Origin: Pandoraea anhela
Lineage (GTDB): Bacteria > Pseudomonadota > Gammaproteobacteria > Burkholderiales > Burkholderiaceae
Assembly (NCBI RefSeq): GCF_902459655.1
Contig: NZ_CABPSB010000008.1
Location: 186,001 to 250,000 of the forward strand
Direction of reading: 5' to 3'
DNA length: 64,000 nt
Positions 1-64,000 of this stretch are shown here, piece by piece. How positions within the stretch are numbered: position 1 is the stretch's first letter; the number at the start of each line of letters is the position of its first letter. Position numbers and translations under genes: made by a program. Below the pieces are notes generated by a model that was not told the origin of the DNA, searched no databases, and saw nothing but the letters and a program-made list of their open reading frames with translations.

Positions 1-1138
1 TCCCGAGGCCTGCGACCAGAAAGCGTGCACACATGGCCAGCGTGGGGCTCTGCGTCGCGGCGTAGGCGGCACTCGCCAGTTTGGCTTGCGCGAGAAAGAT
101 CCAGTCGCCCAGCCCGTAAAGCGTGATCGCGGCGACGACGCCTGCGCTCGCGATGAGGGTGGCGAACACGCCCCACGGATCGCGCGAGCGCTCCACCCGG
201 CGCGAGACGAGCGCACTGCCCAGCGTCAGGCCGCACAGATAAGTCGCGAGCACGATGGCGAAGGCAAACGCGCGCGTGCTGATGAACTGGACGATGGCCT
301 GCGACCACATGACTTCGTAACCGAGCGCCACGCCGCCCGCCGCTGCGTACAACCAGACGGCCAACGCGCCGCGGCGCCGTGCTGCCAAGGCTTCGCCGGC
401 CGAGGGCAGCACGTCGCTCTCGATGCTGACCGGTGCGAACGGCAATGTGGCCGTCGCGCTGCGCGCCGCGACGAGCGCCCCGAGCGCGAGCAGCACGTTC
501 ACGGCGGCCGCCGCAATGGCCGCGCCCTGAATGCCGAACGAAGGTATCAGCCAGAACGGCACGGCGAGCACACCGATGACCGCCCCGACCGTGTTGGCGG
601 CATAAAGTCGCGCGCCGACGCGCCCGATATGCCCGTCGAGCGTGCCGCGCGAGCGCATGAGCACGGGTAGCGTGCCGCCCATGAAGACGGCGGGCAGACC
701 GACGAGGACAAACGGCAGCGCCCACGCGACGACGCCCACATGCGCTTCGAGCCAGACGAACGGCGCGGCGGCCCGCGCAAGGATCAGGGTGCTGACGACG
801 GCGCTCAGCGCCACGGCCACTTCCAGCGCGGCGTAGAGCCGCATCGGGTTGCGCACGGCGTCGGCACGACGTCCGAAATACCAGCCGCCATAGGCCAGTC
901 CGCCGAAAAAGGCGCTGATGGCAATGGACACGGCATGGACTTCCACACCCACGACGAGCGAGAGTTGCCGGATCCACAGCATCTGGAAGACGAGGGCCGA
1001 TGCCCCGGAGAGCACCAGCAGCAACGCGGGCCATGCGAGCGAGGGCGCGGTGGTCTTGGCGTACGCCGTGGACTGGCGATGTTGCCTGTCCGCCGAGGGG
1101 CGCGCAACGCCGGTCAATGCCAGGGTTTTCCGCGTCAT
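1..1138 (-). CDS. Fused MFS/spermidine-synthase-like membrane protein (3' end outside window)
   Basis: The frame reads in from an ATG at 1138 and stays open to the window edge, about 379 codons, so the C-terminal half is missing. The visible part is a series of hydrophobic helices (for example LVLSGASALVFQMLWIRQLS near residue 35, then GLAYGGWYFGRRADAVRN), as in proteins that join an MFS-like membrane half to a spermidine-synthase-like domain. The start ATG overlaps the stop of the upstream HAD gene (ATGA), so the two are probably translationally coupled. The substrate is unknown, and polyamine synthesis should not be assumed because the catalytic half is not visible. Confidence 0.75.
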   Translation of the reverse strand, partial: MTRKTLALTGVARPSADRQHRQSTAYAKTTAPSLAWPALLLVLSGASALVFQMLWIRQLSLVVGVEVHAVSIAISAFFGGLAYGGWYFGRRADAVRNPMRLYAALEVAVALSAVVSTLILARAAAPFVWLEAHVGVVAWALPFVLVGLPAVFMGGTLPVLMRSRGTLDGHIGRVGARLYAANTVGAVIGVLAVPFWLIPSFGIQGAAIAAAAVNVLLALGALVAARSATATLPFAPVSIESDVLPSAGEALAARRRGALAVWLYAAAGGVALGYEVMWSQAIVQFISTRAFAFAIVLATYLCGLTLGSALVSRRVERSRDPWGVFATLIASAGVVAAITLYGLGDWIFLAQAKLASAAYAATQSPTLAMCARFLVAGLG

Positions 1139-2244
1139 TGCGATGCGGCCGGGGTGGTCGGGGTGGCCGGAGTGGTTGGGGGGGGCGGGAACACGGTGGC
1201 CCAGTCGTCCTTCATGCTCACGACCGTCCAGCCCCGGGCGAGGGCGGCGTCCCATGCCCGGTCGAGCTTGCCGATCTTCGACTTGCGGTCGTAAGCGAAT
1301 TCCCGCACGGCGTCGTCGTGATGCACGAGCAGGGCCAGATGAGGGCCTTTGCCGGTGGTCGTATATTCGAGCATCTGGAGATCGCCGTCGGAATTGCCGA
1401 ACGCGAGAATCGGTTTGCGGCCGATACGCCGATAAATGCCCACGGGCTTGCCGGGACCGTCGTCGACGAAGTCGATCTTGGGTTGGCGAATGAGTTGCCC
1501 CCGTGCATCGCGGCTCTCGTACTTCACGCTTTCCTCCGTGCCGATGACCTGCTCCGGCGGCACGCCGTACACGCGCTCGACCCAGGCCCGCATGAACTGC
1601 GTCGTGCCGCCGGAGACAATGTACGTCTTGAAGCCGTGTTGTCGCAGATACGCGAGCAATTCGAGTTGCGGCTGGAACACCAGCGATGAATAGGGGCGAT
1701 GCAGCGTGGGGTGACGGGCGGACGCCAGCCATGCCTCGATGCGCCGGTCGTACGCCTCGACGCTCATGCCGCTGTTGGCCGTCGCGAGCAATTGCAGCAG
1801 CGGTTTCTTCTGCGCGCTCAGGGCCGCGGTGTCGCCTGCCATCAGGGCGCGAAACGCCGGATTCTGTTTCCACTCGGGATGCGAAGCCGCTTGCGCCTTC
1901 ACCTGATCGATCATGAAGGCGAGTTGGAAGTACAGCGGTTGTTCGCTCCACAACGTGCCGTCGTTATCGAATACGGCAATCCGCTCGACGGGCGGCACAT
2001 AGGTTGTCGATCCCTCGCGGGTCACTTCGGAGACGAAGCGCACGATGGCTTGCTTCGCGGCAGTGTCGCGCCATGACGGTAGCGCTGCGGCAACCGTTGC
2101 GGGCGAGGCTGCCGGGTTTGCCGCCGACTGTGCTGTCGACGGATGCGATGCGCTCGAGGTCGGCGCGGTGGTGCATGCCGTGAGCGACAGGGCAAGCGCA
2201 GCGGCAATGGCGGCGAACGTTGCGCGCAAAGCGGATCTCTCCAT
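1135..2244 (-). CDS. HAD-family hydrolase, predicted lipoprotein
   Basis: This 369-residue protein begins with a lipoprotein signal ending in LSLTAC, so it is probably exported and lipid-anchored. HAD motif I is visible as VFDNDGTLW, motif II as the SGG region and motif IV as AFGNSDGDLQML, so a phosphatase-type hydrolase is likely; the substrate is unknown. I chose the ATG at 2244 because GAGG lies six bases upstream and the signal peptide starts there; the ATG at 2250 is an alternative. The C-terminus is a Pro/Thr-rich low-complexity tail. It lies 55 bp downstream of the FGE-like gene and overlaps the next gene by ATGA, so the three form one unit. Confidence 0.85.
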   Translation of the reverse strand: MERSALRATFAAIAAALALSLTACTTAPTSSASHPSTAQSAANPAASPATVAAALPSWRDTAAKQAIVRFVSEVTREGSTTYVPPVERIAVFDNDGTLWSEQPLYFQLAFMIDQVKAQAASHPEWKQNPAFRALMAGDTAALSAQKKPLLQLLATANSGMSVEAYDRRIEAWLASARHPTLHRPYSSLVFQPQLELLAYLRQHGFKTYIVSGGTTQFMRAWVERVYGVPPEQVIGTEESVKYESRDARGQLIRQPKIDFVDDGPGKPVGIYRRIGRKPILAFGNSDGDLQMLEYTTTGKGPHLALLVHHDDAVREFAYDRKSKIGKLDRAWDAALARGWTVVSMKDDWATVFPPPPTTPATPTTPAASQ

Positions 2245-2299
2245 CCTCATCCTCGTTTGTCGTGATGGTGCTTGGGTATCGATGCCGATGAGCAACGCC

Positions 2300-3550
2300 T
2301 CAGCGTGCGGGCGTGTTGGCGGCGAGCTTGTCTTGCGAAGCGCGCCGCGACGCCTGCCAGGCGCTCTCGTCCATGACCAGACGAAAACCCAGATGCGACA
2401 TGCTGTTGTAGGGGTCGGTGCCGCGCCGTGCACTGGGTCGGTAGCTCAGGCAATACGCCTCGTTGCACAGGAACGAACCGCCGCGCGTGACGCGCTTGGG
2501 TGCCTGCACCGGGACGCCGGGGTCGGCCGGATCCCAGGAGTCGGATGGTCCGGTCGGGTTGTCGGCGAGCTTGCTTGCTGCGGCTTCGCGCCGGAACTGA
2601 TCGGCGCGATACCAGTCTGCGACCCATTGCCATGCGTTGCCGGTCATATCCGACAGGCCATAGCCGTTCGGCGGGAACGTGCCCACGGGACTGGTGCCCA
2701 CAGCGCCGCCTGCCTTCGGATTGACGACCGGGAACGGCTGCGGCTGCCCGCCTTCCCAGACATTGGCCATTTGCTTGCCGTCTGGCGCGAAGGTCTCCCC
2801 CCATGCGTACGTCGCCTGCTCAAGACCACCGCGTGCGGCGAACTCCCACTCGGCTTCGGTCGGCAGCCGCTTGCCTGCCCATCGGGCGTAGGCCTGTGCG
2901 TCTTCGTAGGAGACCTGAACGACCGGGTGGTCGTCTTTGCCCGCGATATGGGTGCCCGGCCCGCCGGGATGACGCCAGTCGGCGCCGGGTACGAAGCGCC
3001 ACCAACGCGAGTAATCCTGCAAGGGCACCGGCTTGTCGGTACCGACGAACACCATCGCACCGGCGACCATTGCGCTATCGGGCGGGCGTGGGGTGCCCGG
3101 GGGCAACTGAACACGCAGCGTTTCCCACTCGGGTTTGCGTTCTGCGGTCGTGACATAGCCGGTTTCGTCGACGAAGCGGCGGAACTGGGCGTTCGTGACG
3201 TGATGGGCATCCATCCAGAAACCATGCACGCGTGCCGGGTGCGCAGGCTTCTCATTGGCCTGCGCCATGCGGCTGTCGCTACCCATCAGAAATTGCCCGC
3301 CGGGGATCCAGGCCATGCCTTCGGGGCCCCGAATGCCGTCACCGATGACGATCTTGACGTCGTGCGCGGCAGACGCCCGGTTGCGACTCATTGCCCACGA
3401 CATCGCCCCGCCGGCGGCGACCGAGACGCCGAGGGCGGCACCGGCCCACAGCAGGAATCTGCGCCGATCTCGTGTCGGCATCGACTGTGCAATGCCCTGC
3501 GGCCTGACTGTCGAAGTGTCTTGGTGCGTGATTCGTTTGCGTCGTGACAT
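2300..3550 (-). CDS. Formylglycine-generating-enzyme family protein, Tat-exported
   Basis: This 416-residue protein has an N-terminal twin-arginine signal (RDRRRFLLWAGAALG) and then a full FGE-sulfatase (SUMF1) domain starting near MAWIPGGQFLMGS. The C-terminal RGGSFLCNEAYCLSYR keeps both cysteines (about residues 362 and 367) in the C-x4-C spacing used by true formylglycine-generating enzymes, which oxidise a sulfatase cysteine. The start at 3550 has GGGAG nine bases upstream. A Tat signal on such an enzyme suggests activity in the periplasm. No sulfatase gene is visible in this window, though one could lie beyond position 1. It heads the minus-strand unit with the HAD gene. Confidence 0.85.
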   Translation of the reverse strand: MSRRKRITHQDTSTVRPQGIAQSMPTRDRRRFLLWAGAALGVSVAAGGAMSWAMSRNRASAAHDVKIVIGDGIRGPEGMAWIPGGQFLMGSDSRMAQANEKPAHPARVHGFWMDAHHVTNAQFRRFVDETGYVTTAERKPEWETLRVQLPPGTPRPPDSAMVAGAMVFVGTDKPVPLQDYSRWWRFVPGADWRHPGGPGTHIAGKDDHPVVQVSYEDAQAYARWAGKRLPTEAEWEFAARGGLEQATYAWGETFAPDGKQMANVWEGGQPQPFPVVNPKAGGAVGTSPVGTFPPNGYGLSDMTGNAWQWVADWYRADQFRREAAASKLADNPTGPSDSWDPADPGVPVQAPKRVTRGGSFLCNEAYCLSYRPSARRGTDPYNSMSHLGFRLVMDESAWQASRRASQDKLAANTPAR

Positions 3551-3922
3551 GTCCCGAAACTCCCGCCTCCTGCAATAGGCACCGGCATATTCCGCTCGAA
3601 GACCAAAGTCATTCGAATCGTCATCCTCAGAATTGGCTTCAAGACTATTATTTAATTTGATTCCGCACAATTGAAATTTGCGATTTATTCGAATTAATAT
3701 TTGACGCGAATGTGTTGTTTGCTTAATGTTTTTCTGCTATTGGGATGCTGCGAATGGTGGTGAATCGTTTTTAAAGTAATTTAAATTATCGATTCTCGTG
3801 AATTTGCAATCGAATGGTTCAAAAAATACTCATGACGTATCCGGCGGCGCAAGGCGGGCGAGGCGATACCGCAACTGCCGTGCGGCGAAACGAAGCCGGC
3901 CCAATCGCGAAGAGGAGCCCCG
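3551..3922. other. AT-rich divergent intergenic region
   Basis: This gap separates the FGE-like gene (leftward) from a hypothetical gene (rightward). From about 3590 to 3800 it is markedly AT-rich compared with the surrounding DNA, with runs such as ATTATTTAATTT. Promoters for both directions are expected here, but I could not pick unambiguous boxes, and I see no gene. Confidence 0.5.
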
Positions 3923-4534
3923 ATGCCACGTTCTTCCCCGCACTTCGACCGCGTTACGCTGGGCCTGTTGCATGCAGCGGCCCGGCAAGCCCACGCGACC
4001 CACCACGATTCGAAAACCGCGTTTCTTGAGCAGTTCATTCGCGACGCGCTAAGCACGACGCGCCGGTTGCATAGTGCGCAGACGTATTTGCGGCTGCTCG
4101 CAGAGGCGGGCGTCGAGCGCTTGCCGAGTGCCGGGACGGTGCAGCGAGCCATCACGCGGGTCCGCAATGGCATGACGGGCGCAGCGCAGGCCGGCGCTGT
4201 CGATCCGAAGGCCGCCGGGCACGCAACGACGCTCGACGCAACGCAGCAGGCGTTGGCGCAGCACGTGGCATGGGCGATGGCGCTGCTCAGTCCGGAGGGC
4301 GGTGGCGCGCTGTCGACGAGTCACGCCGGTGAGCTGCCGTTCGATGCGGCGCACGCCTATTGTCGTTTGCAGCGTCTGGAAGGGGAGAATCGCGCTTTGC
4401 GGGTTCGGGCCGAAACCCTGACCGCGATGCTGATGGCCGCCCGGGTGGCGTTGGCCGAAGCGCTCAGCCATCCCGGGCGGCGCAGCGCCGGCGAATGGTC
4501 GGACCTCGCCGGCCCTGCGGGTCTGCCGGAGTAG
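3923..4534 (+). CDS. Hypothetical protein with C-terminal coiled coil
   Basis: This 203-residue protein is not recognised. A GAGGAG ribosome binding site lies a few bases before the ATG. The N-terminal half is helical and basic (around TTRRLHSAQTYLRLLAEAG and TVQRAITRVRNGM), which could be a small DNA-binding or adaptor domain. The C-terminal part (YCRLQRLEGENRALRVRAET) looks like a coiled coil. It is monocistronic and faces the next gene. Base use is like its neighbours apart from the AT-rich leader. Function cannot be assigned. Confidence 0.65.
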   Translation: MPRSSPHFDRVTLGLLHAAARQAHATHHDSKTAFLEQFIRDALSTTRRLHSAQTYLRLLAEAGVERLPSAGTVQRAITRVRNGMTGAAQAGAVDPKAAGHATTLDATQQALAQHVAWAMALLSPEGGGALSTSHAGELPFDAAHAYCRLQRLEGENRALRVRAETLTAMLMAARVALAEALSHPGRRSAGEWSDLAGPAGLPE

Positions 4535-4621
4535 TCCGCCTGTGATGTGGCCCGATGCGAGATCGATAGCCTCTTTATGCCGCTTGCCTTGGCACGCGGC
4601 CGTAAGTGACGGGAAGCGCCC

Positions 4622-5503
4622 TTAGTCGGTGCGACGCACCCGCACCAGCAGCCACACCATGAGGGCGGTGACGACCGCCGTCGCCACAACCGCCTTCCAC
4701 ACGGAGCGTGTCGCGGCCCAAGTCCCGACGGCCACGCCGGCGAACACGAAAATCGCAACCCATTCGAGTATCTTGTCGAGCGCATTCGGCGTTCGATGCC
4801 GAGGCCTGTCGGCCATGGGCCGGCGATTCGAAGTCGTCGCTTGCGCGCGCGGCGCACACGCCGGAAATGCAGCGACAAGTGCGTGGCTCGGCCACGGGTC
4901 GACGTCGGCGCGCGGGTTGCCAGTCCCGGTCGTTCGCCAGACCGCGTCGGCGTCGGCGATACGCTTCAGATCGTTGATCTCCTTGGCCAATTCCTCGGAC
5001 AGATGTGTGCCGTGATCGAGTGCGGCCACCTGTTCGAGTTCGTTGGTGAGCCACCCGGTGGCGTCGGTCACGTCGGGCAGGCCGCTCGTGCGAACGAGGA
5101 TGAACCCGCCGTAAGCGGTGGCGACATGATCGACGAACGCATCGAAGATCGGGCGATAGCGCTCGCCGAGCATTTCCAGGACGTTATCGCGCCGCCTCGC
5201 TGCGCGTTCCAGGGCCAATGCGCGGGTCGTTACCAGGTAGGGGTAGCGGGCGTCCTTTTCTTCAGGGGGTGAGGCTTTGAGAATCGCCTCGATCTCGTCG
5301 GCGTCGTCGTCGGGATCGAAGTCGTCGATGACATAGGCGAAGTGAATGTCTTCTGCGGCGAACAGCACCCGCCAGAAAAGCGGGAGATAAGCGTTTGCCT
5401 CTAACGACGGGCCGTCGGCGGAAAAGTAGGCCTTTAATTCGCCTTTACGGCCCTGCGGCATGCGTGGCCACGGCGGACTCTCGAGAAAGACAGGATGTGA
5501 CAT
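4622..5503 (-). CDS. Hypothetical protein with two C-terminal membrane helices
   Basis: This 293-residue protein begins MSHPVFLESPPWPRMPQGRKGELKA-like and has a soluble acidic N-terminal domain (DDFDPDDDADEIEAIL near residue 60). Its C-terminus has two hydrophobic helices (WVAIFVFAGVAVGTWAA and AVVATAVVTALMVWLLV), so it is probably tethered to the inner membrane. The start at 5503 has GAGG nine bases upstream; an upstream in-frame ATG at 5536 has no site. I do not recognise the family. It lies convergent to the preceding hypothetical gene and downstream of the lipid operon on the same strand. Confidence 0.65.
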   Translation of the reverse strand: MSHPVFLESPPWPRMPQGRKGELKAYFSADGPSLEANAYLPLFWRVLFAAEDIHFAYVIDDFDPDDDADEIEAILKASPPEEKDARYPYLVTTRALALERAARRRDNVLEMLGERYRPIFDAFVDHVATAYGGFILVRTSGLPDVTDATGWLTNELEQVAALDHGTHLSEELAKEINDLKRIADADAVWRTTGTGNPRADVDPWPSHALVAAFPACAPRAQATTSNRRPMADRPRHRTPNALDKILEWVAIFVFAGVAVGTWAATRSVWKAVVATAVVTALMVWLLVRVRRTD

Positions 5504-5643
5504 TTCTTGAGCCCTCAGCTGAATTAGTCGGTGCATCGGGGAGATGGCACGCCAAAACGCGTCGAACCCAACCGGGCGAGCCGGGGAAATTCTGGCCTAA
5601 ATATGCAGGTTTGTCATTCATTCCCCGAACTGATAAATGTCGG

Positions 5644-6870
5644 TCAATTCGCTGTATTGTCGGGAGCGTGCGTCACCACGAAATGCTTTACACCGATACG
5701 CTGCTCGGCAAATGCGGCCTCACAGTATTGAAGGTAAAGCTTCCAGGTGCGAATGAAGGTGTCGTCGAACCCTTGTGCACGGACTTTGTCGAGTTGGGCT
5801 TCGAAGGCCGCATTCCAGTGTTGCAGCGTTCTGGCGTAGTCGAGCCCGAAGCTCAGTGTCTCGGTGACGCTCAGGCCGCAGTCTCGGGCGGTGCTGACGA
5901 ATCGCTCGGCGCTCGGCAGCATGCCGCCCGGAAAGATGAATTCACGGATGAAGTCGCTCGACAGGCGGTACGCGTCAAAGGCACCGTCGTCGATGGTGAT
6001 CGACTGGATCAGCGCGCTGGCGCCCGGCAGCAGCCGATATTTGAGGGTGTCGAAGAACGTCGGCCAGTAGGTCTCGCCCACCGCCTCGAACATTTCGATG
6101 GAGACGATGGCGTTGAACCGGCCCTGCACGTCCCGGTAATCGGTGAGCGATATCTGCGCGAGATGGCCGAGTCCGGCCGCGTCGATACGCGCCTTCGCCA
6201 GGGTATATTGCGCGCGCGAAATGGTGACGCCGTGAACCGCGATCCCCTTACGTGCCGCATGCAGCGCGAAGCCGCCCCAGCCGCAGCCGATTTCGAGAAC
6301 ACGGTCGCCCGGGCGTAGCTGCAGCGTGTCGATGATGTGCTGGTACTTGGCTTGTTGCGCCGCAACGAGCGAGCGGTTGGCATCGCCCTCGAACAGACCG
6401 CTGGAGTACGTCCACGTCGAATCGAGCCAGAGCTCGTAAAAGTCGTTGCCCAGATCGTAATGCGCATGAATGTTGCGACGACTCCCGGCTCGGGTGTTGC
6501 GACGCAGACGCTGGCGCAGGTGGTACCACGCGCGTGCGAGCGCGGACCCCGTCACGGTGTCGGACAACGAGGCCATATTGCGCACCGCCAGACGCAGTAG
6601 CGTCACCATATCGGGCGAGTCCACCCAGCCGGCCCGAAACGCCTCCGCGAAGCCGATATCGCCTGACTGCAATATCCGGCGGCAGGCGCGCCAGTCGTGC
6701 ACCTGCAAGGTGGCCCCGGGCTGAGCGTGCGGATCGCCGAAGACATGACGCGTGCCGTCAGGGCAGATCAAGGTCAGATGCCCCGTGTGAATGCGGCGCA
6801 GGAGCGTGAAAAACCATCGCGCCGAAATCGGTACGGAGGTGTGTGGCGAGAGCAGACGAAGCGGCATCAT
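5644..6870 (-). CDS. cfa: Cyclopropane-fatty-acyl-phospholipid synthase
   Basis: This 408-residue SAM-dependent enzyme adds a methylene or methyl group across double bonds of membrane phospholipid acyl chains. Visible features are the family signature HYDLGNDFYELWLDSTWTYSSG, the SAM-binding loop VLEIGCGWGGFALHAA and the SIEMFEAVGETYWP motif; length is close to E. coli Cfa (382). Where E. coli has YSCA, this protein has YSSG. The start (6870, or 6867 immediately after) overlaps the stop of the DUF1365 gene, so it is the last cistron of a coupled operon. It may act with the second, CNMT-like methyltransferase; mycobacterial UfaA1 in the equivalent locus makes methyl-branched acids. Confidence 0.9.
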   Translation of the reverse strand: MMPLRLLSPHTSVPISARWFFTLLRRIHTGHLTLICPDGTRHVFGDPHAQPGATLQVHDWRACRRILQSGDIGFAEAFRAGWVDSPDMVTLLRLAVRNMASLSDTVTGSALARAWYHLRQRLRRNTRAGSRRNIHAHYDLGNDFYELWLDSTWTYSSGLFEGDANRSLVAAQQAKYQHIIDTLQLRPGDRVLEIGCGWGGFALHAARKGIAVHGVTISRAQYTLAKARIDAAGLGHLAQISLTDYRDVQGRFNAIVSIEMFEAVGETYWPTFFDTLKYRLLPGASALIQSITIDDGAFDAYRLSSDFIREFIFPGGMLPSAERFVSTARDCGLSVTETLSFGLDYARTLQHWNAAFEAQLDKVRAQGFDDTFIRTWKLYLQYCEAAFAEQRIGVKHFVVTHAPDNTAN

Positions 6871-7694
6871 GAGCGAATCTCCCGATCGGAGGGGGCGGCG
6901 GTTTCCGGTGAGGTTGCGGACAAGGAGGGCGGTGTTTTGCCAAAGAAGGGCACGCCCTTGCACCACAGGCGCAGGGCTTGCCAATGAATGCGGAGTACTA
7001 CATTGATCGCGTTGAGCGGTTGCGCGAGCACGGCGCCCAACACGCGTTTGCCGGTGAAGGGTTCGGCTTGCATGACCACGGCGGTGCGCAGGCGCAGCGC
7101 GTCCCCGACCCGGTAGTCGATGGCGACGGTCCACGACTTCCCTTGGCGCCGGATGCGAAATTCGTACTGACCTTCGACGTCGCAAAATGGCGAGACATGA
7201 AACACCTTGCGGCACACGAGCCGGGTGTCGCCGTGAATCGCCCCGTGACCGGGCGCACTGAGCAAGTAACCGTGACGCTGGCCGAACGTGTTGCGCACAT
7301 CGGCATACACCGCGCGCAAATGCCCTTCGCGGTCGTGGCAATACCAGAAGCTCACCGGGTTGAACGCATAGCCTGCCATGCGCGGCACGGTCTGCAACCA
7401 GATGGCGCCGTCTACCGCCATGCCTGCCTCGGCGAGGCGCGCCCGAATCCACGGCAACAGCGCGCTGCCGTCATGCGGGCCGTAGTCCGACGATCTCAGG
7501 CTGAGCGCGCGCCGTTTGTCCCAGGCGAACCACGGGGTGCCCATCGTTTCCGTTTGACCGAGTTCGCATGCGACCTGAAACATCGGATAAACGAATGCGT
7601 GACGCACGGGATGCAAGCGCTCATGCATCACGTGACCGCGTAGCAGCCAGACGGCGGGCGGGTGGGCGATTCCCGCTTCGACGGCCGACGTCAT
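6867..7694 (-). CDS. DUF1365 family protein
   Basis: This 275-residue protein matches the DUF1365 family, seen from LLRGHVMHERLHPVRHAFVYPMF at the start and YAFNPVSFWYCHDREG in the middle. The biochemical role is not established; the family travels with FAD amine oxidases and Cfa enzymes in lipid-modification loci. The ATG at 7694 overlaps the stop of the FAD gene (ATGA); a second possible ATG at 7706 would add MGET. It is the fourth gene of the operon and is coupled at both ends. Confidence 0.85.
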   Translation of the reverse strand: MTSAVEAGIAHPPAVWLLRGHVMHERLHPVRHAFVYPMFQVACELGQTETMGTPWFAWDKRRALSLRSSDYGPHDGSALLPWIRARLAEAGMAVDGAIWLQTVPRMAGYAFNPVSFWYCHDREGHLRAVYADVRNTFGQRHGYLLSAPGHGAIHGDTRLVCRKVFHVSPFCDVEGQYEFRIRRQGKSWTVAIDYRVGDALRLRTAVVMQAEPFTGKRVLGAVLAQPLNAINVVLRIHWQALRLWCKGVPFFGKTPPSLSATSPETAAPSDREIRS

Positions 7695-9013
7695 GGTTTC
7701 GCCCACGTCGGCAACACGCCGAAGGCGACGGCCACGCGCAGGGCCGACTTGAGGCCGTCCTCGTGAAACCCGTAGCCTGTCCAGGCACCCGCGAACCAGG
7801 TGCGCTGACGGCCTTGCAGTTCGGGCAGATGCGCTTGCGCGTCCACGGCGGCAAGGTCGAGCAGCGGATGCTCGTAGGCGTAGCGGCCCAGTACGGTGTG
7901 AGGTGCCGGTTCGTCAACCGGGTTGAGCGTGACGACCACTGGCGAGCGGAACGGCAACGCCTGAAGCTGATTGATCAGATAGCTGACGCAGACCGGCCGG
8001 TCGTCTTGTCGGGCGTGGCGCGTCTGACTGACGTAGTTCCACGCCGACCAGACACGGCGTCGCACGGGCAGCAGCTTCGGATCGGTGTGCAGGACAGCCA
8101 TGTTCGGCTGATAGCGCAGCGCGCCGAGGACCTTACGCTCCGCGGGCGAGGCATCGCCGAGCAGCCGCAGGCTGTCCGGGGCGTGACCGGCGAGCACGAT
8201 CGCGTCGAATCGTTCCTGCAAGCCGTCGCCGTACACCACGATCACGCCGTCGCGTTCGCGCCGGACCTGCCGCACGGGCGTATGCAAGCGGAGGTCGTCG
8301 AGCTTGGCGACCATGCGACGCACGTATTCCCGGCCCCCGCCTTCGACCGTCTTCCACTGCGGACGATGACGGATCTGAAGCAGCGCGTGGTTGAGGCAGA
8401 ACCGCAGGAACGTTGCGGCGGGAAATTGCAGGATGTCCGCGGCCCGGCTCGACCAGATGGCGGCGGCCATGGGCAGCAGGTAGTGATGCTGAAATGGCTG
8501 ACCGTAGCCGTTCGCCACCAGCAAATCACCGACGGACTGCCGCTCTTGCATGGCGCGTTGCAGATGCTGCTCCGCGCTGGCGTTAAAGCGCAGCACGTCG
8601 CGCAGCATGCCCAGAAAGCTTGGTGAGTACAGATTGCGGCGCTGGGCGAACACGGTGTTCAGATTCGTGCCGGCCCATTCCAGCATGCCGCCGTCCACCG
8701 ACACCGAGAACGACATGTCGCTCGCCACGGCGCGCACGCCGAGTTCTTCGAACAGGGCGATCAGATTCGGGTATGTCCGGTCGTTGAACACCAGAAAGCC
8801 GGTATCGACGGGGGCAGTAACCCCATCCAGCGTGACGTCGACGGTATTGGTATGCCCACCGGCGTAACGGTTCGACTCGAACACCGTCACGCGATGCTTT
8901 CGGGCAAGGAAATAGGCGCTGGCGAGTCCGGCGATGCCTGCGCCGACGACTGCGACGCGCTGTCCGGGCGCCAGGGGCGTGATCGGCGTGATCGGCGTGA
9001 TCGGCGTGATCAT
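7691..9013 (-). CDS. FAD-dependent amine oxidase/desaturase-like protein
   Basis: This 440-residue flavoprotein shows the dinucleotide-binding motif VAVVGAGIAGLASAYFLA near residue 20 and YAGGHTNTVD following it, typical of NAD(P)-binding Rossmann-like amine oxidases found beside cfa and DUF1365 genes. Related proteins are proposed to oxidise or desaturate lipid chains; the substrate here is inferred from context only. The N-terminus carries three ITP repeats made by a 9-bp tandem repeat (8976-9011). Its start overlaps the stop of the CNMT-like gene and its stop overlaps the DUF1365 start, so translation is coupled on both sides. Confidence 0.88.
   Translation of the reverse strand: MITPITPITPITPLAPGQRVAVVGAGIAGLASAYFLARKHRVTVFESNRYAGGHTNTVDVTLDGVTAPVDTGFLVFNDRTYPNLIALFEELGVRAVASDMSFSVSVDGGMLEWAGTNLNTVFAQRRNLYSPSFLGMLRDVLRFNASAEQHLQRAMQERQSVGDLLVANGYGQPFQHHYLLPMAAAIWSSRAADILQFPAATFLRFCLNHALLQIRHRPQWKTVEGGGREYVRRMVAKLDDLRLHTPVRQVRRERDGVIVVYGDGLQERFDAIVLAGHAPDSLRLLGDASPAERKVLGALRYQPNMAVLHTDPKLLPVRRRVWSAWNYVSQTRHARQDDRPVCVSYLINQLQALPFRSPVVVTLNPVDEPAPHTVLGRYAYEHPLLDLAAVDAQAHLPELQGRQRTWFAGAWTGYGFHEDGLKSALRVAVAFGVLPTWAKP
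8976..9011. repeat. 9-bp tandem repeat (four units) at a gene start
   Basis: Four head-to-tail copies of GGCGTGATC encode the ITP repeats at the N-terminus of the FAD protein and run into the overlapping stop/start with the upstream gene. The unit is a multiple of three, so copy-number change would alter protein length without breaking the frame. Confidence 0.9.
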
Positions 9014-10191
9014 TGCGACCTCACGTCGGAGAGGGAGACGTCAAGGGTGTCGCGGGCGTCGGTACGCGCGGATGGGGCGCGAGGGAGGCGTTTTTCGAAC
9101 AGGTAATGGCCTACGCCCCATTCGCGCCCCTTCGCATAGCCGAACAATTCGGCGACGGCCAGGTAGAACATGCGCCAGCGCTGGAACTGGACGCGGGCCT
9201 TGCTGCCGTAGCCGGTCTCTAGGAGCGGCAGGGTTCGGGGGCGCGACGCGTCGAGCGCCTGCAACCAGTCGTTGGCCGTGCGCGCGTAATGGCGGCCGTC
9301 GAGCCACCAGCGCTTGGCAATGCGCAGATCGTCCTGAAAGTGCAGCAGCAGATCGGCGCTCGGCATGGTGCCGCCGGTGAAGAAGTGGCGCGACATCCAG
9401 TCGCTCCCGTCCTCGTTCTGGAAGTGATAGGCGACTTGCCGGTGCGCGAAGATATGGACGAACAGCTTGCCGTCGTCATTGAGCCATCGGGCGATCTTGG
9501 CCAGCAGCGCACCGTAGTTCTTCATGTGCTCGAACATCTCGATGGACAGGACTCGGTCGAAGCCCGCCGTCACGTCACCGCTGCCGTCGAAGTCGAAATC
9601 CGCAACATTGCCCGTCACGATGCGCAGATTCTCAAGTCCTCGCTGCGCCGCCGCCGCTTCGATGAACCGGCGTTGCCCATGGGAGTTCGACAGGCCCACG
9701 ATCTGCGCGCGCGGGAAGCGTGCGGCGAGCCAGAGCGAGAGCGATCCCCAGCCGCAGCCGAGATCCAGAATGCGCTGACCGTCCCGGATACCCGCCCGCT
9801 CCGCGTAAAGCGCAAGCATGGCCTGCTCGGCTTGCGCCAACGTCTCGTTCCCGGTGGGGTAATAGCAACACGAATACTTCATCGCCGGGCCGAGGTGTCC
9901 CGCGAAAAATTCACTCGGCACTTCGTAGTGCTGCGTGTTGGCCGCTTGCGTCTCGACGGCTATCGGGCTGGCGCGCAGATCGTCCACTAGCCTGGCGAGC
10001 GATGCGGTGGCTCGTCCGGGGTCGTGCGCATGAGCCTCGCGCAGCCGCTGGCGCATGAGGGCACGCATGCCCGCACGCAACGCAATGTCCGGCACGAAGC
10101 CCAGTTCGCACAGACGGATCAGGCCGGTTTCCTCCGGGACGGGCGGGACCGATGCAGGGGTTGCCGGCGGTTGCGTGAGGGAGGCGGTCAT
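9010..10191 (-). CDS. Cfa/coclaurine-N-methyltransferase-like SAM methyltransferase
   Basis: This 393-residue protein belongs to the Cfa superfamily but resembles the coclaurine N-methyltransferase branch more closely: MKYSCCYYPTGNETLAQAE, the SAM loop ILDLGCGWGSLSLWLA, then IEMFEHMKNYGALLAKI and GGTMPSADLLLHFQDDL. It probably methylates a lipid or amine-containing acceptor. The start at 10191 has AGGAG nine bases upstream. It overlaps the FAD gene by ATGA and lies 47 bp after the DUF1295 gene, making it the second gene of the operon. Having two different Cfa-type enzymes in one operon suggests a two-step acyl-chain modification. Confidence 0.85.
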   Translation of the reverse strand: MTASLTQPPATPASVPPVPEETGLIRLCELGFVPDIALRAGMRALMRQRLREAHAHDPGRATASLARLVDDLRASPIAVETQAANTQHYEVPSEFFAGHLGPAMKYSCCYYPTGNETLAQAEQAMLALYAERAGIRDGQRILDLGCGWGSLSLWLAARFPRAQIVGLSNSHGQRRFIEAAAAQRGLENLRIVTGNVADFDFDGSGDVTAGFDRVLSIEMFEHMKNYGALLAKIARWLNDDGKLFVHIFAHRQVAYHFQNEDGSDWMSRHFFTGGTMPSADLLLHFQDDLRIAKRWWLDGRHYARTANDWLQALDASRPRTLPLLETGYGSKARVQFQRWRMFYLAVAELFGYAKGREWGVGHYLFEKRLPRAPSARTDARDTLDVSLSDVRSQ

Positions 10192-10238
10192 GAGGTCGGG
10201 CTCCTTGGGGCGTGGGGCGTGATCAGGATCAGGACAAA

Positions 10239-11024
10239 TCAGGACGATGACGTGGCCTTCCGGGGCGGCCATGGAATGAGGGCACTGGTGGTTTGCCTGT
10301 ACGTCTGATAGGTGGGGCGCGACTGCATCAGATGGGCTTCGAGAAGCGGGATGCCCGAGACTTTCAGCAGTAGCCACGCCATGAGTAACGGGGGGAAGAG
10401 TGTCAGCCATCCGCCGGGCGCGCCCACGGACAACGCGGTGTAAGCGCACCAGTGCACGCACTCGAAAAAGTAGTTCGGGTGACGCGAGTACCGCCACCAG
10501 CCCGTCTGGCAGACCTGGGTGCGATGACGGCTATCGGCGGTGAAGCGTCGCAGTTGCCGATCGGCCGACGCTTCACCGGCGACGGCGGCCAGCCAGATGA
10601 GCGAGGCGATGGCGAGGGCGAGGGGGGACGGACTCTTTGGGCTGAACGCCGGCACGAAGAAAGCGATCGCGAGCAGCATGGCGATCACGCCTTGCAACTG
10701 AAAGAACCAGAAAAGGTTGCGTCCGGCGGCATCGCCCCATTGGTCGCGGAATTTCCGGTAGCGTGCGTCCTCCGGCATGCCGTAGTTCCGACGCCAGAGA
10801 TGCACGGCAAGCCGCAATCCCCACACGCCGCCGGCTACGCCGACGAAAACACGATTGATGGCGTCGCCGGTGCCCAGGCAAGCGGCCAGCACCGCAACGC
10901 CGGCGAGCGCACCTGCCCAGATCGGGTCGACCATTCCGGCGTTCCGTGTTCGCCATTGATAAACCCAGGCAGCACTCAGGGCGAGGCTCATTCCGGCAAA
11001 CGCGATAGCGACGGCGACTGTCAT
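10239..11024 (-). CDS. DUF1295 membrane protein (steroid-reductase-like fold)
   Basis: This 261-residue polytopic membrane protein matches DUF1295: VDPIWAGALAGVAVLA, FWFFQLQGVIAMLLAIAFF and the C-terminal GWWRYSRHPNYFFECVHWCAY, the RHPNYF element shared with ICMT/steroid-5-alpha-reductase-like enzymes. It probably acts on lipids at the membrane. The start at 11024 has GGAG about seven bases upstream; an upstream ATG at 11060 has none. It is the first gene of the five-gene operon; in Mycobacterium tuberculosis the equivalent gene is part of the sigK locus. Confidence 0.85.
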   Translation of the reverse strand: MTVAVAIAFAGMSLALSAAWVYQWRTRNAGMVDPIWAGALAGVAVLAACLGTGDAINRVFVGVAGGVWGLRLAVHLWRRNYGMPEDARYRKFRDQWGDAAGRNLFWFFQLQGVIAMLLAIAFFVPAFSPKSPSPLALAIASLIWLAAVAGEASADRQLRRFTADSRHRTQVCQTGWWRYSRHPNYFFECVHWCAYTALSVGAPGGWLTLFPPLLMAWLLLKVSGIPLLEAHLMQSRPTYQTYRQTTSALIPWPPRKATSSS

Positions 11025-11074
11025 GCGGGCTCCGTGAGCGGATTCGGGAGGCGATATCACGGTATACGGACGGC

Positions 11075-11083
11075 ATGCGCCAC
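11075..11083 (-). promoter_or_regulatory. Shared element upstream of the lipid operon
   Basis: On the minus strand this reads GTGGCGCAT. The same nine bases occur upstream of the first ECF sigma gene (12672-12680), each followed after about seven bases by a TATA-containing stretch. It may be part of a common promoter or an operator; two copies alone do not prove it. Confidence 0.35.
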
Positions 11084-11131
11084 CGGATGCACGATTCGGA
11101 AAAAATTTTTGACGGGGAGAAAAACGCGGGG

Positions 11132-11158
11132 AGGGCTGTCCGGGAAACGGACAGCCCT
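11132..11158 (-). terminator. Rho-independent terminator after the anti-sigma gene
   Basis: Arms AGGGCTGTCCG and CGGACAGCCCT pair perfectly around a 5-base loop. On the minus strand the hairpin is followed by CCCCGCG and a run of five T, so it should end the sigma/anti-sigma transcript before the lipid operon begins. Confidence 0.8.
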
Positions 11159-11218
11159 GTCAGGCGGCAGGGAGGTGGCAGCCCTTCATCAGACGGTCAG
11201 CAGACGGTTAGCAGAGGG

Positions 11219-11998
11219 TCAGGCCGGACGCACCGCGCCTGTGGCCACCACGGGGCCGGTCGGTTGCCCGGTCGGTGAGCCGCCCGGGGGTTCGATGGAC
11301 ACCGCCAGCACGGCATTGCTGTCGATTTGCGCGAGGATCTCGGCCGGCAGCGCCATCGAGGCGGGCTGGTCCGCGGCGAAGACGCCCAGCGCGATGGGCT
11401 TCGCGTCCTTCGGGATCAGCCAAAGCTCAGTGGCCTTGCCGGCGGCGATCGTCGGTCTGACGGCCGGGACGACGATCATGCTGGAACGGCGCGTGTCGAC
11501 TGTCGCGGTCCAGTGGGCGACACCGTCCTGCCGGGCGATGGTCGCGACCATATAGGCGCTGGTCGCGGCCGGCACCGGGCCGCCCGGCTGCGCCGGCGAG
11601 GTCGGGTGGGTCAGGGTGTTGACGTTCACGGCGAGCAGCACGAGCGCTGCGACGCTCGCACCCATACCCAGCCAGCGCCACAAACTCAGGTTATCCCAGA
11701 GCGATGCGGTAACGGCAGGTTTCGGTCCTGCGTTCACAGGGAAGCCGAGATCGCGCTGGATCCGCTGCCACACCCGTGGTGCCGGCTCGACTGGCGTAAC
11801 GTCCTCGACAAGCGGGGCGACGCGTTGCTGCCACTGGTCGAGACTCGTCTGAAGGTGCGGGTCGGCGCTGGCGGATTGCTCGAGTGCGCGGCGCTCGGTG
11901 GCGTCGAGCACCCCGAGCGCATACTCGGCGCAGCGCAGATCGTCGTCTTGGTTAGCGGGCGTATTCATCGAATTCATCGAATTCATCGATCCAGGCAT
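11219..11998 (-). CDS. rskA: RskA-type anti-sigma factor
   Basis: This 259-residue membrane protein has an N-terminal cytoplasmic anti-sigma domain (DDDLRCAEYALGVLDATERRALE), one membrane helix near residue 110 (LGMGASVAALVLLAVNV) and a periplasmic RskA/anti-sigma-K domain ending GGSPTGQPTGPV. It would hold the adjacent ECF sigma factor at the membrane until an envelope signal triggers release. The start lies inside three copies of a 9-bp repeat (11963-11989), each of which supplies an ATG, so the exact N-terminus is uncertain. It overlaps the sigma gene by 16 bp. The gene symbol rests on family and neighbourhood. Confidence 0.85.
   Translation of the reverse strand: MPGSMNSMNSMNTPANQDDDLRCAEYALGVLDATERRALEQSASADPHLQTSLDQWQQRVAPLVEDVTPVEPAPRVWQRIQRDLGFPVNAGPKPAVTASLWDNLSLWRWLGMGASVAALVLLAVNVNTLTHPTSPAQPGGPVPAATSAYMVATIARQDGVAHWTATVDTRRSSMIVVPAVRPTIAAGKATELWLIPKDAKPIALGVFAADQPASMALPAEILAQIDSNAVLAVSIEPPGGSPTGQPTGPVVATGAVRPA
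11963..11989. repeat. 9-bp tandem repeat (three units) at the anti-sigma start
   Basis: Three copies of ATTCATCGA on the plus strand encode repeated MNS on the minus strand, giving several in-frame ATG codons at the start of the anti-sigma gene and overlapping the end of the sigma gene. Confidence 0.85.
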
Positions 11999-12612
11999 CC
12001 CTTCAACTGCATCAGGCTGCGCCGGATCCAGCTTTTCAAGGTTCCTAAGGGGACGCTCAGACGGGTCGCCAGTTCGCTGTACGACGCACCGCTAAAGAAC
12101 GCTTCGCGCACTACGCCGCGTTGCTGCGGCTCAAGCCCCTGCATGCACTGTTCCAGGCGCCGACGCGCCTCGCTGGCTTCGGCCAGCGCGGCCGGGGTCG
12201 GGTCTTCCGAGGGGATCGCCAGGGCATCCGCTTCGTCCAGCGCCGTCTCCCTGTGTTCCCTCAGACGGTCGATGGTTCGGTTGCGCGCCATCGTCATGAG
12301 CCACGTCATGGCGTTGCCGCGCGCAGGATCGAAGGCGTCCGCCCGTCGCCAGACGTTGACGAAGACGTCCTGGAGCAGGTCTTCCGCTTCGGCCCGATCC
12401 CGGACCATCCGCAGAATGACGCCGAACAGCCGGGAGGAGGTTGCCCGGTACAACTCGGCAAACGCTTCGCGATCCGACTGGCCGACGGCGGCCAGCGTGC
12501 GGTTCAGCGTCTGGTCCTGTGTGGCGGACCGGTTCGTGTTGACGTTGTCGTCCCCGAAGCCTGTACGGCTGGTGAGACGTTCCCTATGCTCGCTTTCGGG
12601 CATGTCGTTCAT
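11983..12612 (-). CDS. sigK: ECF RNA polymerase sigma factor, SigK-like
   Basis: This 209-residue group-4 sigma factor has region 2 (AFAELYRATSSRLFGVILRMV, then AEDLLQDVFVNVWRRADAFD) and region 4 (LEPQQRGVVREAFFSGASYSELATRLSVPLGTLKSWIRRSLMQL). It has no C-terminal extension. The start is taken as the ATG at 12612, with 12603 as an alternative; no strong ribosome site separates them. With the overlapping RskA gene and the lipid operon downstream, the layout matches the sigK region of mycobacteria and related ECF-controlled lipid loci in Proteobacteria. It probably activates its own promoter and the operon. Confidence 0.85.
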   Translation of the reverse strand: MNDMPESEHRERLTSRTGFGDDNVNTNRSATQDQTLNRTLAAVGQSDREAFAELYRATSSRLFGVILRMVRDRAEAEDLLQDVFVNVWRRADAFDPARGNAMTWLMTMARNRTIDRLREHRETALDEADALAIPSEDPTPAALAEASEARRRLEQCMQGLEPQQRGVVREAFFSGASYSELATRLSVPLGTLKSWIRRSLMQLKGCLDR

Positions 12613-12671
12613 GCGGACGAGGCCCCCGTGTGGGCCATAGCGTTGACGTTCCGCGCAATATAACACCCCCG

Positions 12672-12680
12672 ATGCGCCAC
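12672..12680 (-). promoter_or_regulatory. Shared element upstream of the ECF sigma gene
   Basis: GTGGCGCAT on the minus strand, 60 bp before the sigma start and followed by GGGGGTGTTATAT. It matches the element at 11075-11083 upstream of the lipid operon, as expected if both are served by the same sigma factor. Confidence 0.35.
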
Positions 12681-12860
12681 GGCGCACGGCGTGTGATGAA
12701 AGTGGGGTCGCGGTCGTCATATCGGGGCATCCGGACGGGAGGACATGCCACTCAATACGGATGACGACGGCATTCGGATGCATCCGGGTGCGGCGCCCGG
12801 GTGGGCGCATGCCGGAATTCGCGCTGGCGCATCCGTTCCGGCATTCAGGGCAGTGATGCG

Positions 12861-13712
12861 TTAAGCGTCGGCGTTCGTTTCGGCGGGGGCGGTGAAAAAG
12901 CGCTCGCGCATGGCTTCGAGCCCGAGCGACGCCAGCACGCTCTCCAGACGTTGCGCCGGCCGACGGCGTGGCAGATTCTTGTACTGGGCGATGATCAGCT
13001 CGTTTTTCATCGAGTGTTCCCAGCCCACGAGTTCGGTCACGCTGACCTGATAGCCATGGGCCTCGAGTTGCAGGCAGCGCAGCACGTTCGTGACCTGACT
13101 GCCGAACTCGCGGGTATGAAGCGGGTGACGCCAGATTTCCGTCAGCGGGTTGCTGCCCAATTGCTGGCCCTTGTTCTTGCGCAGCACGGCGGCGACTTCC
13201 GCCTGGCAGCACGGCACGAGCACGATGTGCCGCGCCTGTTTTGCGAGGGCGAAGCGGATGGCGTCGTCTGTGGCGGTATTGCAGGCGTGCAGCGCGGTGA
13301 CGACGTCGACCGTCTCAGGCAATGCGGGCGATGTGATCGAATCGGCCACGGACAGGTTCAGGAACGACATGCCGGTAAAGCCCAGGCGGTCGGCCAGCGC
13401 ACGTGACGTCTTGACGAGTTCCTCCCGGGTTTCGATGCCGAAGATGTGGGAATCGTCGGCCAGCGCTTTGAAGAACAGGTCGTAGAGAATGAAGCCCAGA
13501 TAAGACTTGCCCGCGCCGTGATCGACGAGCGTGAGCCGACCGTTCTCGGTTTTGACTTCCTGGAGCAGCGGTTCGATGAACTGAAACAGGTGATAGACCT
13601 GTTTCAGTTTGCGCCGGCTGTCCTGATTCATCTTGCCGTCGCGCGTCAGGATATGCAGTTCCTTGAGCAGTTCGACGGACTGGCCGGGGCGGATTTCGTG
13701 GGTATTCGACAT
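12861..13712 (-). CDS. Class I SAM-dependent methyltransferase
   Basis: This 283-residue protein fits the methyltransferase family that contains a VDHGAGKSYLGFILYDL SAM-binding motif (about residues 63-80), followed by GIETREELV and TALHACNTATDDAIRFAL. The acceptor is unknown; related proteins have been suggested to modify RNA or proteins. The ribosome site before the ATG at 13712 is weak. The gene stands alone between the sigma locus and a VOC-domain gene on the same strand. It ends about 250 bp upstream of the sigma factor start, a gap with the shared promoter element. Confidence 0.75.
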   Translation of the reverse strand: MSNTHEIRPGQSVELLKELHILTRDGKMNQDSRRKLKQVYHLFQFIEPLLQEVKTENGRLTLVDHGAGKSYLGFILYDLFFKALADDSHIFGIETREELVKTSRALADRLGFTGMSFLNLSVADSITSPALPETVDVVTALHACNTATDDAIRFALAKQARHIVLVPCCQAEVAAVLRKNKGQQLGSNPLTEIWRHPLHTREFGSQVTNVLRCLQLEAHGYQVSVTELVGWEHSMKNELIIAQYKNLPRRRPAQRLESVLASLGLEAMRERFFTAPAETNADA

Positions 13713-13833
13713 GGGAACGACTTGGAAAACTGGCTGAGCAGCGGGAGGGCGGGCCTGCCCGAAACCGCTAGTTTACCGAAAAGCACGAAAGTGCTCCCGA
13801 TCTCGCTGTCGTTCCGTTGACGATAAGCGGGCT

Positions 13834-14208
13834 TCAGTCGGCCTGGGCCAATTGAAACACGTTGCCTTCCGGGTCTTCGCCGTCGCACATCAGGAAAGGG
13901 AATCCGTCGAACCGTTTGAGATCGCGCATGCGCACGCCGTCCCTGAGCAGTCGCTCGCGCATTTCGGTAAGCCCTGACGTCACCGAAAAGACGATCTTGG
14001 CGTTTGACCGGGGGTGCATCGATGGCGGTTGTTGCCGGTACGGCTGGCGGACGAGATGCAACGCCAGCTCGATTGCCCCGGCGTTGAGGACAACCCATTC
14101 GCCCGCGATTTCCTCGACCACGGCAAGCGCGAAATACTGCTGATAGAACGATTTGAGCCGTTCGACATCGCGAACGTAAAGGATCAACCTCGATACGGGG
14201 ATGGGCAT
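13834..14208 (-). CDS. VOC-superfamily (glyoxalase/bleomycin-resistance fold) protein
   Basis: This 124-residue single-domain protein has the VOC pattern: SRLILYVRDVERLKSFYQQYFAL at the N-terminus and FLMCDGEDPEGNVFQLAQ at the C-terminus, the latter being the usual metal-ligand region. Substrate and activity cannot be inferred; dioxygenase, glyoxalase and resistance proteins share the fold. It lies 121 bp upstream of the methyltransferase on the same strand, with no clear ribosome site feature at 14208. Confidence 0.75.
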   Translation of the reverse strand: MPIPVSRLILYVRDVERLKSFYQQYFALAVVEEIAGEWVVLNAGAIELALHLVRQPYRQQPPSMHPRSNAKIVFSVTSGLTEMRERLLRDGVRMRDLKRFDGFPFLMCDGEDPEGNVFQLAQAD

Positions 14209-14634
14209 GCTGACCTTCAGACCTGATTAAGCGTGGCTGGAGACACCCGACATTGGGGCTGTCGTTGCATCGACTGATAAAAGGGTACGCGATCGCGGAG
14301 GTGAAGTTCGGAAGCGTTCGCGCTTGATTTACACGACGAGACGGCGCGAGGGGAATTTAATCTGCGGTGGCAAGACTGCATAGGGACCGCATAGGGGTTG
14401 AGGGGTTGAGGGGCGAGGGGCGAGGACAACTGATTGACGGTTGGTTTTTCGACCCGGTTTGCAAAATTCGGTGAAACACCGGAGCGGGCAGGGCGGCGCA
14501 ATGGTCTGTCGCCTATACTTTTTGCGTGAGTTCGGTTGCGAGAAGTTGGCGGAATCGAGCCCAACGGACGTCGCGGATCCGGCCGCGCTTTTCTTTCCCT
14601 AAGCCCTTGTTTCTTTTCGTGTGAGGAGAACATC
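14209..14634. other. Intergenic region with G-tract cluster
   Basis: This gap between the VOC gene (leftward) and the DUF1059 gene (rightward) holds a four-tract G-quadruplex-like element at 14394-14420 and a FtsK-type octamer GGGCAGGG at 14486-14493. No gene with a credible start is seen. Confidence 0.5.
14394..14420 (+). other. Predicted G-quadruplex sequence
   Basis: Four GGGG tracts are separated by loops TTGA, TTGA and CGA, a textbook intramolecular G-quadruplex pattern. It lies about 215 bp upstream of the DUF1059 gene and is G-rich on the coding strand of that gene. Confidence 0.7.
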
Positions 14635-14847
14635 ATGGCCCGCAAATACATCGACTGCCGGGAGTTTCCGAGCGAGATGCACTGTTCCGTTGCGCTGTGC
14701 GCAGATTCCGAAGGCGAGTTGCTTGAAGCGGCTGTGCAGCATGCCGTCACGGTGCACAAGCACACCGACTCGCCGGAATTGCGCTCGCAACTGAAGACGC
14801 TTTTTCACGACGGCACGCCGCCGGTGGATTCACCGCACGGCCATTGA
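14635..14847 (+). CDS. DUF1059 small protein
   Basis: This 70-residue protein begins MARKYIDCREFPSEMHCSVAL and continues ADSEGELLEAAVQHAVTVHKHTD, matching DUF1059. The start is set by GAGGAGA just upstream of the ATG. The family is small, soluble and of unknown function. It is monocistronic and convergent to the second anti-sigma gene. Confidence 0.8.
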   Translation: MARKYIDCREFPSEMHCSVALCADSEGELLEAAVQHAVTVHKHTDSPELRSQLKTLFHDGTPPVDSPHGH

Positions 14848-14975
14848 CGGTCTGACGGTCATTGACGCTCGCTGACGGTCGGTTAGAGCCAATAACGGGC
14901 GTTAGCGGCTGTCGCCGGGCGTGGGGTTGTCGGTTGGTTGCGGCGTTCCGCTCGCCCGTCGCCGTGGGGCGTTCA

Positions 14976-15671
14976 TTACGTCGCCACGGCACGCCCGATC
15001 GACAGAATTGGCCCTGTCGGCTTGCCAATCGGCGATCCTTGAGGCGGCTCAAGGGTAATTTCAAACAGCTGATTGGGCTGGAGCGGCGGGAGATTGTCGA
15101 TAGAGACTTCGACGGGTTCTCCTGCCCGTAACAAGCCTAGCGAAACGGGGCCGGTCCATCCATCGGCTTTCGTCCATAGCTGTAGGGCCTTGTCCGCCTG
15201 CGTCGGCTCGGGCTTTAGCGGAATCAAGCGCAATTTCCGATCGGCGCCAACCTGTACCAGCCAACCAGGACTTTTATCGAGCGGAGATGCGAGCACGACG
15301 ACGAAGCGGGGAGAGGGAGTGGGTGTGTTGACCTTCACCCCTAGCGTGACAGCGAGAAGCAGCGCCGCACAAGTCACGGCGCCGGAGGCCAGGCGCCAAA
15401 AGCGGATATCGTCCCAGTAGCGACGCCACACCGAGTCTCGTGCGGGCGAAATGCTCTGGCTGACGCGTTGCCAGAGTTTTGCAGACGGCGCAAGCGGGGC
15501 AACGGTATCGGCTAACGGCTGAAGCCGGGATTCCCATTGCGCAACCTTTGCGGCCAGGACCGGTTCATGCGGTAGCCGAGCCGCAACGGCTTGCCTTTGC
15601 TCCCAGGACAAGGTGCCGAGGACGTACTCGCCAGCCAGGTCGTCGAGCGCGCTGAGTTCCTCGGGCGTCAT
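14976..15671 (-). CDS. Second RskA-type anti-sigma factor
   Basis: This 231-residue protein has the same layout as the anti-sigma at 11219-11998: an N-terminal helical domain (ALDDLAGEYVLGTLSWEQRQAVAARL), one membrane helix near residue 105 (ASGAVTCAALLLAVTLGV) and a C-terminal RskA domain ending PPQGSPIGKPTGPIL. The start at 15671 overlaps the stop of the sigma gene (ATGA), so it is preferred to the ATG at 15680. It should sequester the sigma factor encoded immediately upstream. Confidence 0.85.
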   Translation of the reverse strand: MTPEELSALDDLAGEYVLGTLSWEQRQAVAARLPHEPVLAAKVAQWESRLQPLADTVAPLAPSAKLWQRVSQSISPARDSVWRRYWDDIRFWRLASGAVTCAALLLAVTLGVKVNTPTPSPRFVVVLASPLDKSPGWLVQVGADRKLRLIPLKPEPTQADKALQLWTKADGWTGPVSLGLLRAGEPVEVSIDNLPPLQPNQLFEITLEPPQGSPIGKPTGPILSIGRAVAT

Positions 15672-16231
15672 TCCATGCACTCACGAAGGGATTGCAGGCC
15701 GCGGCGCACCCATGCTTTGACGCTGCCCAGTGGCGATCGGAGTCGCTCCGCGATTTCGCTGTGCGAGCAGCCGTCGAGATAGGCGTAGAGGATACTGGCA
15801 CGGCGAGGCGCATCGAGCCGTTCCAGGCATTGGGCCAGACGTCCTAGCATCAGCGGGTCGGCTTCGAGCGAGAACGAATTGGGGACATGCGATGTGGTGG
15901 CGTTCATATGGGCGTCAAGCGTGTCTTCGTCAACCTCGACTTCTTTGTTCCGACGCCGGACGGTGTTGAGCGCCTGATGTCTGACGATGCTGAAGATCCA
16001 TCCTCGACCGGAGCCGCGAGCGGCATCGAAGGTCGCGGCTTGCGTCCAGACACTCACGAATGCATCGTGCAAAACATCTTCTGCCAGTTGGCGCTCGCGA
16101 ACGATGCGTTGGGCGACGCCTAGCAGATAGCCTGCGTCGCGCTCATAGAGTTGCCGCAATGCCTTGGCGTCGTGCCGGGCGCATGCGGCAATCAAAGATT
16201 CGTAGTCAAACTCGTCCGTCTTTTCGTGCAC
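15668..16231 (-). CDS. Second ECF RNA polymerase sigma factor
   Basis: This 187-residue ECF sigma factor has region 2 (LRQLYERDAGYLLGVAQRIV, AEDVLHDAFVSVWTQAATF) and region 4 (RRASILYAYLDGCSHSEIAERLRSPLGSVKAWVRRGLQSLRE). I place the start at a GTG (16231) because GAGAGG lies five bases before it; an ATG at 16270 would add 13 residues but has no site. It overlaps its anti-sigma gene by ATGA. The DUF3455 gene ends 93 bp upstream on the same strand and may belong to its regulon. Confidence 0.85.
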   Translation of the reverse strand: MHEKTDEFDYESLIAACARHDAKALRQLYERDAGYLLGVAQRIVRERQLAEDVLHDAFVSVWTQAATFDAARGSGRGWIFSIVRHQALNTVRRRNKEVEVDEDTLDAHMNATTSHVPNSFSLEADPLMLGRLAQCLERLDAPRRASILYAYLDGCSHSEIAERLRSPLGSVKAWVRRGLQSLRECME

Positions 16232-16323
16232 AGGCACCTCTCGGAAGCGTTCGGCGGCATGTTGGCGCATGCCGCCGAAGATCGGCTACGTTTTCCGGAA
16301 AATGCCTTTGGCGTCACATCCTG

Positions 16324-16863
16324 TCAAGAGGCTTTCCAGAAAATGTAGTCGGCCTGATATTTGACGGTTTGTTTGGCGCCTTTGTTGGCCGCACTGCATT
16401 GCGAGGTGGGGGCTGTGCCGCCCTGAGTGGCGAGTCGCTGGATATAGGTGACGCCTTGCATCGCTCCCGAGCCTGTGGCGGGATTTGCCTTTACCAGTTG
16501 CAGAGGGATGTTGCCCGAGCCGGCGGGCGAGACGGCCACCTGAGTCGCTGTCACCTTGGAGCCGTCACGGGATTCCCATGTGGCGGGCGGGCCGTAATAC
16601 TTTCCGACGGCGTTGCCGGAGCGGTCGCTCAAAATGGCGTCCGGGCCGACGAAGGTCCATTCGAACTGGCCTGCGGCATCTTTTTTCTCGCGGCATTCAT
16701 AGAGGATCTCTCCTTTACCCACGGTTTGCATGGTCATGCGATGGCCATCGGGCACCTTCACTGCATCGGCAACCGGCGCTGAAGGACCCTGCATCGACGT
16801 GTTTGCGGCGCAAGCACCGAGGAGGGCGGGGGCGACCAAGCTGACAAAGACAATGCGCTTCAT
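16324..16863 (-). CDS. DUF3455 lipoprotein
   Basis: This 179-residue protein starts MKRIVFVSLVAPALLGACA with a lipobox (LGAC), so it is an exported lipoprotein. The body matches DUF3455 (ILYECREKKDAAGQFEWTFVGPDAIL, then KYYGPPATWESRDGSKV). AGGAG lies eight bases before the ATG at 16863. Function is unknown; such proteins are often encoded beside ECF sigma genes, as here. It is probably transcribed ahead of the second sigma/anti-sigma pair. Confidence 0.85.
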   Translation of the reverse strand: MKRIVFVSLVAPALLGACAANTSMQGPSAPVADAVKVPDGHRMTMQTVGKGEILYECREKKDAAGQFEWTFVGPDAILSDRSGNAVGKYYGPPATWESRDGSKVTATQVAVSPAGSGNIPLQLVKANPATGSGAMQGVTYIQRLATQGGTAPTSQCSAANKGAKQTVKYQADYIFWKAS

Positions 16864-17191
16864 GGCAAAACTCCTGTGTCGGTTTGATGAGTCTGATGTC
16901 TCGGATTCGGGAGCATCATCCCCTCTACACGCGAAGCGCCGATTCGGATGCAATCAGTCACGGAGAGTTTGTGTTTTTTCGCGGCGAACCAGCGTCCGTC
17001 GCCCGGGACCGCCGCTGTCATTGCCTGTCATTGCATATCGGCAGCCATTCGAACACGATGCCTGAATCGGGATGCATGCCAACCAACGCCTCGCGGCGGA
17101 TGGGCGGCAGATCTCACACCAACTGCACGAGCCGTTGCGCGTCCCGCCAGTCGAAGCCAGCGATAACGTGCCGCGCCAAAGTCGTATTTGT

Positions 17192-17219
17192 TATTCGCAT
17201 AATGTACATTATGTTAAAT
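17192..17219 (+). other. dif: dif site (XerC/XerD chromosome dimer resolution site)
   Basis: The 28 bp are an 11-bp arm TATTCGCATAA, a 6-bp centre TGTACA and an 11-bp arm TTATGTTAAAT. From memory of the E. coli site, the right (XerD) arm is identical, the centre differs at one base and the left arm keeps CGCATAA. Such a match is expected once per chromosome, near the replication terminus. It lies 349 bp left of the first gene of the accessory region. FtsK-orienting octamers on the left (11128, 14486) and right (19586) point toward it, although one at 61852 does not. Confidence 0.85.
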
Positions 17220-17313
17220 AATGTAATCGCTGGGCGGAGACGGGACGGCGTCGCCGTTGGTTTGCGCAACGTTGTAGTAACCGGACACGATATAGGTGTT
17301 CCTTCGGTTTGCT

Positions 17314-17371
17314 CTCGACAGAATGTTGGCGCTTTCGGTGTTTGCTCGGATAGGCTCAACATTCTGTCGAG
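17314..17371. repeat. 15-bp perfect inverted repeat with 28-bp spacer
   Basis: CTCGACAGAATGTTG (17314-17328) is repeated inverted as CAACATTCTGTCGAG (17357-17371). It lies about 100 bp right of dif. It could be a paired protein-binding site at the transposon edge, a recombinase accessory site or a hairpin; there is no T-run to make it a terminator. Confidence 0.7.
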
Positions 17372-17540
17372 CCTCAACGGCATCGCACTTTTGGACCTAA
17401 ATTCCGTCCGTATCCACAGATAACTGTCCAGAGGGGCGAATTTTCGCGAGCCCGCGTCGATACCCGCGTTTCTTCTTAGTGATTGCTATAAGATTTGGTG
17501 GAGATGTGCAGTAACCAAACATGAAGTCTCAGTCACTTCG

Positions 17541-17906
17541 ATGGACCTGGCCAGCCAGGGTACACACATGGCAATAAGCGAAAAAGTCCGCCTCCTAAGT
17601 CAGTTCATGCCTGCGGGCTTCCGCACATTCGAGCGCAACGGTCGCTCGTATATAGCGCTAGACAAGGTTCCTTACGAGTGGTCCGAAATAATCCCTAGGT
17701 GGTTAATGGTTCAACCTGCCCGCGTCGAACACGACTCCCCGGATTGCGATCTCATTGAGATCGAGCCAGGCAACCAAGCAGCAGGCATGGCTATGACTGC
17801 AACTGCGTGGGCGGATTTTGTGCACTGGATCGGCCACGTGGCCAAAGATCGACTAAACGTGCTGGAAGAGCGCGCAGAGAGGGGCGAACAGATTGGGCTT
17901 CTATGA
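17541..17906 (+). CDS. Hypothetical protein
   Basis: This 121-residue protein is not recognised. Residues 10-40 (MAISEKVRLLSQFMPAGF) and the aromatic-rich C-terminal part (WADFVHWIGHVAKDRLNVLEERAERG) look like a compact soluble protein. The ATG at 17568 has AGGG eight bases upstream and may be the real start. The stop overlaps an ATG of the next small frame (ATGA), suggesting a two-gene unit. It lies between dif and the recombinase gene and faces it, so it is either the first cargo gene or the last gene outside the element. Confidence 0.55.
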   Translation: MDLASQGTHMAISEKVRLLSQFMPAGFRTFERNGRSYIALDKVPYEWSEIIPRWLMVQPARVEHDSPDCDLIEIEPGNQAAGMAMTATAWADFVHWIGHVAKDRLNVLEERAERGEQIGLL

Positions 17907-18103
17907 GCGAACTGCCATTTGATATTAACAGCGCCGATGCCCTCGGCGCACGGAGGCTCGGCTTTTTCTGCTTTTCACGGTCCACGACAAGACCAAATTT
18001 GTCAACGTACAGCATGCGAGGCACACCGGGGTCCGTTGATCGCTCTCAATCAAACGCTGCTCCGATTTGGCGAGCTCTGCGGGAGTCGTCAGTATGCAGA
18101 TAG
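17903..18103 (+). CDS. Short hypothetical protein, possibly truncated
   Basis: The 66-residue frame begins MSELPFDINSADALGA at an ATG that overlaps the previous stop by ATGA, a strong hint of a translated gene. After about residue 40 the sequence becomes low in hydrophobic pattern, and the last 58 bp overlap the 3' end of the convergent recombinase gene. This suggests that the original 3' part was replaced when the element arrived. No family is recognised. Confidence 0.35.
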   Translation: MSELPFDINSADALGARRLGFFCFSRSTTRPNLSTYSMRGTPGSVDRSQSNAAPIWRALRESSVCR

Positions 18104-19734
18104 ATTGACGTCGTCGAAATTGATGCGTGCCTTAAATTGTCCCGCACAGTGGTTAGCTCCGCCCCACGAATGAGTGCATGAGTTGCATGCGTGTGCCGCA
18201 TCCAATGTGGGCTTGCGTTGAGTAGCTTTTCGGCCAGTTGTGGGCGATCTGTTTTCAAGGTCTCAGCAGCATCTATGAAGAAGCGTCGCACGATGCTCCA
18301 AAGACGGGCAGTCGTGATCGAACCTGGGGTGTCATCCGCGAGATGGGCGATTAGCGATACCTTGGATTTCCAGTGATTGGGGCTGATGGGGAGTTTTCGC
18401 TCTATTAAGTAGCGTTCTAACGCTGAGCGCGCAAGAGGCGGTAGGAAAACCTTGGCCACTTTCGCGCCCTTCCCGCTTACCTTTAACCAGTGATCACCTT
18501 GCGAGTCAAACTCGATAGCACCGAGCGTAGCGGCGACCAATTCGCTTGCCCGCAGGCCGGTAGCGTAGGCGATGTCGAGAATAAATCGTAGGCGCTGTGC
18601 AGCTTCGTGCGTCCATCCATACGACCATTCCAAGCCATTCGCGATGGTACGGACTAGCATCCACTCCCCCTCCGTGAACGCTCGAGACGTGTCTAGAGCG
18701 GCGGAGCGCTGAGCTTCCCTGATTTTTACCCCTGCGAATGGGTTGGCTAATACGTAGCGTTGCTCAATCAACCACCGAAACAATGCGCCGATAACCGAGA
18801 GTGCGTACGCAGCCGAGCGAGAGGACAGAGGGCCTGTGAACGGGCGCCATGAATTTGAATCTCGAAAGCTGGGCGCGCCCACCCATCGGTCCCGAGGTGT
18901 CGGCTGACGCAGGAAGGCGCGGTATGCGGTCGCGTCCTCTGCCGTGAGCGACGAAATCGCCCGTCCGCGCTCGACGATGGCCCACAGAATTAAGCGCTCG
19001 GCCTCTTTTCTATATGCTCGCTGCGTTGCTGTGGACTCTTGCAGGGAAAGCCAAGCTTGCACTGCCTCGTAATCGTTGGTGGCATCAAGCGTGCAGCTTG
19101 CACTCGGGGCGCGAAACGTTCCTCGGGAGCCGTCGACCTCGTGTGGCAAACGAAGCCGCTCCCAGGGGACGACCGAATCTCTAGGCTCAGCGGTAATCAA
19201 CTGGTGCGCCCGATCGGTCAATGATCTATTGTCTGCGAAGAATGTCTCGATGGCCCGGGCACTTGCCGGGCCGAGCCCGGGGATCGCTTTCCACCATTGG
19301 CGTCGCCTCGGAATTCGCACCGTGAGGTCGGCGAGCGTTGTTACACCGTTTTGGTGGAGAGCCGCGACCGCTCGTCGGGGGAGCCACATCTCGATCGAAT
19401 CCGCAATCTGTGGAGCCGGGGCATGCGCACGACGCAACGTTTCAATGGCGTTGCTAGCGGCCCTCCCCGCTTCATTTCCGCGCACAGTGCTGCCGAAGAT
19501 GGCCGCTAGATCGTTACGATGGACACGTCGCGCGATTTTCATGAGCTTACGCCGAATACGGCCAACGGCGCCACGAGCGGACCTGCCCTCCCCTAATTGA
19601 TCTGGCAGATACCGTGCCGTCGCTGAACGTACGGACATGCCGGCAAACCAAGCGCGAACGGCCGCTAATTCGTCTCCTGTCGGAAAGTCTGAGTGCAAGT
19701 CGTTTTCGACCGATGAGGGCTGATGCATATTCAT
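18046..19734 (-). CDS. Active-type tyrosine recombinase with N-terminal helix-hairpin-helix region
   Basis: This 562-residue protein has an N-terminal extension with a helix-hairpin-helix-like segment (WWKAIPGLGPASARAIETFF, near residue 170), a core-binding domain from about residue 215 and a C-terminal catalytic domain. All catalytic positions are present: R395 in ATGLRASEL, K422 in SGKGAK, H510 and R513 in PHWMRHTHATH, H536 in LRHASISTT and Y545 in SIYLHT. From about residue 205 it is clearly paralogous to the C-terminal part of the TniQ fusion at 23438-26203 (shared pattern AVQAWL, TQRAYRKE, WRPF). It may resolve cointegrates or act in target choice. The 12-6-12 inverted site at 19764-19793 lies 30 bp upstream of its start. 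Confidence 0.88.
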   Translation of the reverse strand: MNMHQPSSVENDLHSDFPTGDELAAVRAWFAGMSVRSATARYLPDQLGEGRSARGAVGRIRRKLMKIARRVHRNDLAAIFGSTVRGNEAGRAASNAIETLRRAHAPAPQIADSIEMWLPRRAVAALHQNGVTTLADLTVRIPRRRQWWKAIPGLGPASARAIETFFADNRSLTDRAHQLITAEPRDSVVPWERLRLPHEVDGSRGTFRAPSASCTLDATNDYEAVQAWLSLQESTATQRAYRKEAERLILWAIVERGRAISSLTAEDATAYRAFLRQPTPRDRWVGAPSFRDSNSWRPFTGPLSSRSAAYALSVIGALFRWLIEQRYVLANPFAGVKIREAQRSAALDTSRAFTEGEWMLVRTIANGLEWSYGWTHEAAQRLRFILDIAYATGLRASELVAATLGAIEFDSQGDHWLKVSGKGAKVAKVFLPPLARSALERYLIERKLPISPNHWKSKVSLIAHLADDTPGSITTARLWSIVRRFFIDAAETLKTDRPQLAEKLLNASPHWMRHTHATHALIRGAELTTVRDNLRHASISTTSIYLHTDDSRRARQIGAAFD

Positions 19735-20088
19735 TGCGGAGCGAGTTTTGACATTCGGTCAAACTATTGTGATAAGAAAAGTTATCACAATAGATCTGTT
19801 TTTGTGTCCAAATTTTAGTAACGGCTTTCGCGTGAGGACCGCCCTCTAAAGCCGGGCTACATGCGCCTGTGACGTCCCGCTCACAGATATCTTGGCGGCC
19901 GCCTTAACCGCGTGACCGTTTTCGGCCCTCTCCGGACCTTGAACCTGGCCTCAGCTCTACGGCTGTTTCGATTTGTTTAACTGCCATCCACACTTCCGAG
20001 TCGGCTGGCAAATCGTTAGCGGCTTTGCGCATGGTAAGCTCATCGGGCAACCTGCCATATCGGCAGCGACGAACACAGAGAAGGCCTG
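19735..20088. other. Promoter region between recombinase and cargo
   Basis: This divergent gap holds TTTGAC/GTCAAA (about 19747-19763), the Xer-like inverted site (19764-19793) and the leaders of the recombinase and the 20089 gene. The sequence around 19740-19830 is AT-rich. No gene is seen. Confidence 0.5.
19764..19793. other. Candidate recombinase core site (12-6-12 inverted arms)
   Basis: Perfect arms CTATTGTGATAA and TTATCACAATAG flank a 6-bp centre GAAAAG. The layout copies Xer sites: in dif the inner ends are also ATAA and TTAT around a 6-bp centre. It sits 30 bp upstream of the active tyrosine recombinase gene, a usual place for a resolution or integration core site. An operator for a dimeric repressor is the main alternative. 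Confidence 0.55.
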
Positions 20089-20895
20089 ATGACCCGCGTG
20101 TTACTCCCGCTTGATCAACCGGAGGCGTGGCCCGCTCCATTGCTGTCTCTCCTGGACGGTCACCACGAATTGTTTCTAAACTGGCAGATCGCCCCGTGGA
20201 AGGTGAGCCCGCAGGACTATGACCGAGCGATCATTGCCGTGGGCGATGTTCTCAGGCCGTATTCGATCACAGGCTGGCACTGCACCCGCATCACAGATGT
20301 CGAGATCACGCAGATCGTCCGATCTGGCATGCAGCTGCCCGACGGTGCGATGCTGCGCCGTCGCATCGATGCGCTGGTCGCGTCAGGCCAGTTGCCGAGC
20401 GACATTGGTGACCGCCTCGCAGCGGCCAATCAGGCTGACGAGAGCAACCGCGCTGGCCGGCTGTGGTTCTGCTTTTTCCCGCCGCATCGGGCAGGCGAAC
20501 ATGGCATTGGGCGCTTTTTCCACCATTGGGGCGGCGAGGCGCTCTATAACTCGCATGAGGACGACCCGGTGACCTCACCGATTCTGCGTGCGATCGGGAC
20601 ACCGTGTGTGATCGAGGCAGACGTGCCCGTTGCCTCACTCACCCCCGGTGCCGGCCTTGCAATGAAGCTCGTTTGCATCTACCTTATTAGCCGCGGCTAC
20701 GAGACGGACGAACCAGTGGAGCACGAAGACAACAGCGGCGTGAAGCCCATCGCGGCAGACTGCGTCAGGCGGGTGATCCGGTATCCCGAACACGAATTCA
20801 TGGAGCTCACCGGATGCGCGGCTTGGCGACGTCCGCCCGTAACAGAACAAGGAACGCTGTTCCGGAATAGGGCCGGCGTGTGCGCGTGCAGGTAG
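20089..20895 (+). CDS. Hypothetical cargo protein
   Basis: This 268-residue protein is not recognised with confidence. Its middle reads GWHCTRITDVEITQIVRSGMQLP, which faintly resembles the opening of ADP-ribosyltransferase-like folds, followed by RLWFCFFPPHR and GIGRFFHHWGGEALYNSHED. I treat that resemblance as a guess. It is the only plus-strand cargo gene, lies opposite the DUF5677 gene (28-bp convergent gap) and has no strong ribosome site, with GAAGGCCTG close to the ATG. Its position in the variable part of the element suggests an accessory function such as defence. Confidence 0.6.
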   Translation: MTRVLLPLDQPEAWPAPLLSLLDGHHELFLNWQIAPWKVSPQDYDRAIIAVGDVLRPYSITGWHCTRITDVEITQIVRSGMQLPDGAMLRRRIDALVASGQLPSDIGDRLAAANQADESNRAGRLWFCFFPPHRAGEHGIGRFFHHWGGEALYNSHEDDPVTSPILRAIGTPCVIEADVPVASLTPGAGLAMKLVCIYLISRGYETDEPVEHEDNSGVKPIAADCVRRVIRYPEHEFMELTGCAAWRRPPVTEQGTLFRNRAGVCACR

Positions 20896-20923
20896 CGCGG
20901 CACGGGTAAATGATCGCCGGGGT

Positions 20924-21742
20924 TCAGTCCTGCCCCTCCACGGCGCTCGCCGCTTCGAGTTCCGGCTTGAGGATGTTCCAGTGCAAAGCGAGATCGAGCC
21001 GTTCGGCGTTGAATTCAACCAGCCCCATGTTTTCGACTGCGAGGGTGATCAAGTGGATGGCAGCGGCATTTGCACATAAAAGCGTCGAAGCCATGTCGGA
21101 CGTGTCGGGACCGAAGAAGTAGACGTCTGGCTCCCCATCGATACCCTTTCTCATGTGGCGAACGAATGCACCCAGCGTCGCGTGTGCCCCGTTCCCGGAC
21201 GTGAACCTGTACGAAAGCTCGTAGAGCAGCGTCAGATCCGAAGCGTGTGCAAGCGTCGCAAGTTTCAGTGATCGCGGCCGTTCGTACTGCGCTTCGATCT
21301 CAGCCTTCCTTCTCCTGAAAACTTTCAGCCGCTCGTCGTTCGCGTCATTTTCATTGAGTTCGAGAACCCGGTTACATACGCCGAGATCGTGCGCTGCATC
21401 GTCCTCGCGCAGGCGCTCGAGCGTTCCCACGACCTTCACCAATCCGGCCGTGACGATGACGGACTCTGTGCACAAGCGTGCCAATGCGCGGGCTTCTGGT
21501 AGCGCTCCGCGCTCGGCCATCAGAATGCACCCCTGGAAAGCCCCCAACGCCCGCACGAACCCGGCAATGGCCCACTTCGCCTCCTCGGTGAGCCCATCCA
21601 GAGCAAAGGCTTTCCGCATTCGCATTCCCATTTCGTTCGCGCGTTCGGCGAACTGGAAGGGCCCGGCATACCGTTCACGAGCTGCTGTCTGCCAGCCCGT
21701 AAAATCGTCGGACAGGAAACCGACTTCATCAAAACTCGCCAT
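20924..21742 (-). CDS. DUF5677-type protein
   Basis: This 272-residue helical protein resembles DUF5677 proteins, which carry a conserved AEARALARLCTESVIV-like helix (here PEARALARLCTESVIVTAGL near residue 85) and a later ATLAHASDLTLLYELSYRFTSGNGAHA segment. CGGAGA lies six bases before the ATG. It follows the nuclease-like gene by 12 bp, so the two are probably one operon. DUF5677 proteins are often seen in mobile elements and defence islands, but a mechanism is not known. The family assignment is by eye. Confidence 0.65.
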   Translation of the reverse strand: MASFDEVGFLSDDFTGWQTAARERYAGPFQFAERANEMGMRMRKAFALDGLTEEAKWAIAGFVRALGAFQGCILMAERGALPEARALARLCTESVIVTAGLVKVVGTLERLREDDAAHDLGVCNRVLELNENDANDERLKVFRRRKAEIEAQYERPRSLKLATLAHASDLTLLYELSYRFTSGNGAHATLGAFVRHMRKGIDGEPDVYFFGPDTSDMASTLLCANAAAIHLITLAVENMGLVEFNAERLDLALHWNILKPELEAASAVEGQD

Positions 21743-21754
21743 AGCTTTCTCCGG

Positions 21755-23200
21755 TCACCGTACACAATGCCGCGCCAGCAGCCTGTCGAAGAACTCGGCA
21801 ACGTATTGTTGAGCGTGTGGGCCGACCTTGCGCTGTTCCATATCGACATCCAAAAACTCGTGCCCGCCGAAGCGGTAGACCTCGTACCCCATCAGCCGCA
21901 GCCGACGGTCCTCCACAACCATCTCGGCGTAGCGCTGTGCGTTCGCGACGAACCGATCCGGCTCGAGGGGATCTGGTACTGCATAGTGGTGGCGACCATC
22001 GACCTCGATCACGATGCGCACGCCCTGTTCCAGCATCAGCAGAAAATCCATGCGCTGGCGTGCCAGGAACTGCTCGTCGCCGCGTTGGCGCCTGGTGTAG
22101 GGGTCGTAGTGCAGATAGACCTGCGGAATCAGCGCCGGCAACCGGTCGCCAAGCGAGCCCCCGAAGCGCTCGTAGTAACCTTGGAACACTGCAAACTCAC
22201 CCGCCGAGCGGGTACCAAGCACCGTTTGGCGCAGCCGTCGAAACAACTGCTCCTTCGCGATGCTCGGGTCGCTGATGCCCTGAAGTTCGGCATACCAGTC
22301 CCGCAGGTCCTTCCAGAGCAGCAGTCCTGAACTGGGTAAGAGACGATCGAAGACCAGCACCTTGTCGGCATGCTTGACGATCTCGACGTCGTTGTTCACA
22401 GCATCGCGAAAGACCAGCTCAGGCTTCTCGCCGATCGAGGCGAAAATCAGGTTCTTCATCGTTCCGGCGACGCCAGCCTGAGCCCGTACCACCCCGTAGA
22501 TGGCGTACCCGGACTCTACACTGGTCTGCCGAACCGTGAAGCCATCCCGCCTCAGTATCGCGCCAATCGCGGTGGCCAGCTCCGCCTGCTCTGCGTCGCG
22601 GCGTGTCATAGGATGCAGAAGCTTGGTCAGCAACGCGAAGAAGCGTGTCTGGCTGCACGTTAGCGCGCCGCATTGAGTCAGCAACTCTTCGTGCGACCAG
22701 TCGTCGTTGCGCAAACAGTGCTGGACTATCTGCCCGTGCAGACTGGTGCTGCCGAGCAACCCAGTCGCATCGTCTTGGATGCCCGAGACCCCGAACACCT
22801 CTCTGAGGCCGTCAACCAGCGACAGCTCGCCGAACAGGGATGCCAAAGGATTGAGGGCCTTGAGCACGTCACGCCGAACCAACGCACTCACTCGATGCTC
22901 GGCGTGGATTGTCGTCTCGCTCACGGTGTCCGCGAGATCCTCCGATGGGTACTCGCGCAGCACCTGGGCTGCCAAGTCGAGAAGGTCCGCCTCACTCCAC
23001 GAGAGGATGCGTCGCCGGACGTACAACCGTTTGCTGTTGAAAGCCTCCTGCGCATCGCCTTCCTCGACGGCCTGCTGAATCCCCATGCGGACACAGGCGT
23101 CTGGAACTTCATAGGCCTTGGCTGCGGCGATGGCCTGTGCGATCTGCTCTCTGAGCGTGTCGAGAGGAATGGCCGCCGGCTTGACTAGTGACCCTTGCAT
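21755..23200 (-). CDS. Large cargo protein with possible PD-(D/E)XK nuclease C-terminus
   Basis: This 481-residue protein has a helical N-terminal half and a C-terminal segment RQRMDFLLMLEQGVRIVIEVDGRHHY, in which an aspartate about 15 residues before an E-x-D pair resembles restriction-like nuclease folds. Abortive-infection proteins of similar build are known, but I cannot name the family with certainty. The start at 23200 is chosen for GGAA seven bases upstream; 23221 is a possible earlier ATG. It is upstream of the DUF5677 gene in a two-gene unit. A role in defence is inferred from the fold and location. Confidence 0.65.
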   Translation of the reverse strand: MQGSLVKPAAIPLDTLREQIAQAIAAAKAYEVPDACVRMGIQQAVEEGDAQEAFNSKRLYVRRRILSWSEADLLDLAAQVLREYPSEDLADTVSETTIHAEHRVSALVRRDVLKALNPLASLFGELSLVDGLREVFGVSGIQDDATGLLGSTSLHGQIVQHCLRNDDWSHEELLTQCGALTCSQTRFFALLTKLLHPMTRRDAEQAELATAIGAILRRDGFTVRQTSVESGYAIYGVVRAQAGVAGTMKNLIFASIGEKPELVFRDAVNNDVEIVKHADKVLVFDRLLPSSGLLLWKDLRDWYAELQGISDPSIAKEQLFRRLRQTVLGTRSAGEFAVFQGYYERFGGSLGDRLPALIPQVYLHYDPYTRRQRGDEQFLARQRMDFLLMLEQGVRIVIEVDGRHHYAVPDPLEPDRFVANAQRYAEMVVEDRRLRLMGYEVYRFGGHEFLDVDMEQRKVGPHAQQYVAEFFDRLLARHCVR

Positions 23201-23437
23201 TGCTTTTCCACGGCGTTGCATGAGCTGGCATTTTGACAGCTTTCGGTGCGAAGCAGCGGCTCCACTGTTGGCTGTGCGGGTTGTTCACTGACGGCTTCTG
23301 GCCGATAGCGGTCGCAAAGATCGGAGTTTCGAGGAGCGGCAACGAGTGTTGCGATTAATGTATAGATTTGCCGTCTGATTGACTGGGTGCGCCTCCGCGC
23401 CCCGTGATGGACAGCCTTAGATTCCGATACGGTTCTA

Positions 23438-26203
23438 CTAAACGGCTGACGGCGCGTTTGCCGAAGTACGTCTCTCTGTGAATTCAGTGAGTAAGTCATC
23501 CAAAGAGTATGTTTGCTCTTCTGGCCATAAATGCGACAGACTTGCAAGCCGGTCTGCCACCATTGCTTCGGAAAGAAATCCTCGTTCAGGGACACGTTTC
23601 AACAGCGAATTTGAGATGTCGGTAACGTCTCCAAACAGTCCCCATTTGTCCGCGCCCACCGCTGTCAGTTGGGCGGCGAATGTCCTCTTCAGTGACCGTG
23701 TACCGATTTTTGGCAGACGCTTTGCCGACTGCGCGTCGCCCTCCGATTCTGCGACCCGCGCTGCGACGTTTAGGGCGTGTCGCAACTTTACACGTACCGT
23801 GGCTTGGCTAAGCCCCAAAAGCGCGGCGCCGGGCTTCTGAGAGAAAAGGTCAAATTTCTCGATTTTCGCGGGGCGCATGTTGCTGTACCTAAGCCACTCC
23901 AAAAGCGCAGCGGCGAGTGGCGGTACTGCGTAAACGCTCTGCCTACCTGGGCGGCGCCTGCGGACAAACAGCAGTATGGCCCCTTTATGAATACCTACGT
24001 CAGAGCAGCGAAGTTGTTGGATCTCTGGTATCGAAAGCATTCCGTAAAAGGATAATTTCGCAATGAGCGCGTGCTCCATTGGACATTGTTCTGGGTTTCG
24101 CTCTACTGCACGCCAAAGATACTCGATTTCATCAGGTTTCATTGTCTCCGAATCATGGCCCCGCTCGAATTCGCTTGCTGTCTGAGCGCTCGAAGCTCTA
24201 GGGCGCTCTGTCATAAACGTCTGCAACTCGCGGCTCACCGATGCATATTGCACTCGATGAAGCCAAACGAATAGCGTGCGAACGACGTCCATTACGAAAC
24301 GGATGCTCTGCGGAGATTGCGGCTGCCGAAACGGCCTCCATGCGTGCTGGTTTGGATGCCTTATCCACAGGGCGGTAGGTTGTGGATTCGACAGAAATGC
24401 TTCAAAGGCAAAGAAATCTGTCTTGTCCAGCGAGCTAACAGGTTTACCTCGAGCGACGTATGCCCAATTGACGAGTTTCTCGATGGCATTCGTAAATGCC
24501 CTCTGTGTTTGTGGATTGGCGTCGTATGACCTCAACCATACTCGAATTGCCTGCAAATCATTATTCACAGCTATTAGCGGTGCCATCGGCATTCTGTAGG
24601 TTCCGGAACTGCCATCAAGCGTCGCGCTTGGATTCAACTCGTATAATCGCGCAGGCTCGGCAATTGATATGGCTGACCCCGTCGGAGTCATGCAAATAGC
24701 CCCTTGAGTTTGATCTGCTTCGTCGAGCGCGGCTAGCTGAGAGGCAGCGAGTCGCGTGACTGCCATCGATGTCGATGAGATGAACTTCGTGCAGAAGTCA
24801 GGGTCTGGACATGCAAACGAGTCAGAACATATTGAAATCCAAAGTCTTCCTCGATGTGCGTGCTCGGGACGGGTAAATGCGTAAGTAAGATGAGGGGGCA
24901 GCGGGAATAGTTTCGGGACAATTTGGGGACGAATTTCGTTCAGCAACGCTATCCAGTGGGGGTTCTCTGGGCCCTTGGGCTCCATGCGGAGAATACCCAT
25001 GGTCCATGTATTCACCGAATCTAGATCTGCCAGAAAGCAAAGTGCGCAAAACATGAGCCACGTGGCATCCGTGACCTCGGCTTCGACAGGCCAACGGGAC
25101 ACTTCAAGACGAAGTTCGGTTTTGGGTGCACGCTCGCCAGGAATTATGTCTCTAAGATTCTCGAAGCGAGTTCGCCACACGGCGAAGGCCTTGACTTCAC
25201 TAGTCGTTGCAAATTCCTCGCCGACGCCCAGGGGAGGTTCTGTGGTCATCAGGCGATCTAGGTGACCGCGATTGAATCGAAAGCGATTAAGTCCGAGAGC
25301 CCCCCATAGCCATCGCCTGAACGCCTTATAGAGGACAGCGCGTCGTCGGTCTCTCCGCGCCAGCTCGGGCGGGCTGCATTGTGCGCCTGTAGTTTGAGCC
25401 AGCTTACCCTCAACGACCCAGTGGCGTCTGAGATTGACCGTCGCATCGTCTGGCAATAATAGCGGTTCGACGCTTCTGAGCGTTTGGATTACAGCAATGC
25501 GCCGATACCTCTCGACATCTTCACTAGAACAAACCCACCCGTTAAGGTTGGGCCAATTCGGAGCAATGCGTTCGACGTTAGAGATCCATTGGAGGATTTG
25601 ATCTCCCCGATCAGGCCCTTCCCGTCTAATCTCGTCCGCGGTTTCTGTCAAAAAGCGGAAATGGCCGGCATACCACGCACCACAGGTCGGGCATTGGAAC
25701 GGTGTATCCAGTAGTGCGGGAGTGAGTGCGTAACGCGGCGTCTTAGCGCCGCATTTTGCGCAGGCCTCTTGCAGGACAAAGTGGTGAAAGGGGCACCGTT
25801 GCAACGCCTCTATCTGATGAGTCGGATGATGGAAACCGCTGGCAAGGCAAGCGGCGCAATAGCGAAGATGGTCGGAATTAGCGATGGCGCCGCTTAAAAC
25901 GGAGTTTCTTTGGGAGATGACGCCAGTGAGAGCGTGTGTGGACAGTGGGCCCGATCCTGGGCAGTTCTGCATCCAGCGTCCGTGCAGGAGTTCGCGAGGG
26001 TGGCGGTGGCTGTAGTTGCCGGAAGCAAGTGGGAGGCCAAAAACGGCCCTGCACAGATCTCTCGCTGTAAGGTAGTTCTTGACGCCGAGTTTTGCGAGGA
26101 ATGAATACGCACTCTCTCCTCGCACGCTCCAGTCGTTTGTCCAAATTAGCCCCCCAACGAGCGGCAATTGTGAGGGCGCGCCGAAAACTGACTCAGTCGT
26201 CAT
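23438..26203 (-). CDS. TniQ/TnsD target selector fused to an inactive tyrosine-recombinase domain
   Basis: This 921-residue protein starts with a TniQ domain: zinc-binding CAACLASGFHHPTHQ, CPFHHFVLQEACAKCG and CPTCGAWY lie within the first 185 residues. From residue 534 (GTYRMPMAPLIAVNNDLQAI) it is paralogous to the recombinase at 18046-19734. The catalytic positions are lost: the box I arginine is replaced in GMLSIPEI, HxxRH becomes RSLKR, LRH becomes LFG and the tyrosine is replaced by leucine in SNSLL. It should therefore bind DNA without cutting it. This recalls TnsF, an inactivated recombinase used as a Tn7 target selector, but here joined to TniQ. It overlaps the ATPase gene by ATGA. 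Confidence 0.88.
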   Translation of the reverse strand: MTTESVFGAPSQLPLVGGLIWTNDWSVRGESAYSFLAKLGVKNYLTARDLCRAVFGLPLASGNYSHRHPRELLHGRWMQNCPGSGPLSTHALTGVISQRNSVLSGAIANSDHLRYCAACLASGFHHPTHQIEALQRCPFHHFVLQEACAKCGAKTPRYALTPALLDTPFQCPTCGAWYAGHFRFLTETADEIRREGPDRGDQILQWISNVERIAPNWPNLNGWVCSSEDVERYRRIAVIQTLRSVEPLLLPDDATVNLRRHWVVEGKLAQTTGAQCSPPELARRDRRRAVLYKAFRRWLWGALGLNRFRFNRGHLDRLMTTEPPLGVGEEFATTSEVKAFAVWRTRFENLRDIIPGERAPKTELRLEVSRWPVEAEVTDATWLMFCALCFLADLDSVNTWTMGILRMEPKGPENPHWIALLNEIRPQIVPKLFPLPPHLTYAFTRPEHAHRGRLWISICSDSFACPDPDFCTKFISSTSMAVTRLAASQLAALDEADQTQGAICMTPTGSAISIAEPARLYELNPSATLDGSSGTYRMPMAPLIAVNNDLQAIRVWLRSYDANPQTQRAFTNAIEKLVNWAYVARGKPVSSLDKTDFFAFEAFLSNPQPTALWIRHPNQHAWRPFRQPQSPQSIRFVMDVVRTLFVWLHRVQYASVSRELQTFMTERPRASSAQTASEFERGHDSETMKPDEIEYLWRAVERNPEQCPMEHALIAKLSFYGMLSIPEIQQLRCSDVGIHKGAILLFVRRRRPGRQSVYAVPPLAAALLEWLRYSNMRPAKIEKFDLFSQKPGAALLGLSQATVRVKLRHALNVAARVAESEGDAQSAKRLPKIGTRSLKRTFAAQLTAVGADKWGLFGDVTDISNSLLKRVPERGFLSEAMVADRLASLSHLWPEEQTYSLDDLLTEFTERRTSANAPSAV

Positions 26204-27216
26204 CGCGCGACTCCATAGTTCGACATGGTGGCGGCGTACTTACTCCGCGCGATTGACATCGCCCACGAACTCCGGTCCGACGAGAAATGGGGGGAGTCTC
26301 CCTCGATGTTCGATGACAGAAAGTCGGAGATTGCTCGGCCAATCCAATTCATGCCAATATCACCATCGTCGTCAACTCTATGCCCCCGAACCTTGACGAA
26401 CTCGTCCCAGCAGACTTTGGCCTCTCCTTTCAATCGCCAGCCCCCTGCAAATGCTTCAGGTAGAAAGAATGAAGATATGCAGATTCTGGAACTCGGTGGG
26501 TAACTGAACGTATTAGGGTCGTCGTAACAATTCAGTGTGTCGGCCAAGTCGGCTGACGAACGGATCCCATGAAATGCGTACGGTTTGAGCAAGAAGCGAC
26601 CAATCAGGTCCGTACGCCCTTCGCCCACCAGTTCGTTTCTCAACTGGTTTAGCATCGGATGGGCGAAGAGTACCGTGACTAACTTGACGCCATGTCTCGC
26701 CAAATCGTTGGAGAGGTCACGGAGATGCGTAAAGTCGTCGCGCCGCAAATTCTGGGCTTCGTCGATCAGCATCAAGATGCGATCGCTCCGTTTGCACTGA
26801 GCCGCGTCCAAGAGCAATGTGAATAAACGGATGCGGCGCGCAACCGCTGTGCCTCGATCGGCCTCCCTGTAATTCAGATCCACCAACATGTCCGTGTAAA
26901 GCGCCCGTTCGGTCGCATGATCGTGCTCTTTTGCATTGAACAAGATGCGTGGAACTGACTCAAAATTCTGATTAATCGCGGCATTGATGGCGCGAATTGC
27001 GGATGTTTTTCCGAAGCGGGACTCTCCAAGAAAGCACACGCCTGACTCGTAACGCAGCAGCGCATCTTGTACTACCGAAAATGCCTCTTGAATGGCGTTG
27101 GTCGGAACAACAACGACGTCTTTGGTCAGCGGATGGTCATACAACGTGTCATCACGCAATTGCCGAATCTCGGAAGGAGTCGCGCTTTCAGCAATGTTGG
27201 ATGTGGTGATCCTCAT
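26200..27216 (-). CDS. tniB: Transposition AAA+ ATPase (TniB/TnsC)
   Basis: This 338-residue ATPase has Walker A GESRFGKTSA (about residues 64-73) and Walker B ILMLIDEAQNL (about 147-157), as in TniB and TnsC regulators that connect the target selector to the transposase. The ATG at 27216 has GGAG a few bases upstream; an earlier TTG is less likely. It follows the transposase stop by 13 bp and overlaps the TniQ gene by ATGA. Length is closer to TniB than to Tn7 TnsC (555). Confidence 0.88.
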   Translation of the reverse strand: MRITTSNIAESATPSEIRQLRDDTLYDHPLTKDVVVVPTNAIQEAFSVVQDALLRYESGVCFLGESRFGKTSAIRAINAAINQNFESVPRILFNAKEHDHATERALYTDMLVDLNYREADRGTAVARRIRLFTLLLDAAQCKRSDRILMLIDEAQNLRRDDFTHLRDLSNDLARHGVKLVTVLFAHPMLNQLRNELVGEGRTDLIGRFLLKPYAFHGIRSSADLADTLNCYDDPNTFSYPPSSRICISSFFLPEAFAGGWRLKGEAKVCWDEFVKVRGHRVDDDGDIGMNWIGRAISDFLSSNIEGDSPHFSSDRSSWAMSIARSKYAATMSNYGVAR

Positions 27217-27229
27217 GAGGGGCTCCAAC

Positions 27230-29167
27230 TTACGCCTTCCACGTGACCGGGCGAAGCGTGTGAGTCAGGGGGTGAAGGTCTGGCTCCTCGAGCTTTTTCG
27301 CCATTTTTTGTGGGGCTTCGGCAGTCGGCTGCGCTACTTGGGTTTCGTGCATGAGTTTCGCCAACTGAGTGGCGTGGCGAGAAACGCGGTTCCTCTTCTT
27401 ACGAGCTTGCTCATAGGCTTGGTTAGCCAGCGTTTGCGCGGCAGTTCCGATGGCGTCAGGGGCGTGTCGAACAGCTTCATTCAGGTCGTAGTTTTGTCGA
27501 ATTTTGCGGCGTGTTTCGAGCGGGTGGGAGTGCTTTCCCCATTTGGAATCCTCTGTGATTTTTACTTGGCCGATCGAACAGCCGTTTGGCAAATAAGCCT
27601 CTGCGTATCGTGCGTCGGTCTGAATATGTAGCTGGATTTTATTGCCGATCAGGCTCCATTCCCCACATAGTGCTGCGCTCGTGTATCTCGCATCCAGATA
27701 TTGAACGTACGGACGGCGACCGTCCTTCAAACAACCCCTTACCGTGCATGTGACGACCTCTACCCCCAGTTCAGGGTTCGCTATGTTCGGCGGCGGAAGT
27801 TTAGGCGGTGGAATCGATGCGCCCACCGCGAACTCGCGAAGCAGATCTAGTGGGGACCTGCCACCCAGCGCGCGGTGAGGGTGCGCGTTATAGTTTGCGC
27901 AAATCACGTCGGCCAGATAGATTAACTGCTTATACGTGATGTGCTGCCGTATAGCCTGCTCGACAGGCGATTTACGACGCGCATCGATGCTCGATCCCCC
28001 GGTGGTTGATGGAATTCGATGGAATCCATAACCCTCAAGTGTCTTAAACCACCGCTCAACCAAGTCGTTATGTCCCCAATCCGCCAATGCGCTGTATGAC
28101 AAATGACATCCGTGTCGACGTCGAAGATGCGTTTTGATTGCGCGCGCGTAATGTTGGACAGCATTATCGAGATTGATGATGCAGTGAGAGCACCCACGCA
28201 GTTCCGGTATCAAGCCCGACGGGAAGCCAGCTCCCTCGTCATAGGTTACGCCTGGTACCAACGACGTCATAGGCGTCCACGGGCGATTTGCCTCAATGAA
28301 AGCCTCCTGGATTTTCAGGGCGGAAACCTGGGTGCCGAAGCCAATCGAATAGCCAAGAATGCACCGCGAAGCGGCGTCAAGGTAGGCAATGAACCAGAGT
28401 CGTTGGATGGCTACCGCTTGTGGGCCGATCGGACCATCTAAGACCATACTGCCAATGCAGTTAGTGAGGTGCGCGTCGCATTGGCCGACCACATAAGGAG
28501 TCGTGGCAAACGACACGGACGATCTTTCTGTCCCGAACCTGAGTCTATAAGCTGCATTTCGGCCGAACCGGTTTGCGGCGGCCTCGGAGGCGTTATCGTT
28601 TAGCACGAATGCTACGTATCGAGCAATGGACCGGCGCCCCTGGTCGGCCGTGTTGAACGGGTAATCACTTGCACACATGCCGGCTTCTTTGCATAGCGCC
28701 TGGAATCGCCGCCAAACTGTCTTGCTTGCTGCATTGGCCTCCACGGCACTTCCCTTTGCCCTTCTTCCAAGGATCAAATCATCTAGCGCTGTTCGAATCC
28801 CCGGAAAGGCGTCCAACAAATTTTGGAAAGCACCGCTGAACCCGCGTACATCCCCATTCACAGGTGCACGCCGACGGTATGCTTGGGTCCGCATGTGTGG
28901 CAATATGCCGGCCCAGCCGAAAGGTTGTCCATCTGCGGCGGTCGCCACGCAACGGTTAAACTGCCGGCAGATCGTGTTGCGAGATACGCTGGCTAGGCGT
29001 GCAGCTTCCGAGACGTGGCCCGTTTCGAGGTAATGGGTTAGGCCGACGCGAAGTCGTTCAAATCGTCGGCGCGTCTGGTCGTCGAGCTGATTGACGTCAA
29101 CGTTCCGCCACTGGCTCGCATCGCGCAGCTCAGGCGGGACGGTGCGAAAAGTGTAGAAGCGGCTCAT
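27230..29167 (-). CDS. tniA: DDE transposase (TniA/TnsB type)
   Basis: This 645-residue integrase-core transposase has an N-terminal helix-turn-helix (HVSEAARLASVSRNTICRQF, residues 51-70) and a DDE core: D231 in VVGQCDAH, D334 in INLDNAVQH and E371 in NDLVERWFKTLE. A Mu-type C-terminal beta-barrel follows. It should cut the 3' ends and join them to target DNA. The start overlaps the TnsA-like stop (ATGA). Divergence between D231 and a typical IDAT context is minor; the enzyme looks intact. Confidence 0.9.
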   Translation of the reverse strand: MSRFYTFRTVPPELRDASQWRNVDVNQLDDQTRRRFERLRVGLTHYLETGHVSEAARLASVSRNTICRQFNRCVATAADGQPFGWAGILPHMRTQAYRRRAPVNGDVRGFSGAFQNLLDAFPGIRTALDDLILGRRAKGSAVEANAASKTVWRRFQALCKEAGMCASDYPFNTADQGRRSIARYVAFVLNDNASEAAANRFGRNAAYRLRFGTERSSVSFATTPYVVGQCDAHLTNCIGSMVLDGPIGPQAVAIQRLWFIAYLDAASRCILGYSIGFGTQVSALKIQEAFIEANRPWTPMTSLVPGVTYDEGAGFPSGLIPELRGCSHCIINLDNAVQHYARAIKTHLRRRHGCHLSYSALADWGHNDLVERWFKTLEGYGFHRIPSTTGGSSIDARRKSPVEQAIRQHITYKQLIYLADVICANYNAHPHRALGGRSPLDLLREFAVGASIPPPKLPPPNIANPELGVEVVTCTVRGCLKDGRRPYVQYLDARYTSAALCGEWSLIGNKIQLHIQTDARYAEAYLPNGCSIGQVKITEDSKWGKHSHPLETRRKIRQNYDLNEAVRHAPDAIGTAAQTLANQAYEQARKKRNRVSRHATQLAKLMHETQVAQPTAEAPQKMAKKLEEPDLHPLTHTLRPVTWKA

Positions 29168-29874
29168 ACGGATTTCCCGATTGCGGCGAGCACGCTATCT
29201 TGACTTAGTGGGTTGGAATCGAAATCGTTTGAGCATCCTCCACGAGCAGCTACGCGTAGCGCAGCACCAATGTACGCATCGCTCTCCCCTCCTCTTGCAA
29301 GCCGTATAACGTCGCGAAGCAGAATTTGACGTTTGCTGTCGAGTAGCGTGCAGACTTCAATATGTTCATCCCGAAGTGCGTACCCGCGATAAAGGGAGAG
29401 GCGATGGATGATCTGGATCCAGTTGTGGATCTGAATTCGATTTCGATAAAGGTCTGCTCCGGTGACAGAGCGGTGCATCGCACCGCCAGCAGTTGCAGCT
29501 ACGACGCGCGCTTGCTGGCTATCGATTGGATGTTCTTCCGCATCACGCTCTGCGACGATCAATTGCCACTCGCGATGGCCGTCTCGATATTCAACTTCAG
29601 CCGTCCACGTGAGTTGCTCCACTCGTCCGCCGCAATAGAGTTCGTGGGTTGCTGGCGCGTAATTTGCGTGGACAATTTGCGGATTTGACTCAATCAAGAC
29701 GAAGTATGTGAACTGGTGCAGACCGCTTAGTACCCAGTCTTGGTCGGTCTTGGGGCTGTAGACGTAGTAGAGATTCGCGATTGCTCGTCCGCGCGATTTG
29801 TATGCGGCGGCAAGAGCCCCTCTCATCTGAGTGCCGATGCGACTTGAGGTGACTTTTGATTTTTCTGTTGGCAT
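29164..29874 (-). CDS. TnsA-like protein with catalytic residues apparently lost
   Basis: This 236-residue protein lies where tnsA belongs and begins a TnsA-like pattern, YSPKTDQDWVLSGLHQFTYF, then VLIESNPQIVHANYAP and VEYRDGHREWQLIVAERD. Compared by eye with TnsA, the glutamate of the SELE-type helix is replaced (SGLH), the aspartate region reads TAEVEY and the Q-x-K position reads IVA. All three catalytic positions therefore seem changed. If so, 5'-strand cutting would be absent and transposition replicative. GAGGGAAC lies eight bases before the ATG. The family call depends on position and partial resemblance. Confidence 0.65.
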   Translation of the reverse strand: MPTEKSKVTSSRIGTQMRGALAAAYKSRGRAIANLYYVYSPKTDQDWVLSGLHQFTYFVLIESNPQIVHANYAPATHELYCGGRVEQLTWTAEVEYRDGHREWQLIVAERDAEEHPIDSQQARVVAATAGGAMHRSVTGADLYRNRIQIHNWIQIIHRLSLYRGYALRDEHIEVCTLLDSKRQILLRDVIRLARGGESDAYIGAALRVAARGGCSNDFDSNPLSQDSVLAAIGKSV

Positions 29875-30838
29875 GGCGACGTTCCCTCGTCGATGTTGAG
29901 GAGCAGACGCAAGCCAGTAGAGTCGAATGCGAGCTCAACAAAATGGGAACCTCTCTCCGCGACAGCGCGCAAGCCACCTCCGCCTTGACAAGGTCGAAGC
30001 AACGACCTATTGTCAAAGCGAAGGACCCATGGGCTTAAGGTCTGGTTGAAGTTTTGACGGGCTATGTCGTTCGCGCGACATGGCCCGTTTTCCATTTCAA
30101 TATCTCGTCGTCGAATCTCCTGGCAGCTTACGGTGCGCCCTACTCTTAATCGATAGGTCGGTAAGTGTCAAAAGGCAAGCGGTTTTTATGAGAGAGCCGA
30201 AGTGTTCAAAGCACTACCGACGTTTTCACTAGATGTGGATTTTAGAACCCTCGAATCAGCGTCATCAGGGTTTGAGGGAGGCACCGTGCATGTATGTGTT
30301 TTTGTTTTGGAGAATCGAGGTCTATGCTTGCGGCACTAATCATCAATGCACTTACATGAGCCCAGCAAGTTCCACGGTATTGATCGCCTATCCGAGGCAA
30401 GCGTAGTGTCGTTCGCAACACAACTTGAGAGTCTCGCACTTCAACCTGAGAGGATCGCCCCGTTCTTATCGTGTCGTCGCGAGCTGCGGGCGGCTTGCAA
30501 TACGGCTGGAAGCCCGCCTGGCGTGGCTGCGAGCCGAGGCGAACGCCTGGTATCGGACACCGGATGAATCTCATTCTGGATCGCGAAAACGCGGAAACCT
30601 CTCGATTTGACCGGCGAAAGTCGGCCCACGGAGGGTTGCGAGATTTTTCGTAACCCATTGAAAAAACAGAAATTTGCAGTCTCAAGTTGAACTGCGAATG
30701 ACACGTAGGCGTTGCCGGTCAGCAGTCGACCGGGTGCCGAGGACACGTGATGCCACGCAGGGTCGGATTGCGCTTTCACGAAAGCGCAAACATACGCCCC
30801 GCCTGCCGTGCACTCAGTGGCTCCGCTCCTTTTTCGTT
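29875..30838. other. Long non-coding right flank of the transposon genes
   Basis: This 964-bp stretch contains the tnsA leader and probably the right end of the element. Repeated words TGTCAAAGCG (about 30010), TGTCAAAAGGC (about 30166) and TGTTCAAAGC (about 30201) may be transposase-binding sites. A hairpin at 30059-30086 (ATGTCG/CGACAT with GGGC/GCCC) and a 10-bp perfect hairpin at 30768-30789 are present. No gene with a ribosome site was found. Confidence 0.5.
30768..30789. repeat. 10-bp perfect inverted repeat
   Basis: TTGCGCTTTC and GAAAGCGCAA flank AC. It lies 50 bp beyond the 3' end of the exoribonuclease gene, so it may help end that transcript, although no T-run follows in either direction. 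Confidence 0.55.
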
Positions 30839-31339
30839 TCAGATGAACGCGAAGGCGTTCGCGCGAGCGTCCTGTAGTGCATGATGCTCACCGCCGTTCG
30901 CAGCGATGTACTCGGCAAACCGTATCGGATTGATTTTTAGAAACACGTTTTCATGCTTCCACCCGCTTGGCAGCGGTTCTCCCAACAGTTGGAAGATCAA
31001 CTGGTAGTCACAATCGGAATCGTAGCTGAGCACTGGTTTCGGTTTGATCGGAATCGCACGCAACCAAGCGAGAAGTTCCTCGCGCAATTTTGTCAATGGC
31101 ATGGAGCGGCACGGGACTCTGCCAAGCTGCGGGAGCACCACGTCGCTCACAAAAGCAGTGCATAGCGATCGGTCAAAATCCGAACGTTCCCCATAGAACT
31201 CCCGCCCGTCTTCACTGACGATCGCTATGCTGATCAGTTCTCGGGTCTCAAGCCTGAAATCAGTGAATTCTGTATCGATGAAATAACGCGTCTTCCAGGT
31301 GCTGCGAGGGCCTCGATAGGAGGTATCGGGGAGGAGCAT
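30839..31339 (-). CDS. 3'-5' exoribonuclease, DEDDh type
   Basis: This 166-residue protein fits the small 3'-5' exoribonuclease family related to mycobacterial Rv2179c. Catalytic motifs are visible: FIDTEFTDF near residue 20 (D and E), YDSDCDYQLIFQLL near residue 105 (D) and HHALQDARANA at the C-terminus (H and D). It should degrade RNA or DNA from the 3' end with two metal ions. The ATG at 31339 has GGAGA six bases upstream. It may be the last gene of the element or the first chromosomal gene to its right. Confidence 0.8.
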   Translation of the reverse strand: MLLPDTSYRGPRSTWKTRYFIDTEFTDFRLETRELISIAIVSEDGREFYGERSDFDRSLCTAFVSDVVLPQLGRVPCRSMPLTKLREELLAWLRAIPIKPKPVLSYDSDCDYQLIFQLLGEPLPSGWKHENVFLKINPIRFAEYIAANGGEHHALQDARANAFAFI

Positions 31340-31488
31340 CTTGTTCTCCGTTCGACGGTAAATTGGCCGATGCATCATGGTTGGCGTGCCGCCAAACGAT
31401 CCAGACTTGTTCCGAATCATTTGTGATAGATGCGGTTGAAATCAGTTCGATCATCAGGCGGGTGCGGTGCGCTCACGTGCCAACTATA

Positions 31489-31749
31489 TTACCGACCAAA
31501 GGCGATAAACGGCGCAGCGATTTCCGGCATGTCCTCCCCCGCTGTTCGATAAAAATCACGCAAGTCACGCTCACGCTTTTCGATCACGTCGGGAAGTCGG
31601 GGTTTGCGTTCGTTATGGAGGTGGTCGATAACGTCTCCGACAGTGCCCGTCGCGCGCAGTTCTAGAAGACGGGTCGCCAGCCATGGAAATGAGGTGATGT
31701 GACGTGCATAGGAACACCCCATGAATCGATCTAAAAATGAAAATCTCAT
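31489..31749 (-). CDS. Hypothetical small protein
   Basis: This frame gives an 86-residue protein (77 from the ATG at 31722) with a plausible soluble sequence, including TGTVGDVIDHLHNERKPRLPDVIEKRERDLRDFY. It is not recognised and has no clear ribosome site, so it may not be translated. It sits upstream of the exoribonuclease on the same strand, 150 bp away. Confidence 0.35.
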   Translation of the reverse strand: MRFSFLDRFMGCSYARHITSFPWLATRLLELRATGTVGDVIDHLHNERKPRLPDVIEKRERDLRDFYRTAGEDMPEIAAPFIAFGR

Positions 31750-32205
31750 TCAATTCATGGGGTTGTGTCTTATGTGACACGACGGGTTTTGCTTTGGTCT
31801 CACGCCGGTACCGAACGGCTTCTCATGAACATCGCAACGACTGTCGGGAGTCAGTGACCATCGAAGCACGGTATTTCGTCCTCACGCGTCGGCTACCGGA
31901 CCGATTGCCCTCGTTAAATGACGCATTGTGAAGCTCTTAACCATGCCGGTTTGGTGTGCACACCAAACCGGCGGTGCTACGGCACGACGATCGCCATGGC
32001 GCACAGAACTTCGCAGACGTGCCTGCGGGCAGCGGGATGACCTATCTGTTCCACCCATGCACGAAAGCACTGTGCTGATGACTCGCCCCAGGCCGCCGTC
32101 GACACTATGACAGTTCACCATTTCTCAGTCCGGACTCCTTGAGGGGGCGACGAAAGAGATCGGCCGTATTCGTCATCCAGACGATGGCGCCGGGAGGCTA
32201 GTTAA
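31750..32205. other. Intergenic region with 28-bp palindrome
   Basis: The gap separates the accessory flank from the stress locus. It holds the perfect palindrome at 31945-31972 and the leader of the glycine-zipper gene. I see no gene. Confidence 0.5.
31945..31972. repeat. 28-bp perfect palindrome
   Basis: The half GCCGGTTTGGTGTG is followed directly by its complement CACACCAAACCGGC, with no spacer. There is no T-run, so a terminator is unlikely. A dimer-binding operator or a recombination-type site is more likely. It lies 234 bp upstream of the glycine-zipper lipoprotein. Confidence 0.8.
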
Positions 32206-32424
32206 ATGAAAAACGTCAAATGTATGCTGTCTTTCGGATTCTCCGTGCTTGTGATTGCGTCCAGTTTGAGCGGCTGCGCGGGAATGTCGCGGCGCGGCAC
32301 AGATACCGCCGTAGGCGCAGGTGTGGGGGGCGTGGCTGGCGCAGTGCTGACTGGCGGGAGTGCGGTGGGCACAGTCGGGGGCGCCGTCGTCGGTGGCGTC
32401 GTTGGCAATGTGATCGGAAAATAA
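32206..32424 (+). CDS. Glycine-zipper lipoprotein (OsmB-like)
   Basis: This 72-residue protein has a signal peptide ending in the lipobox LSGC, then a glycine-zipper hairpin (AVGAGVGGVAGAVLTGG ... GGAVVGGVVGNVIGK). Such proteins are outer-membrane-associated and often stress-induced. GGGAGG lies nine bases before the ATG. It opens the stress locus. Confidence 0.85.
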   Translation: MKNVKCMLSFGFSVLVIASSLSGCAGMSRRGTDTAVGAGVGGVAGAVLTGGSAVGTVGGAVVGGVVGNVIGK

Positions 32425-32478
32425 CGCTTGCCGCTCACAAGAAAACCGCCGCAGCGGTGCAGTGTCAGCTTGCGCCAC

Positions 32479-32492
32479 GTCCGATAGCGTAC
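32479..32492. promoter_or_regulatory. GTNCG-N4-CGNAC site upstream of the Nramp-like gene
   Basis: GTCCG-ATAG-CGTAC, 67 bp before the transporter start. One of eleven exact matches to the shared palindrome in this half of the window. Confidence 0.65.
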
Positions 32493-32559
32493 CGACGAGA
32501 CCGCCAGATCCGTCTATGGTGACCGAGACAACCGGTCAGTCTTTCTCACGGCGGATATC

Positions 32560-33840
32560 GTGTCGCTCAATCGCACTGCCCTCCACAAGAATCAATCGCT
32601 CTGGGAGACGCTGGGGCCGGGTCTCATCGCCGGCGCCGCGGACGATGACCCGAGCGGCATTGCCACCTACTCTCAGGTGGGCGCCGCATTCGGCTACGGT
32701 TTGCTGTGGACGGCGTTGGCGACATATCCGCTCATGATCGGGATTCAGGTCGTGAGCGCGCAAATCGGGCGCGTCACCGGGGACGGCATCGCGGCGAACA
32801 TTCGCAAGCACTACCCTTCCTGGATACTGTATGTCCTAGTGGGGCTCTTGCTTGTCGCCAACACGATCAACATCGCGGCGGATGTCGGTGCAATGGGCGC
32901 GGCATTGAAACTCCTGATCGGCGGTCCGGCTGTCTGGTACGCGGTTGCTTTCGGCGTGGTGTCGCTCACGTTGCAGGTCTTCATCCCGTTCCCACGTTAC
33001 GCCCCGATTCTCAAGGCACTTACGCTTGCCCTGCTCGCCTATGTGGCCACGGTCTTCAGTGTCAAGATTTCGTGGGGATCCGTGCTGTATCGGACCGTCA
33101 TCCCCGATCTGTCGTTCAACGTCAGCTACATCGTCGCGGTTGTCGCGGTGTTCGGAACGACTATCAGTCCCTATATGTTCTTCTGGCAAGCGTCTCAGGA
33201 AGTGGAAGTGCAACGCGCCACTCAGGGGCAGGAGCCGCTGACTAGCGCCCCTTCGCAGGCCTGGCGAAACTTGCGGCGCATCAGACTCGACACCTACATC
33301 GGCATGGCTTTCTCGAATGTGATCGCCTTCTTCATCATATTGACGGCGGCTGTCACGCTATATCAGCACGGAGTGAGAGACATCCAGACTTCGGCTCAGG
33401 CAGCCGCTGCGCTACGGCCGCTCGCCGGAGAGTTCGCATTCCTGCTGTTCTCGGCGGGCATTATCGGGTGCGGGCTGTTAGCGGTGCCGGTGTTGGCGGG
33501 CTCATCGGCCTATGCAGTCGCCGAGGCTTTCCAATGGCGCATCGGTCTGGGACGTGAAGTCCTGCAGGCGCGCGGGTTCTACATGATATTGACGCTCGCC
33601 ACTCTGCTAGGTGTAGCGTTGAATTTCACCGCCATCGACCCGATCAAGGCGCTCTTCTGGAGTGCCGTGGTCAATGGCGTCATTGCTGTCCCGATCATGA
33701 TCATCCTGATGTTGATGGCGGGAAGGCGCGACGTGATGGGTAAATTTGCGATCAGTCTGCGGCTGAAGGCGCTGGGCTGGCTAGCTACCGGCACCATGGC
33801 TTGCGCAGTCCTCACCATGTTCGCCACGTGGGGGCGGTGA
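32560..33840 (+). CDS. Nramp-related divalent metal transporter
   Basis: This 426-residue protein has the Nramp fold with about 11 membrane helices. Helix 1 reads ADDDPSGIATYSQVGAAFG where classical Nramp proteins have DPGN, and helix 6 reads GTTISPYMFFWQ where they have a methionine-containing MPH motif. These changes move it toward Nramp-related transporters with different metal preference, such as magnesium, so Mn/Fe transport should not be assumed. The start is a GTG with a weak site. A shared palindrome lies 67 bp upstream. Confidence 0.85.
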   Translation: MSLNRTALHKNQSLWETLGPGLIAGAADDDPSGIATYSQVGAAFGYGLLWTALATYPLMIGIQVVSAQIGRVTGDGIAANIRKHYPSWILYVLVGLLLVANTINIAADVGAMGAALKLLIGGPAVWYAVAFGVVSLTLQVFIPFPRYAPILKALTLALLAYVATVFSVKISWGSVLYRTVIPDLSFNVSYIVAVVAVFGTTISPYMFFWQASQEVEVQRATQGQEPLTSAPSQAWRNLRRIRLDTYIGMAFSNVIAFFIILTAAVTLYQHGVRDIQTSAQAAAALRPLAGEFAFLLFSAGIIGCGLLAVPVLAGSSAYAVAEAFQWRIGLGREVLQARGFYMILTLATLLGVALNFTAIDPIKALFWSAVVNGVIAVPIMIILMLMAGRRDVMGKFAISLRLKALGWLATGTMACAVLTMFATWGR

Positions 33841-34489
33841 GATGCTTGCATGCGGACGCGCGACGTGATGGCAATGCCGTTCAACGAAAGGGTTGCCGAG
33901 CACCGACGTCTGTATCTGCTCGATGGCAGACGCAGGAAACGCCCGATCAGGTCAGTGTTCGTACGCTTACGTACTGACCATAGTCGGCATTGACACTATC
34001 GTTAAGATTGCGACGAAAACTCAGAATATGAGTTCACTCGAACTAATGCGCCGAAGTTGAGGGCGAGGACAAGTGATCGTGAGAGGCCACAAGCGATTAA
34101 GCAAGCGTATGATCGCGCTGCATCTAGCAATCCGCGAGACGCGGATTTCTCTCATCAAGCAGGAGCGTGATCTGTATCAGGCTGCAGTTCTTGTTTGGGA
34201 AGAGGAAGGCGGACGATCGTCCCGATGGCTACGCACCTTGGATTTTTCCAATCGCATGTGAACGAATTAGCGACGGCTCCAAGACAGTGGATGATTGACA
34301 TTTTCATTGCGGCGGAAAAAAATTCGAACGTGAGCTGTTGCACGGCAATGGCTCAGAGCAACCGCCGGGGAGCCCTGCCACGCGGCGTCTCGTTCAATCA
34401 TGGTGGCGCCATCGATTCACTCAATGCACTTATTGCGCAGCGATTCTGACGCGCACGTGTCCGATCGCAGGGCATGAAGGGGAAAAGGC
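33841..34489. other. Long leader upstream of the Crp/Fnr gene
   Basis: Contains the palindrome at 33961-33974. A GTG-started 62-codon frame at 34073-34261 with GAGGAC before it (VIVRGHKRLSKRMIALHLAIRE) is possible but weak. Nothing else gene-like is seen. Confidence 0.4.
33961..33974. promoter_or_regulatory. GTNCG-N4-CGNAC site downstream of the Nramp-like gene
   Basis: GTACG-CTTA-CGTAC, a perfect inverted repeat in both halves. It is 112 bp before a possible small frame at 34073 and 516 bp before the Crp/Fnr gene. Confidence 0.65.
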
Positions 34490-35209
34490 ATGCTTGCGCA
34501 ACCGAACAAAAGCGCCAACGATCTGCTGTCCGTGTTGCCGGACGGCGAGTGGGCGCGAATCGCCCCAGAGTTGACGTTGATCGAAATGCCGCTTGGCAAG
34601 GTCATCTACGAGTCGGGAGACCGGCTGGATCACGTGTATTTCCCTACCACGGCAATCGTCTCATTGCTTTATGTGATGGAAGACGGCTCGTCTGCCGAGA
34701 TTGCTATTGTGGGTAAGGAAGGCGTTATTGGCATTGCCCTGTTCATGGGCGGTGAGACCACGCCGAGCCGAGCGATCGTGCAAAGCGCCGGGTACGCTTA
34801 TCGGTTGAACGCCCGGTTGCTCAAAGAAGAGTTCAAGCGCGCCGGCCCTATGCAGCGGTTGCTATTGCGCTACACCCAGGCATTGATTACGCAAATGGCG
34901 CAAACGGCAGTCTGTAACCGTCACCACTCGATCGACCAGCAACTATGCCGGTGGTTGTTACTGAGTCTCGATCGCCTGCCGTCGAACGAGCTGCGGATGA
35001 CACAGGAGTTGATCGCTAACATGCTGGGTGTCCGTAGATCCGGCGTCACGGAAGCCGCGCTAAAGCTCCAAACCGCCGGACTCATCCGCTACAGCCATGG
35101 GCATATCGAAGTGCTGGATCGGACCGGGCTCGAAAAGCGCGTTTGTGAATGCTATGGCGTGGTCAAACGGGAGTTTGATCGATTACTGCCCGATATTCAG
35201 GCCATTTGA
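34490..35209 (+). CDS. Crp/Fnr-family transcription regulator
   Basis: This 239-residue regulator has an N-terminal cyclic-nucleotide-binding-type beta-roll (VIYESGDRLDHVYFPTTAIVSLLYVMEDG) and a C-terminal winged helix (MTQELIANMLGVRRSGVTEAALKLQTAGLIRYSHGHIEVLDR). No N-terminal cysteine cluster for an FNR iron-sulfur centre is visible. GGGGAAAAGG lies just before the ATG. As the only transcription regulator in the stress locus, it is a candidate reader of the GTNCG palindromes, whose 5-4-5 layout matches FNR-family sites. That link is inference. Confidence 0.85.
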   Translation: MLAQPNKSANDLLSVLPDGEWARIAPELTLIEMPLGKVIYESGDRLDHVYFPTTAIVSLLYVMEDGSSAEIAIVGKEGVIGIALFMGGETTPSRAIVQSAGYAYRLNARLLKEEFKRAGPMQRLLLRYTQALITQMAQTAVCNRHHSIDQQLCRWLLLSLDRLPSNELRMTQELIANMLGVRRSGVTEAALKLQTAGLIRYSHGHIEVLDRTGLEKRVCECYGVVKREFDRLLPDIQAI

Positions 35210-35336
35210 CAGCGTCTCTCCGCCAGCGAGAGCGTCAACGAGCTTCTCACCCGAGGAGTACCGCAAAGGTAGTTCGTTCGCGCTGACCCGCTGTAGGCGG
35301 AGAATATCCCGGTGTATTTGTCTGCCGTGGGCCGAG

Positions 35337-36185
35337 TCAACGGCGCGATTCGCCATGTCCGGCGTCGCGTCCCTCGTCTGCTCCGCCTTGCTGCCCATCA
35401 CGAGGCCCTTGTCCTCTTTGCTCCGGAGCGGATTGCGTTCGCTGTCCGTGCGACGATTGCGCGGGCTCGGAACGGGGCGCTTGCATGGTGCCCCAAGGTT
35501 GTGTCTGCGGCTGAGGTTGCTGTGCGCGCTGACGCCCTTGCGGCGCCTGATCCGTTTGCATTGACGGGTGTCCGTTGGCTCCCGACTGACGTTCACCACG
35601 GGTGTTAGCCAGTCCGGAATGCTGTCCTGTTCGCGAACGATCGTCGCCGTTTTGCGTGCGCAGCGTGTCCTGTTGCGCGACGGAGTGCGGATAGTGGGCG
35701 CCGGAATACTGTTGCTGGTACGTCGGCAAAGGCGCCGGACGCGGCACATCGCGATGATTCCATTGATCCCATCCGCGGCGCTGCGTCTCCCACTGCGGCC
35801 CCCAATGCTGCCCCCATCGCGGCGGCGCATCCGTCGCCCAACCGCGGAAGTCGCGAGGGGGGCGCCGGTAGTAGCGCACCGGAATGCGCAGAATGAACAA
35901 GGGGACGGCTGCGGGTAACACCACCTGCCACGGCCCGTTGTACCACCCGCTTGTGTACCAGTTGTCACCTTGGTACACCCAGTACTGCCCATCGTAGAAG
36001 AAGTAGTTCGAATCGACTTGAGGCGCGTAATAGACTGGATAGTCGGGGACTTGAATCAGCGTGGGATACGCGGGCAGATCAATGCCGATGCTGACGCCTG
36101 GGGACACGATGCTGACACCGACCTGTGCGTGAACGGATATCACCGGGCAAAGCAGCACGGTGGCTGCAACGAGTAGGTTTCGCAT
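35337..36185 (-). CDS. Secreted YXWGXW-type Gln/Gly-rich protein
   Basis: This 282-residue protein has a signal peptide (MRNLLVAATVLLCPVISVHA). An aromatic N-terminal part follows (YYAPQVDSNYFFYDGQYWVYQGDNWYTSGWYNGPWQ), typical of YXWGXW-repeat proteins. The C-terminal half is polar, repetitive and disordered (QGRQRAQQPQPQTQPWG). It is probably periplasmic or on the surface, with unknown role. GGGGAGAC precedes the ATG at 36185. Confidence 0.75.
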   Translation of the reverse strand: MRNLLVAATVLLCPVISVHAQVGVSIVSPGVSIGIDLPAYPTLIQVPDYPVYYAPQVDSNYFFYDGQYWVYQGDNWYTSGWYNGPWQVVLPAAVPLFILRIPVRYYRRPPRDFRGWATDAPPRWGQHWGPQWETQRRGWDQWNHRDVPRPAPLPTYQQQYSGAHYPHSVAQQDTLRTQNGDDRSRTGQHSGLANTRGERQSGANGHPSMQTDQAPQGRQRAQQPQPQTQPWGTMQAPRSEPAQSSHGQRTQSAPEQRGQGPRDGQQGGADEGRDAGHGESRR

Positions 36186-36324
36186 GTTGTCTCCCCTGCA
36201 TCGGACACCCGGTTGGGCGAGTGATCCGACTTGACTGTATTCTCCCAACGGCGCACACAGGGGAGCGCCCCGCTCTCGCCCGACGTCGGGCATCCATGCT
36301 CACTCGCGTGGATGCCATATCCCC

Positions 36325-36474
36325 TTATCTGTCTCGCCCCGGGCCGCCCTCGCGATCGTAGCCGCCGTGGCCATATCCACCTCCCCCGTGATCGTATCCG
36401 GGGCCGGGCCCCCACCAACATCCGCCCAATGTGACGACGACAAACATCAACAACAAACTTCGAACCGCTTTCAT
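36325..36474 (-). CDS. Small Gly-rich lipoprotein
   Basis: This 49-residue protein starts MKAVRSLLLMFVVVTLGGC with a lipobox, followed by a Gly/Tyr/His-rich tail (GYDHGGGGYGHGGYD). GGAGGAGG lies before the ATG. It is 139 bp upstream of the YXWGXW gene on the same strand and probably co-regulated. Confidence 0.7.
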   Translation of the reverse strand: MKAVRSLLLMFVVVTLGGCWWGPGPGYDHGGGGYGHGGYDREGGPGRDR

Positions 36475-36570
36475 GGCGCCCTCCTCCGGGAACGGCGTCT
36501 TGCGCCGAGATGCCCGGCACATACGTCTTCCGTACTTCTCTCAACAAAAATGGTCAACCGTCTGATTGTC

Positions 36571-36747
36571 CTAACGGTCCCCGGTGAGATCCTCCCCGAT
36601 TTCACCTGCCTCGCCTGACGCCGTCGCCTCGTCATTGTCGCGGGGCGCATCCTCCTGGCTATGTACGACCTGGTAGAACTCTTCTTTGATGCGCGAGAAT
36701 TTCGCTTCCAACTCTCTGATTCGCTCTCTGACCTGACTCGGTGTCAT
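36571..36747 (-). CDS. Small helical acidic protein
   Basis: This 58-residue protein has an N-terminal amphipathic helix (TPSQVRERIRELEAKFSRIKEEFYQVV) and a disordered acidic C-terminus. GAGAGGG lies directly before the ATG at 36747. No family is recognised. A shared palindrome lies 78 bp upstream. Confidence 0.65.
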   Translation of the reverse strand: MTPSQVRERIRELEAKFSRIKEEFYQVVHSQEDAPRDNDEATASGEAGEIGEDLTGDR

Positions 36748-36824
36748 AACCCTCTCCGTAGACTCAAGTGCGTGCCCTCGCCCATGTCTCGGCATCACTT
36801 TGCTCGTGGGGATATGAGGTGTCC

Positions 36825-36838
36825 GTCCGGTATCGCAC
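36825..36838. promoter_or_regulatory. GTNCG-N4-CGNAC site upstream of 36571-36747
   Basis: GTCCG-GTAT-CGCAC, 78 bp before the start at 36747. Exact match to the shared pattern. Confidence 0.6.
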
Positions 36839-36937
36839 ATGACGACGAGGAAATTTCTGCGGAATATGACAAACACCGAGCCGGTCGATCTAGCCGCGCG
36901 AGACGCCATCCCCGCCCCGGTCGTGTCGGCGGGATTG

Positions 36938-36951
36938 GTACGCTGACGTAC
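36938..36951. promoter_or_regulatory. GTNCG-N4-CGNAC site upstream of 37077
   Basis: GTACG-CTGA-CGTAC, perfectly symmetric halves, 126 bp before the ATG at 37077. Confidence 0.65.
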
Positions 36952-37076
36952 CGCATCGGCGTCGGTTCACCGTGTAACGTGAGATTGATAACGGAAAGCC
37001 GTCAAAGCGACATGCAAATGCGAATCATGTACTGCCGGCGTTACCGAATGCATGATCGACCCAATGGGAGATGGAT

Positions 37077-37507
37077 ATGAGGCGTCAACACATCTTGCGA
37101 TCGTGCGCGGCCATCGGGCTTGCCTTTGCACCGGCGCGGCAATGGCGGCGGAAGTCACGCTGCCGCCGACACAGCAGTCCGGACCCGTGACCTACTTGTC
37201 AGGCGGCATCGGCCTGGAACAGTCTCTGGCCATCAAGGCTGCGATGCACAACTACCCTCTCGTTCTGACATTTGTCAGCAGGACGGCAACCAATGGCAAC
37301 GAATACCTCTCGGATATCCCCGTCACGATTTCCGATCGCCGTGGGAACATGATTCTGTCGACACAGTCCGACGGGCCTTTCATGCTGGCGTCGCTGCCTG
37401 ACGGGCGCTACACGGTGACCGCGAGCTACGAGGGAATCATGGAAAAGCATGCGGTCAACGTCTCAAGTCGGGGCCACGCGCATCGGACGTTTCTCTGGTC
37501 CCGATAA
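37077..37507 (+). pseudogene. Exported carboxypeptidase-regulatory-like protein, frameshifted in the signal peptide
   Basis: GGGAG six bases before the ATG at 37077 opens a good signal peptide (MRRQHILRSCAAIGLAFAPA), but this frame stops after 37 codons. The mature part continues in another frame (AMAAEVTLPPTQQSGPVTYLSGG ... DGRYTVTASYEG), where AMA-AE is a classical signal-peptidase site. A single missing base near 37133 would join them. Either the gene is broken, translation starts further downstream without a signal, or the base is a sequencing error. The mature domain resembles small carboxypeptidase-regulatory-like beta-sandwich proteins of unknown role. Confidence 0.65.
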
Positions 37508-37577
37508 CTTCAATCACGGCATTCGCCCGGATAGCGGCGCCCAATGAGGTCTTGCGAAACGCCTTCGGCGAGGTTCC

Positions 37578-38657
37578 ATGAAAGCCACTCAGAAATTGCA
37601 GGCGCTCGGGCAGAGTCTCTGGCTCGACAACATCACGCGAGGCTTGCTCGGTGACGGGACACTGGCCCGTTATCGCGATGAATACAACGTCACAGGTTTG
37701 ACGTCGAACCCTGGCATCTTCCTCAAGGCGATCCGCGATACGGCGACGTACGACATGGATATCGCAAAACCTGCCGATGCGACGCTCACCGACGAAGCGC
37801 TGTTCTTTTCGCTGGCGATCAGAGACCTGAAACAGGCGGCAGCGCTGTTCCTGCCGGTGCACCAAAAAACCGGGGGTATCGATGGATGGGTCTCGCTGGA
37901 AGTATCGCCGTGGCTCGCTGAGGACGCTGTCGGGACGGTAGCGGCCGCCAAAAGCCTGCATGCAAGTGCCGATTGCCCCAATCTATTCATCAAGATCCCC
38001 GGCACGACAATCGGTCTTGTCGCCATCGAAGAGGCGATCTTTGCCGGCATACCAATCAATGTCACGCTCCTCTTCTCCCGCGAGCAATACGTAGAGGCGG
38101 CAAATGCTTACTGGAGAGGCCTGGCGCGCAGGCGTGATGCCGGGCTGGATCTGCACGTGGCATCCGTAGCATCGCTATTCGTCAGCCGTTGGGACACCGC
38201 TATCACAGGCGAGGTGCCGTTCGGTTTGCGTAACCGTCTTGGCGTGGCGGTGGCCAAACAAACTTACGGCGCCTACCGTGAGCGCATGTCGCACCCAATG
38301 TGGCGCGAATTGTCCGACGCGGGGGCAAGCACTCAGCGCCTCTTGTGGGCCAGTACGGGCGCGAAGAGCCGGGAACTCTCACCCGGCTATTACGTTGAGG
38401 CACTTGCCGCACCGGATACGATAGACACGGTGCCGGAGGCGACCCTGCTGGCCTTTGCAACGCGAGGCGAGTTGATCAGCGTAATGCGAGAGGATGGTGG
38501 CAACGCCGATCCGGTGCTCGCAGACTTCGCTCACGCCGGCGTCGACGTCGCAGCGCTCGCCGCACGCCTTCAGCGCGAAGGCGTCGAGTCGTTTCGGCAG
38601 GCATGGGCTGAACTCATGCAGATCATTGCCGGCAAGCGCATGCCTGAATGGCATTGA
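37578..38657 (+). CDS. tal: Transaldolase
   Basis: This 359-residue enzyme transfers dihydroxyacetone units in the non-oxidative pentose-phosphate pathway. YNVTGLTSNPGIF marks the N-terminal signature and NLFIKIPGT carries the Schiff-base lysine (about residue 139). GCGAGG lies before the ATG. It belongs to the long transaldolase form found in Gram-positive bacteria and some Proteobacteria. Its neighbours 6-phosphogluconate dehydrogenase and transketolase make a pathway cluster. Confidence 0.9.
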   Translation: MKATQKLQALGQSLWLDNITRGLLGDGTLARYRDEYNVTGLTSNPGIFLKAIRDTATYDMDIAKPADATLTDEALFFSLAIRDLKQAAALFLPVHQKTGGIDGWVSLEVSPWLAEDAVGTVAAAKSLHASADCPNLFIKIPGTTIGLVAIEEAIFAGIPINVTLLFSREQYVEAANAYWRGLARRRDAGLDLHVASVASLFVSRWDTAITGEVPFGLRNRLGVAVAKQTYGAYRERMSHPMWRELSDAGASTQRLLWASTGAKSRELSPGYYVEALAAPDTIDTVPEATLLAFATRGELISVMREDGGNADPVLADFAHAGVDVAALAARLQREGVESFRQAWAELMQIIAGKRMPEWH

Positions 38658-38742
38658 CTGGCACCCGCCCCCAGTGACACACGATACGTCCTGAACCCCT
38701 TGACGGTCGACGGGCCACCTGTGACGGGGTCGGGCTATCCCG

Positions 38743-38919
38743 TTACCTGTGTTTCTTCAGATCGTGGCGTGTGTCGCCGACGACTGACTGGACCTTGCCG
38801 ACATTCTTCTCGATCTTGCCGTCGATCTCCATTTTCGTGTTGCCGACCACCTTACCGGTGACCTCTTTGATTTTGCCGGCGGCTTCCTTGACCCTGCCTT
38901 TCACTTGATCTTTGTTCAT
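38743..38919 (-). CDS. CsbD-family stress protein
   Basis: This 58-residue protein begins MNKDQVKGRVKEAAGKIKEVTGKVVGN, the CsbD signature, and ends in DLKKHR. CsbD proteins are abundant, helical and induced by general stress, with unknown molecular role. The ribosome site is weak; MQII upstream at 38931 is an alternative start. Convergent to transaldolase. Confidence 0.85.
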   Translation of the reverse strand: MNKDQVKGRVKEAAGKIKEVTGKVVGNTKMEIDGKIEKNVGKVQSVVGDTRHDLKKHR

Positions 38920-38950
38920 GATGATTTGCATTCTCAGTAGATGAAAAATT

Positions 38951-38970
38951 GAGCCCCTTAACCGGGGCTC
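38951..38970 (-). terminator. Rho-independent terminator after the DUF3309 gene
   Basis: GAGCCCC and GGGGCTC around TTAACC; on the minus strand the hairpin is followed by AATTTTTC. Confidence 0.75.
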
Positions 38971-39045
38971 GGGTGTCGCGCACCTTCGTGGCGACATGCC
39001 TCAGGCGCCGATTGACGGCCTCGAGCAAATCCTGGGTCGCGCGCC

Positions 39046-39204
39046 TCATAGTCGCCCCATCAAGAGCAGAACAACCACGACTGCCAGCAGCAATCCCACT
39101 GCGCCGCTCGGCGCATATCCCCAACCCGAGTTGTACGACCAGGCTGGAAATGCTCCCACCAACAGAAGCGCCAGAACAATCAGCACCACAATACTTAAAG
39201 ACAT
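39046..39204 (-). CDS. DUF3309 small membrane protein
   Basis: This 52-residue protein reads MSLSIVVLIVLALLLVGAFP, then WSYNSGWGYAPSG and a second hydrophobic helix (GLLLAVVVVLLLMGRL). The pattern matches DUF3309: two membrane helices around a Tyr/Gly-rich turn. GGGGAG precedes the ATG at 39204. Function is unknown. A shared palindrome lies 78 bp upstream. Confidence 0.85.
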   Translation of the reverse strand: MSLSIVVLIVLALLLVGAFPAWSYNSGWGYAPSGAVGLLLAVVVVLLLMGRL

Positions 39205-39281
39205 GATTCACTCCCCGCGTTGGTTAGAGGGGGATTTCTCGACCCTCACCCGAAGGGTAGTTGCACCGTAGCGGCATGTCG

Positions 39282-39295
39282 GTTCGGTGCCGTAC
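39282..39295. promoter_or_regulatory. GTNCG-N4-CGNAC site between DUF3309 and gnd
   Basis: GTTCG-GTGC-CGTAC. Two imperfect relatives follow at 39316-39329 (GTTCG-GTAT-CGAAA) and 39375-39388 (GTTCG-GTAG-TGGAC), the last 88 bp before gnd. Confidence 0.6.
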
Positions 39296-39475
39296 GAAGG
39301 CCGCGAATGAAAAGCGTTCGGTATCGAAAGTACCTGCTTAGCGCCGTGGCGGGGTCTTGCGGCAATAGACTTTTGTTCGGTAGTGGACAGAACTGACGGG
39401 CAAACGCTCCTAGTGTCGAGTGAACGATGTTGCGCGATCGTATCCCTCTCACTCACAGACCAAACGGAGCAGACC

Positions 39476-40531
39476 ATGCAACTCGGCATGATTGGATTAG
39501 GGCGCATGGGCGCCGATCTGGTGCGTCGCCTGATGCGCCACGGTCACCGGTGTGTTGTCCATGACGTTCAGCCAGCGGCAATCGACGTGCTTCAGAATGC
39601 GGGCGCGGTCGGCGCCGCTTCGATCGACGAGATGATGTCGCTGCTGGAGGGCCCCAGAATTCTCTGGCTGATGGTGCCCGCCGGTGCAGTCGAAGCGGCG
39701 CTCGCAGACCTCTGGTCTCGGCTCGCGCCAGGGGATATCGTCATTGACGGTGGTAACTCCTATTGCCGGGACGACATGAAACGCAGTGTCGAACTGGGTA
39801 GCAAGGGGATTCATTTCGTCGACGTTGGCATCAGCGGGGGGACCTCTGGTCTGGCGCGCGGTTACTGCCTGATGATCGGCGGCGAAGAGGACGTCGTGGT
39901 GTATCTCACGCCGCTCTTCACCGCCCTCGCCTGCGATGCGCACGACGCGAGGGAGGATGCGGGGAAGCATGCGACGCACGATATCGGACTCGCCACGGAT
40001 AGCAGCGCGGCTACTGCCCAGTCCGGGTATCTCTATTGCGGTCTTCACGGGGCTGGCCATTTCGTGAAGATGATCCACAACGGTATCGAGTACGGCATGA
40101 TGGCCGCCTATGCGGAAGGACTGAATATTCTGAGATGCGCGAACGTCGGCACACAGAAACAAGAGGTCGGCGCCGAAGTCACTCCATTGCGACATCCCGA
40201 GTATTACCAGTACACATTCGATCTGGCCGATATCGCCGAAGTGTGGCGGCACGGGAGCGTGATCGACTCCTGGCTACTTGGAAAAGTTGCCGAGATGCTG
40301 CGCACCGACCCGACGCTGGCGCAGTTCGCCGGTCGTGTCTCGGATTCGGGCGAAGGACGATGGTCCGTAGAAGCGGCCATCGATGAGGGAGTGCCTGCTC
40401 CCGTTCTGAGTGCGGCATTGTATGCGCGTTTTGCCTCGCGAGGACAATCGGTCTTCGCAGATAAACTCTTGTCGGCCATGCGCTACGCGTTCGGCGGTCA
40501 CCTGGACATTGCAACACCCCGCGACGCCTGA
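39476..40531 (+). CDS. gnd: 6-phosphogluconate dehydrogenase (short, decarboxylating form)
   Basis: This 351-residue enzyme oxidises 6-phosphogluconate to ribulose-5-phosphate. The NAD(P)-binding motif GMIGLGRMGADLVRRL opens the protein; IVIDGGNSYCRDD, GISGGTSGLARGYCLMIGG and VKMIHNGIEYGMMAAYAEG mark the substrate site. It is the short form (about 300-350 residues), unlike the 470-residue E. coli enzyme, and may prefer NAD. GGAG lies seven bases before the ATG. Its site between transaldolase and transketolase indicates a pentose-phosphate module. Confidence 0.88.
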   Translation: MQLGMIGLGRMGADLVRRLMRHGHRCVVHDVQPAAIDVLQNAGAVGAASIDEMMSLLEGPRILWLMVPAGAVEAALADLWSRLAPGDIVIDGGNSYCRDDMKRSVELGSKGIHFVDVGISGGTSGLARGYCLMIGGEEDVVVYLTPLFTALACDAHDAREDAGKHATHDIGLATDSSAATAQSGYLYCGLHGAGHFVKMIHNGIEYGMMAAYAEGLNILRCANVGTQKQEVGAEVTPLRHPEYYQYTFDLADIAEVWRHGSVIDSWLLGKVAEMLRTDPTLAQFAGRVSDSGEGRWSVEAAIDEGVPAPVLSAALYARFASRGQSVFADKLLSAMRYAFGGHLDIATPRDA

Positions 40532-40689
40532 TCGGCAAAGCACGACGGTGCGACCCGTTACCCCAAGAGGCAAATGATGAAGGCGCAACATCACGTCGTT
40601 CTCGCCGCCTGACAGGTGCCCCGAACCCGGGTTCACGAGTCAGAGGGCGTAGGCGCCAACCGTTTCACATTTCGATGGAGTTATCAGCG

Positions 40690-42798
40690 ATGCAGCCCAG
40701 TGATCGTGATCAGTTGTGCATCAACGCCCTGCGCACCTTGTCGATCGACGCCGTGCAAAAAGCGCAGTCCGGGCATCCGGGCACGCCGATGGACGCCGCC
40801 CCGACGGTCTATTGTCTGTGGCAGCGGTTCCTGCGATACGACCCTGAAAATCCGCACTGGGCGGGCCGGGATCGCTTTGTCTTGTCGAACGGGCATGCGT
40901 GCGCGTTGCTGTACAGCTTGCTGCACGTTTGCGATGTCAAGAGCGACGATGGAGCCGCCGAACCGGCCGTGACGATGGACGACCTGAAGTCGTTCCGCCA
41001 GCCGGGAAGCCGATGCACCGGGCACCCCGAGTATGGTTGGACGACGGGTGTTGAGACCACGACCGGTCCGCTTGGGCAAGGCATTGCCACGAGTGTGGGC
41101 ATGGCGATCGCGCGGCAATGGCTGAGCGCGACCTACGACCGCCCCGGATTTCCGCTATTTCGCTACAACATCTACGCGCTTTGCAGCGACGGCGACATGA
41201 TGGAGGGGCTCGGTGCGGAAGCCGCGTCGCTGGCCGGCCATCTGAAGCTGGCCAATCTGTGCTGGATATACGATGACAACCACATCACCATCGAAGGGTC
41301 TACCCGTCTGGCGTTCACCGAAGACGTCGGTGCGCGCTTTGCCGCGTATGGCTGGCATGTCGAGCGCGTGAGCGATGCCAACGACCTGACGCAATTGTCA
41401 CGTGCATATCAGGGCTTTCTCGATACCGGCGACGCCCCAACCCTCATCATTGTGCAAAGCCATATCGGCTATGGCGCGCCCCACCGGCAGGACACGCGCG
41501 AGGCACATGGCGAGCCGCTCGGCGCGGCCGAGGTCCGTCTGGCGAAGGAATTTTTCGGCAGTGATCCCGACAAGCAGTTCGACGTGCCCGGTGGCGTAAC
41601 GTCACATCTTCACGAAGGCCTCGGCCGTCGGGGCCGCGACGCCCACACCCGTTGGCTCGAGCTTTTTGCGGACTATCGGGCCCAATATCCCGACTTGACC
41701 GATGCGTTGGAGAGAATGCAGGCGCGGGAGCTACCCCCCGAGTGGGACGTCTCCCTGCCCGCTTTTGCCCCGACGACGGCTGGTCTTTCGACCCGCGCAG
41801 CATCGGGGCAAGTGCTCAACGCCATTGCCGAGCGCGTTCCCTGGTTAATCGGGGGCGCTGCCGATCTGTCGCCCTCGACGCTGACTCGCCTGACGTTCGA
41901 TCTCGTAGGCGATTTTCAGAACACCGCAGCGCAGGCCGACGGCAGTTATCGGGGTCGGAACTTTCATTTTGGTGTTCGCGAGCATGCCATGTGTGCCATC
42001 GCCAACGGCATGAGCCTGTCGTCGCTAAGACCGTTCGTCGCCAGCTTCCTCATCTTCAGCGATTATTGTCGGGCGGCACTACGGCTGGGAGCCATGATGG
42101 AATTGCCGCTCATCACGATCTGGACGCATGACTCCATCAGCCTGGGGGAAGACGGACCGACGCATCAGCCCATCGAACAACTCGCGTCGTTGCGCGCCAT
42201 GCCGGGCATGACCGTGCTGCGGCCGGCCGACGCCGGAGAAGTGGTCGAGGCCTGGCGCGTCATCATGGAACGCAAGCGCGGGCCGGTCTGCCTCGTACTC
42301 ACCCGCCAGGCCGTGCCAATACTTGATCGAGACCGTTACGCGAGTGCCGCCGGGGTTGCCCGAGGGGCCTACATCCTGATCGATGCCTGCGAGGAAATGG
42401 GCGTTGAAGACGGCTCCCCAGACGTGCTGCTGCTGGCCACGGGAAGCGAAGTGGCGTTATGCACTGCGGCGTACGACGAACTGAAGCGCGAAGATATTTT
42501 CGCCCGGGTGATCAGCATGCCCTCGTGGGAAATATTCGAGAGCCAGTCCTTGGCCTATCGCGACCACATTCTGCCGCCCTCGGTCATCGCGCGAGTCGCC
42601 GTAGAGGAGGCATCGACCTTTGGATGGGAGCGCTATGCCGGGCATGAAGGCGCTATTCTCGGGTTGCACACGTTTGGCAAGTCAGCCCCGCGTGAGGCGC
42701 TGGCGCGTCATTTCGGCTTCGACGTGGCGCATATCGTCACTGCCGCCAAGGCGCAACTCATGCGTTACGGTATCAAGTCGCATGGGAAATCGTCATGA
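40690..42798 (+). CDS. tkt: Transketolase
   Basis: This 702-residue thiamine-diphosphate enzyme moves two-carbon units in the pentose-phosphate pathway. KAQSGHPGTPMDAAP, the thiamine-binding GDGDMMEGLGAEAASLAGHLKLANLCWIYDDN-region (around residues 157-190) and the second-domain motif EHAMCAIANGMSLSSLRPFV are visible. The ATG at 40690 has GGAG ten bases upstream; an ATG at 40675 has none. Its stop overlaps the phosphoglucomutase start (ATGA), so the two are coupled. Confidence 0.92.
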   Translation: MQPSDRDQLCINALRTLSIDAVQKAQSGHPGTPMDAAPTVYCLWQRFLRYDPENPHWAGRDRFVLSNGHACALLYSLLHVCDVKSDDGAAEPAVTMDDLKSFRQPGSRCTGHPEYGWTTGVETTTGPLGQGIATSVGMAIARQWLSATYDRPGFPLFRYNIYALCSDGDMMEGLGAEAASLAGHLKLANLCWIYDDNHITIEGSTRLAFTEDVGARFAAYGWHVERVSDANDLTQLSRAYQGFLDTGDAPTLIIVQSHIGYGAPHRQDTREAHGEPLGAAEVRLAKEFFGSDPDKQFDVPGGVTSHLHEGLGRRGRDAHTRWLELFADYRAQYPDLTDALERMQARELPPEWDVSLPAFAPTTAGLSTRAASGQVLNAIAERVPWLIGGAADLSPSTLTRLTFDLVGDFQNTAAQADGSYRGRNFHFGVREHAMCAIANGMSLSSLRPFVASFLIFSDYCRAALRLGAMMELPLITIWTHDSISLGEDGPTHQPIEQLASLRAMPGMTVLRPADAGEVVEAWRVIMERKRGPVCLVLTRQAVPILDRDRYASAAGVARGAYILIDACEEMGVEDGSPDVLLLATGSEVALCTAAYDELKREDIFARVISMPSWEIFESQSLAYRDHILPPSVIARVAVEEASTFGWERYAGHEGAILGLHTFGKSAPREALARHFGFDVAHIVTAAKAQLMRYGIKSHGKSS

Positions 42799-44660
42799 AC
42801 GAGTCCAGGACGCTCGCCTCGGGGCTCGGGTCGGTTAGCCCATACGCCGGACAACCGCTCTCGCCTGACAAGCTGGTGAATGTCTCCCGGCTAGTGACGG
42901 CCTACTACTGCAACACCCCTGATCCTGAGATCCTGGCGCAACGCGTAGCGTTCGGCACCTCCGGCCACCGCGGTTCGTCGTTCCTGACAACGTTTAACGA
43001 AGCGCACATCCTGGCGATCAGTCAGGCCATCTGCCGCTACCGCCAAAGGCATGGCATCGATGGGCCGATATTCGTCGGTATCGACACGCATGCCTTGTCC
43101 GAGCCGGCCTTCGCGACCGTCATGAGGGTGTTCGCAGGCAACGGCCTCGATGTGATGATTTCAGCGGGCGGCGAGTACACGCCAACGCCTGCGGTGTCAC
43201 ATGCCATCGTCAGTTACAACCGCAGGCGCACGGAAAGATTCGCCGACGGTGTGGTCATCACGCCGTCGCACAATCCTCCCGATAATGGCGGCATCAAGTA
43301 CAACCCGCCACACGGCGGGCCGGCGGAGTCTGTGGTGACCCGCTGGATCGAGATGCAAGCGAACGAGCTATTGCGCAGTGGACTGCGGACGATGCCGGGG
43401 ATCAGCGTCGAGCAGGCCATGCGAGCCTCCACAACGCATCCCTATGACTTCCTGAAGGCCTATGTCGACGACCTGCAGAACGTCATCGACATGGACGTGT
43501 TGCGCGCTTCCTGCATTCATATGGGCGTCGACCCGCTAGGGGGAGCCGGTGTTCACTATTGGCCTGCGATTGCCGATCGGTACGGACTCAACCTGACGGT
43601 CACGCGCACAACCGTGGACCCGACGTTCGGTTTCATGACCGCCGATTGGGACGGCCGAATCCGCATGGACCCGTCATCGGCCTATGCCATGCAGGGCCTG
43701 ATCGCGCAAAAGGATGCTTTCGACGTCGCCTTCGCCTGCGACACCGATCATGACCGGCACGGCATCGTGACGCCTCGCGCGGGCTTGCTTGCCCCCAATC
43801 ATTACTTCGCCGCGACGGTCGAGTACTTGTTCGAGCACCGTCCCGATTGGCCACTCGACGCCGCGATTGGCAAGACCGTTGTCGGTAGCCAGTTGATCGA
43901 TCGTCTGGCATCGAAGCTCGGGCGCCGCCTGTACGAGGTTCCCGTCGGGTTCAAATGGTTTGCTGCCGGGCTGCTCGACGGTTCATTGGCAGTCGCCGGA
44001 GAGGAAAGCGCAGGCACAGGCTTCTTGCGGCGCGACGGCACCACCTGGACAACCGACAAGGACGGTCTGATACCTGCATTGCTGGCGGGGGAGATGTTGG
44101 CGCGCACCGGGCAGGACCCCGGCGCGCGATACCAGACACTGACGTACGCATTGGGCTTCCCAGTGCAAGCGCGGCACGAGGCAAGTGCAACACCTGCCCA
44201 GAAGGCTGCACTCGCGGCCCTCTCTGCTGACAAAGTACGATCTAAGCGGCTCGCCGGAGAGCCGATCAACGCAATTCTGACGCGGGCGCCTGGCAACGAT
44301 GCGCCAATCGGCGGCCTGAAAGTGGTTGCCGATCATGGCTGGTTTGCTGCACGACCGTCCGGCACGGAAGCGATCTATAAGATCTACGGCGAGAGTTTCC
44401 AGGGCGAGCATCACCTGCAGCAACTGCTGAGCGAGGCACAAGCCATCGTCGATGAGGCGCTGGACGACGCAACACCGCCACCGTCCAAGCGGGCCTCACC
44501 GGCAAGCCCGCACGACAGTCAGCTTCGGCTAGTCACTTCACTCGCGCATTATCGAAACTCCAGCGGCAGAAAAAGGCTGATACCGGGCGACGCCTCAGGC
44601 GCGTACACCACGGGTGGTGGGCCGTACGCGTATCCGCCGTCGCGATACCCACTGCTGTAG
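42795..44660 (+). CDS. pgm: Phosphoglucomutase with C-terminal extension
   Basis: This 621-residue enzyme interconverts glucose-6-phosphate and glucose-1-phosphate. The active-site serine loop is GVVITPSHNPPDNGGIKYNPP, the metal loop is CDTDHDRHG and the sugar loop is AGEESAG. E. coli Pgm has 546 residues and matches to about residue 555; the last 65 residues (from PPPSKRASPAS) are Pro/Ser/Gly-rich and overlap the convergent gene 44549-44869. The extension may come from loss of an older stop codon. Glucose-1-phosphate would feed UDP-glucose and glucan synthesis. Confidence 0.9.
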   Translation: MNESRTLASGLGSVSPYAGQPLSPDKLVNVSRLVTAYYCNTPDPEILAQRVAFGTSGHRGSSFLTTFNEAHILAISQAICRYRQRHGIDGPIFVGIDTHALSEPAFATVMRVFAGNGLDVMISAGGEYTPTPAVSHAIVSYNRRRTERFADGVVITPSHNPPDNGGIKYNPPHGGPAESVVTRWIEMQANELLRSGLRTMPGISVEQAMRASTTHPYDFLKAYVDDLQNVIDMDVLRASCIHMGVDPLGGAGVHYWPAIADRYGLNLTVTRTTVDPTFGFMTADWDGRIRMDPSSAYAMQGLIAQKDAFDVAFACDTDHDRHGIVTPRAGLLAPNHYFAATVEYLFEHRPDWPLDAAIGKTVVGSQLIDRLASKLGRRLYEVPVGFKWFAAGLLDGSLAVAGEESAGTGFLRRDGTTWTTDKDGLIPALLAGEMLARTGQDPGARYQTLTYALGFPVQARHEASATPAQKAALAALSADKVRSKRLAGEPINAILTRAPGNDAPIGGLKVVADHGWFAARPSGTEAIYKIYGESFQGEHHLQQLLSEAQAIVDEALDDATPPPSKRASPASPHDSQLRLVTSLAHYRNSSGRKRLIPGDASGAYTTGGGPYAYPPSRYPLL

Positions 44661-44869
44661 TGACGGTCGTCATGATGATAGTCGTGGCGATAGTCGTGAG
44701 GTGCCCGTTGAGGCGCATGCCGGACCTCCTGTTGCGTATCGCGATCGTGATCGCGATTTCCCGGCTGGGCATGAGACACGGAGGGCGCACACACGCCCAG
44801 CATCATCAACGCAAGACCGATCGCCCCGATGGGGGACACACCTTGCTTTCGTGTGAGTGAGGATTTCAT
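44549..44869 (-). CDS. Small exported His/Tyr-rich protein
   Basis: This 106-residue protein has a signal peptide (IGLALMMLGVCAPSVSHAQ) and a polar region rich in His, Asp and Tyr (DYRHDYHHDDRHYSSGYRDGG). AGGAG lies before the ATG at 44869. Its last 112 bp overlap the 3' end of the convergent phosphoglucomutase gene. Family not recognised; a metal- or water-binding role is only a guess. Confidence 0.6.
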   Translation of the reverse strand: MKSSLTRKQGVSPIGAIGLALMMLGVCAPSVSHAQPGNRDHDRDTQQEVRHAPQRAPHDYRHDYHHDDRHYSSGYRDGGYAYGPPPVVYAPEASPGISLFLPLEFR

Positions 44870-44886
44870 CTTTGGCTCCTGCGTTC

Positions 44887-45387
44887 TCAGCCCTTATGAC
44901 CCATTCGGCCCATTCGGTCCATGTGATGACCTTGGTCACGGAAGATCAGGTCGGCGTTGTGTTTCTGCACGTCGGACATGCTGCCGTACAGCGCCGCGAA
45001 GGCGGGTGTCAGTTTCCTGATGCCTTCGGCATGCGCCTCAGCGATCTGACCGTATGACCTCATGTCGTCAGTGGCGCTCATATGGCTCGCGCCTTCGGAG
45101 CGGGCTTTGAGCAGCGACTGCATCGTGTCGGCGTTCTCGCGCATGACCTGCGCAACGGGTTGCCAAAGGGACTCTTGCGCCGAGGTGATTTGCAACCGCG
45201 TGTGCAGATTGCTGATGCGGGTTTCGACGGGCGTACGCGCGGCCGTCTTCATGGCATGGGCAGCCGTGGGGCTGTCCGTGGCGGGAGCTGCGCCTGCCGG
45301 TGTGCAGACGACGGCGAAGCCGGCAACGAACAGGACTTCAAGTACGCGCACGACGTAAAGTCGCGCCGGAATGCGGGAGATTTTCAT
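44887..45387 (-). CDS. Spy/CpxP-like LTXXQ periplasmic protein
   Basis: This 166-residue protein has a signal peptide (LEVLFVAGFAVVCTPAGAAP) and a helical body with RISNLHTRLQITSAQESLWQPVAQVM, the LTXXQ-like motif seen in Spy-type chaperones, and a His/Met-rich C-terminus (DQGHHMDRMGRMGHKG). It probably acts in the periplasm on envelope stress. The start at 45387 has GAGAA upstream. Two shared palindromes lie 109 and 154 bp upstream. Confidence 0.75.
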   Translation of the reverse strand: MKISRIPARLYVVRVLEVLFVAGFAVVCTPAGAAPATDSPTAAHAMKTAARTPVETRISNLHTRLQITSAQESLWQPVAQVMRENADTMQSLLKARSEGASHMSATDDMRSYGQIAEAHAEGIRKLTPAFAALYGSMSDVQKHNADLIFRDQGHHMDRMGRMGHKG

Positions 45388-45495
45388 GGCGTTTCTCAAA
45401 AGTGGGTCAGCGACAATTTGCGCGGTCAGCCCGTGATAGGCAGCAATCGCGGACGATGACCACATCCTTTATCTCTTCATCCCGATGTCGTGTCT

Positions 45496-45509
45496 GTTCG
45501 CTGGCGGAC
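45496..45509. promoter_or_regulatory. GTNCG-N4-CGNAC site, first of a pair
   Basis: GTTCG-CTGG-CGGAC in the divergent region between the Spy-like gene and the zinc-ribbon gene. Confidence 0.6.
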
Positions 45510-45540
45510 TCTCCTCCTCGTTTTCCTCGAATCAACGACT

Positions 45541-45554
45541 GTTCGCTAACGGAC
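45541..45554. promoter_or_regulatory. GTNCG-N4-CGNAC site, second of a pair
   Basis: GTTCG-CTAA-CGGAC, 45 bp right of the first copy and 145 bp before the zinc-ribbon gene. Confidence 0.6.
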
Positions 45555-45698
45555 AGACCCTACGGACGTCCTCCCATTAGTCTTTGCATCACGCTGTCGA
45601 TACCAGTTCGAGCGGCAGTCTTGGCCCTTGCGTGGTGGGCGCGTTCGTCCCCCGCGCAGCGGGTAAAGCACCGTCGTCAAGACGACAGGGAGATGCGG

Positions 45699-45869
45699 AT
45701 GTTCACATGCAGAACCTGCGGCGAGTTGAGCGAATTTCCGGAAATGACGCCGGAAGTCAACGACCTCGGCTTCTACTTCGATTGCCCCGGCTGCGGTGCG
45801 AGAAACAAGCTTGTCAATGTGGCGACACCGGGCGAAGCGGCCGCGCTGGTGCAGCTTTCCGACGAGTAA
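45699..45869 (+). CDS. Small zinc-ribbon protein
   Basis: This 56-residue protein has two CxxC pairs (MFTCRTCGELSEF and FYFDCPGCGARNK), a zinc ribbon. AGGGAG lies six bases before the ATG at 45699; an ATG at 45693 is possible. Role unknown. It precedes the PRC-barrel gene by 44 bp and is probably co-transcribed. Confidence 0.7.
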   Translation: MFTCRTCGELSEFPEMTPEVNDLGFYFDCPGCGARNKLVNVATPGEAAALVQLSDE

Positions 45870-45913
45870 ATCGCCATGCCGAGAGGTTTGGTGTTCTGAA
45901 TGGAGAGTGGACT

Positions 45914-46342
45914 ATGAACTACGAAGATCGTGATACGTACGGAATGTACAAGGCGAGAGAGACGGTGCGTCCCGGCCCGGGTACCGCGCTGGGGCCCGGC
46001 CCCAGTCTGATGGGAGCAGACACGCTCGTCGGTAACAGTGTGTGCAATGAGCACGGTGAAGCCCTGGGCGATATCAAGGAAATCATGCTGGACGTTCGGG
46101 CCGGGAGAATCAGTTACGCCGTGCTGTCGTTTGGTGGCTTTCTGGGCATGGGGAAAAAGCTGTTCGCGGTGCCCTGGCAAGCATTGAAACTCGATACGGA
46201 GAACAAGTGTTTTGTTCTGGATGTCGACAAACACCGCCTGGAAGCAGCACCGGGATTCGACCCGGACCATTGGCCAGATATGGCAGATCAGGCGTGGGTC
46301 GATGAGATTGACGACTACTACCGTCCAGATGCCTCAAGGTAA
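45914..46342 (+). CDS. PRC-barrel domain protein
   Basis: This 142-residue protein has one PRC-barrel ([55 protein letters not shown]). Such domains occur in photosynthetic reaction-centre H subunits and RimM, and as stand-alone stress proteins. GGAGAG precedes the ATG. A paralogous two-domain protein lies at 50592-51410. Confidence 0.85.
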
Positions 46343-46410
46343 CCGCACAGTGTCATCGTCGATGCCTATCCGCATGGACAGGCATCCAACGTCAAATTGA
46401 GGGCTTAATC

Positions 46411-46614
46411 ATGAGATATGCAAAGCTGATTGCCGCCGTCCTGGCGACACTCGCCTTCGGCGCATGTACCGGACCTGCCGGACCGCAGGGGCCAACGGGC
46501 AACACAGGCAATACGGGTTATACGGGTGACACCGGCGCCACTGGTATGCAGGGAAACACTGGTCCCAGAGGCACGACTTCGCCGGGAACAGTCCTGGTCG
46601 TTCCTTCGCAATGA
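46411..46614 (+). CDS. Collagen-like lipoprotein
   Basis: This 67-residue protein has a lipobox (LAFGAC) and then about eleven Gly-X-Y triplets ([19 protein letters not shown]...), a short collagen-like helix. GAGGG precedes the ATG. It is probably exposed in the envelope. A terminator hairpin follows. Confidence 0.8.
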
Positions 46615-46635
46615 GTTCACAGACACTTAACGGAC

Positions 46636-46657
46636 CGGGCCCCCATTCGGGGGCCCG
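46636..46657. terminator. Bidirectional terminator-like hairpin
   Basis: CGGGCCCCC and GGGGGCCCG around ATTC, between convergent genes 46411-46614 and 46673-47260. The T-run is poor on both sides, so strength is uncertain. Confidence 0.6.
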
Positions 46658-46672
46658 ATTCATTCTGCGGCA

Positions 46673-47260
46673 TTACAACGATTTGATTCGCGTGACCTTC
46701 GTTCCCTCGAGCGACACCCCTGCCATCAGGCCGCTGTTGGTCAGGACGAACGCGTTCACCTGGCTGCTGGCCGTGGTGGTATCGACGTTGCCGTTGGCAC
46801 CGATCTTCAGCACTGCCACTGACGCGTCTCCACCAGCAGACCAGCCGTCGGCATTGCGGAAGCGGTTCAGCGATTCCTGCGTCATGAAGAGCAGCACGAT
46901 GGCTCGCGATTGTGCGCCAATCTGCCAGCCAATCGATCCCGTAACGGTGCTGTAATAGCCCACCGTGTGGTCTGCAACGCGCAGCGATCCTTCGCCGTAC
47001 TGCCCGCCCACCACGAACCCTGCATCCATGACCGAAGGGAAGATCAATACGCCGTGCGCCTTGCGCACCAACTCGCGAGATCCGTGGGCCGCGGCGTAGA
47101 GACGGGTCAAGGTCGAGTCCACGCCTGCGTCGATCGTATGGCGCTTGTCCATCTGTTGCCCGCTGGCGTCCGTTGGACTGGTGGTCGTGCATCCCGAGAG
47201 CGCCAGCCCGAGCACGACCATCGCGCCTGAGGTTCCCCACATGAATTTTCGTCTTTGCAT
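46673..47260 (-). CDS. SYLF/YSC84-domain lipoprotein
   Basis: This 195-residue protein has a lipobox (LALSGC) and a SYLF lipid-binding domain (GVLIFPSVMDAGFVVGGQYGEGSL, YYSTVTGSIGWQIGAQSRAIVLLFMTQESL). Such proteins bind membranes or amyloid-like surfaces. GGAG lies before the ATG at 47260. Two shared palindromes lie 60 and 135 bp upstream. Confidence 0.85.
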   Translation of the reverse strand: MQRRKFMWGTSGAMVVLGLALSGCTTTSPTDASGQQMDKRHTIDAGVDSTLTRLYAAAHGSRELVRKAHGVLIFPSVMDAGFVVGGQYGEGSLRVADHTVGYYSTVTGSIGWQIGAQSRAIVLLFMTQESLNRFRNADGWSAGGDASVAVLKIGANGNVDTTTASSQVNAFVLTNSGLMAGVSLEGTKVTRIKSL

Positions 47261-47319
47261 GACCGTCTCCAAAGTCGTGAGTGACAGGCTTACGCTATGC
47301 CCACCAGCCGTCGGATACG

Positions 47320-47333
47320 GTACGTCAACGTAC
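47320..47333. promoter_or_regulatory. GTNCG-N4-CGNAC site upstream of the SYLF gene
   Basis: GTACG-TCAA-CGTAC, symmetric halves, 60 bp before the SYLF start. Confidence 0.65.
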
Positions 47334-47394
47334 GCGCCCGAAAAGTTCTTCGATGTCCAATCGTCGACAGACCGCGCACCCGATACCCCCATCG

Positions 47395-47408
47395 GTTCGG
47401 TAGCGGAC
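47395..47408. promoter_or_regulatory. Second GTNCG-N4-CGNAC site upstream of the SYLF gene
   Basis: GTTCG-GTAG-CGGAC, 75 bp from the first copy, also 145 bp before the BON gene on the other strand. Confidence 0.6.
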
Positions 47409-47552
47409 TGACATGTCGCAGGCGGACGCGCATGCTGACTTTCTCAGCCGTCCGGTTGAGCGCGGCCTCGATGTGAATGGCCGTGTGCGGTTCGCCTCGC
47501 GTACGTCATTCCGACGTCCTGTTTAGGCCACCGTGGTCATACGGAGATCGCC

Positions 47553-48014
47553 ATGACTGCCAAAATTCCCGTGGTTCCTGCTGCTGCCGATGGCTTCGAC
47601 ACCAATGCGCAACCGGCCGCCTCCAAGCCAAGGAACCCTCTATTGCCCATGGTTCGCGTCTATCGCCCCGCCTGGCACGGTGCGCTCACTGGTGGTCTGG
47701 CGATCGTACTTGGCCTGGCGCTCGTGCCCGTAAAGGCGGCCGAGAGCAGCATGGCGTCGGATGCCAAGAGCGACCTGCATCATTCGGAGCGTGTCATGTC
47801 CGACAGTTGGGTGACGACGAAAGTGAAATCCGAACTCCTCGCGAAAAACATCGGCGACGGCACGAACGTCAGTGTGAAGACCACTCACGGCATCGTTGTT
47901 TTGACTGGGAAACTTGCCAGTCAAGACGCCGTCAACGATGCGAAACGCATTGCGGAACATGTCAAGGGAGTCAAACGCGTCGATAGCTCGGGGCTGACGA
48001 TCGGCTCGCGATAG
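47553..48014 (+). CDS. BON-domain protein
   Basis: This 153-residue protein has a hydrophobic segment (LTGGLAIVLGLALVPVKA) after a 40-residue polar leader and a C-terminal BON domain (SDSWVTTKVKSELLAKNIGDGTNVSVKTTHGIVVLTGKLASQDAVNDAKRIA), as in OsmY-like proteins that bind phospholipid. It is probably periplasmic. GGAGA precedes the ATG. Confidence 0.85.
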   Translation: MTAKIPVVPAAADGFDTNAQPAASKPRNPLLPMVRVYRPAWHGALTGGLAIVLGLALVPVKAAESSMASDAKSDLHHSERVMSDSWVTTKVKSELLAKNIGDGTNVSVKTTHGIVVLTGKLASQDAVNDAKRIAEHVKGVKRVDSSGLTIGSR

Positions 48015-48080
48015 TTCGCACGACTTCGACAACCGCATGAAGAGATCGGTGTGCATCGCCAGAGAAGCGAGGTGATTGTC

Positions 48081-48137
48081 ATGAGCTATACGGTGCTTCT
48101 GCTTGTCACGATGGGCTTCATTTTGCTCTGCTCTTAA
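48081..48137 (+). CDS. Possible 18-residue membrane peptide
   Basis: The frame MSYTVLLLVTMGFILLCS is preceded by GAGGTGATTGTC and would make a single hydrophobic helix. Small membrane peptides of this kind exist in stress regulons, but so short a frame could be chance. Confidence 0.25.
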   Translation: MSYTVLLLVTMGFILLCS

Positions 48138-48235
48138 CGGTAAATGCCGCCTGTAAATGAGCATCAGGTCGCATGCCCTTCATGGATCGAGCCAACTAAC
48201 TCGCTAACATTTCCCTACGAATCAGGAGGCCCTCC

Positions 48236-49492
48236 GTGTGGTCATTCACCTGGATCAACCGGGGCGCAGCCCGTCTTTTCGGACCGAAAGACAGACATCG
48301 CGACGCTTTCGCGCAACGATCGGACGTCATCCCGACCTTACCCCCGAACGGCTTGGAAGCCTCTGACACGGCCGCGTCCCCGAGCGAGCCTGCACCGCGC
48401 ATGCCGGTGGATGCACGCGGCCTGGCATTGGGCATTCTGGCGACGCTCGCCATCCTGTTCGCGCTGGAGTGGGCGCAACGATTTGTCGTCCCGGTACTGC
48501 TCGGTGTCCTTCTCGCTTACACCCTCAACCCTCTGGTCGTCGGGTTGGAGAAACTAAGGGTCGGACGTTCCGCTGGCGCCATCATCGTCATGCTGGCCGT
48601 CGTCGGCGTGTTTGTGTCCGGCAGCTATCCCTTGCGCGATCAGATCGATAGAGTGGTTGGACAATTGCCTGAGGCCACACGGACATTCTCGAGCGTATTG
48701 GATAACCTTCGCAGCGGCACGTTTGGCAATCTTCAGAAGATGAAGGCGGCCGCAGGCGCGATAGAGAAAGCGGCCAATCAGGCCACTGACCTGTCCTCGC
48801 CGCAGAGGCAACCGGTCACGCATGTAGTGCTGGATCAACCCGCCTTCAAGCTGAGCGCCTTTCTGTGGGTCGGCTCGATGGGGGCTTTGGGACTCATTGC
48901 CCAAGCCATGACCGTGATCCTGCTAGCGTTCTTTCTATTGGTCAGCGGAGGCACGTTCAAGCGAAAGCTCGTGCGGTTGGCGGGGCCGTCGCTATCGTCG
49001 AAGAAAATCACCGTGCGCATTCTCGACGACATCAACGACTCCATACAGAAATATATGCTGATGTTGCTCGTGACCAATATGCTGGTCGGCGGCCTCACCT
49101 GGGTGGCGTTTCGCGCGATTGGACTGGATAACGCGGGAGCCTGGGCACTGGCAGCGGGATTGTTGCATGTGGTGCCCTATCTCGGGCCGGGGGTGAGCGC
49201 TGCGGCGACCGGTATGGCCGCCTATATGCAATTCCAATCGTTCTCGATGGCTCTGCTGGTTTCAGGGACGTCTCTCGCGATTGCAGCGCTCGTCGGAACT
49301 TTTGTGTCCACGTGGATTACCGGGAAGATCGCCAAAATGAATCCGGCCGCCATCTTCGTCTCGCTGCTGTTCTGGGGGTGGCTGTGGGGAATCGCCGGCA
49401 TGTTGCTAAGCATCCCGATCATCGTCATCGCGAAGGTCGTGTCGCAGCACGTGGAGAATTTTCAGCCCCTGGCGGAACTTCTGGGCGAATAG
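48236..49492 (+). CDS. AI-2E family transporter
   Basis: This 418-residue membrane protein has the family layout: paired N-terminal helices (ALGILATLAILFALEWAQRFVVPVLLGVLLAYTLNPLV), a long soluble helical insert and a C-terminal bundle (AGAWALAAGLLHVVPYLGPGVSAAATGMAAYMQF). AI-2E proteins export small molecules or act as sodium/proton antiporters; substrate unknown. The GTG start at 48236 has AGGAGG six bases upstream. Confidence 0.85.
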   Translation: MWSFTWINRGAARLFGPKDRHRDAFAQRSDVIPTLPPNGLEASDTAASPSEPAPRMPVDARGLALGILATLAILFALEWAQRFVVPVLLGVLLAYTLNPLVVGLEKLRVGRSAGAIIVMLAVVGVFVSGSYPLRDQIDRVVGQLPEATRTFSSVLDNLRSGTFGNLQKMKAAAGAIEKAANQATDLSSPQRQPVTHVVLDQPAFKLSAFLWVGSMGALGLIAQAMTVILLAFFLLVSGGTFKRKLVRLAGPSLSSKKITVRILDDINDSIQKYMLMLLVTNMLVGGLTWVAFRAIGLDNAGAWALAAGLLHVVPYLGPGVSAAATGMAAYMQFQSFSMALLVSGTSLAIAALVGTFVSTWITGKIAKMNPAAIFVSLLFWGWLWGIAGMLLSIPIIVIAKVVSQHVENFQPLAELLGE

Positions 49493-49530
49493 ATCGCCGG
49501 CGGGTCCCGCCATATGCGGTGATTCGATGA

Positions 49531-50400
49531 CTACGCGGCTGTCTTCAGGCCCGGAGTCGAATTGACCGGGTCGGCGCCGGCCACTGCAAACGATATTGCT
49601 ACCGGATTCATGCTGTCGACCATCGAGGACGGCATCAGAATGGTGGCGCCTCGCTCCTTGGTCGTCTCGTAGATGATATTCATGGCGCGTAGTTGCAATG
49701 CCTGCGGATGGCCTTCGTAAATTGCCGCAGCCTCTACAAATTTCGCCGCAACGATAGCCTCTGCAGAGCCGAGAATCATGCGAGCCTGCTTTTCGCGCTC
49801 AGCCTGAGCCTGCCTCGACATGGCGTCCTGGAGGGCGACTGGAATGGCGACATCGCGAACCTCCACGGACATCACCGCAATCCCCCACGCGGCGGTCTTG
49901 GCGCCGATCTCTTCGCGCAGTTGTTCGTCCGATGCCTTCCGATCGGAAAGCAGGGTCGAAAGCATCGACGCGCCGATCATCTCGCGCAAGGATGTCTGAG
50001 ACACCCGGTCGATCGCCTGCCGGTAATCCGTGATTGCCAACGCGGCCTTCTCTGCATCGTTGACGTGCCAGAAGATGATCGCATCGACGTTGACCGGCAC
50101 CGTGTCTTTGGTCAACGCCTGCTCGGCGTTGAATGCAGTGGTTTGAATGCGTTCGTCGATCACGGCCGTGACGCTATCGATGACCGGTAGAATCATGAAC
50201 AGTCCCGGGCCCTTCGCGCTTTGCAGCTTACCGGCGCGCAGAATCACGAACTTCTGCCACGCGTTAGCCATCTTCAACGTCGAGCCGAGCAATACGGCGG
50301 CGACGAGAAAGCATGGTGCAAGGTACGGACTGATGTAGACGCCGGCTACCGCGCCCGCGAGAAGAAGCACCAGTACCAGAAAGGAAGTGATGGAATTCAT
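49531..50400 (-). CDS. Slipin/SPFH band-7 membrane protein
   Basis: This 289-residue protein has an N-terminal membrane hairpin (FLVLVLLLAGAVAGVYISPYLAPCFLVAAVLLG) and an SPFH domain (VILRAGKLQSAKGPGLFMILPVIDSV ... VNVDAIIFWHVNDAEKAALAITDYR), followed by a helical tail. Slipins organise membrane microdomains. AGGAG lies eight bases before the ATG at 50400. A shared palindrome lies 141 bp upstream. Confidence 0.88.
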   Translation of the reverse strand: MNSITSFLVLVLLLAGAVAGVYISPYLAPCFLVAAVLLGSTLKMANAWQKFVILRAGKLQSAKGPGLFMILPVIDSVTAVIDERIQTTAFNAEQALTKDTVPVNVDAIIFWHVNDAEKAALAITDYRQAIDRVSQTSLREMIGASMLSTLLSDRKASDEQLREEIGAKTAAWGIAVMSVEVRDVAIPVALQDAMSRQAQAEREKQARMILGSAEAIVAAKFVEAAAIYEGHPQALQLRAMNIIYETTKERGATILMPSSMVDSMNPVAISFAVAGADPVNSTPGLKTAA

Positions 50401-50540
50401 GGTGAGGGCTCCTGTACCTTCAGACACGTGCACTGTCTGCACGTAAGACAAACCGGGCCTACCTGACCAGGCAGCCCACGTAATGCATGACTCATAGTCG
50501 CTTTGGGCGCCCAATCTAACGTCCTGGAGAGCGAATTTCG

Positions 50541-50554
50541 GTCCGCTGGCGTAC
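50541..50554. promoter_or_regulatory. GTNCG-N4-CGNAC site upstream of the slipin gene
   Basis: GTCCG-CTGG-CGTAC, between the slipin start and the end of the two-domain PRC-barrel gene. Confidence 0.6.
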
Positions 50555-50591
50555 CGAGATGCCCCGCATGTGGGCGCTTGATGCCACGGCC

Positions 50592-51410
50592 CTAAATATC
50601 GTCTTGCTTGTGAGCCGTCGGATCGTCCCGGTAGCCCGCGCGACCGTAGTGGTTATGGATGCTGATCTCCTGCTGCCGATTGAGCCGGGCTTTGCCATCG
50701 TAGGGCGGTGCGGCTTTCACCGCTTCGCGCGTCAGTGCCAGCGACACCGTCGCGTCCAGCCAGTTCATATGCTCAATCACCTTCACGGGGACGGCCACCA
50801 GATGGCCCATCCACCAATTGCTGGTGTTGACGACGAGGTAGCGCAGCGCCCATGTGTGGACGTCCACGAGCAACCCTTCGACGTGTCCAATGTCCCCGTT
50901 GCTGGCATGGATGTGATAGTTGGTCACCGCATCCGCGCTTCGCAAATGCGGATCGTGTCGCGGCAGATTCACCATTTCGTCATGGGAATGCGTCGCTTCT
51001 CGTGCGGTGCGAAAGGCATCCTGCTCGGACCGGCTGCCGCTGGCGAGCCCGCTCGGGAATGCGCCTTCTCCCCAAGCGTCCTCGCCGCCCCAGTAGTCGG
51101 GGTATCCGTAATACGCCAGATAGTCGGCTTCATGCTGACGCGAGACCGGCTTGTGCGTGTCGATGTCCGGGCTGTGCTTTACCTGATCCTTTGTGATCGT
51201 GACCGGAATGATTTCGTCGAGCCAGTCGCTCTGACCAATGGAAATCGGCGAAATCAATACCTGCCGATTCGCAAGCCACGTCCCGGTTTCCACTACGAGG
51301 TACCGAACGACCCACGCCTTGTCGTCGAAGTACAGATCTTTCACCAGACCGACATCACCGTCAGTCGCGCGGATGGTGCAGGCCTCCAGTTCGTCCAGGG
51401 TTCGTAACAT
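50592..51410 (-). CDS. Two-domain PRC-barrel protein
   Basis: This 272-residue protein has two PRC-barrels: residues 1-75 (CTIRATDGDVGLVKDLYFDDKAWVVRYLVVETGTWLANRQVLI) and about 165-240 (HIHASNGDIGHVEGLLVDVHTWALRYLVVNTSNWWMGHLVAVPV), joined by a Gly/Tyr-rich linker. The repeated pair of W-RYLVV suggests internal duplication. GGGAGG precedes the ATG. A shared palindrome lies 121 bp upstream. Confidence 0.85.
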   Translation of the reverse strand: MLRTLDELEACTIRATDGDVGLVKDLYFDDKAWVVRYLVVETGTWLANRQVLISPISIGQSDWLDEIIPVTITKDQVKHSPDIDTHKPVSRQHEADYLAYYGYPDYWGGEDAWGEGAFPSGLASGSRSEQDAFRTAREATHSHDEMVNLPRHDPHLRSADAVTNYHIHASNGDIGHVEGLLVDVHTWALRYLVVNTSNWWMGHLVAVPVKVIEHMNWLDATVSLALTREAVKAAPPYDGKARLNRQQEISIHNHYGRAGYRDDPTAHKQDDI

Positions 51411-51530
51411 GGCAAACCTCCCGTGAATCGCCTGTCAATGACGGCGTCCGCACGTACGCAAACGCTACGCGATGGAGACGATCGGATGCCGAAGTCGCCT
51501 TCACCCTACGTCAAAGTTTCTGGCGAGTCC

Positions 51531-51544
51531 GTTCGGTATCGAAC
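51531..51544. promoter_or_regulatory. GTNCG-N4-CGNAC site between PRC-barrel and glucan-synthase units
   Basis: GTTCG-GTAT-CGAAC, symmetric halves, 71 bp before the 51615 gene and 121 bp from the divergent PRC-barrel gene. Confidence 0.65.
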
Positions 51545-51614
51545 CGACGCGCTCGGGAAAAGCCGCGACCATCATTCGAGGCATATGCCGCGCATGTGCG
51601 AAGAGGAGTCGATC

Positions 51615-51947
51615 ATGAGAAAGGAACGGATACTGCTTCATGTCTACGGAGAACGTCAGGACGCAGTCTGGACATTGACGTGTCTGGATCTGTCGTTTTC
51701 CTCCAGCGCCACGGATCTGATGAGAGCCAAAGAATATGTCAGAGCCAATGCCCACGAGTACCTGCAGGGAAAAATGGTCGGTGAGAACGTCCAGTTCCCG
51801 GCAGTGCCGGTGAGCGGGCACGACGTTTCCCAGCGCAAGATGAAATACTGGCTGGCTCGAATCTGGCAGCACTTCGACCCGCGCACGCGAGACCACATTT
51901 ACGACGAGGTCGTCGGTCTGGATGACAAACACCCCGTGTTCTCCTGA
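51615..51947 (+). CDS. Hypothetical protein upstream of the glucan synthase
   Basis: This 110-residue protein (MRKERILLHVYGERQDAVWTLTCLDLSFSSSATDLMRAKEYVRANAHEYLQGK) is soluble and not recognised; the first half recalls HicB-like or DUF1902-type folds only loosely. GAGGAG lies seven bases before the ATG. It precedes the giant synthase gene by 27 bp and is probably co-transcribed. Confidence 0.65.
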   Translation: MRKERILLHVYGERQDAVWTLTCLDLSFSSSATDLMRAKEYVRANAHEYLQGKMVGENVQFPAVPVSGHDVSQRKMKYWLARIWQHFDPRTRDHIYDEVVGLDDKHPVFS

Positions 51948-51974
51948 TCGCCGTGCAACGCCGGAGACATCGGC

Positions 51975-54900
51975 ATGTGGAAACCGCCAGGAATGGATTA
52001 CTTTGTCGGAACTTCCCGGGGGACGAGCGACTTCGGGCCTCCGGAAACCCCGATTCGGGCTGAGTTGTTCAGCCGCGACCGGCTGGAACAGCATGCGCTC
52101 AGTCTGGCGCGTGCGCAGCAAATCGCCGTTCATCCGCCCCGCACACGAGCCCTGACCTCGCGCGCCGCCGACAACGAGCGCGTATTGCGCAAGTGCTATG
52201 ACGCAACGGCGCATGCGACCTTGCAGCGTCGCTCGATCACCCCGGCAGCGGAGTGGTTGCTGGATAACTTCCGCACCGTCTCCGACCAGTTCAGAGAAGT
52301 CCGGCACGACCTGAACACGAAGTCTTTCCGATCGTTGCCACGGCTGCTCGATGGCCCACTGCGTGGCCTGCCGCGTATCTATGGCGTGCTCTGGGCCTTC
52401 GTGGCGCACACAGACAGTCGTTTCGATCCTGCACTACTCACGTGCTTTTTGCTCGCCTATCAGAAGGTCGAGCCGCTAAGCATGGCGGAACTCTGGGCCA
52501 TGCCGCTCACCCTGCGCGCCGTGATGATCGAGAATCTCCGGCGCCTGTGCGGGCAAGTCACGCGAGCTCAGGTGAATCGTCAGGCCGCTGACCGATATGC
52601 GGACGATCTGCTCGCGCATAAGGCGTCTGCGTCCCCCGCTGCCGATGATGCACCGAAGGCCGCTGCAGCTGTCGTCGAGCCGTTCGAGCCGGCGTTTACG
52701 GTCCAGTTGATCCAGCGCCTGCGCTATCAGGACAGGTCTCTGCAATGGCTGAGCGACCAACTGGCGCAGCAAGGGCAATCGGCCGACGAAGTCGTACAGG
52801 CCGAACACGCCAGTCAGGCGGCGGCCAACATGAGCGTGCGCAATGTCATCACTAGCCTGCGCGACATGCGGGCATTCGATTGGCATCCGCTATTCGAGGA
52901 AGTCAGCCTGGTCGACGCGTATCTGCGCCAAAACGCCGGGTACGCGGAAATGGACTTTGCGACTCGAGACGGCTACCGGCACGAGATCGAGAAATTGGCG
53001 GCGAGATCCCGGTTGTCGGAGCTTGAGGTCACGCAGGCGCTGAATCTCCGAGCGGCGGCTGCGGCGGCGGGCACGGGCGATGCGACTGACGCCGAAGACA
53101 TGCCGCGTCGCACAGACCCGGGCTACTATCTTCTATCTTCCGGCCGCGGTGCCTTCGAGCGCGAGATTGCCTATCGTGTGCCGATCACCCATCGCTGGGG
53201 CCTGCATGATGCCCACCATCGCGCTGCGGCCTACATTCTCGGCGTTTGTCTGCTGAGTGGCCTGATCCTGGCGGTTCCAGTCTGGCTCAGCGCCATCGCG
53301 GGGGTGAGCATCACCGGTCTGGTGCTATTGGCCGTGTGCGGTCAGTTCCCGGCATCGGAACTTGCCGTTCTGCTCATCGAACGCACATTGACCCGATTCA
53401 TTCCTCCGCGTCATTTGCCACGCCTTGAGCTGGCCGACGGTATTACGCCTGAACTCAGCACCTTCGTTGTCGTGCCGATGATGCTGACGAACGAAGCGGA
53501 CATTGCTGCACAGGTCGCACAGTTGGAAGTGCACTATCTCGCGAATCCCAAGGGCGATGTCCGGTTTGCCCTGCTCTCCGATTGGCGCGATGCTGATGAG
53601 GAACACATCGAGAGCGACATGCCGCTGCTGGCAGCCGCCAGTGCGCGCATCGCGGCGCTGAATTCCCGCTATGCAGAGGGGACCTCCAACACGCCCCGCT
53701 TCTTCCTGTTCCATCGCAGGCGGCTTTGGAATGAAACGCAACGCAAATGGCTGGCATGGGAGCGCAAACGAGGCAAACTCCACGAGTTCAACCGGTTGCT
53801 TCGAGGTGCCACCGACACCTCGTTCATGACGATTGACGCACACGCGCCATGGGCACCTCCCGGCGTGCGGTACGTCATCACGCTCGACAGCGACACGCGT
53901 CTGCCGATTGACGCCGTGCGGCAGCTCGTCGGCACTGCGGCGCACCCACTGAACCGTCCTTACATCGATCCGGGCTCTCGGCGTGTGGTTGCCGGCTACG
54001 GCATCCTCCAACCGCGCATCACGCCAACATTGCCCACGATGAGCGAAGGAACCATTTATTCACGTCTGTTCTCAGGGCGCTATGGCATCGACCCCTATGC
54101 CGGCGCCGTGTCCGACGTATATCAGGATTTACTTGGCGAGGGCAGCTACGTTGGCAAAGGCCTGTACGACGTCGACGCTTTCGAGTCCTCGCTTGCGGGG
54201 CGAATTCCGGAGAACACGATTCTCAGTCATGACCTTTTCGAAGGCAATTTCGCCCGATGTGGATTGGTCACCGATATCGAGCTGTTCGAGGACTTCCCGT
54301 CCCATGCTCAGGTGGCTGCTGCGCGGCTGCACCGGTGGATCCGGGGCGACTGGCAGCTTTTGCCATGGATCGTCGGCAAGCGCGGCGGTGCGACTCCGGC
54401 CGCAGCGCGGTGGAAGATGCTCGACAATTTGCGCCGCTCCATTACCGCGCCCGCGGCGCTGGCCACGCTGGTGTGCGCGTGGACAGTCGCGCAGGCGCCT
54501 GTCGGGATCTGGTCGGCACTGGTGGTGCTTGCGATTTCCGCCCCAGCGCTATTTCTGATAGCGACAGGCCTGATCCCGTCACAGACCGGCATTTGGATGC
54601 CGAGCCACTGGCGCGCGGTTGGCCGCGACATGTGCAGCGGCGTCGAGCGAACCTTGATCTTGGCCTCGATGTTGGCCAACCACGCGTGGCTCGCCATCGA
54701 CGCCATCGCACGCACGCTGTTCAGGCTGACCGTCTCGCGACGTCGATTGCTCGAGTGGGTGACGGCGGCACAGGTCAAGCTGCACACCGCACGCTCGGTG
54801 GGCAACTTTCTCTGGTCGTTTCGCGGCGCCATCACGCTCACGGCGCTGTGCACGGCTATCGTTGCATGGCTCAGACCTGCAAGCCTCCCGTGGGCGGCCC

Positions 54901-57900
54901 CTTTTCTGATCCTCTGGAGTCTCTCTCCGTTTGTCGCCCAATGGATCAGCCGCCGGCCGGCCCCCACGCGCCCGTCCCTCGTCCTCACAGAGGATAACCC
55001 CGCCCTGCGAATGGCTGGCCGGCGTATCTGGCGCTTTTTTTCCACCTTTGTCGACGACGACAATCATCAGCTCCCGCCTGACAACTTCCAGGAAGACCCG
55101 CGCCCCGTGGTGGCGCATCGAAGTTCACCCACCAACTTCGGCCTCTATCTGCTGTCGGTGCTGTCTGCGCGCGACTTCGGCTGGATTGGCGTGACGGAGA
55201 CGCTAGAGCGCCTGGAGCGAACCCTTGGCACGATGTCGACGCTTGCGCGCTACCAGGGGCATTTTTTCAACTGGTACGACACCCGCGACCTCAGCGCGCT
55301 GGCCCCGCAATATGTGTCGAGCGTCGACAGCGGCAATTTGGCCGGCCATCTGCTCGTCGTCGCGAGCGCATGCGAAGACATTCCCCTTGAGCCGGTATTT
55401 TCCCGCGCGCAACTCGATGGAATTCTCGACACGGTCGCCCTGCTGCGCGACGCCATCGCCCACGAGAGCGATGACCGGAGAACGCTTACGGTGAATCGCA
55501 CTCACCTGTACGAAGAACTCGATGCGCTGGAACTCATGCTCCTCCAGCCGGCACCGTCCAAACCGGTCGATGTCATCGCTGACGCATCCGAAGGCTGGCG
55601 CCGGCGCTGGAATGCGATCGACCGGCTTGTGACCACCCTACTCGATCTCGCTCAGACATTCGTGAACGAACGCGGTGACGCGGCGCATAGCGAAGTGCTC
55701 TACTGGGTCGGCGCAATCCGTAGCGACGTGAAGAGTCACGTGCGTGATCTTGCGCCGGACGTGTCGCCTGAGGGCGAATCGCTTCATTACTTCACACTGT
55801 CACCTTTGCCTGGCGCGGACATCGTGAAACGGTTCGAAGCCGTTGCGACATTGGCGCGCCGTTTGTTCGACGAGATGGATTTCCGCTTCCTGTACGCGGC
55901 CGACAGACGCTTGTTCTCGATCGGCTATCGAGTGGCAGACGCCGAACTGGACAACTCATACTACGATCTACTCGCATCCGAAGCTCGCTTGACAAGCTTC
56001 ATCGCCATTGCCAAGGGCGATGTGCCGGCAACGCACTGGTTCCGGCTCGGGCGCATCATGACGCCTTACGGCAAGGCCGCGGTGCTGATGTCATGGTCCG
56101 GTTCGATGTTCGAGTACCTGATGCCGTCGCTCGTGATGGACTATCCGCATAGAAGCCTGCTGGATTCAACGTGCGAGCTTGCCGTGGCAAGTCAGATTGC
56201 GTATGGGAAGGCGCGGAATGTGCCATGGGGCATCTCCGAGTCAGCCTGCAACATACGCGACCGCGCGCTGACTTATCAATACTCGGATTTCGGGGTGCCC
56301 GAGTTGGCATTGAAGCGTGGGCTGGCGCGGTCTCTCGTGATCGCGCCCTACGCTACGGTGCTCGCCGCAATGTACGACTTGCCGCACGCCGTGGCCAACC
56401 TGAAGCGGCTCGATGGTGTTGGCGCTCGCGGTGTCTTCGGTTATTACGACGCCATTGACTACACCGCTTCGCGGCTACCGAAAAACTGTAACGCCGTTCC
56501 GGTTCGCACCTACATGGCCCATCATCAGGGCATGTCGCTGGTCGCGTTGACGAACGTGCTGTTCGGCGACGTCATGCGGCAACGCTTCCATCGTCAGCCC
56601 GTCGTGAGGGCCGCCGATTTGCTCTTGCATGAGGCGAACCCGCGCGAAATCAGCGCGGTGGATCTCGCGCCCGACATCGCGGACACGCCAACGGGTGTCG
56701 AGGCGATTGTGCCGGTCATGCGGCGATTCTATTCCGCAGGTCAGACCCCTCCCGCCACGCACTTGCTATCGAACGGCGAATATTCCGTCATGATCACTGC
56801 CGCCGGGTCTGGATACAGCCTATGCGGCAACGCTGCCGTGACCCGCTGGCGCGAGGACCTCACGTGCGACCTCTGGGGCAGCTATCTGTTTCTGCGGGAT
56901 ACGGCAAATGACGCTGTCTGGTCCGCGACCTTCCAGCCTGTGGACACCGAGCCAGACGCCTACGACGTGGCGTTCTCGGAGGATCGTGCAAGCATCGTCC
57001 GGCAGGAAGGCTCGCTTGTCTCGACGCTGGAAATCATAGTGTCGCCCGAAGACAACGCCGAAGTCCGTCGCCTGTCCATCACCAATGAGGGCGCGCTGAC
57101 GCGCGAAATTGAGGTCACTTCCTACGCCGAAGTCGTGCTGGCGCCGATGGCGAGCGACACGGCGCACCCTGCGTTTTCCAATCTGTTCGTCCAGACCGAA
57201 TACCTGCCGGAAGTGCAGGGTCTGCTCGCCATGCGCCGCCCTCGCGGTGGCACGGATACGCCCTTGTGGGCGGCGCATGTGCTGGCGCGCTCGCCGCATG
57301 GCGGCAACGTGGGCTATGAGACGGATCGGGCACGTTTCATCACGCGGGGGCGAACGATTCGCGACCCGTTGGCGGTGATGGACGGCCGTCCGCTGTCGAA
57401 TACGGTAGGCCCGGTACTGGATCCGATCTTCAGCCTGCGCACGCGCATTATCGTTGCTCCCGGTGGGACCGAGCATCTGGTGTTTTCTACGATGGTGGCG
57501 CCGAGCCGTGAGGCATTGCTCGATCTCACCGACAAATATCACGACCCGGCAAGCTTCCAACGCATCTCGACATTGGCGTGGACTCAGGGACAGGTCAATC
57601 TGCACTATCTGGGGATCACCGCCGATGACGCACAGCTCTTTCAGTTCATCGCCAACCGGGTGCTCTATGTGGACGCCGCTATGCGTGCTGCCGTCGAGGT
57701 GCTCAAACGCAACACGCTCAGTGCGCCATCGCTATGGCGATTTGGCATTTCCGGAGACCTGCCCATCGTACTGGTCCGGGTGGACGATCAGGACGACCGC
57801 GACATTGTCAGACAGTTGCTGCGTGCCCACGAATACTGGCAAGGCAAAGGCGTTCCGGTCGACCTCGTGATTCTTAATGAACGCAAGGTGTCTTATATCG

Positions 57901-60608
57901 AGGATCTGCAAGTCTCGCTTCAGACGATGGTCAGCGGCACACAGGTCACATCCGGGCCTAACAACGGCCGTGGCAGCATTTCCGTCATTCGCGCCGACGG
58001 CCTGGAGGCAGCGGAAATGACATTGTTGCTAACTGCCGCCCGTGTCGTACTCGCGGGGGCGAGACAAGGCAGCCTCGAAGAACAAGTCGTGCGCATGGGC
58101 CGTAGGATTATCCACGAGCCGTTGAATATCGGCCGAACGCGCACAACGCGTGACGATGACCTCGCTGACATGCCGTTGCCCGCCCCTGCGCTTGAGAATT
58201 TCAACGGGCTGGGTGGGTTTGCCGAGCAGGGGCGCGAGTACGTGACGGTACTCGGTCCGGGCCAGCGCACACCCGCGCCATGGCTGAACGTCATCGCCAA
58301 TCCGGAATTTGGATTTCAAGTCTCCGAGTCAGGAGGTGGCTACACCTGGTCGACCAATAGCCAAGCCAATCAACTGACGCCATGGTCGAACGATCCGGTC
58401 GTCGATCCGTGCAGTGAGGCGTTCTTTTTGCGCGACGACGAAACCGGGCATCTCTGGAGCCCGACCGCATCTCCAATCCGTCTGGAGAACACTCGCTATA
58501 TTGCCTCTCACGGTTTTGGGTACAGTCGTTTCGAACATGCAGTGTATGGCATCAAGACCGAACTCGTGCAATTCGTGAGTTGGCACGACCCTGTCAAGCT
58601 CTCCGTACTCACCATCGAAAACCGTTCAAAGCGCCCGCGCAGACTCTCTGCTGCGGCATACGTCGAATGGGTGCTAGGTGCCGGACGTGCCCGCAATGCG
58701 CCGTTTGTCGTCTCGGAGATCGATTCCGTCACGGGCGGAATGTTCGCCACCAACGCATGGAACGGTGAATTCAGTGAGCGCATCGCCTTTCTGGACTGGC
58801 AGGGCAAGCAGTCCAGTTGGACCGGCGACCGCACAGAATTCATCGGACGCAACGGCGATCTCGCCCGTCCTGCCGGGCTGATATCCGCTGCGGCGCTCAG
58901 CAATGCGACGGGCGCGGGCATGGATCCTTGCGGCGTGCTACTCACGCACATCACATTGGCCCCCGGCGAACGCGTCGAACTGACGCTTCTTCTTGGGCAG
59001 GCGAACGACCGTGACGCGGCAAGGAGATACATTCAACGCTACCGTGGGACATCGTCGGCCACGGTCTTAGCAACGGTCAAATCGGAATGGCGCGCGATTC
59101 TCACGCAGCTTCAGGTCGAGACACCGGACCGGGCGACCGATCTGATGCTTAACGGTTGGCTGCTCTATCAGGTGCTGTCTTGCCGCATGTGGGCGCGTGC
59201 CGCGTTCTATCAGGCGAGCGGCGGGTTCGGATTTCGCGATCAACTGCAGGATTGCATGGCGCTGTGCCATGCGCGCCCCGATCTTGCCCGGGCGCATTTG
59301 CTCAAGGCGGCCGCAAGGCAATTTGTCGAGGGGGATGTGCAGCATTGGTGGCATCCGCCCTCAGGTCGTGGCGTGCGCACCCATATCTCCGACGACAGGC
59401 TTTGGCTACCGTACTCGGTCAATCATTACGTCAGAGTGACGGGTGACACGAAGATTCTCGATGAGCCGGTGCCCTATCTGGAGGGACGCGCTGCCCCCGA
59501 CACCGAAGAGAATGCGTATTACGTGCCGACAGTCACAGCGCAGAGCGGAACCCTGTTCGAGCATTGCCAGCGGGCCATCGATTGCAGTCTCGCAACGGGC
59601 ACTCACGGCCTGCCGCTCATCGGCGGGGGCGACTGGAACGACGGTCTGAATCGCGTCGGGATGGAAGGCAAAGGCGAAAGCATCTGGCTTGGCTGGTTCC
59701 TGCATGCCACCGCGTTGCCCTTTGCCGATTTGGCGCAAGCGCGCGCAGAGGTCGACGCCGCAGCGCGATGGCGGGCACATGCTGAGCGTTTGCATGCCGC
59801 GCTGAACAATGGCGCTTGGGATGGCGCATGGTACCTGCGAGCCTACTTCGATGACGGGACACCGCTCGGCGCTGCGGGCGATGCAGAGTGTCGTATCGAT
59901 TCGATTGCTCAGAGCTGGAGTGTGATTTCGGGGGCGGGAGATGTAGACCGGCAGCGTCGGGCGATGGAATCTGTCGAGCACTATCTGGTGCGCCCGGGCG
60001 ACGACCTCATCCTGTTGTTGACGCCACCGTTCGACAAGATGGCGCGAGATCCCGGGTATATCAAGGGATACCTGCCCGGCATTCGGGAAAACGGCGGGCA
60101 ATACACGCACGCCGCCACCTGGTGCATGATCGCATACGCGAAAATGGGCGACGGCAACCGTGCTGGCGACATGCTTACGATGCTCAACCCCATCAATCAT
60201 GCCGACACGCGCGCCGGTGTGCATGCCTACAAGGTGGAGCCTTACGTTATGGCCGGAGACATTTACGCCTCCTCAACGCACGTGCGCCGTGGCGGTTGGA
60301 CCTGGTACACCGGCGCTGCGGGGTGGATGTATCGCGGTACCGTGGAGTCCATACTGGGGCTGGATAAGCGCGGCAACGCACTGCGCATTGCACCGTGCAT
60401 TCCCCGGGAGTGGCGCGGGTATCGCTTTAGCTATCAATTCGGCGAATCCCGTTATCTCATCTCGGTGGCCAATCCGCATGGCCAGAGTCAAGGCCCAGCA
60501 TCCGTCACGATCGACGGGCAACTTTTGGAAGGCAACGATCCAGACATACCGCTGGTCGACGATGGACGTACCCACCGTGTGCAGGTCAGTCTTCTATCGC
60601 CAGTGTGA
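51975..60608 (+). CDS. Cyclic beta-1,2-glucan synthase-type enzyme (GT84/GH94)
   Basis: This 2,877-residue membrane enzyme resembles NdvB/ChvB. After a soluble N-terminal region it has membrane helices (AAYILGVCLLSGLILAVPVWLSA, around residue 420) and then a glycosyltransferase domain with YVITLDSDTRLP (DSD at about 638-640) and ILSHDLFEGNFARCGLVTDIELFEDFPS (about 748). RWIRGDWQ (about 787) completes the glycosyltransferase motifs. A second membrane block, a glycoamylase-like region (NFGLYLLSVLSARDFGWIG, about 1055; MSWSGSMFEYLMPSLVMDYP, about 1370) and C-terminal GH94 phosphorylase-type repeats follow. It would polymerise glucose from UDP-glucose and trim chain length. No ndvA exporter gene is visible nearby. 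Confidence 0.88.
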   Translation: MWKPPGMDYFVGTSRGTSDFGPPETPIRAELFSRDRLEQHALSLARAQQIAVHPPRTRALTSRAADNERVLRKCYDATAHATLQRRSITPAAEWLLDNFRTVSDQFREVRHDLNTKSFRSLPRLLDGPLRGLPRIYGVLWAFVAHTDSRFDPALLTCFLLAYQKVEPLSMAELWAMPLTLRAVMIENLRRLCGQVTRAQVNRQAADRYADDLLAHKASASPAADDAPKAAAAVVEPFEPAFTVQLIQRLRYQDRSLQWLSDQLAQQGQSADEVVQAEHASQAAANMSVRNVITSLRDMRAFDWHPLFEEVSLVDAYLRQNAGYAEMDFATRDGYRHEIEKLAARSRLSELEVTQALNLRAAAAAAGTGDATDAEDMPRRTDPGYYLLSSGRGAFEREIAYRVPITHRWGLHDAHHRAAAYILGVCLLSGLILAVPVWLSAIAGVSITGLVLLAVCGQFPASELAVLLIERTLTRFIPPRHLPRLELADGITPELSTFVVVPMMLTNEADIAAQVAQLEVHYLANPKGDVRFALLSDWRDADEEHIESDMPLLAAASARIAALNSRYAEGTSNTPRFFLFHRRRLWNETQRKWLAWERKRGKLHEFNRLLRGATDTSFMTIDAHAPWAPPGVRYVITLDSDTRLPIDAVRQLVGTAAHPLNRPYIDPGSRRVVAGYGILQPRITPTLPTMSEGTIYSRLFSGRYGIDPYAGAVSDVYQDLLGEGSYVGKGLYDVDAFESSLAGRIPENTILSHDLFEGNFARCGLVTDIELFEDFPSHAQVAAARLHRWIRGDWQLLPWIVGKRGGATPAAARWKMLDNLRRSITAPAALATLVCAWTVAQAPVGIWSALVVLAISAPALFLIATGLIPSQTGIWMPSHWRAVGRDMCSGVERTLILASMLANHAWLAIDAIARTLFRLTVSRRRLLEWVTAAQVKLHTARSVGNFLWSFRGAITLTALCTAIVAWLRPASLPWAAPFLILWSLSPFVAQWISRRPAPTRPSLVLTEDNPALRMAGRRIWRFFSTFVDDDNHQLPPDNFQEDPRPVVAHRSSPTNFGLYLLSVLSARDFGWIGVTETLERLERTLGTMSTLARYQGHFFNWYDTRDLSALAPQYVSSVDSGNLAGHLLVVASACEDIPLEPVFSRAQLDGILDTVALLRDAIAHESDDRRTLTVNRTHLYEELDALELMLLQPAPSKPVDVIADASEGWRRRWNAIDRLVTTLLDLAQTFVNERGDAAHSEVLYWVGAIRSDVKSHVRDLAPDVSPEGESLHYFTLSPLPGADIVKRFEAVATLARRLFDEMDFRFLYAADRRLFSIGYRVADAELDNSYYDLLASEARLTSFIAIAKGDVPATHWFRLGRIMTPYGKAAVLMSWSGSMFEYLMPSLVMDYPHRSLLDSTCELAVASQIAYGKARNVPWGISESACNIRDRALTYQYSDFGVPELALKRGLARSLVIAPYATVLAAMYDLPHAVANLKRLDGVGARGVFGYYDAIDYTASRLPKNCNAVPVRTYMAHHQGMSLVALTNVLFGDVMRQRFHRQPVVRAADLLLHEANPREISAVDLAPDIADTPTGVEAIVPVMRRFYSAGQTPPATHLLSNGEYSVMITAAGSGYSLCGNAAVTRWREDLTCDLWGSYLFLRDTANDAVWSATFQPVDTEPDAYDVAFSEDRASIVRQEGSLVSTLEIIVSPEDNAEVRRLSITNEGALTREIEVTSYAEVVLAPMASDTAHPAFSNLFVQTEYLPEVQGLLAMRRPRGGTDTPLWAAHVLARSPHGGNVGYETDRARFITRGRTIRDPLAVMDGRPLSNTVGPVLDPIFSLRTRIIVAPGGTEHLVFSTMVAPSREALLDLTDKYHDPASFQRISTLAWTQGQVNLHYLGITADDAQLFQFIANRVLYVDAAMRAAVEVLKRNTLSAPSLWRFGISGDLPIVLVRVDDQDDRDIVRQLLRAHEYWQGKGVPVDLVILNERKVSYIEDLQVSLQTMVSGTQVTSGPNNGRGSISVIRADGLEAAEMTLLLTAARVVLAGARQGSLEEQVVRMGRRIIHEPLNIGRTRTTRDDDLADMPLPAPALENFNGLGGFAEQGREYVTVLGPGQRTPAPWLNVIANPEFGFQVSESGGGYTWSTNSQANQLTPWSNDPVVDPCSEAFFLRDDETGHLWSPTASPIRLENTRYIASHGFGYSRFEHAVYGIKTELVQFVSWHDPVKLSVLTIENRSKRPRRLSAAAYVEWVLGAGRARNAPFVVSEIDSVTGGMFATNAWNGEFSERIAFLDWQGKQSSWTGDRTEFIGRNGDLARPAGLISAAALSNATGAGMDPCGVLLTHITLAPGERVELTLLLGQANDRDAARRYIQRYRGTSSATVLATVKSEWRAILTQLQVETPDRATDLMLNGWLLYQVLSCRMWARAAFYQASGGFGFRDQLQDCMALCHARPDLARAHLLKAAARQFVEGDVQHWWHPPSGRGVRTHISDDRLWLPYSVNHYVRVTGDTKILDEPVPYLEGRAAPDTEENAYYVPTVTAQSGTLFEHCQRAIDCSLATGTHGLPLIGGGDWNDGLNRVGMEGKGESIWLGWFLHATALPFADLAQARAEVDAAARWRAHAERLHAALNNGAWDGAWYLRAYFDDGTPLGAAGDAECRIDSIAQSWSVISGAGDVDRQRRAMESVEHYLVRPGDDLILLLTPPFDKMARDPGYIKGYLPGIRENGGQYTHAATWCMIAYAKMGDGNRAGDMLTMLNPINHADTRAGVHAYKVEPYVMAGDIYASSTHVRRGGWTWYTGAAGWMYRGTVESILGLDKRGNALRIAPCIPREWRGYRFSYQFGESRYLISVANPHGQSQGPASVTIDGQLLEGNDPDIPLVDDGRTHRVQVSLLSPV

Positions 60609-60899
60609 CGCTCTTCTTCATCACCGAATTGGATGATGATTTTGGTTGTATTTTTTAAAAATTTAAGGAAAAACAAAATGAATTATAAATATAAACAAAA
60701 AATAAACCGCTTGTTTGATTCTCAATAAAAGCGTATTAAATATTTATTTAATATCAAGTTTGGCTTTTTCGATAGTGCGTCGGTCCCCCGATCCATGCGA
60801 GACACTTCCGATCTCTGACCTTTTTGGTTGTGTATTTATCAACGCCTCCCTACCTTGTAATTATCGATGCTAAAGCGTTGTATATTCGAGAGGTGATTT

Positions 60900-60992
60900 A
60901 TGAGTGCCGGTATCGTCAAGTGGTTCAATGAAAGCAGGGGTTTTGGCTTAATAACACCGGATGATGGAGGCGCAGATCAACAAGTAGCCTAA
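60900..60992 (+). pseudogene. Truncated cold-shock protein gene
   Basis: The 30-codon frame reads [20 protein letters not shown], matching the first strand pair of a cold-shock domain, then [10 protein letters not shown] and a stop. The second RNA-binding motif (DLFAHFS in the intact gene at 63153) is missing, so this is the remnant of a deleted gene. The AT-rich leader (60640-60760) may have been its promoter. Confidence 0.75.
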
Positions 60993-61043
60993 GCCGTCCA
61001 ATGCTGACTCGTGTTAGGGTCCAACGATGAAAGGGAGGTTTTC

Positions 61044-61283
61044 ATGCACCGAACGATCGCGTACCGCGGCTTCGAGATTCAGGTCGAACTGATTCCGGCT
61101 GCTGATGAGGACACTTTTGATGTGACCTTTCAGATAACGGGCACTACAAATCTCGAAGTGCTAGGCGCTCGGGGAGGCCGCATCCCGTTGCGCAACGGCC
61201 CTTTTACTGAGCGATGGGCCTATTTGGTAGCCGAAATCGCCGGTCAAGCTGCAATCGACGTGTTACTCGGTCCCGGCAACTGA
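61044..61283 (+). CDS. Hypothetical small protein
   Basis: This 79-residue protein (MHRTIAYRGFEIQVELIPAADEDTFDVTFQITG) is small, beta-rich and not recognised. AGGGAGG precedes the ATG at 61044. It follows the cold-shock remnant by 51 bp and may have inherited its promoter. Confidence 0.65.
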   Translation: MHRTIAYRGFEIQVELIPAADEDTFDVTFQITGTTNLEVLGARGGRIPLRNGPFTERWAYLVAEIAGQAAIDVLLGPGN

Positions 61284-61588
61284 TTCCATGTTTTTTCCCC
61301 GACGCAATGCGCTCCGTGACGCACAAGGGGACGCCCCCGGCCGGTTATGCGGTACGGTTAAAGAGTTGACGACACCCGTCTACGGCATTGGGCTCTGGTC
61401 AGCCCCAAGATCAAACTAGCAGGTAAGCGTTCGCCCCAGCGTTCCGCTCAGGAACAACAGCACGCGATTATTTTTTATATGCGAGGATGAGCCCACTGGG
61501 GAAACATCTCTTGGTGCCGTGTCCAGCAATGCGCCTTTGGAATGCCACGCTCGATGTCACCCGCAATCAGCCGAATCGGGGAGGATCC
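61284..61588. other. Intergenic region
   Basis: This 305-bp gap before the transglutaminase gene shows no gene or clear regulatory pattern. Confidence 0.4.
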
Positions 61589-62392
61589 ATGAAACTTCGC
61601 GTCGGATACGAACTGTCGTACGAGTGCCCACAGCCTACGCCGATGATGCTGATGTTGAACACGCATTTTTCGCATGCAAAGGATATTGCCATAGCGGATC
61701 TGCTCGTTACCGATCCGCCGGTGCCAATACGGCAGTACCGCGATTTGTTCGGCAATCTGTGCAGTCGAATCGTCGCGCCTGTCGGGCGTGTGAAATTGAG
61801 CACGAGAGCGCTGCTGAATGTGCCAAGTGCCATGGAAACGCGGCCCATCGAGGGGAGGGGCCATCCCGTTGAGCAGTTGCCCGACGACACGCTGATTTTT
61901 CTATTAGGCAGCCGTTATTGCGAAACCGATCTGTTGGTCGAAGTCGCGTGGCAGCTTTTCGGCCAGTGCACGCCGGGTCGCGAGACTGCCCTAGCAATCT
62001 GCGACTTCGTGCACCGGCATATCGAATTTGATTACGGGCATGCGCGGCCGACCAAAACGGCGTGGGACGCGTACCGTGAACGCAAAGGCGTCTGCCGAGA
62101 TTTCGCTCATCTGGGCGTCACCCTATGCCGGGCGATGAATATTCCGGCGCGCTACTGCACCGGCTATATCAGCGATGTGGGCTTGCCGCCCGTCGCGGCA
62201 CCGATGGATTTCGCGGGGTGGTTCGAAGCCTATGTGGGCGGTAGCTGGCAGACCTTCGATCCGAGAAACAACGCGCCGCGCATTGGGCGTGTTTTGATGG
62301 CATACGGACGTGATGCTGCCGATGTCGCAGTTAGCAATGCATTCGGGCCCGCCGTCCTAACGCACTTCAAGGTGCACTGCGACCGGGAATGA
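61589..62392 (+). CDS. Transglutaminase-like protein
   Basis: This 267-residue protein has a cysteine-protease-like transglutaminase core: ERKGVCRDFAHLGVTLCRAMNIPARYCTGY (catalytic cysteine) and MDFAGWFEAYVGGSWQTFDPRNN (aspartate region). The usual HAW triad segment is GWFEAY here, which is normal for this bacterial subfamily. GGGGAGG precedes the ATG at 61589. Substrate unknown; related proteins act as proteases or amidases in peptide metabolism. Confidence 0.8.
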   Translation: MKLRVGYELSYECPQPTPMMLMLNTHFSHAKDIAIADLLVTDPPVPIRQYRDLFGNLCSRIVAPVGRVKLSTRALLNVPSAMETRPIEGRGHPVEQLPDDTLIFLLGSRYCETDLLVEVAWQLFGQCTPGRETALAICDFVHRHIEFDYGHARPTKTAWDAYRERKGVCRDFAHLGVTLCRAMNIPARYCTGYISDVGLPPVAAPMDFAGWFEAYVGGSWQTFDPRNNAPRIGRVLMAYGRDAADVAVSNAFGPAVLTHFKVHCDRE

Positions 62393-62685
62393 CCGAGCCA
62401 CAGTCCGCCAACGCCGAGTCGGCGCGGAAATGTACGGATAGGACGCGTTCGCGTTGCAATGTCGTCGTTCGAGTCGAGCGATGCATTGCAGAATTGCTTA
62501 GCGTTCGTGGCACGACGGCGTAAGGTTAGCCAACGCATGAGGTCTCTTCCAGCGGCCGCGTTGGAGAAGGTTGAATGTCAGTTGTGGGTCGCAAGCCGTC
62601 AGTCGGCACGACGAATTTCCGTTTAGGCGCACACCTGCATGGGGTGCATGTGTTAGGAGGTTCCAAACTTCTCTCTCCGAGCAGA

Positions 62686-62707
62686 ATATTAGGCGATTGC
62701 CTAATAT
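62686..62707. repeat. 9-bp inverted repeat
   Basis: ATATTAGGC and GCCTAATAT around GATT. It may be an operator or hairpin; no T-run follows. Confidence 0.6.
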
Positions 62708-62983
62708 CTATGCCGACGGCGCCGACTCACACACCGGCCTTTGGTGCGGGTGACGCATTCATTGTGTGAGCATCAGGCTGCGTCACGAACGACCGCGCTT
62801 CGTCGAGCGAACAAGAATCCCAATCACTCGCTACAATCGTCTGAGCCGGTGACGATCGCCGATCGTTTTTCGCTCCACAGTCTTCGGAAGCGCATCGTTA
62901 GCGAGTGATGCCCCTGCAAATAAATGCAGCCGATTATTCTTTATCGCAATTTGACCGAAAGCGTCCTCGCCTCACGAAATACC

Positions 62984-63012
62984 TTGACAGTGCCGAACCC
63001 TCAACGTACTGT
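62984..63012 (+). promoter_or_regulatory. Sigma-70 promoter of the cold-shock gene
   Basis: TTGACA (62984-62989) and TACTGT (63007-63012) are separated by 17 bp. Transcription would start near 63019 and give a leader of about 135 bases, the usual long cspA-type leader. Confidence 0.65.
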
Positions 63013-63152
63013 GTCCGAAGAAACATTCAAGAAGCTCGATTGCTGATCATCATTTTTCTGCGTTTTCTGCGCGGTACTCGCTGTCCTCTCTCCCTCCTTG
63101 AAGTTTTTCTCGCTCCGCAACGGAGTTAATTCGATTATTTCAAGGATTCATC

Positions 63153-63356
63153 ATGGAAACCGGTACCGTTAAGTGGTTCAACGATAGCAAGGGCTTCGGC
63201 TTCATTACGCCAGATGCTGGCGGCGACGATCTGTTCGCCCACTTCTCCGAAGTGCGAGGCGAAGGCTTCAAGTCGCTCGCAGAGAATCAAAAGGTTAGCT
63301 ACGAGACCAAGCGCGGCCCCAAGGGCCTGCAGGCATCGAATATCACCCCGCAGTAA
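63153..63356 (+). CDS. cspA: Cold-shock protein
   Basis: This 67-residue protein is a complete cold-shock domain: [20 protein letters not shown] (RNP1 KGFGFI), [10 protein letters not shown] (RNP2-type) and [10 protein letters not shown]. It binds single-stranded nucleic acid and melts mRNA structure. Its long leader supports post-transcriptional control. It is an intact relative of the truncated gene at 60900. The symbol is by family; several csp genes may exist in the genome. Confidence 0.9.
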
Positions 63357-63364
63357 CGTCGTTC

Positions 63365-63386
63365 AAGGGCCGGTCAACCGGCCCTT
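63365..63386 (+). terminator. Terminator after the cold-shock gene
   Basis: AAGGGCCGGT and ACCGGCCCTT around CA, eight bases after the stop; the following CGCTTG is a weak tail. Confidence 0.65.
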
Positions 63387-63549
63387 CGCTTGTATAGCAT
63401 CCGAGCGGAGCCATTGCGCTCCCGACTTGATCGCACCATTTCGAGGTGTGCATCATTTGTCTTTCCGACACGATCTGTCTCGCTCCCACTTTCGAAGTTT
63501 CCGACTTGTATGGCCCGAATGCCATGCAACGGTCACTCGCTTTCCATTT

Positions 63550-63780
63550 ATGAAAAATAATAACCATAACCACCATTACAACGGGTATCTGGTCTCCCCC
63601 TCCGCGTACCTGCTTCCGGACGGCTGGTTTGCGGCCAACCTCCTGCTCGAGCGGGGCGATGCCGCCCATGCGGCGCCCGCCGCATACACATTCCATGCAC
63701 TGGACTATTTCGACACCGAACTGCAAGCGCTGGGGCACGCGAGCGCATGGGCACGCGACTGGATCGACAATCGCGGTTGA
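63550..63780 (+). CDS. Hypothetical protein downstream of cspA
   Basis: This 76-residue protein begins with an Asn/His-rich stretch (MKNNNHNHHYNGYLVSPSAYLLPDGWFAANLLLERGD) and continues with a compact soluble part. It is not recognised. There is no clear ribosome site. The position after a cspA gene is seen in other Burkholderiaceae from memory, but I cannot confirm homology. Confidence 0.5.
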   Translation: MKNNNHNHHYNGYLVSPSAYLLPDGWFAANLLLERGDAAHAAPAAYTFHALDYFDTELQALGHASAWARDWIDNRG

Positions 63781-63967
63781 TCTGAGTAGCACCCGGTCAC
63801 ATCGCAAGACGTGTGCTCGTTGATCGGCTGGTTTCTTCGTCAGTCAGATAATGGCGCCAGCACGCTTTCTTAGGGAACAGCGCGATCACATCGCAGGGTC
63901 AGGCTTTCCTCCGGTCCGTTGACAAAAACTCGTGTTAATCCGGCGCGCCACGGAGGAGATATCCCCG

Positions 63968-64000
63968 ATGTCGCCTCACGCAATTGATGTACCTGCCCCA
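63968..64000 (+). CDS. Start of an unidentified gene, cut by the window edge
   Basis: GGAGGA lies about nine bases before an ATG at 63968 and the frame (MSPHAIDVPAP) stays open to the end. Too little is visible to name it. Confidence 0.45.
   Translation, partial: MSPHAIDVPAP

Follow-up and report, generated by a model that had tools for sequence, protein, structure and literature searches.

A 64,000-nucleotide stretch of the Pandoraea anhela genome, called the window here, carries an element that is probably a dif hunter of the Tn7-like kind. Its target selector would be a fusion of TniQ with a dead, resolvase-like tyrosine recombinase (YR). The four fusion carriers that were found all adjoin dif on the side of its XerD arm, in the same orientation and with dif intact. 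In the proposed mechanism, the dead core-binding and catalytic domains would bind chromosomal dif, and TniQ, as is known for its counterparts in Tn7, would recruit the TnsC ATPase and the TnsB transposase. Insertion would then follow about 50–65 bp past the XerD arm, always in one orientation and without damage to dif. This arrangement is seen in all of the carriers, with a weaker end motif in the case of the window. An intact recombinase in the same element would resolve cointegrates at its own dif-like palindrome. According to the original prediction, the fusion could recognize a site of the recombinase type and recruit the ATPase and the transposase to it; the first part is well supported by the position of the elements, the site being dif, whereas we infer the binding and the recruitment.

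The fusion protein and its element

Table 1. Features of the window that belong to the element or to its target site
Feature	Positions	Strand	Remarks
Chromosomal dif	17193..17219	+	ATTCGCATAATGTACATTATGTTAAAT; the right half, TTATGTTAAAT, is the XerD arm; only copy in the window
Putative dif-proximal end motif	17276..17301	+	AGTAACCGGACACGATATAGGTGTTC; 56 bp after dif; aligned with the sister ends AGTCGGCGGACACAAATTAGGTTAAC
Intact DUF3701 (TnpR-type) tyrosine recombinase	18046..19734	-	DUF3701 1.1e-22; Phage_integrase 8e-17
Perfect 12-6-12 palindrome, probable cognate site	19764..19793	.	CTATTGTGATAA-GAAAAG-TTATCACAATAG; directly upstream of the gene for the intact recombinase
DUF5677 protein, probable cargo	20924..21742	-	Pfam 2e-15
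AbiJ_NTD3 protein (abortive-infection type domain), probable cargo	21755..23221	-	Pfam 3.5e-47
Fusion of TniQ and inactivated tyrosine recombinase	23438..26203	-	921 aa
TnsC-type AAA+ ATPase	26200..27228	-	Pfam AAA_22 6.7e-12; PADLOC TnsC 1.2e-7; Walker A and B visible in the sequence
TnsB-type DDE transposase	27230..29167	-	phrog_310 transposase 5.8e-13; PADLOC TnsB 0.0052 (weak)
Protein in the TnsA position	29164..29874	-	TnsA family match absent; PD-(D/E)xK motif absent by eye
Conserved block	30319..30348	+	ATGCTTGCGGCACTAATCATCA; matches the palindrome that precedes the intact recombinase gene in the sister elements; in the window, its left arm has decayed

The fusion protein is composed of TniQ (approximately residues 28–185), a middle part (residues 186–525) for which no family match was found, and the dead core-binding and catalytic domains (approximately residues 529–860). 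The TniQ match is weak; the cysteines of the CxxC motifs are conserved and PADLOC gave a match at 1.6e-6, and the Pfam TniQ score was under the cut-off for the fusions of both the window and P. eparura. DUF3701 was not matched in either of these two fusions. Residues 529–682 are homologous to the neighboring intact YR (35%, E 2e-24). The structure model and its fold matches revealed a YR fold in the C-terminal region, in which the catalytic residues are gone and the C-terminal end is the most changed part. The model of the full-length protein has a mean pLDDT of 50.5; it is poor outside the YR part, and the C-terminal end is the least well modeled. A PDB search at E 0.1 gave no sequence match for TniQ and the middle part. 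Phage regulators of YR-like fold (MrpR, YopR, and SroF) were also present among the fold matches of the dead domain. The original prediction that TniQ is joined to a dead YR, with a recombinase fold at the C-terminal side, was confirmed by the PADLOC match, the predicted structure, and the loss of the catalytic residues.

The fusion ORF is the last in a minus-strand operon, following the genes for the protein in the TnsA position, TnsB, and TnsC. The TniB score of the TnsC-type ATPase is 0.002, which is under the cut-off, and the protein is 55% identical to those in the P. eparura and P. cepalis elements. A homologue of the TnsB-type transposase at another locus (L130, phmmer 1e-63) has Mu-transpos_C and rve_3 above the cut-off. 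Neither the protein in the TnsA position nor its three homologues matched the TnsA family, and no PD-(D/E)xK motif is visible; therefore, judging from its sequence, this protein is probably not an active TnsA. The element contains a TnsB-type transposase, a TnsC-type ATPase, and a TniQ/TnsD protein, as Tn7-like elements do, and lacks the TnsA nuclease, which is not universal among them.

Three more fusions with the full architecture were found by searching the whole protein against 299 genomes of the family (best three candidates per genome): G031 (936 aa), G239 (936 aa), and G233 (777 aa, where the contig end cuts the frame). They are 36% identical to the window fusion. A fusion-alignment scan of an 84,980-species collection with two peptide patterns returned only P. 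eparura LMG 31012, P. cepalis LMG 31106, and the Burkholderiales MAG REEB97, which are the same three carriers. A profile of TniQ and the middle part gave no further open frame longer than 750 aa in 399 genomes of the order, 369 of the class, and 398 of the family (best three places or fewer per genome; E 1e-8 for the class and family sets). No fusion was found in viral contigs by a single-protein scan or in plasmids at E 1e-20. Six YR genes with long frames (694–1031 aa) were rejected as fusions; their YR motifs are intact, and the fusion profile detected no TniQ part in them. The four carriers represent two protein lineages of one genus, with three near-identical elements.

Position of the elements beside dif

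The sequence ATTCGCATAATGTACATTATGTTAAAT is dif, and a stretch of 25–40 bp around it recurs in 28 of the 31 other genomes of the genus that were searched. The GC skew is positive to the left of it and mixed to the right, with no clean switch. The arm TTATGTTAAAT is quoted as the XerD arm in Harmer 2023 (PMC10132070). All four carriers have the fusion gene on the right side of dif, with transcription running toward dif. The gap between dif and the element end is 65 bp in P. eparura, 49 bp in P. cepalis, 50 bp in the MAG, and, by the weaker motif, 56 bp in the window, so that it varies by 16 bp among the four carriers.

The sister element end, AGTCGGCGGACACAAATTAGG, is where the three sister copies start to agree. 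The end motif in the window, AGTAACCGGACACGATATAGG, agrees with it at 17 of the 25 specified positions of the 26-mer, its terminal base being putative. No second match of this quality is present in the window, and 12 shuffles gave an expectation of 0.25. The motif is weak by sequence alone, and its assignment therefore leans on its place 56 bp from dif. A 45-base pattern of the sister end occurs once each in the three sister genomes and in none of the 29 other genomes of the genus, including that of the window. End-like remnants were also noticed 5–6 bp from dif in P. eparura and P. cepalis, and these speak against the main reading, as do the variable gap and the weakness of the window motif.

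The junction could be compared with an empty site. The MAG insertion and the empty site in G048 are identical at 41 of 50 positions from dif to the junction (20 of the last 20), and then at 8 of 40. Between P. eparura and P. cepalis, the 7 kb to the left of dif are 74–92% identical per 500 bp, whereas the region to the right is 90–100% identical over 24.4 kb, with at least 99% identity in 35 of 49 bins. This step in identity at dif therefore indicates a transfer boundary there; the comparison ends inside a gene, and 24.4 kb is thus not the length of an element. At the right side, no convincing inverted copy of the dif-proximal end was detected in the window, P. eparura, or P. cepalis (26-mer with up to 8 mismatches, 13-mers, and 11-mers). 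Neither the right end nor a target duplication, which is 5 bp long in Tn7-like elements, was found, and a search of the MAG genome (G233) for the native flank beyond the junction gave no match.

For a single event, the chance of insertion no more than 65 bp to the left or right of a given point in a genome of 3.6 Mb is approximately 4 in 100,000. TniQ (PF06527) is present at 17 places in 32 genomes of the genus, and two of these are the fusions at dif in G031 and G239; the fusions of the window and the MAG score under the threshold of this search, and a separate TniQ place of the MAG is counted among the remaining 15. These 15 places are on contigs without dif or at least 590 kb from it. Twelve related TniQ loci of other genera that lack the fusion (6–20 kb each) show a best dif-like match with 9–12 mismatches in 27 positions. 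When 27 further loci (26 with dif, and L111 with half a dif) were scanned with profiles, no set of TnsABC and TniQ was detected; the matches were limited to a YR piece of 243 aa in L096 and weak ones in L095 and L097. The recombinase profile in that scan was trained with the fusion ORFs included, and its E-values for the fusions are inflated. Relatives inserted at unrelated sites had been named as the observation that would speak against the original prediction; all four fusion carriers were found at dif.

The two flanks of dif differ in variability across the genus, the right flank being the more variable one. Among 26 other dif loci, two of which have only 0.2 and 2.4 kb to the right, nothing longer than 400 bp is shared with any other locus in 17 on the right side, compared with 6 on the left. 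Some of the proximity could therefore reflect a tolerant region. However, the idea that the terminus beside dif is simply a hot spot collecting many elements seems to us very improbable, given that the element ends lie at most 65 bp from dif with constant orientation, that one exact empty site is available, and that the other TniQ elements of the genus are located elsewhere, with no fusion carrier seen in other parts of the terminus. Location at dif is also what Xer-mediated integration of a dif-carrying element (IMEX) predicts. We give this explanation hardly any credence, because no second dif with up to 9 mismatches in 27 positions is present in the window, in 60 kb from P. eparura, in 60 kb from P. 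cepalis, or in the 15.9-kb MAG contig, stretches in which the right end was not located.

One feature of the elements differs from Tn7. In Tn7, the tnsA side faces the target, whereas the dif-proximal end of the fusion elements is the tniQ side, and this counts against our main reading. The spacing of 49–65 bp resembles the 50–60 bp between target and insertion described for CASTs (PMC8649781).

Intact recombinases, their palindromes, and the origin of the dead domain

In the intact YR of the window, the catalytic residues are all kept and invariant. YRs with DUF3701 constitute the TnpR subgroup (Smyshlyaev 2021, PMC8138268). The 19764 site, which had been noticed earlier, proved to be a perfect palindrome with the inner arms GATAA-N6-TTATC. 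As described by Benler 2021 (PMC8649781), some clades of Tn7-like elements are predicted to have YR resolvases among their core parts, and the loss of tnsA with the gain of a tyrosine or serine resolvase is linked to replicative transposition. By comparison with those elements, the intact YR is a probable cointegrate resolvase, and resolution after replicative transposition is the simplest role for it; such a role is suggested because the protein in the TnsA position has no nuclease motif. The active copy is better read in this way than as a partner in targeting (PMC8649781). The sister elements have another intact DUF3701 YR (673 aa, 33% identical) located between a palindrome (L033:4262-4291) and tnsA. 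In the window, the corresponding block at 30319–30348 is kept upstream of tnsA, and the matching recombinase gene is absent.

The retention of this recombinase-site-like block could mean that the dead YR binds the resolution site of its own element and regulates the operon or resolution, with the proximity to dif as a by-product; the YR-fold phage regulators among the fold matches may also be cited for such a function. We nevertheless regard this as improbable, as it leaves unexplained why four of four carriers are at dif and none of the 15 other TniQ places is.

Recognition of dif by the dead domain can be approached through its intact relatives. These genes were gathered with a profile of two intact YRs only. 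The 31 frames counted included two fusions, both without a palindrome, which leaves 29; two further frames had too little upstream DNA. An upstream 12-6-12 palindrome (at least 10 of 12 matching pairs) is present in 17 of the 29 genes, compared with a mean of 0.42 and a maximum of 3 in 200 shuffles, in which only two-letter blocks were re-dealt. Several rows are close relatives, and the 17 palindromes are therefore not 17 independent events. The inner arms are xATAA-N6-TTATx in 14 palindromes. Six of these have CATAA-N6-TTATG, the exact inner arms of dif, and all six belong to shorter YRs; DUF3701 is absent in the three of them that were scanned (3/3), as it is in L131 and L180. Seven have GATAA-N6-TTATC, including the site in the window, and one is mixed. 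The other three are L031, where an unrelated palindrome scores better than the typical one that is also there, and the sister-element copies L033 and L035 with ATTA-N6-TAAG. At the DUF3701 YRs, both in the window and in the sister elements, the arms differ from the exact inner arms of dif, which counts against the main reading. The presence of dif-like palindromes beside related YR genes makes it plausible that a dead relative reads dif.

In the tree, the two dead domains are sisters (100/100) within a clade of DUF3701 YRs and their shorter relatives, and four further YRs encoded in the same genome fall outside this clade. They join the recombinase of the sister element when 45 rows are used (92/64), and with 31 rows the support is 49/28; grouping them with the clade of the window paralogue is not rejected (p-AU 0.077). 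The best local match of the dead domain among 299 family genomes (best three candidates each) is L006, a shorter YR without DUF3701, with 44% over query residues 506–654. The proposed paralogy with the neighboring YR (18046–19734) holds as homology (35% over residues 529–682, E 2e-24), with this YR as one of several candidates for the closest relative, since the trees are split and L006 is a better local match. The probable origin of the selector is a resolvase-like recombinase that was duplicated and inactivated. We tentatively propose, at somewhat less than even chances, that one recombinase kindred is used twice: the live form as a resolvase at a dif-like palindrome, and the dead, TniQ-fused form as a reader of the host dif.

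YRs make cyclic contacts through their C-terminal ends, and it is this part that is the most changed and least well modeled in the fusion. Together with the location of the elements on the XerD side of dif, this could indicate that the fusion, rather than reading dif itself, docks on XerC/XerD, or on FtsK-activated XerD, when these are bound at dif, with the dead YR as a protein-protein adaptor. A similar meeting of IS1202-family transposases with XerC at dif has been suggested (Harmer 2023, PMC10132070). However, both the core-binding part and the catalytic-fold part have been retained, with conservation between two lineages that are 37% identical, and the dif-like sites of the related YRs provide a direct route to dif recognition. 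We therefore judge docking unlikely, and direct reading of dif by the dead domain is the explanation that we prefer.

Significance and comparison with known systems

Because dif is conserved across most bacteria, the fusion, if our reading is true, would be a one-protein selector for the chromosome terminus that is usable in very different hosts, with a target site present about once in most bacterial chromosomes. Target choice by TniQ would then have a further route beside the DNA-binding TnsD, RNA guides, and the separate TnsF, and res-site hunting, dif hunting, and TnsF-type selectors would be joined in one evolutionary scheme. How a DNA binder with the shape of a recombinase allows TnsC loading would also become testable. 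As a tool, interest attaches to a selector by which large cargo is directed to the vicinity of dif and away from genes.

The res site hunters of the Tn5053/Tn402 family, as described, are likewise TniQ transposons that seek a resolution site. Their targets are the res sites of serine resolvases, and we know of no fused dead recombinase in that family.

TnsF of Tn6022-like elements is, like the fusion, an inactivated YR tied to TniQ that serves as a target selector of a Tn7-like element (Faure 2023, PMC10293859), and the window fusion has the inactivated YR domain that characterizes this type. However, TnsF is described as a protein of its own that has zinc fingers, has only part of a catalytic domain, and targets comM (PMC10293859). 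In the window, a unit of core-binding and catalytic domains is fused to TniQ and the site is dif, a comparison that is made by description only; four of four carriers are beside dif rather than in comM. One TniQ-TnsF fusion without the whole catalytic domain, SCZ64694, is in print (Faure 2023, PMC10293859). Fusion as such is therefore not unprecedented, and the earlier remark that no TniQ fusion with an active copy nearby was known needs to be seen in this light, while the combination and the dif target still look new.

Elements of the IS1202 family (ISAjo2) also have a TnsB-like transposase and are located beside dif or pdif in a fixed orientation with dif intact (Harmer 2023, PMC10132070). 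As described, they have a single transposase gene and are inserted 5 bp from the XerC arm (PMC10132070). The window element, in contrast, has TnsB, TnsC, and TniQ-YR and belongs with insertions 49–65 bp from the XerD arm, and does not have the defining features of the IS1202 family. Among the YRs of the DUF3701/TnpR group (PMC8138268), the intact copy has DUF3701 and all of the catalytic residues, and the dead domain belongs to the wider clade; the dead copy differs in lacking both DUF3701 and the catalytic residues and in its placement behind TniQ. The tnsR-bearing Tn7-like elements share TnsB, TnsC, TniQ, a tyrosine resolvase, and a probable loss of TnsA activity (Benler 2021, PMC8649781). 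No recombinase-derived target selector or dif target was noticed in that paper, and the whole word "dif" has no occurrence in its main text.

In the open-licence literature, as far as its texts were accessible, we found no report of a protein in which TniQ is joined to a dead YR that retains both the core-binding and the catalytic fold, nor of any element of the TniQ type located at dif. TnsF, one TniQ-TnsF fusion, the dif hunters of the IS1202 family, and the YR resolvases of Tn7-like elements are thus the known pieces, and their combination and its target look new.

Variability and end-like remnants beside dif

Among 26 other dif loci of the Pandoraea group (L085-L110), variation is far greater on the XerD (right) side of dif than on the left: 17 loci lack any shared stretch longer than 400 bp on the right, compared with 6 on the left. 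The XerD side is likely an integration hot spot in this group.

In two species that carry sister elements of the TniQ-recombinase fusion, end-like remnants were observed 5-6 bp past dif. In P. eparura the remnant is a copy that spans 60 bp and matches the end of the element itself at 85%; in P. cepalis it is decayed. They may derive from older sister-element insertions, closer still to dif. Separately, the chromosome of G168, a Pandoraea-group genome, bears a half dif together with the flank upstream of it, roughly 10 kb away from the chromosome's full dif.

Probable cargo genes and the palindrome upstream of tnsA

The AbiJ_NTD3 and DUF5677 genes lie beside the fusion and are probably defence cargo. 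DNA similar to the RNase AS/DEDDh-like gene was found in other genomes of the genus, and in G168 a TniQ gene lies some 5.5 kb from such DNA; the RNase-like gene is likely travelling cargo. A recombinase-type palindrome is conserved upstream of tnsA. The copy in the window retains one arm and the spacer, and its recombinase gene is gone; perhaps this block acts as an operator or as a site for the dead domain.

Coordinates of the features
Feature	Locus	Position
DUF5677 gene	window	20924-21742
AbiJ_NTD3 gene	window	21755-23221
Palindrome	window	30319-30348
Palindrome	L033	4262-4291
RNase AS/DEDDh-like gene	window	30839-31420
Remnant, P. eparura	L032	14369-14428
Remnant, P. cepalis	L034	14891-14933
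Half dif	L111	G168:C1:2945356-2945387
Recombinase piece	L096 (G117)	dif+1521 to +2249
Recombinase gene region	L131	9630-12281

Related recombinase genes

A tyrosine recombinase piece of 243 aa lies 1.5 kb right of dif in another Pandoraea-group genome, G117. In other Burkholderiales, related recombinase genes occur near TnsB-TnsC-TniQ operons (L131, L134, and L140). That of L131 is convergent with tniQ, nearly abutting it, and lacks DUF3701; that of L134 possesses this domain.
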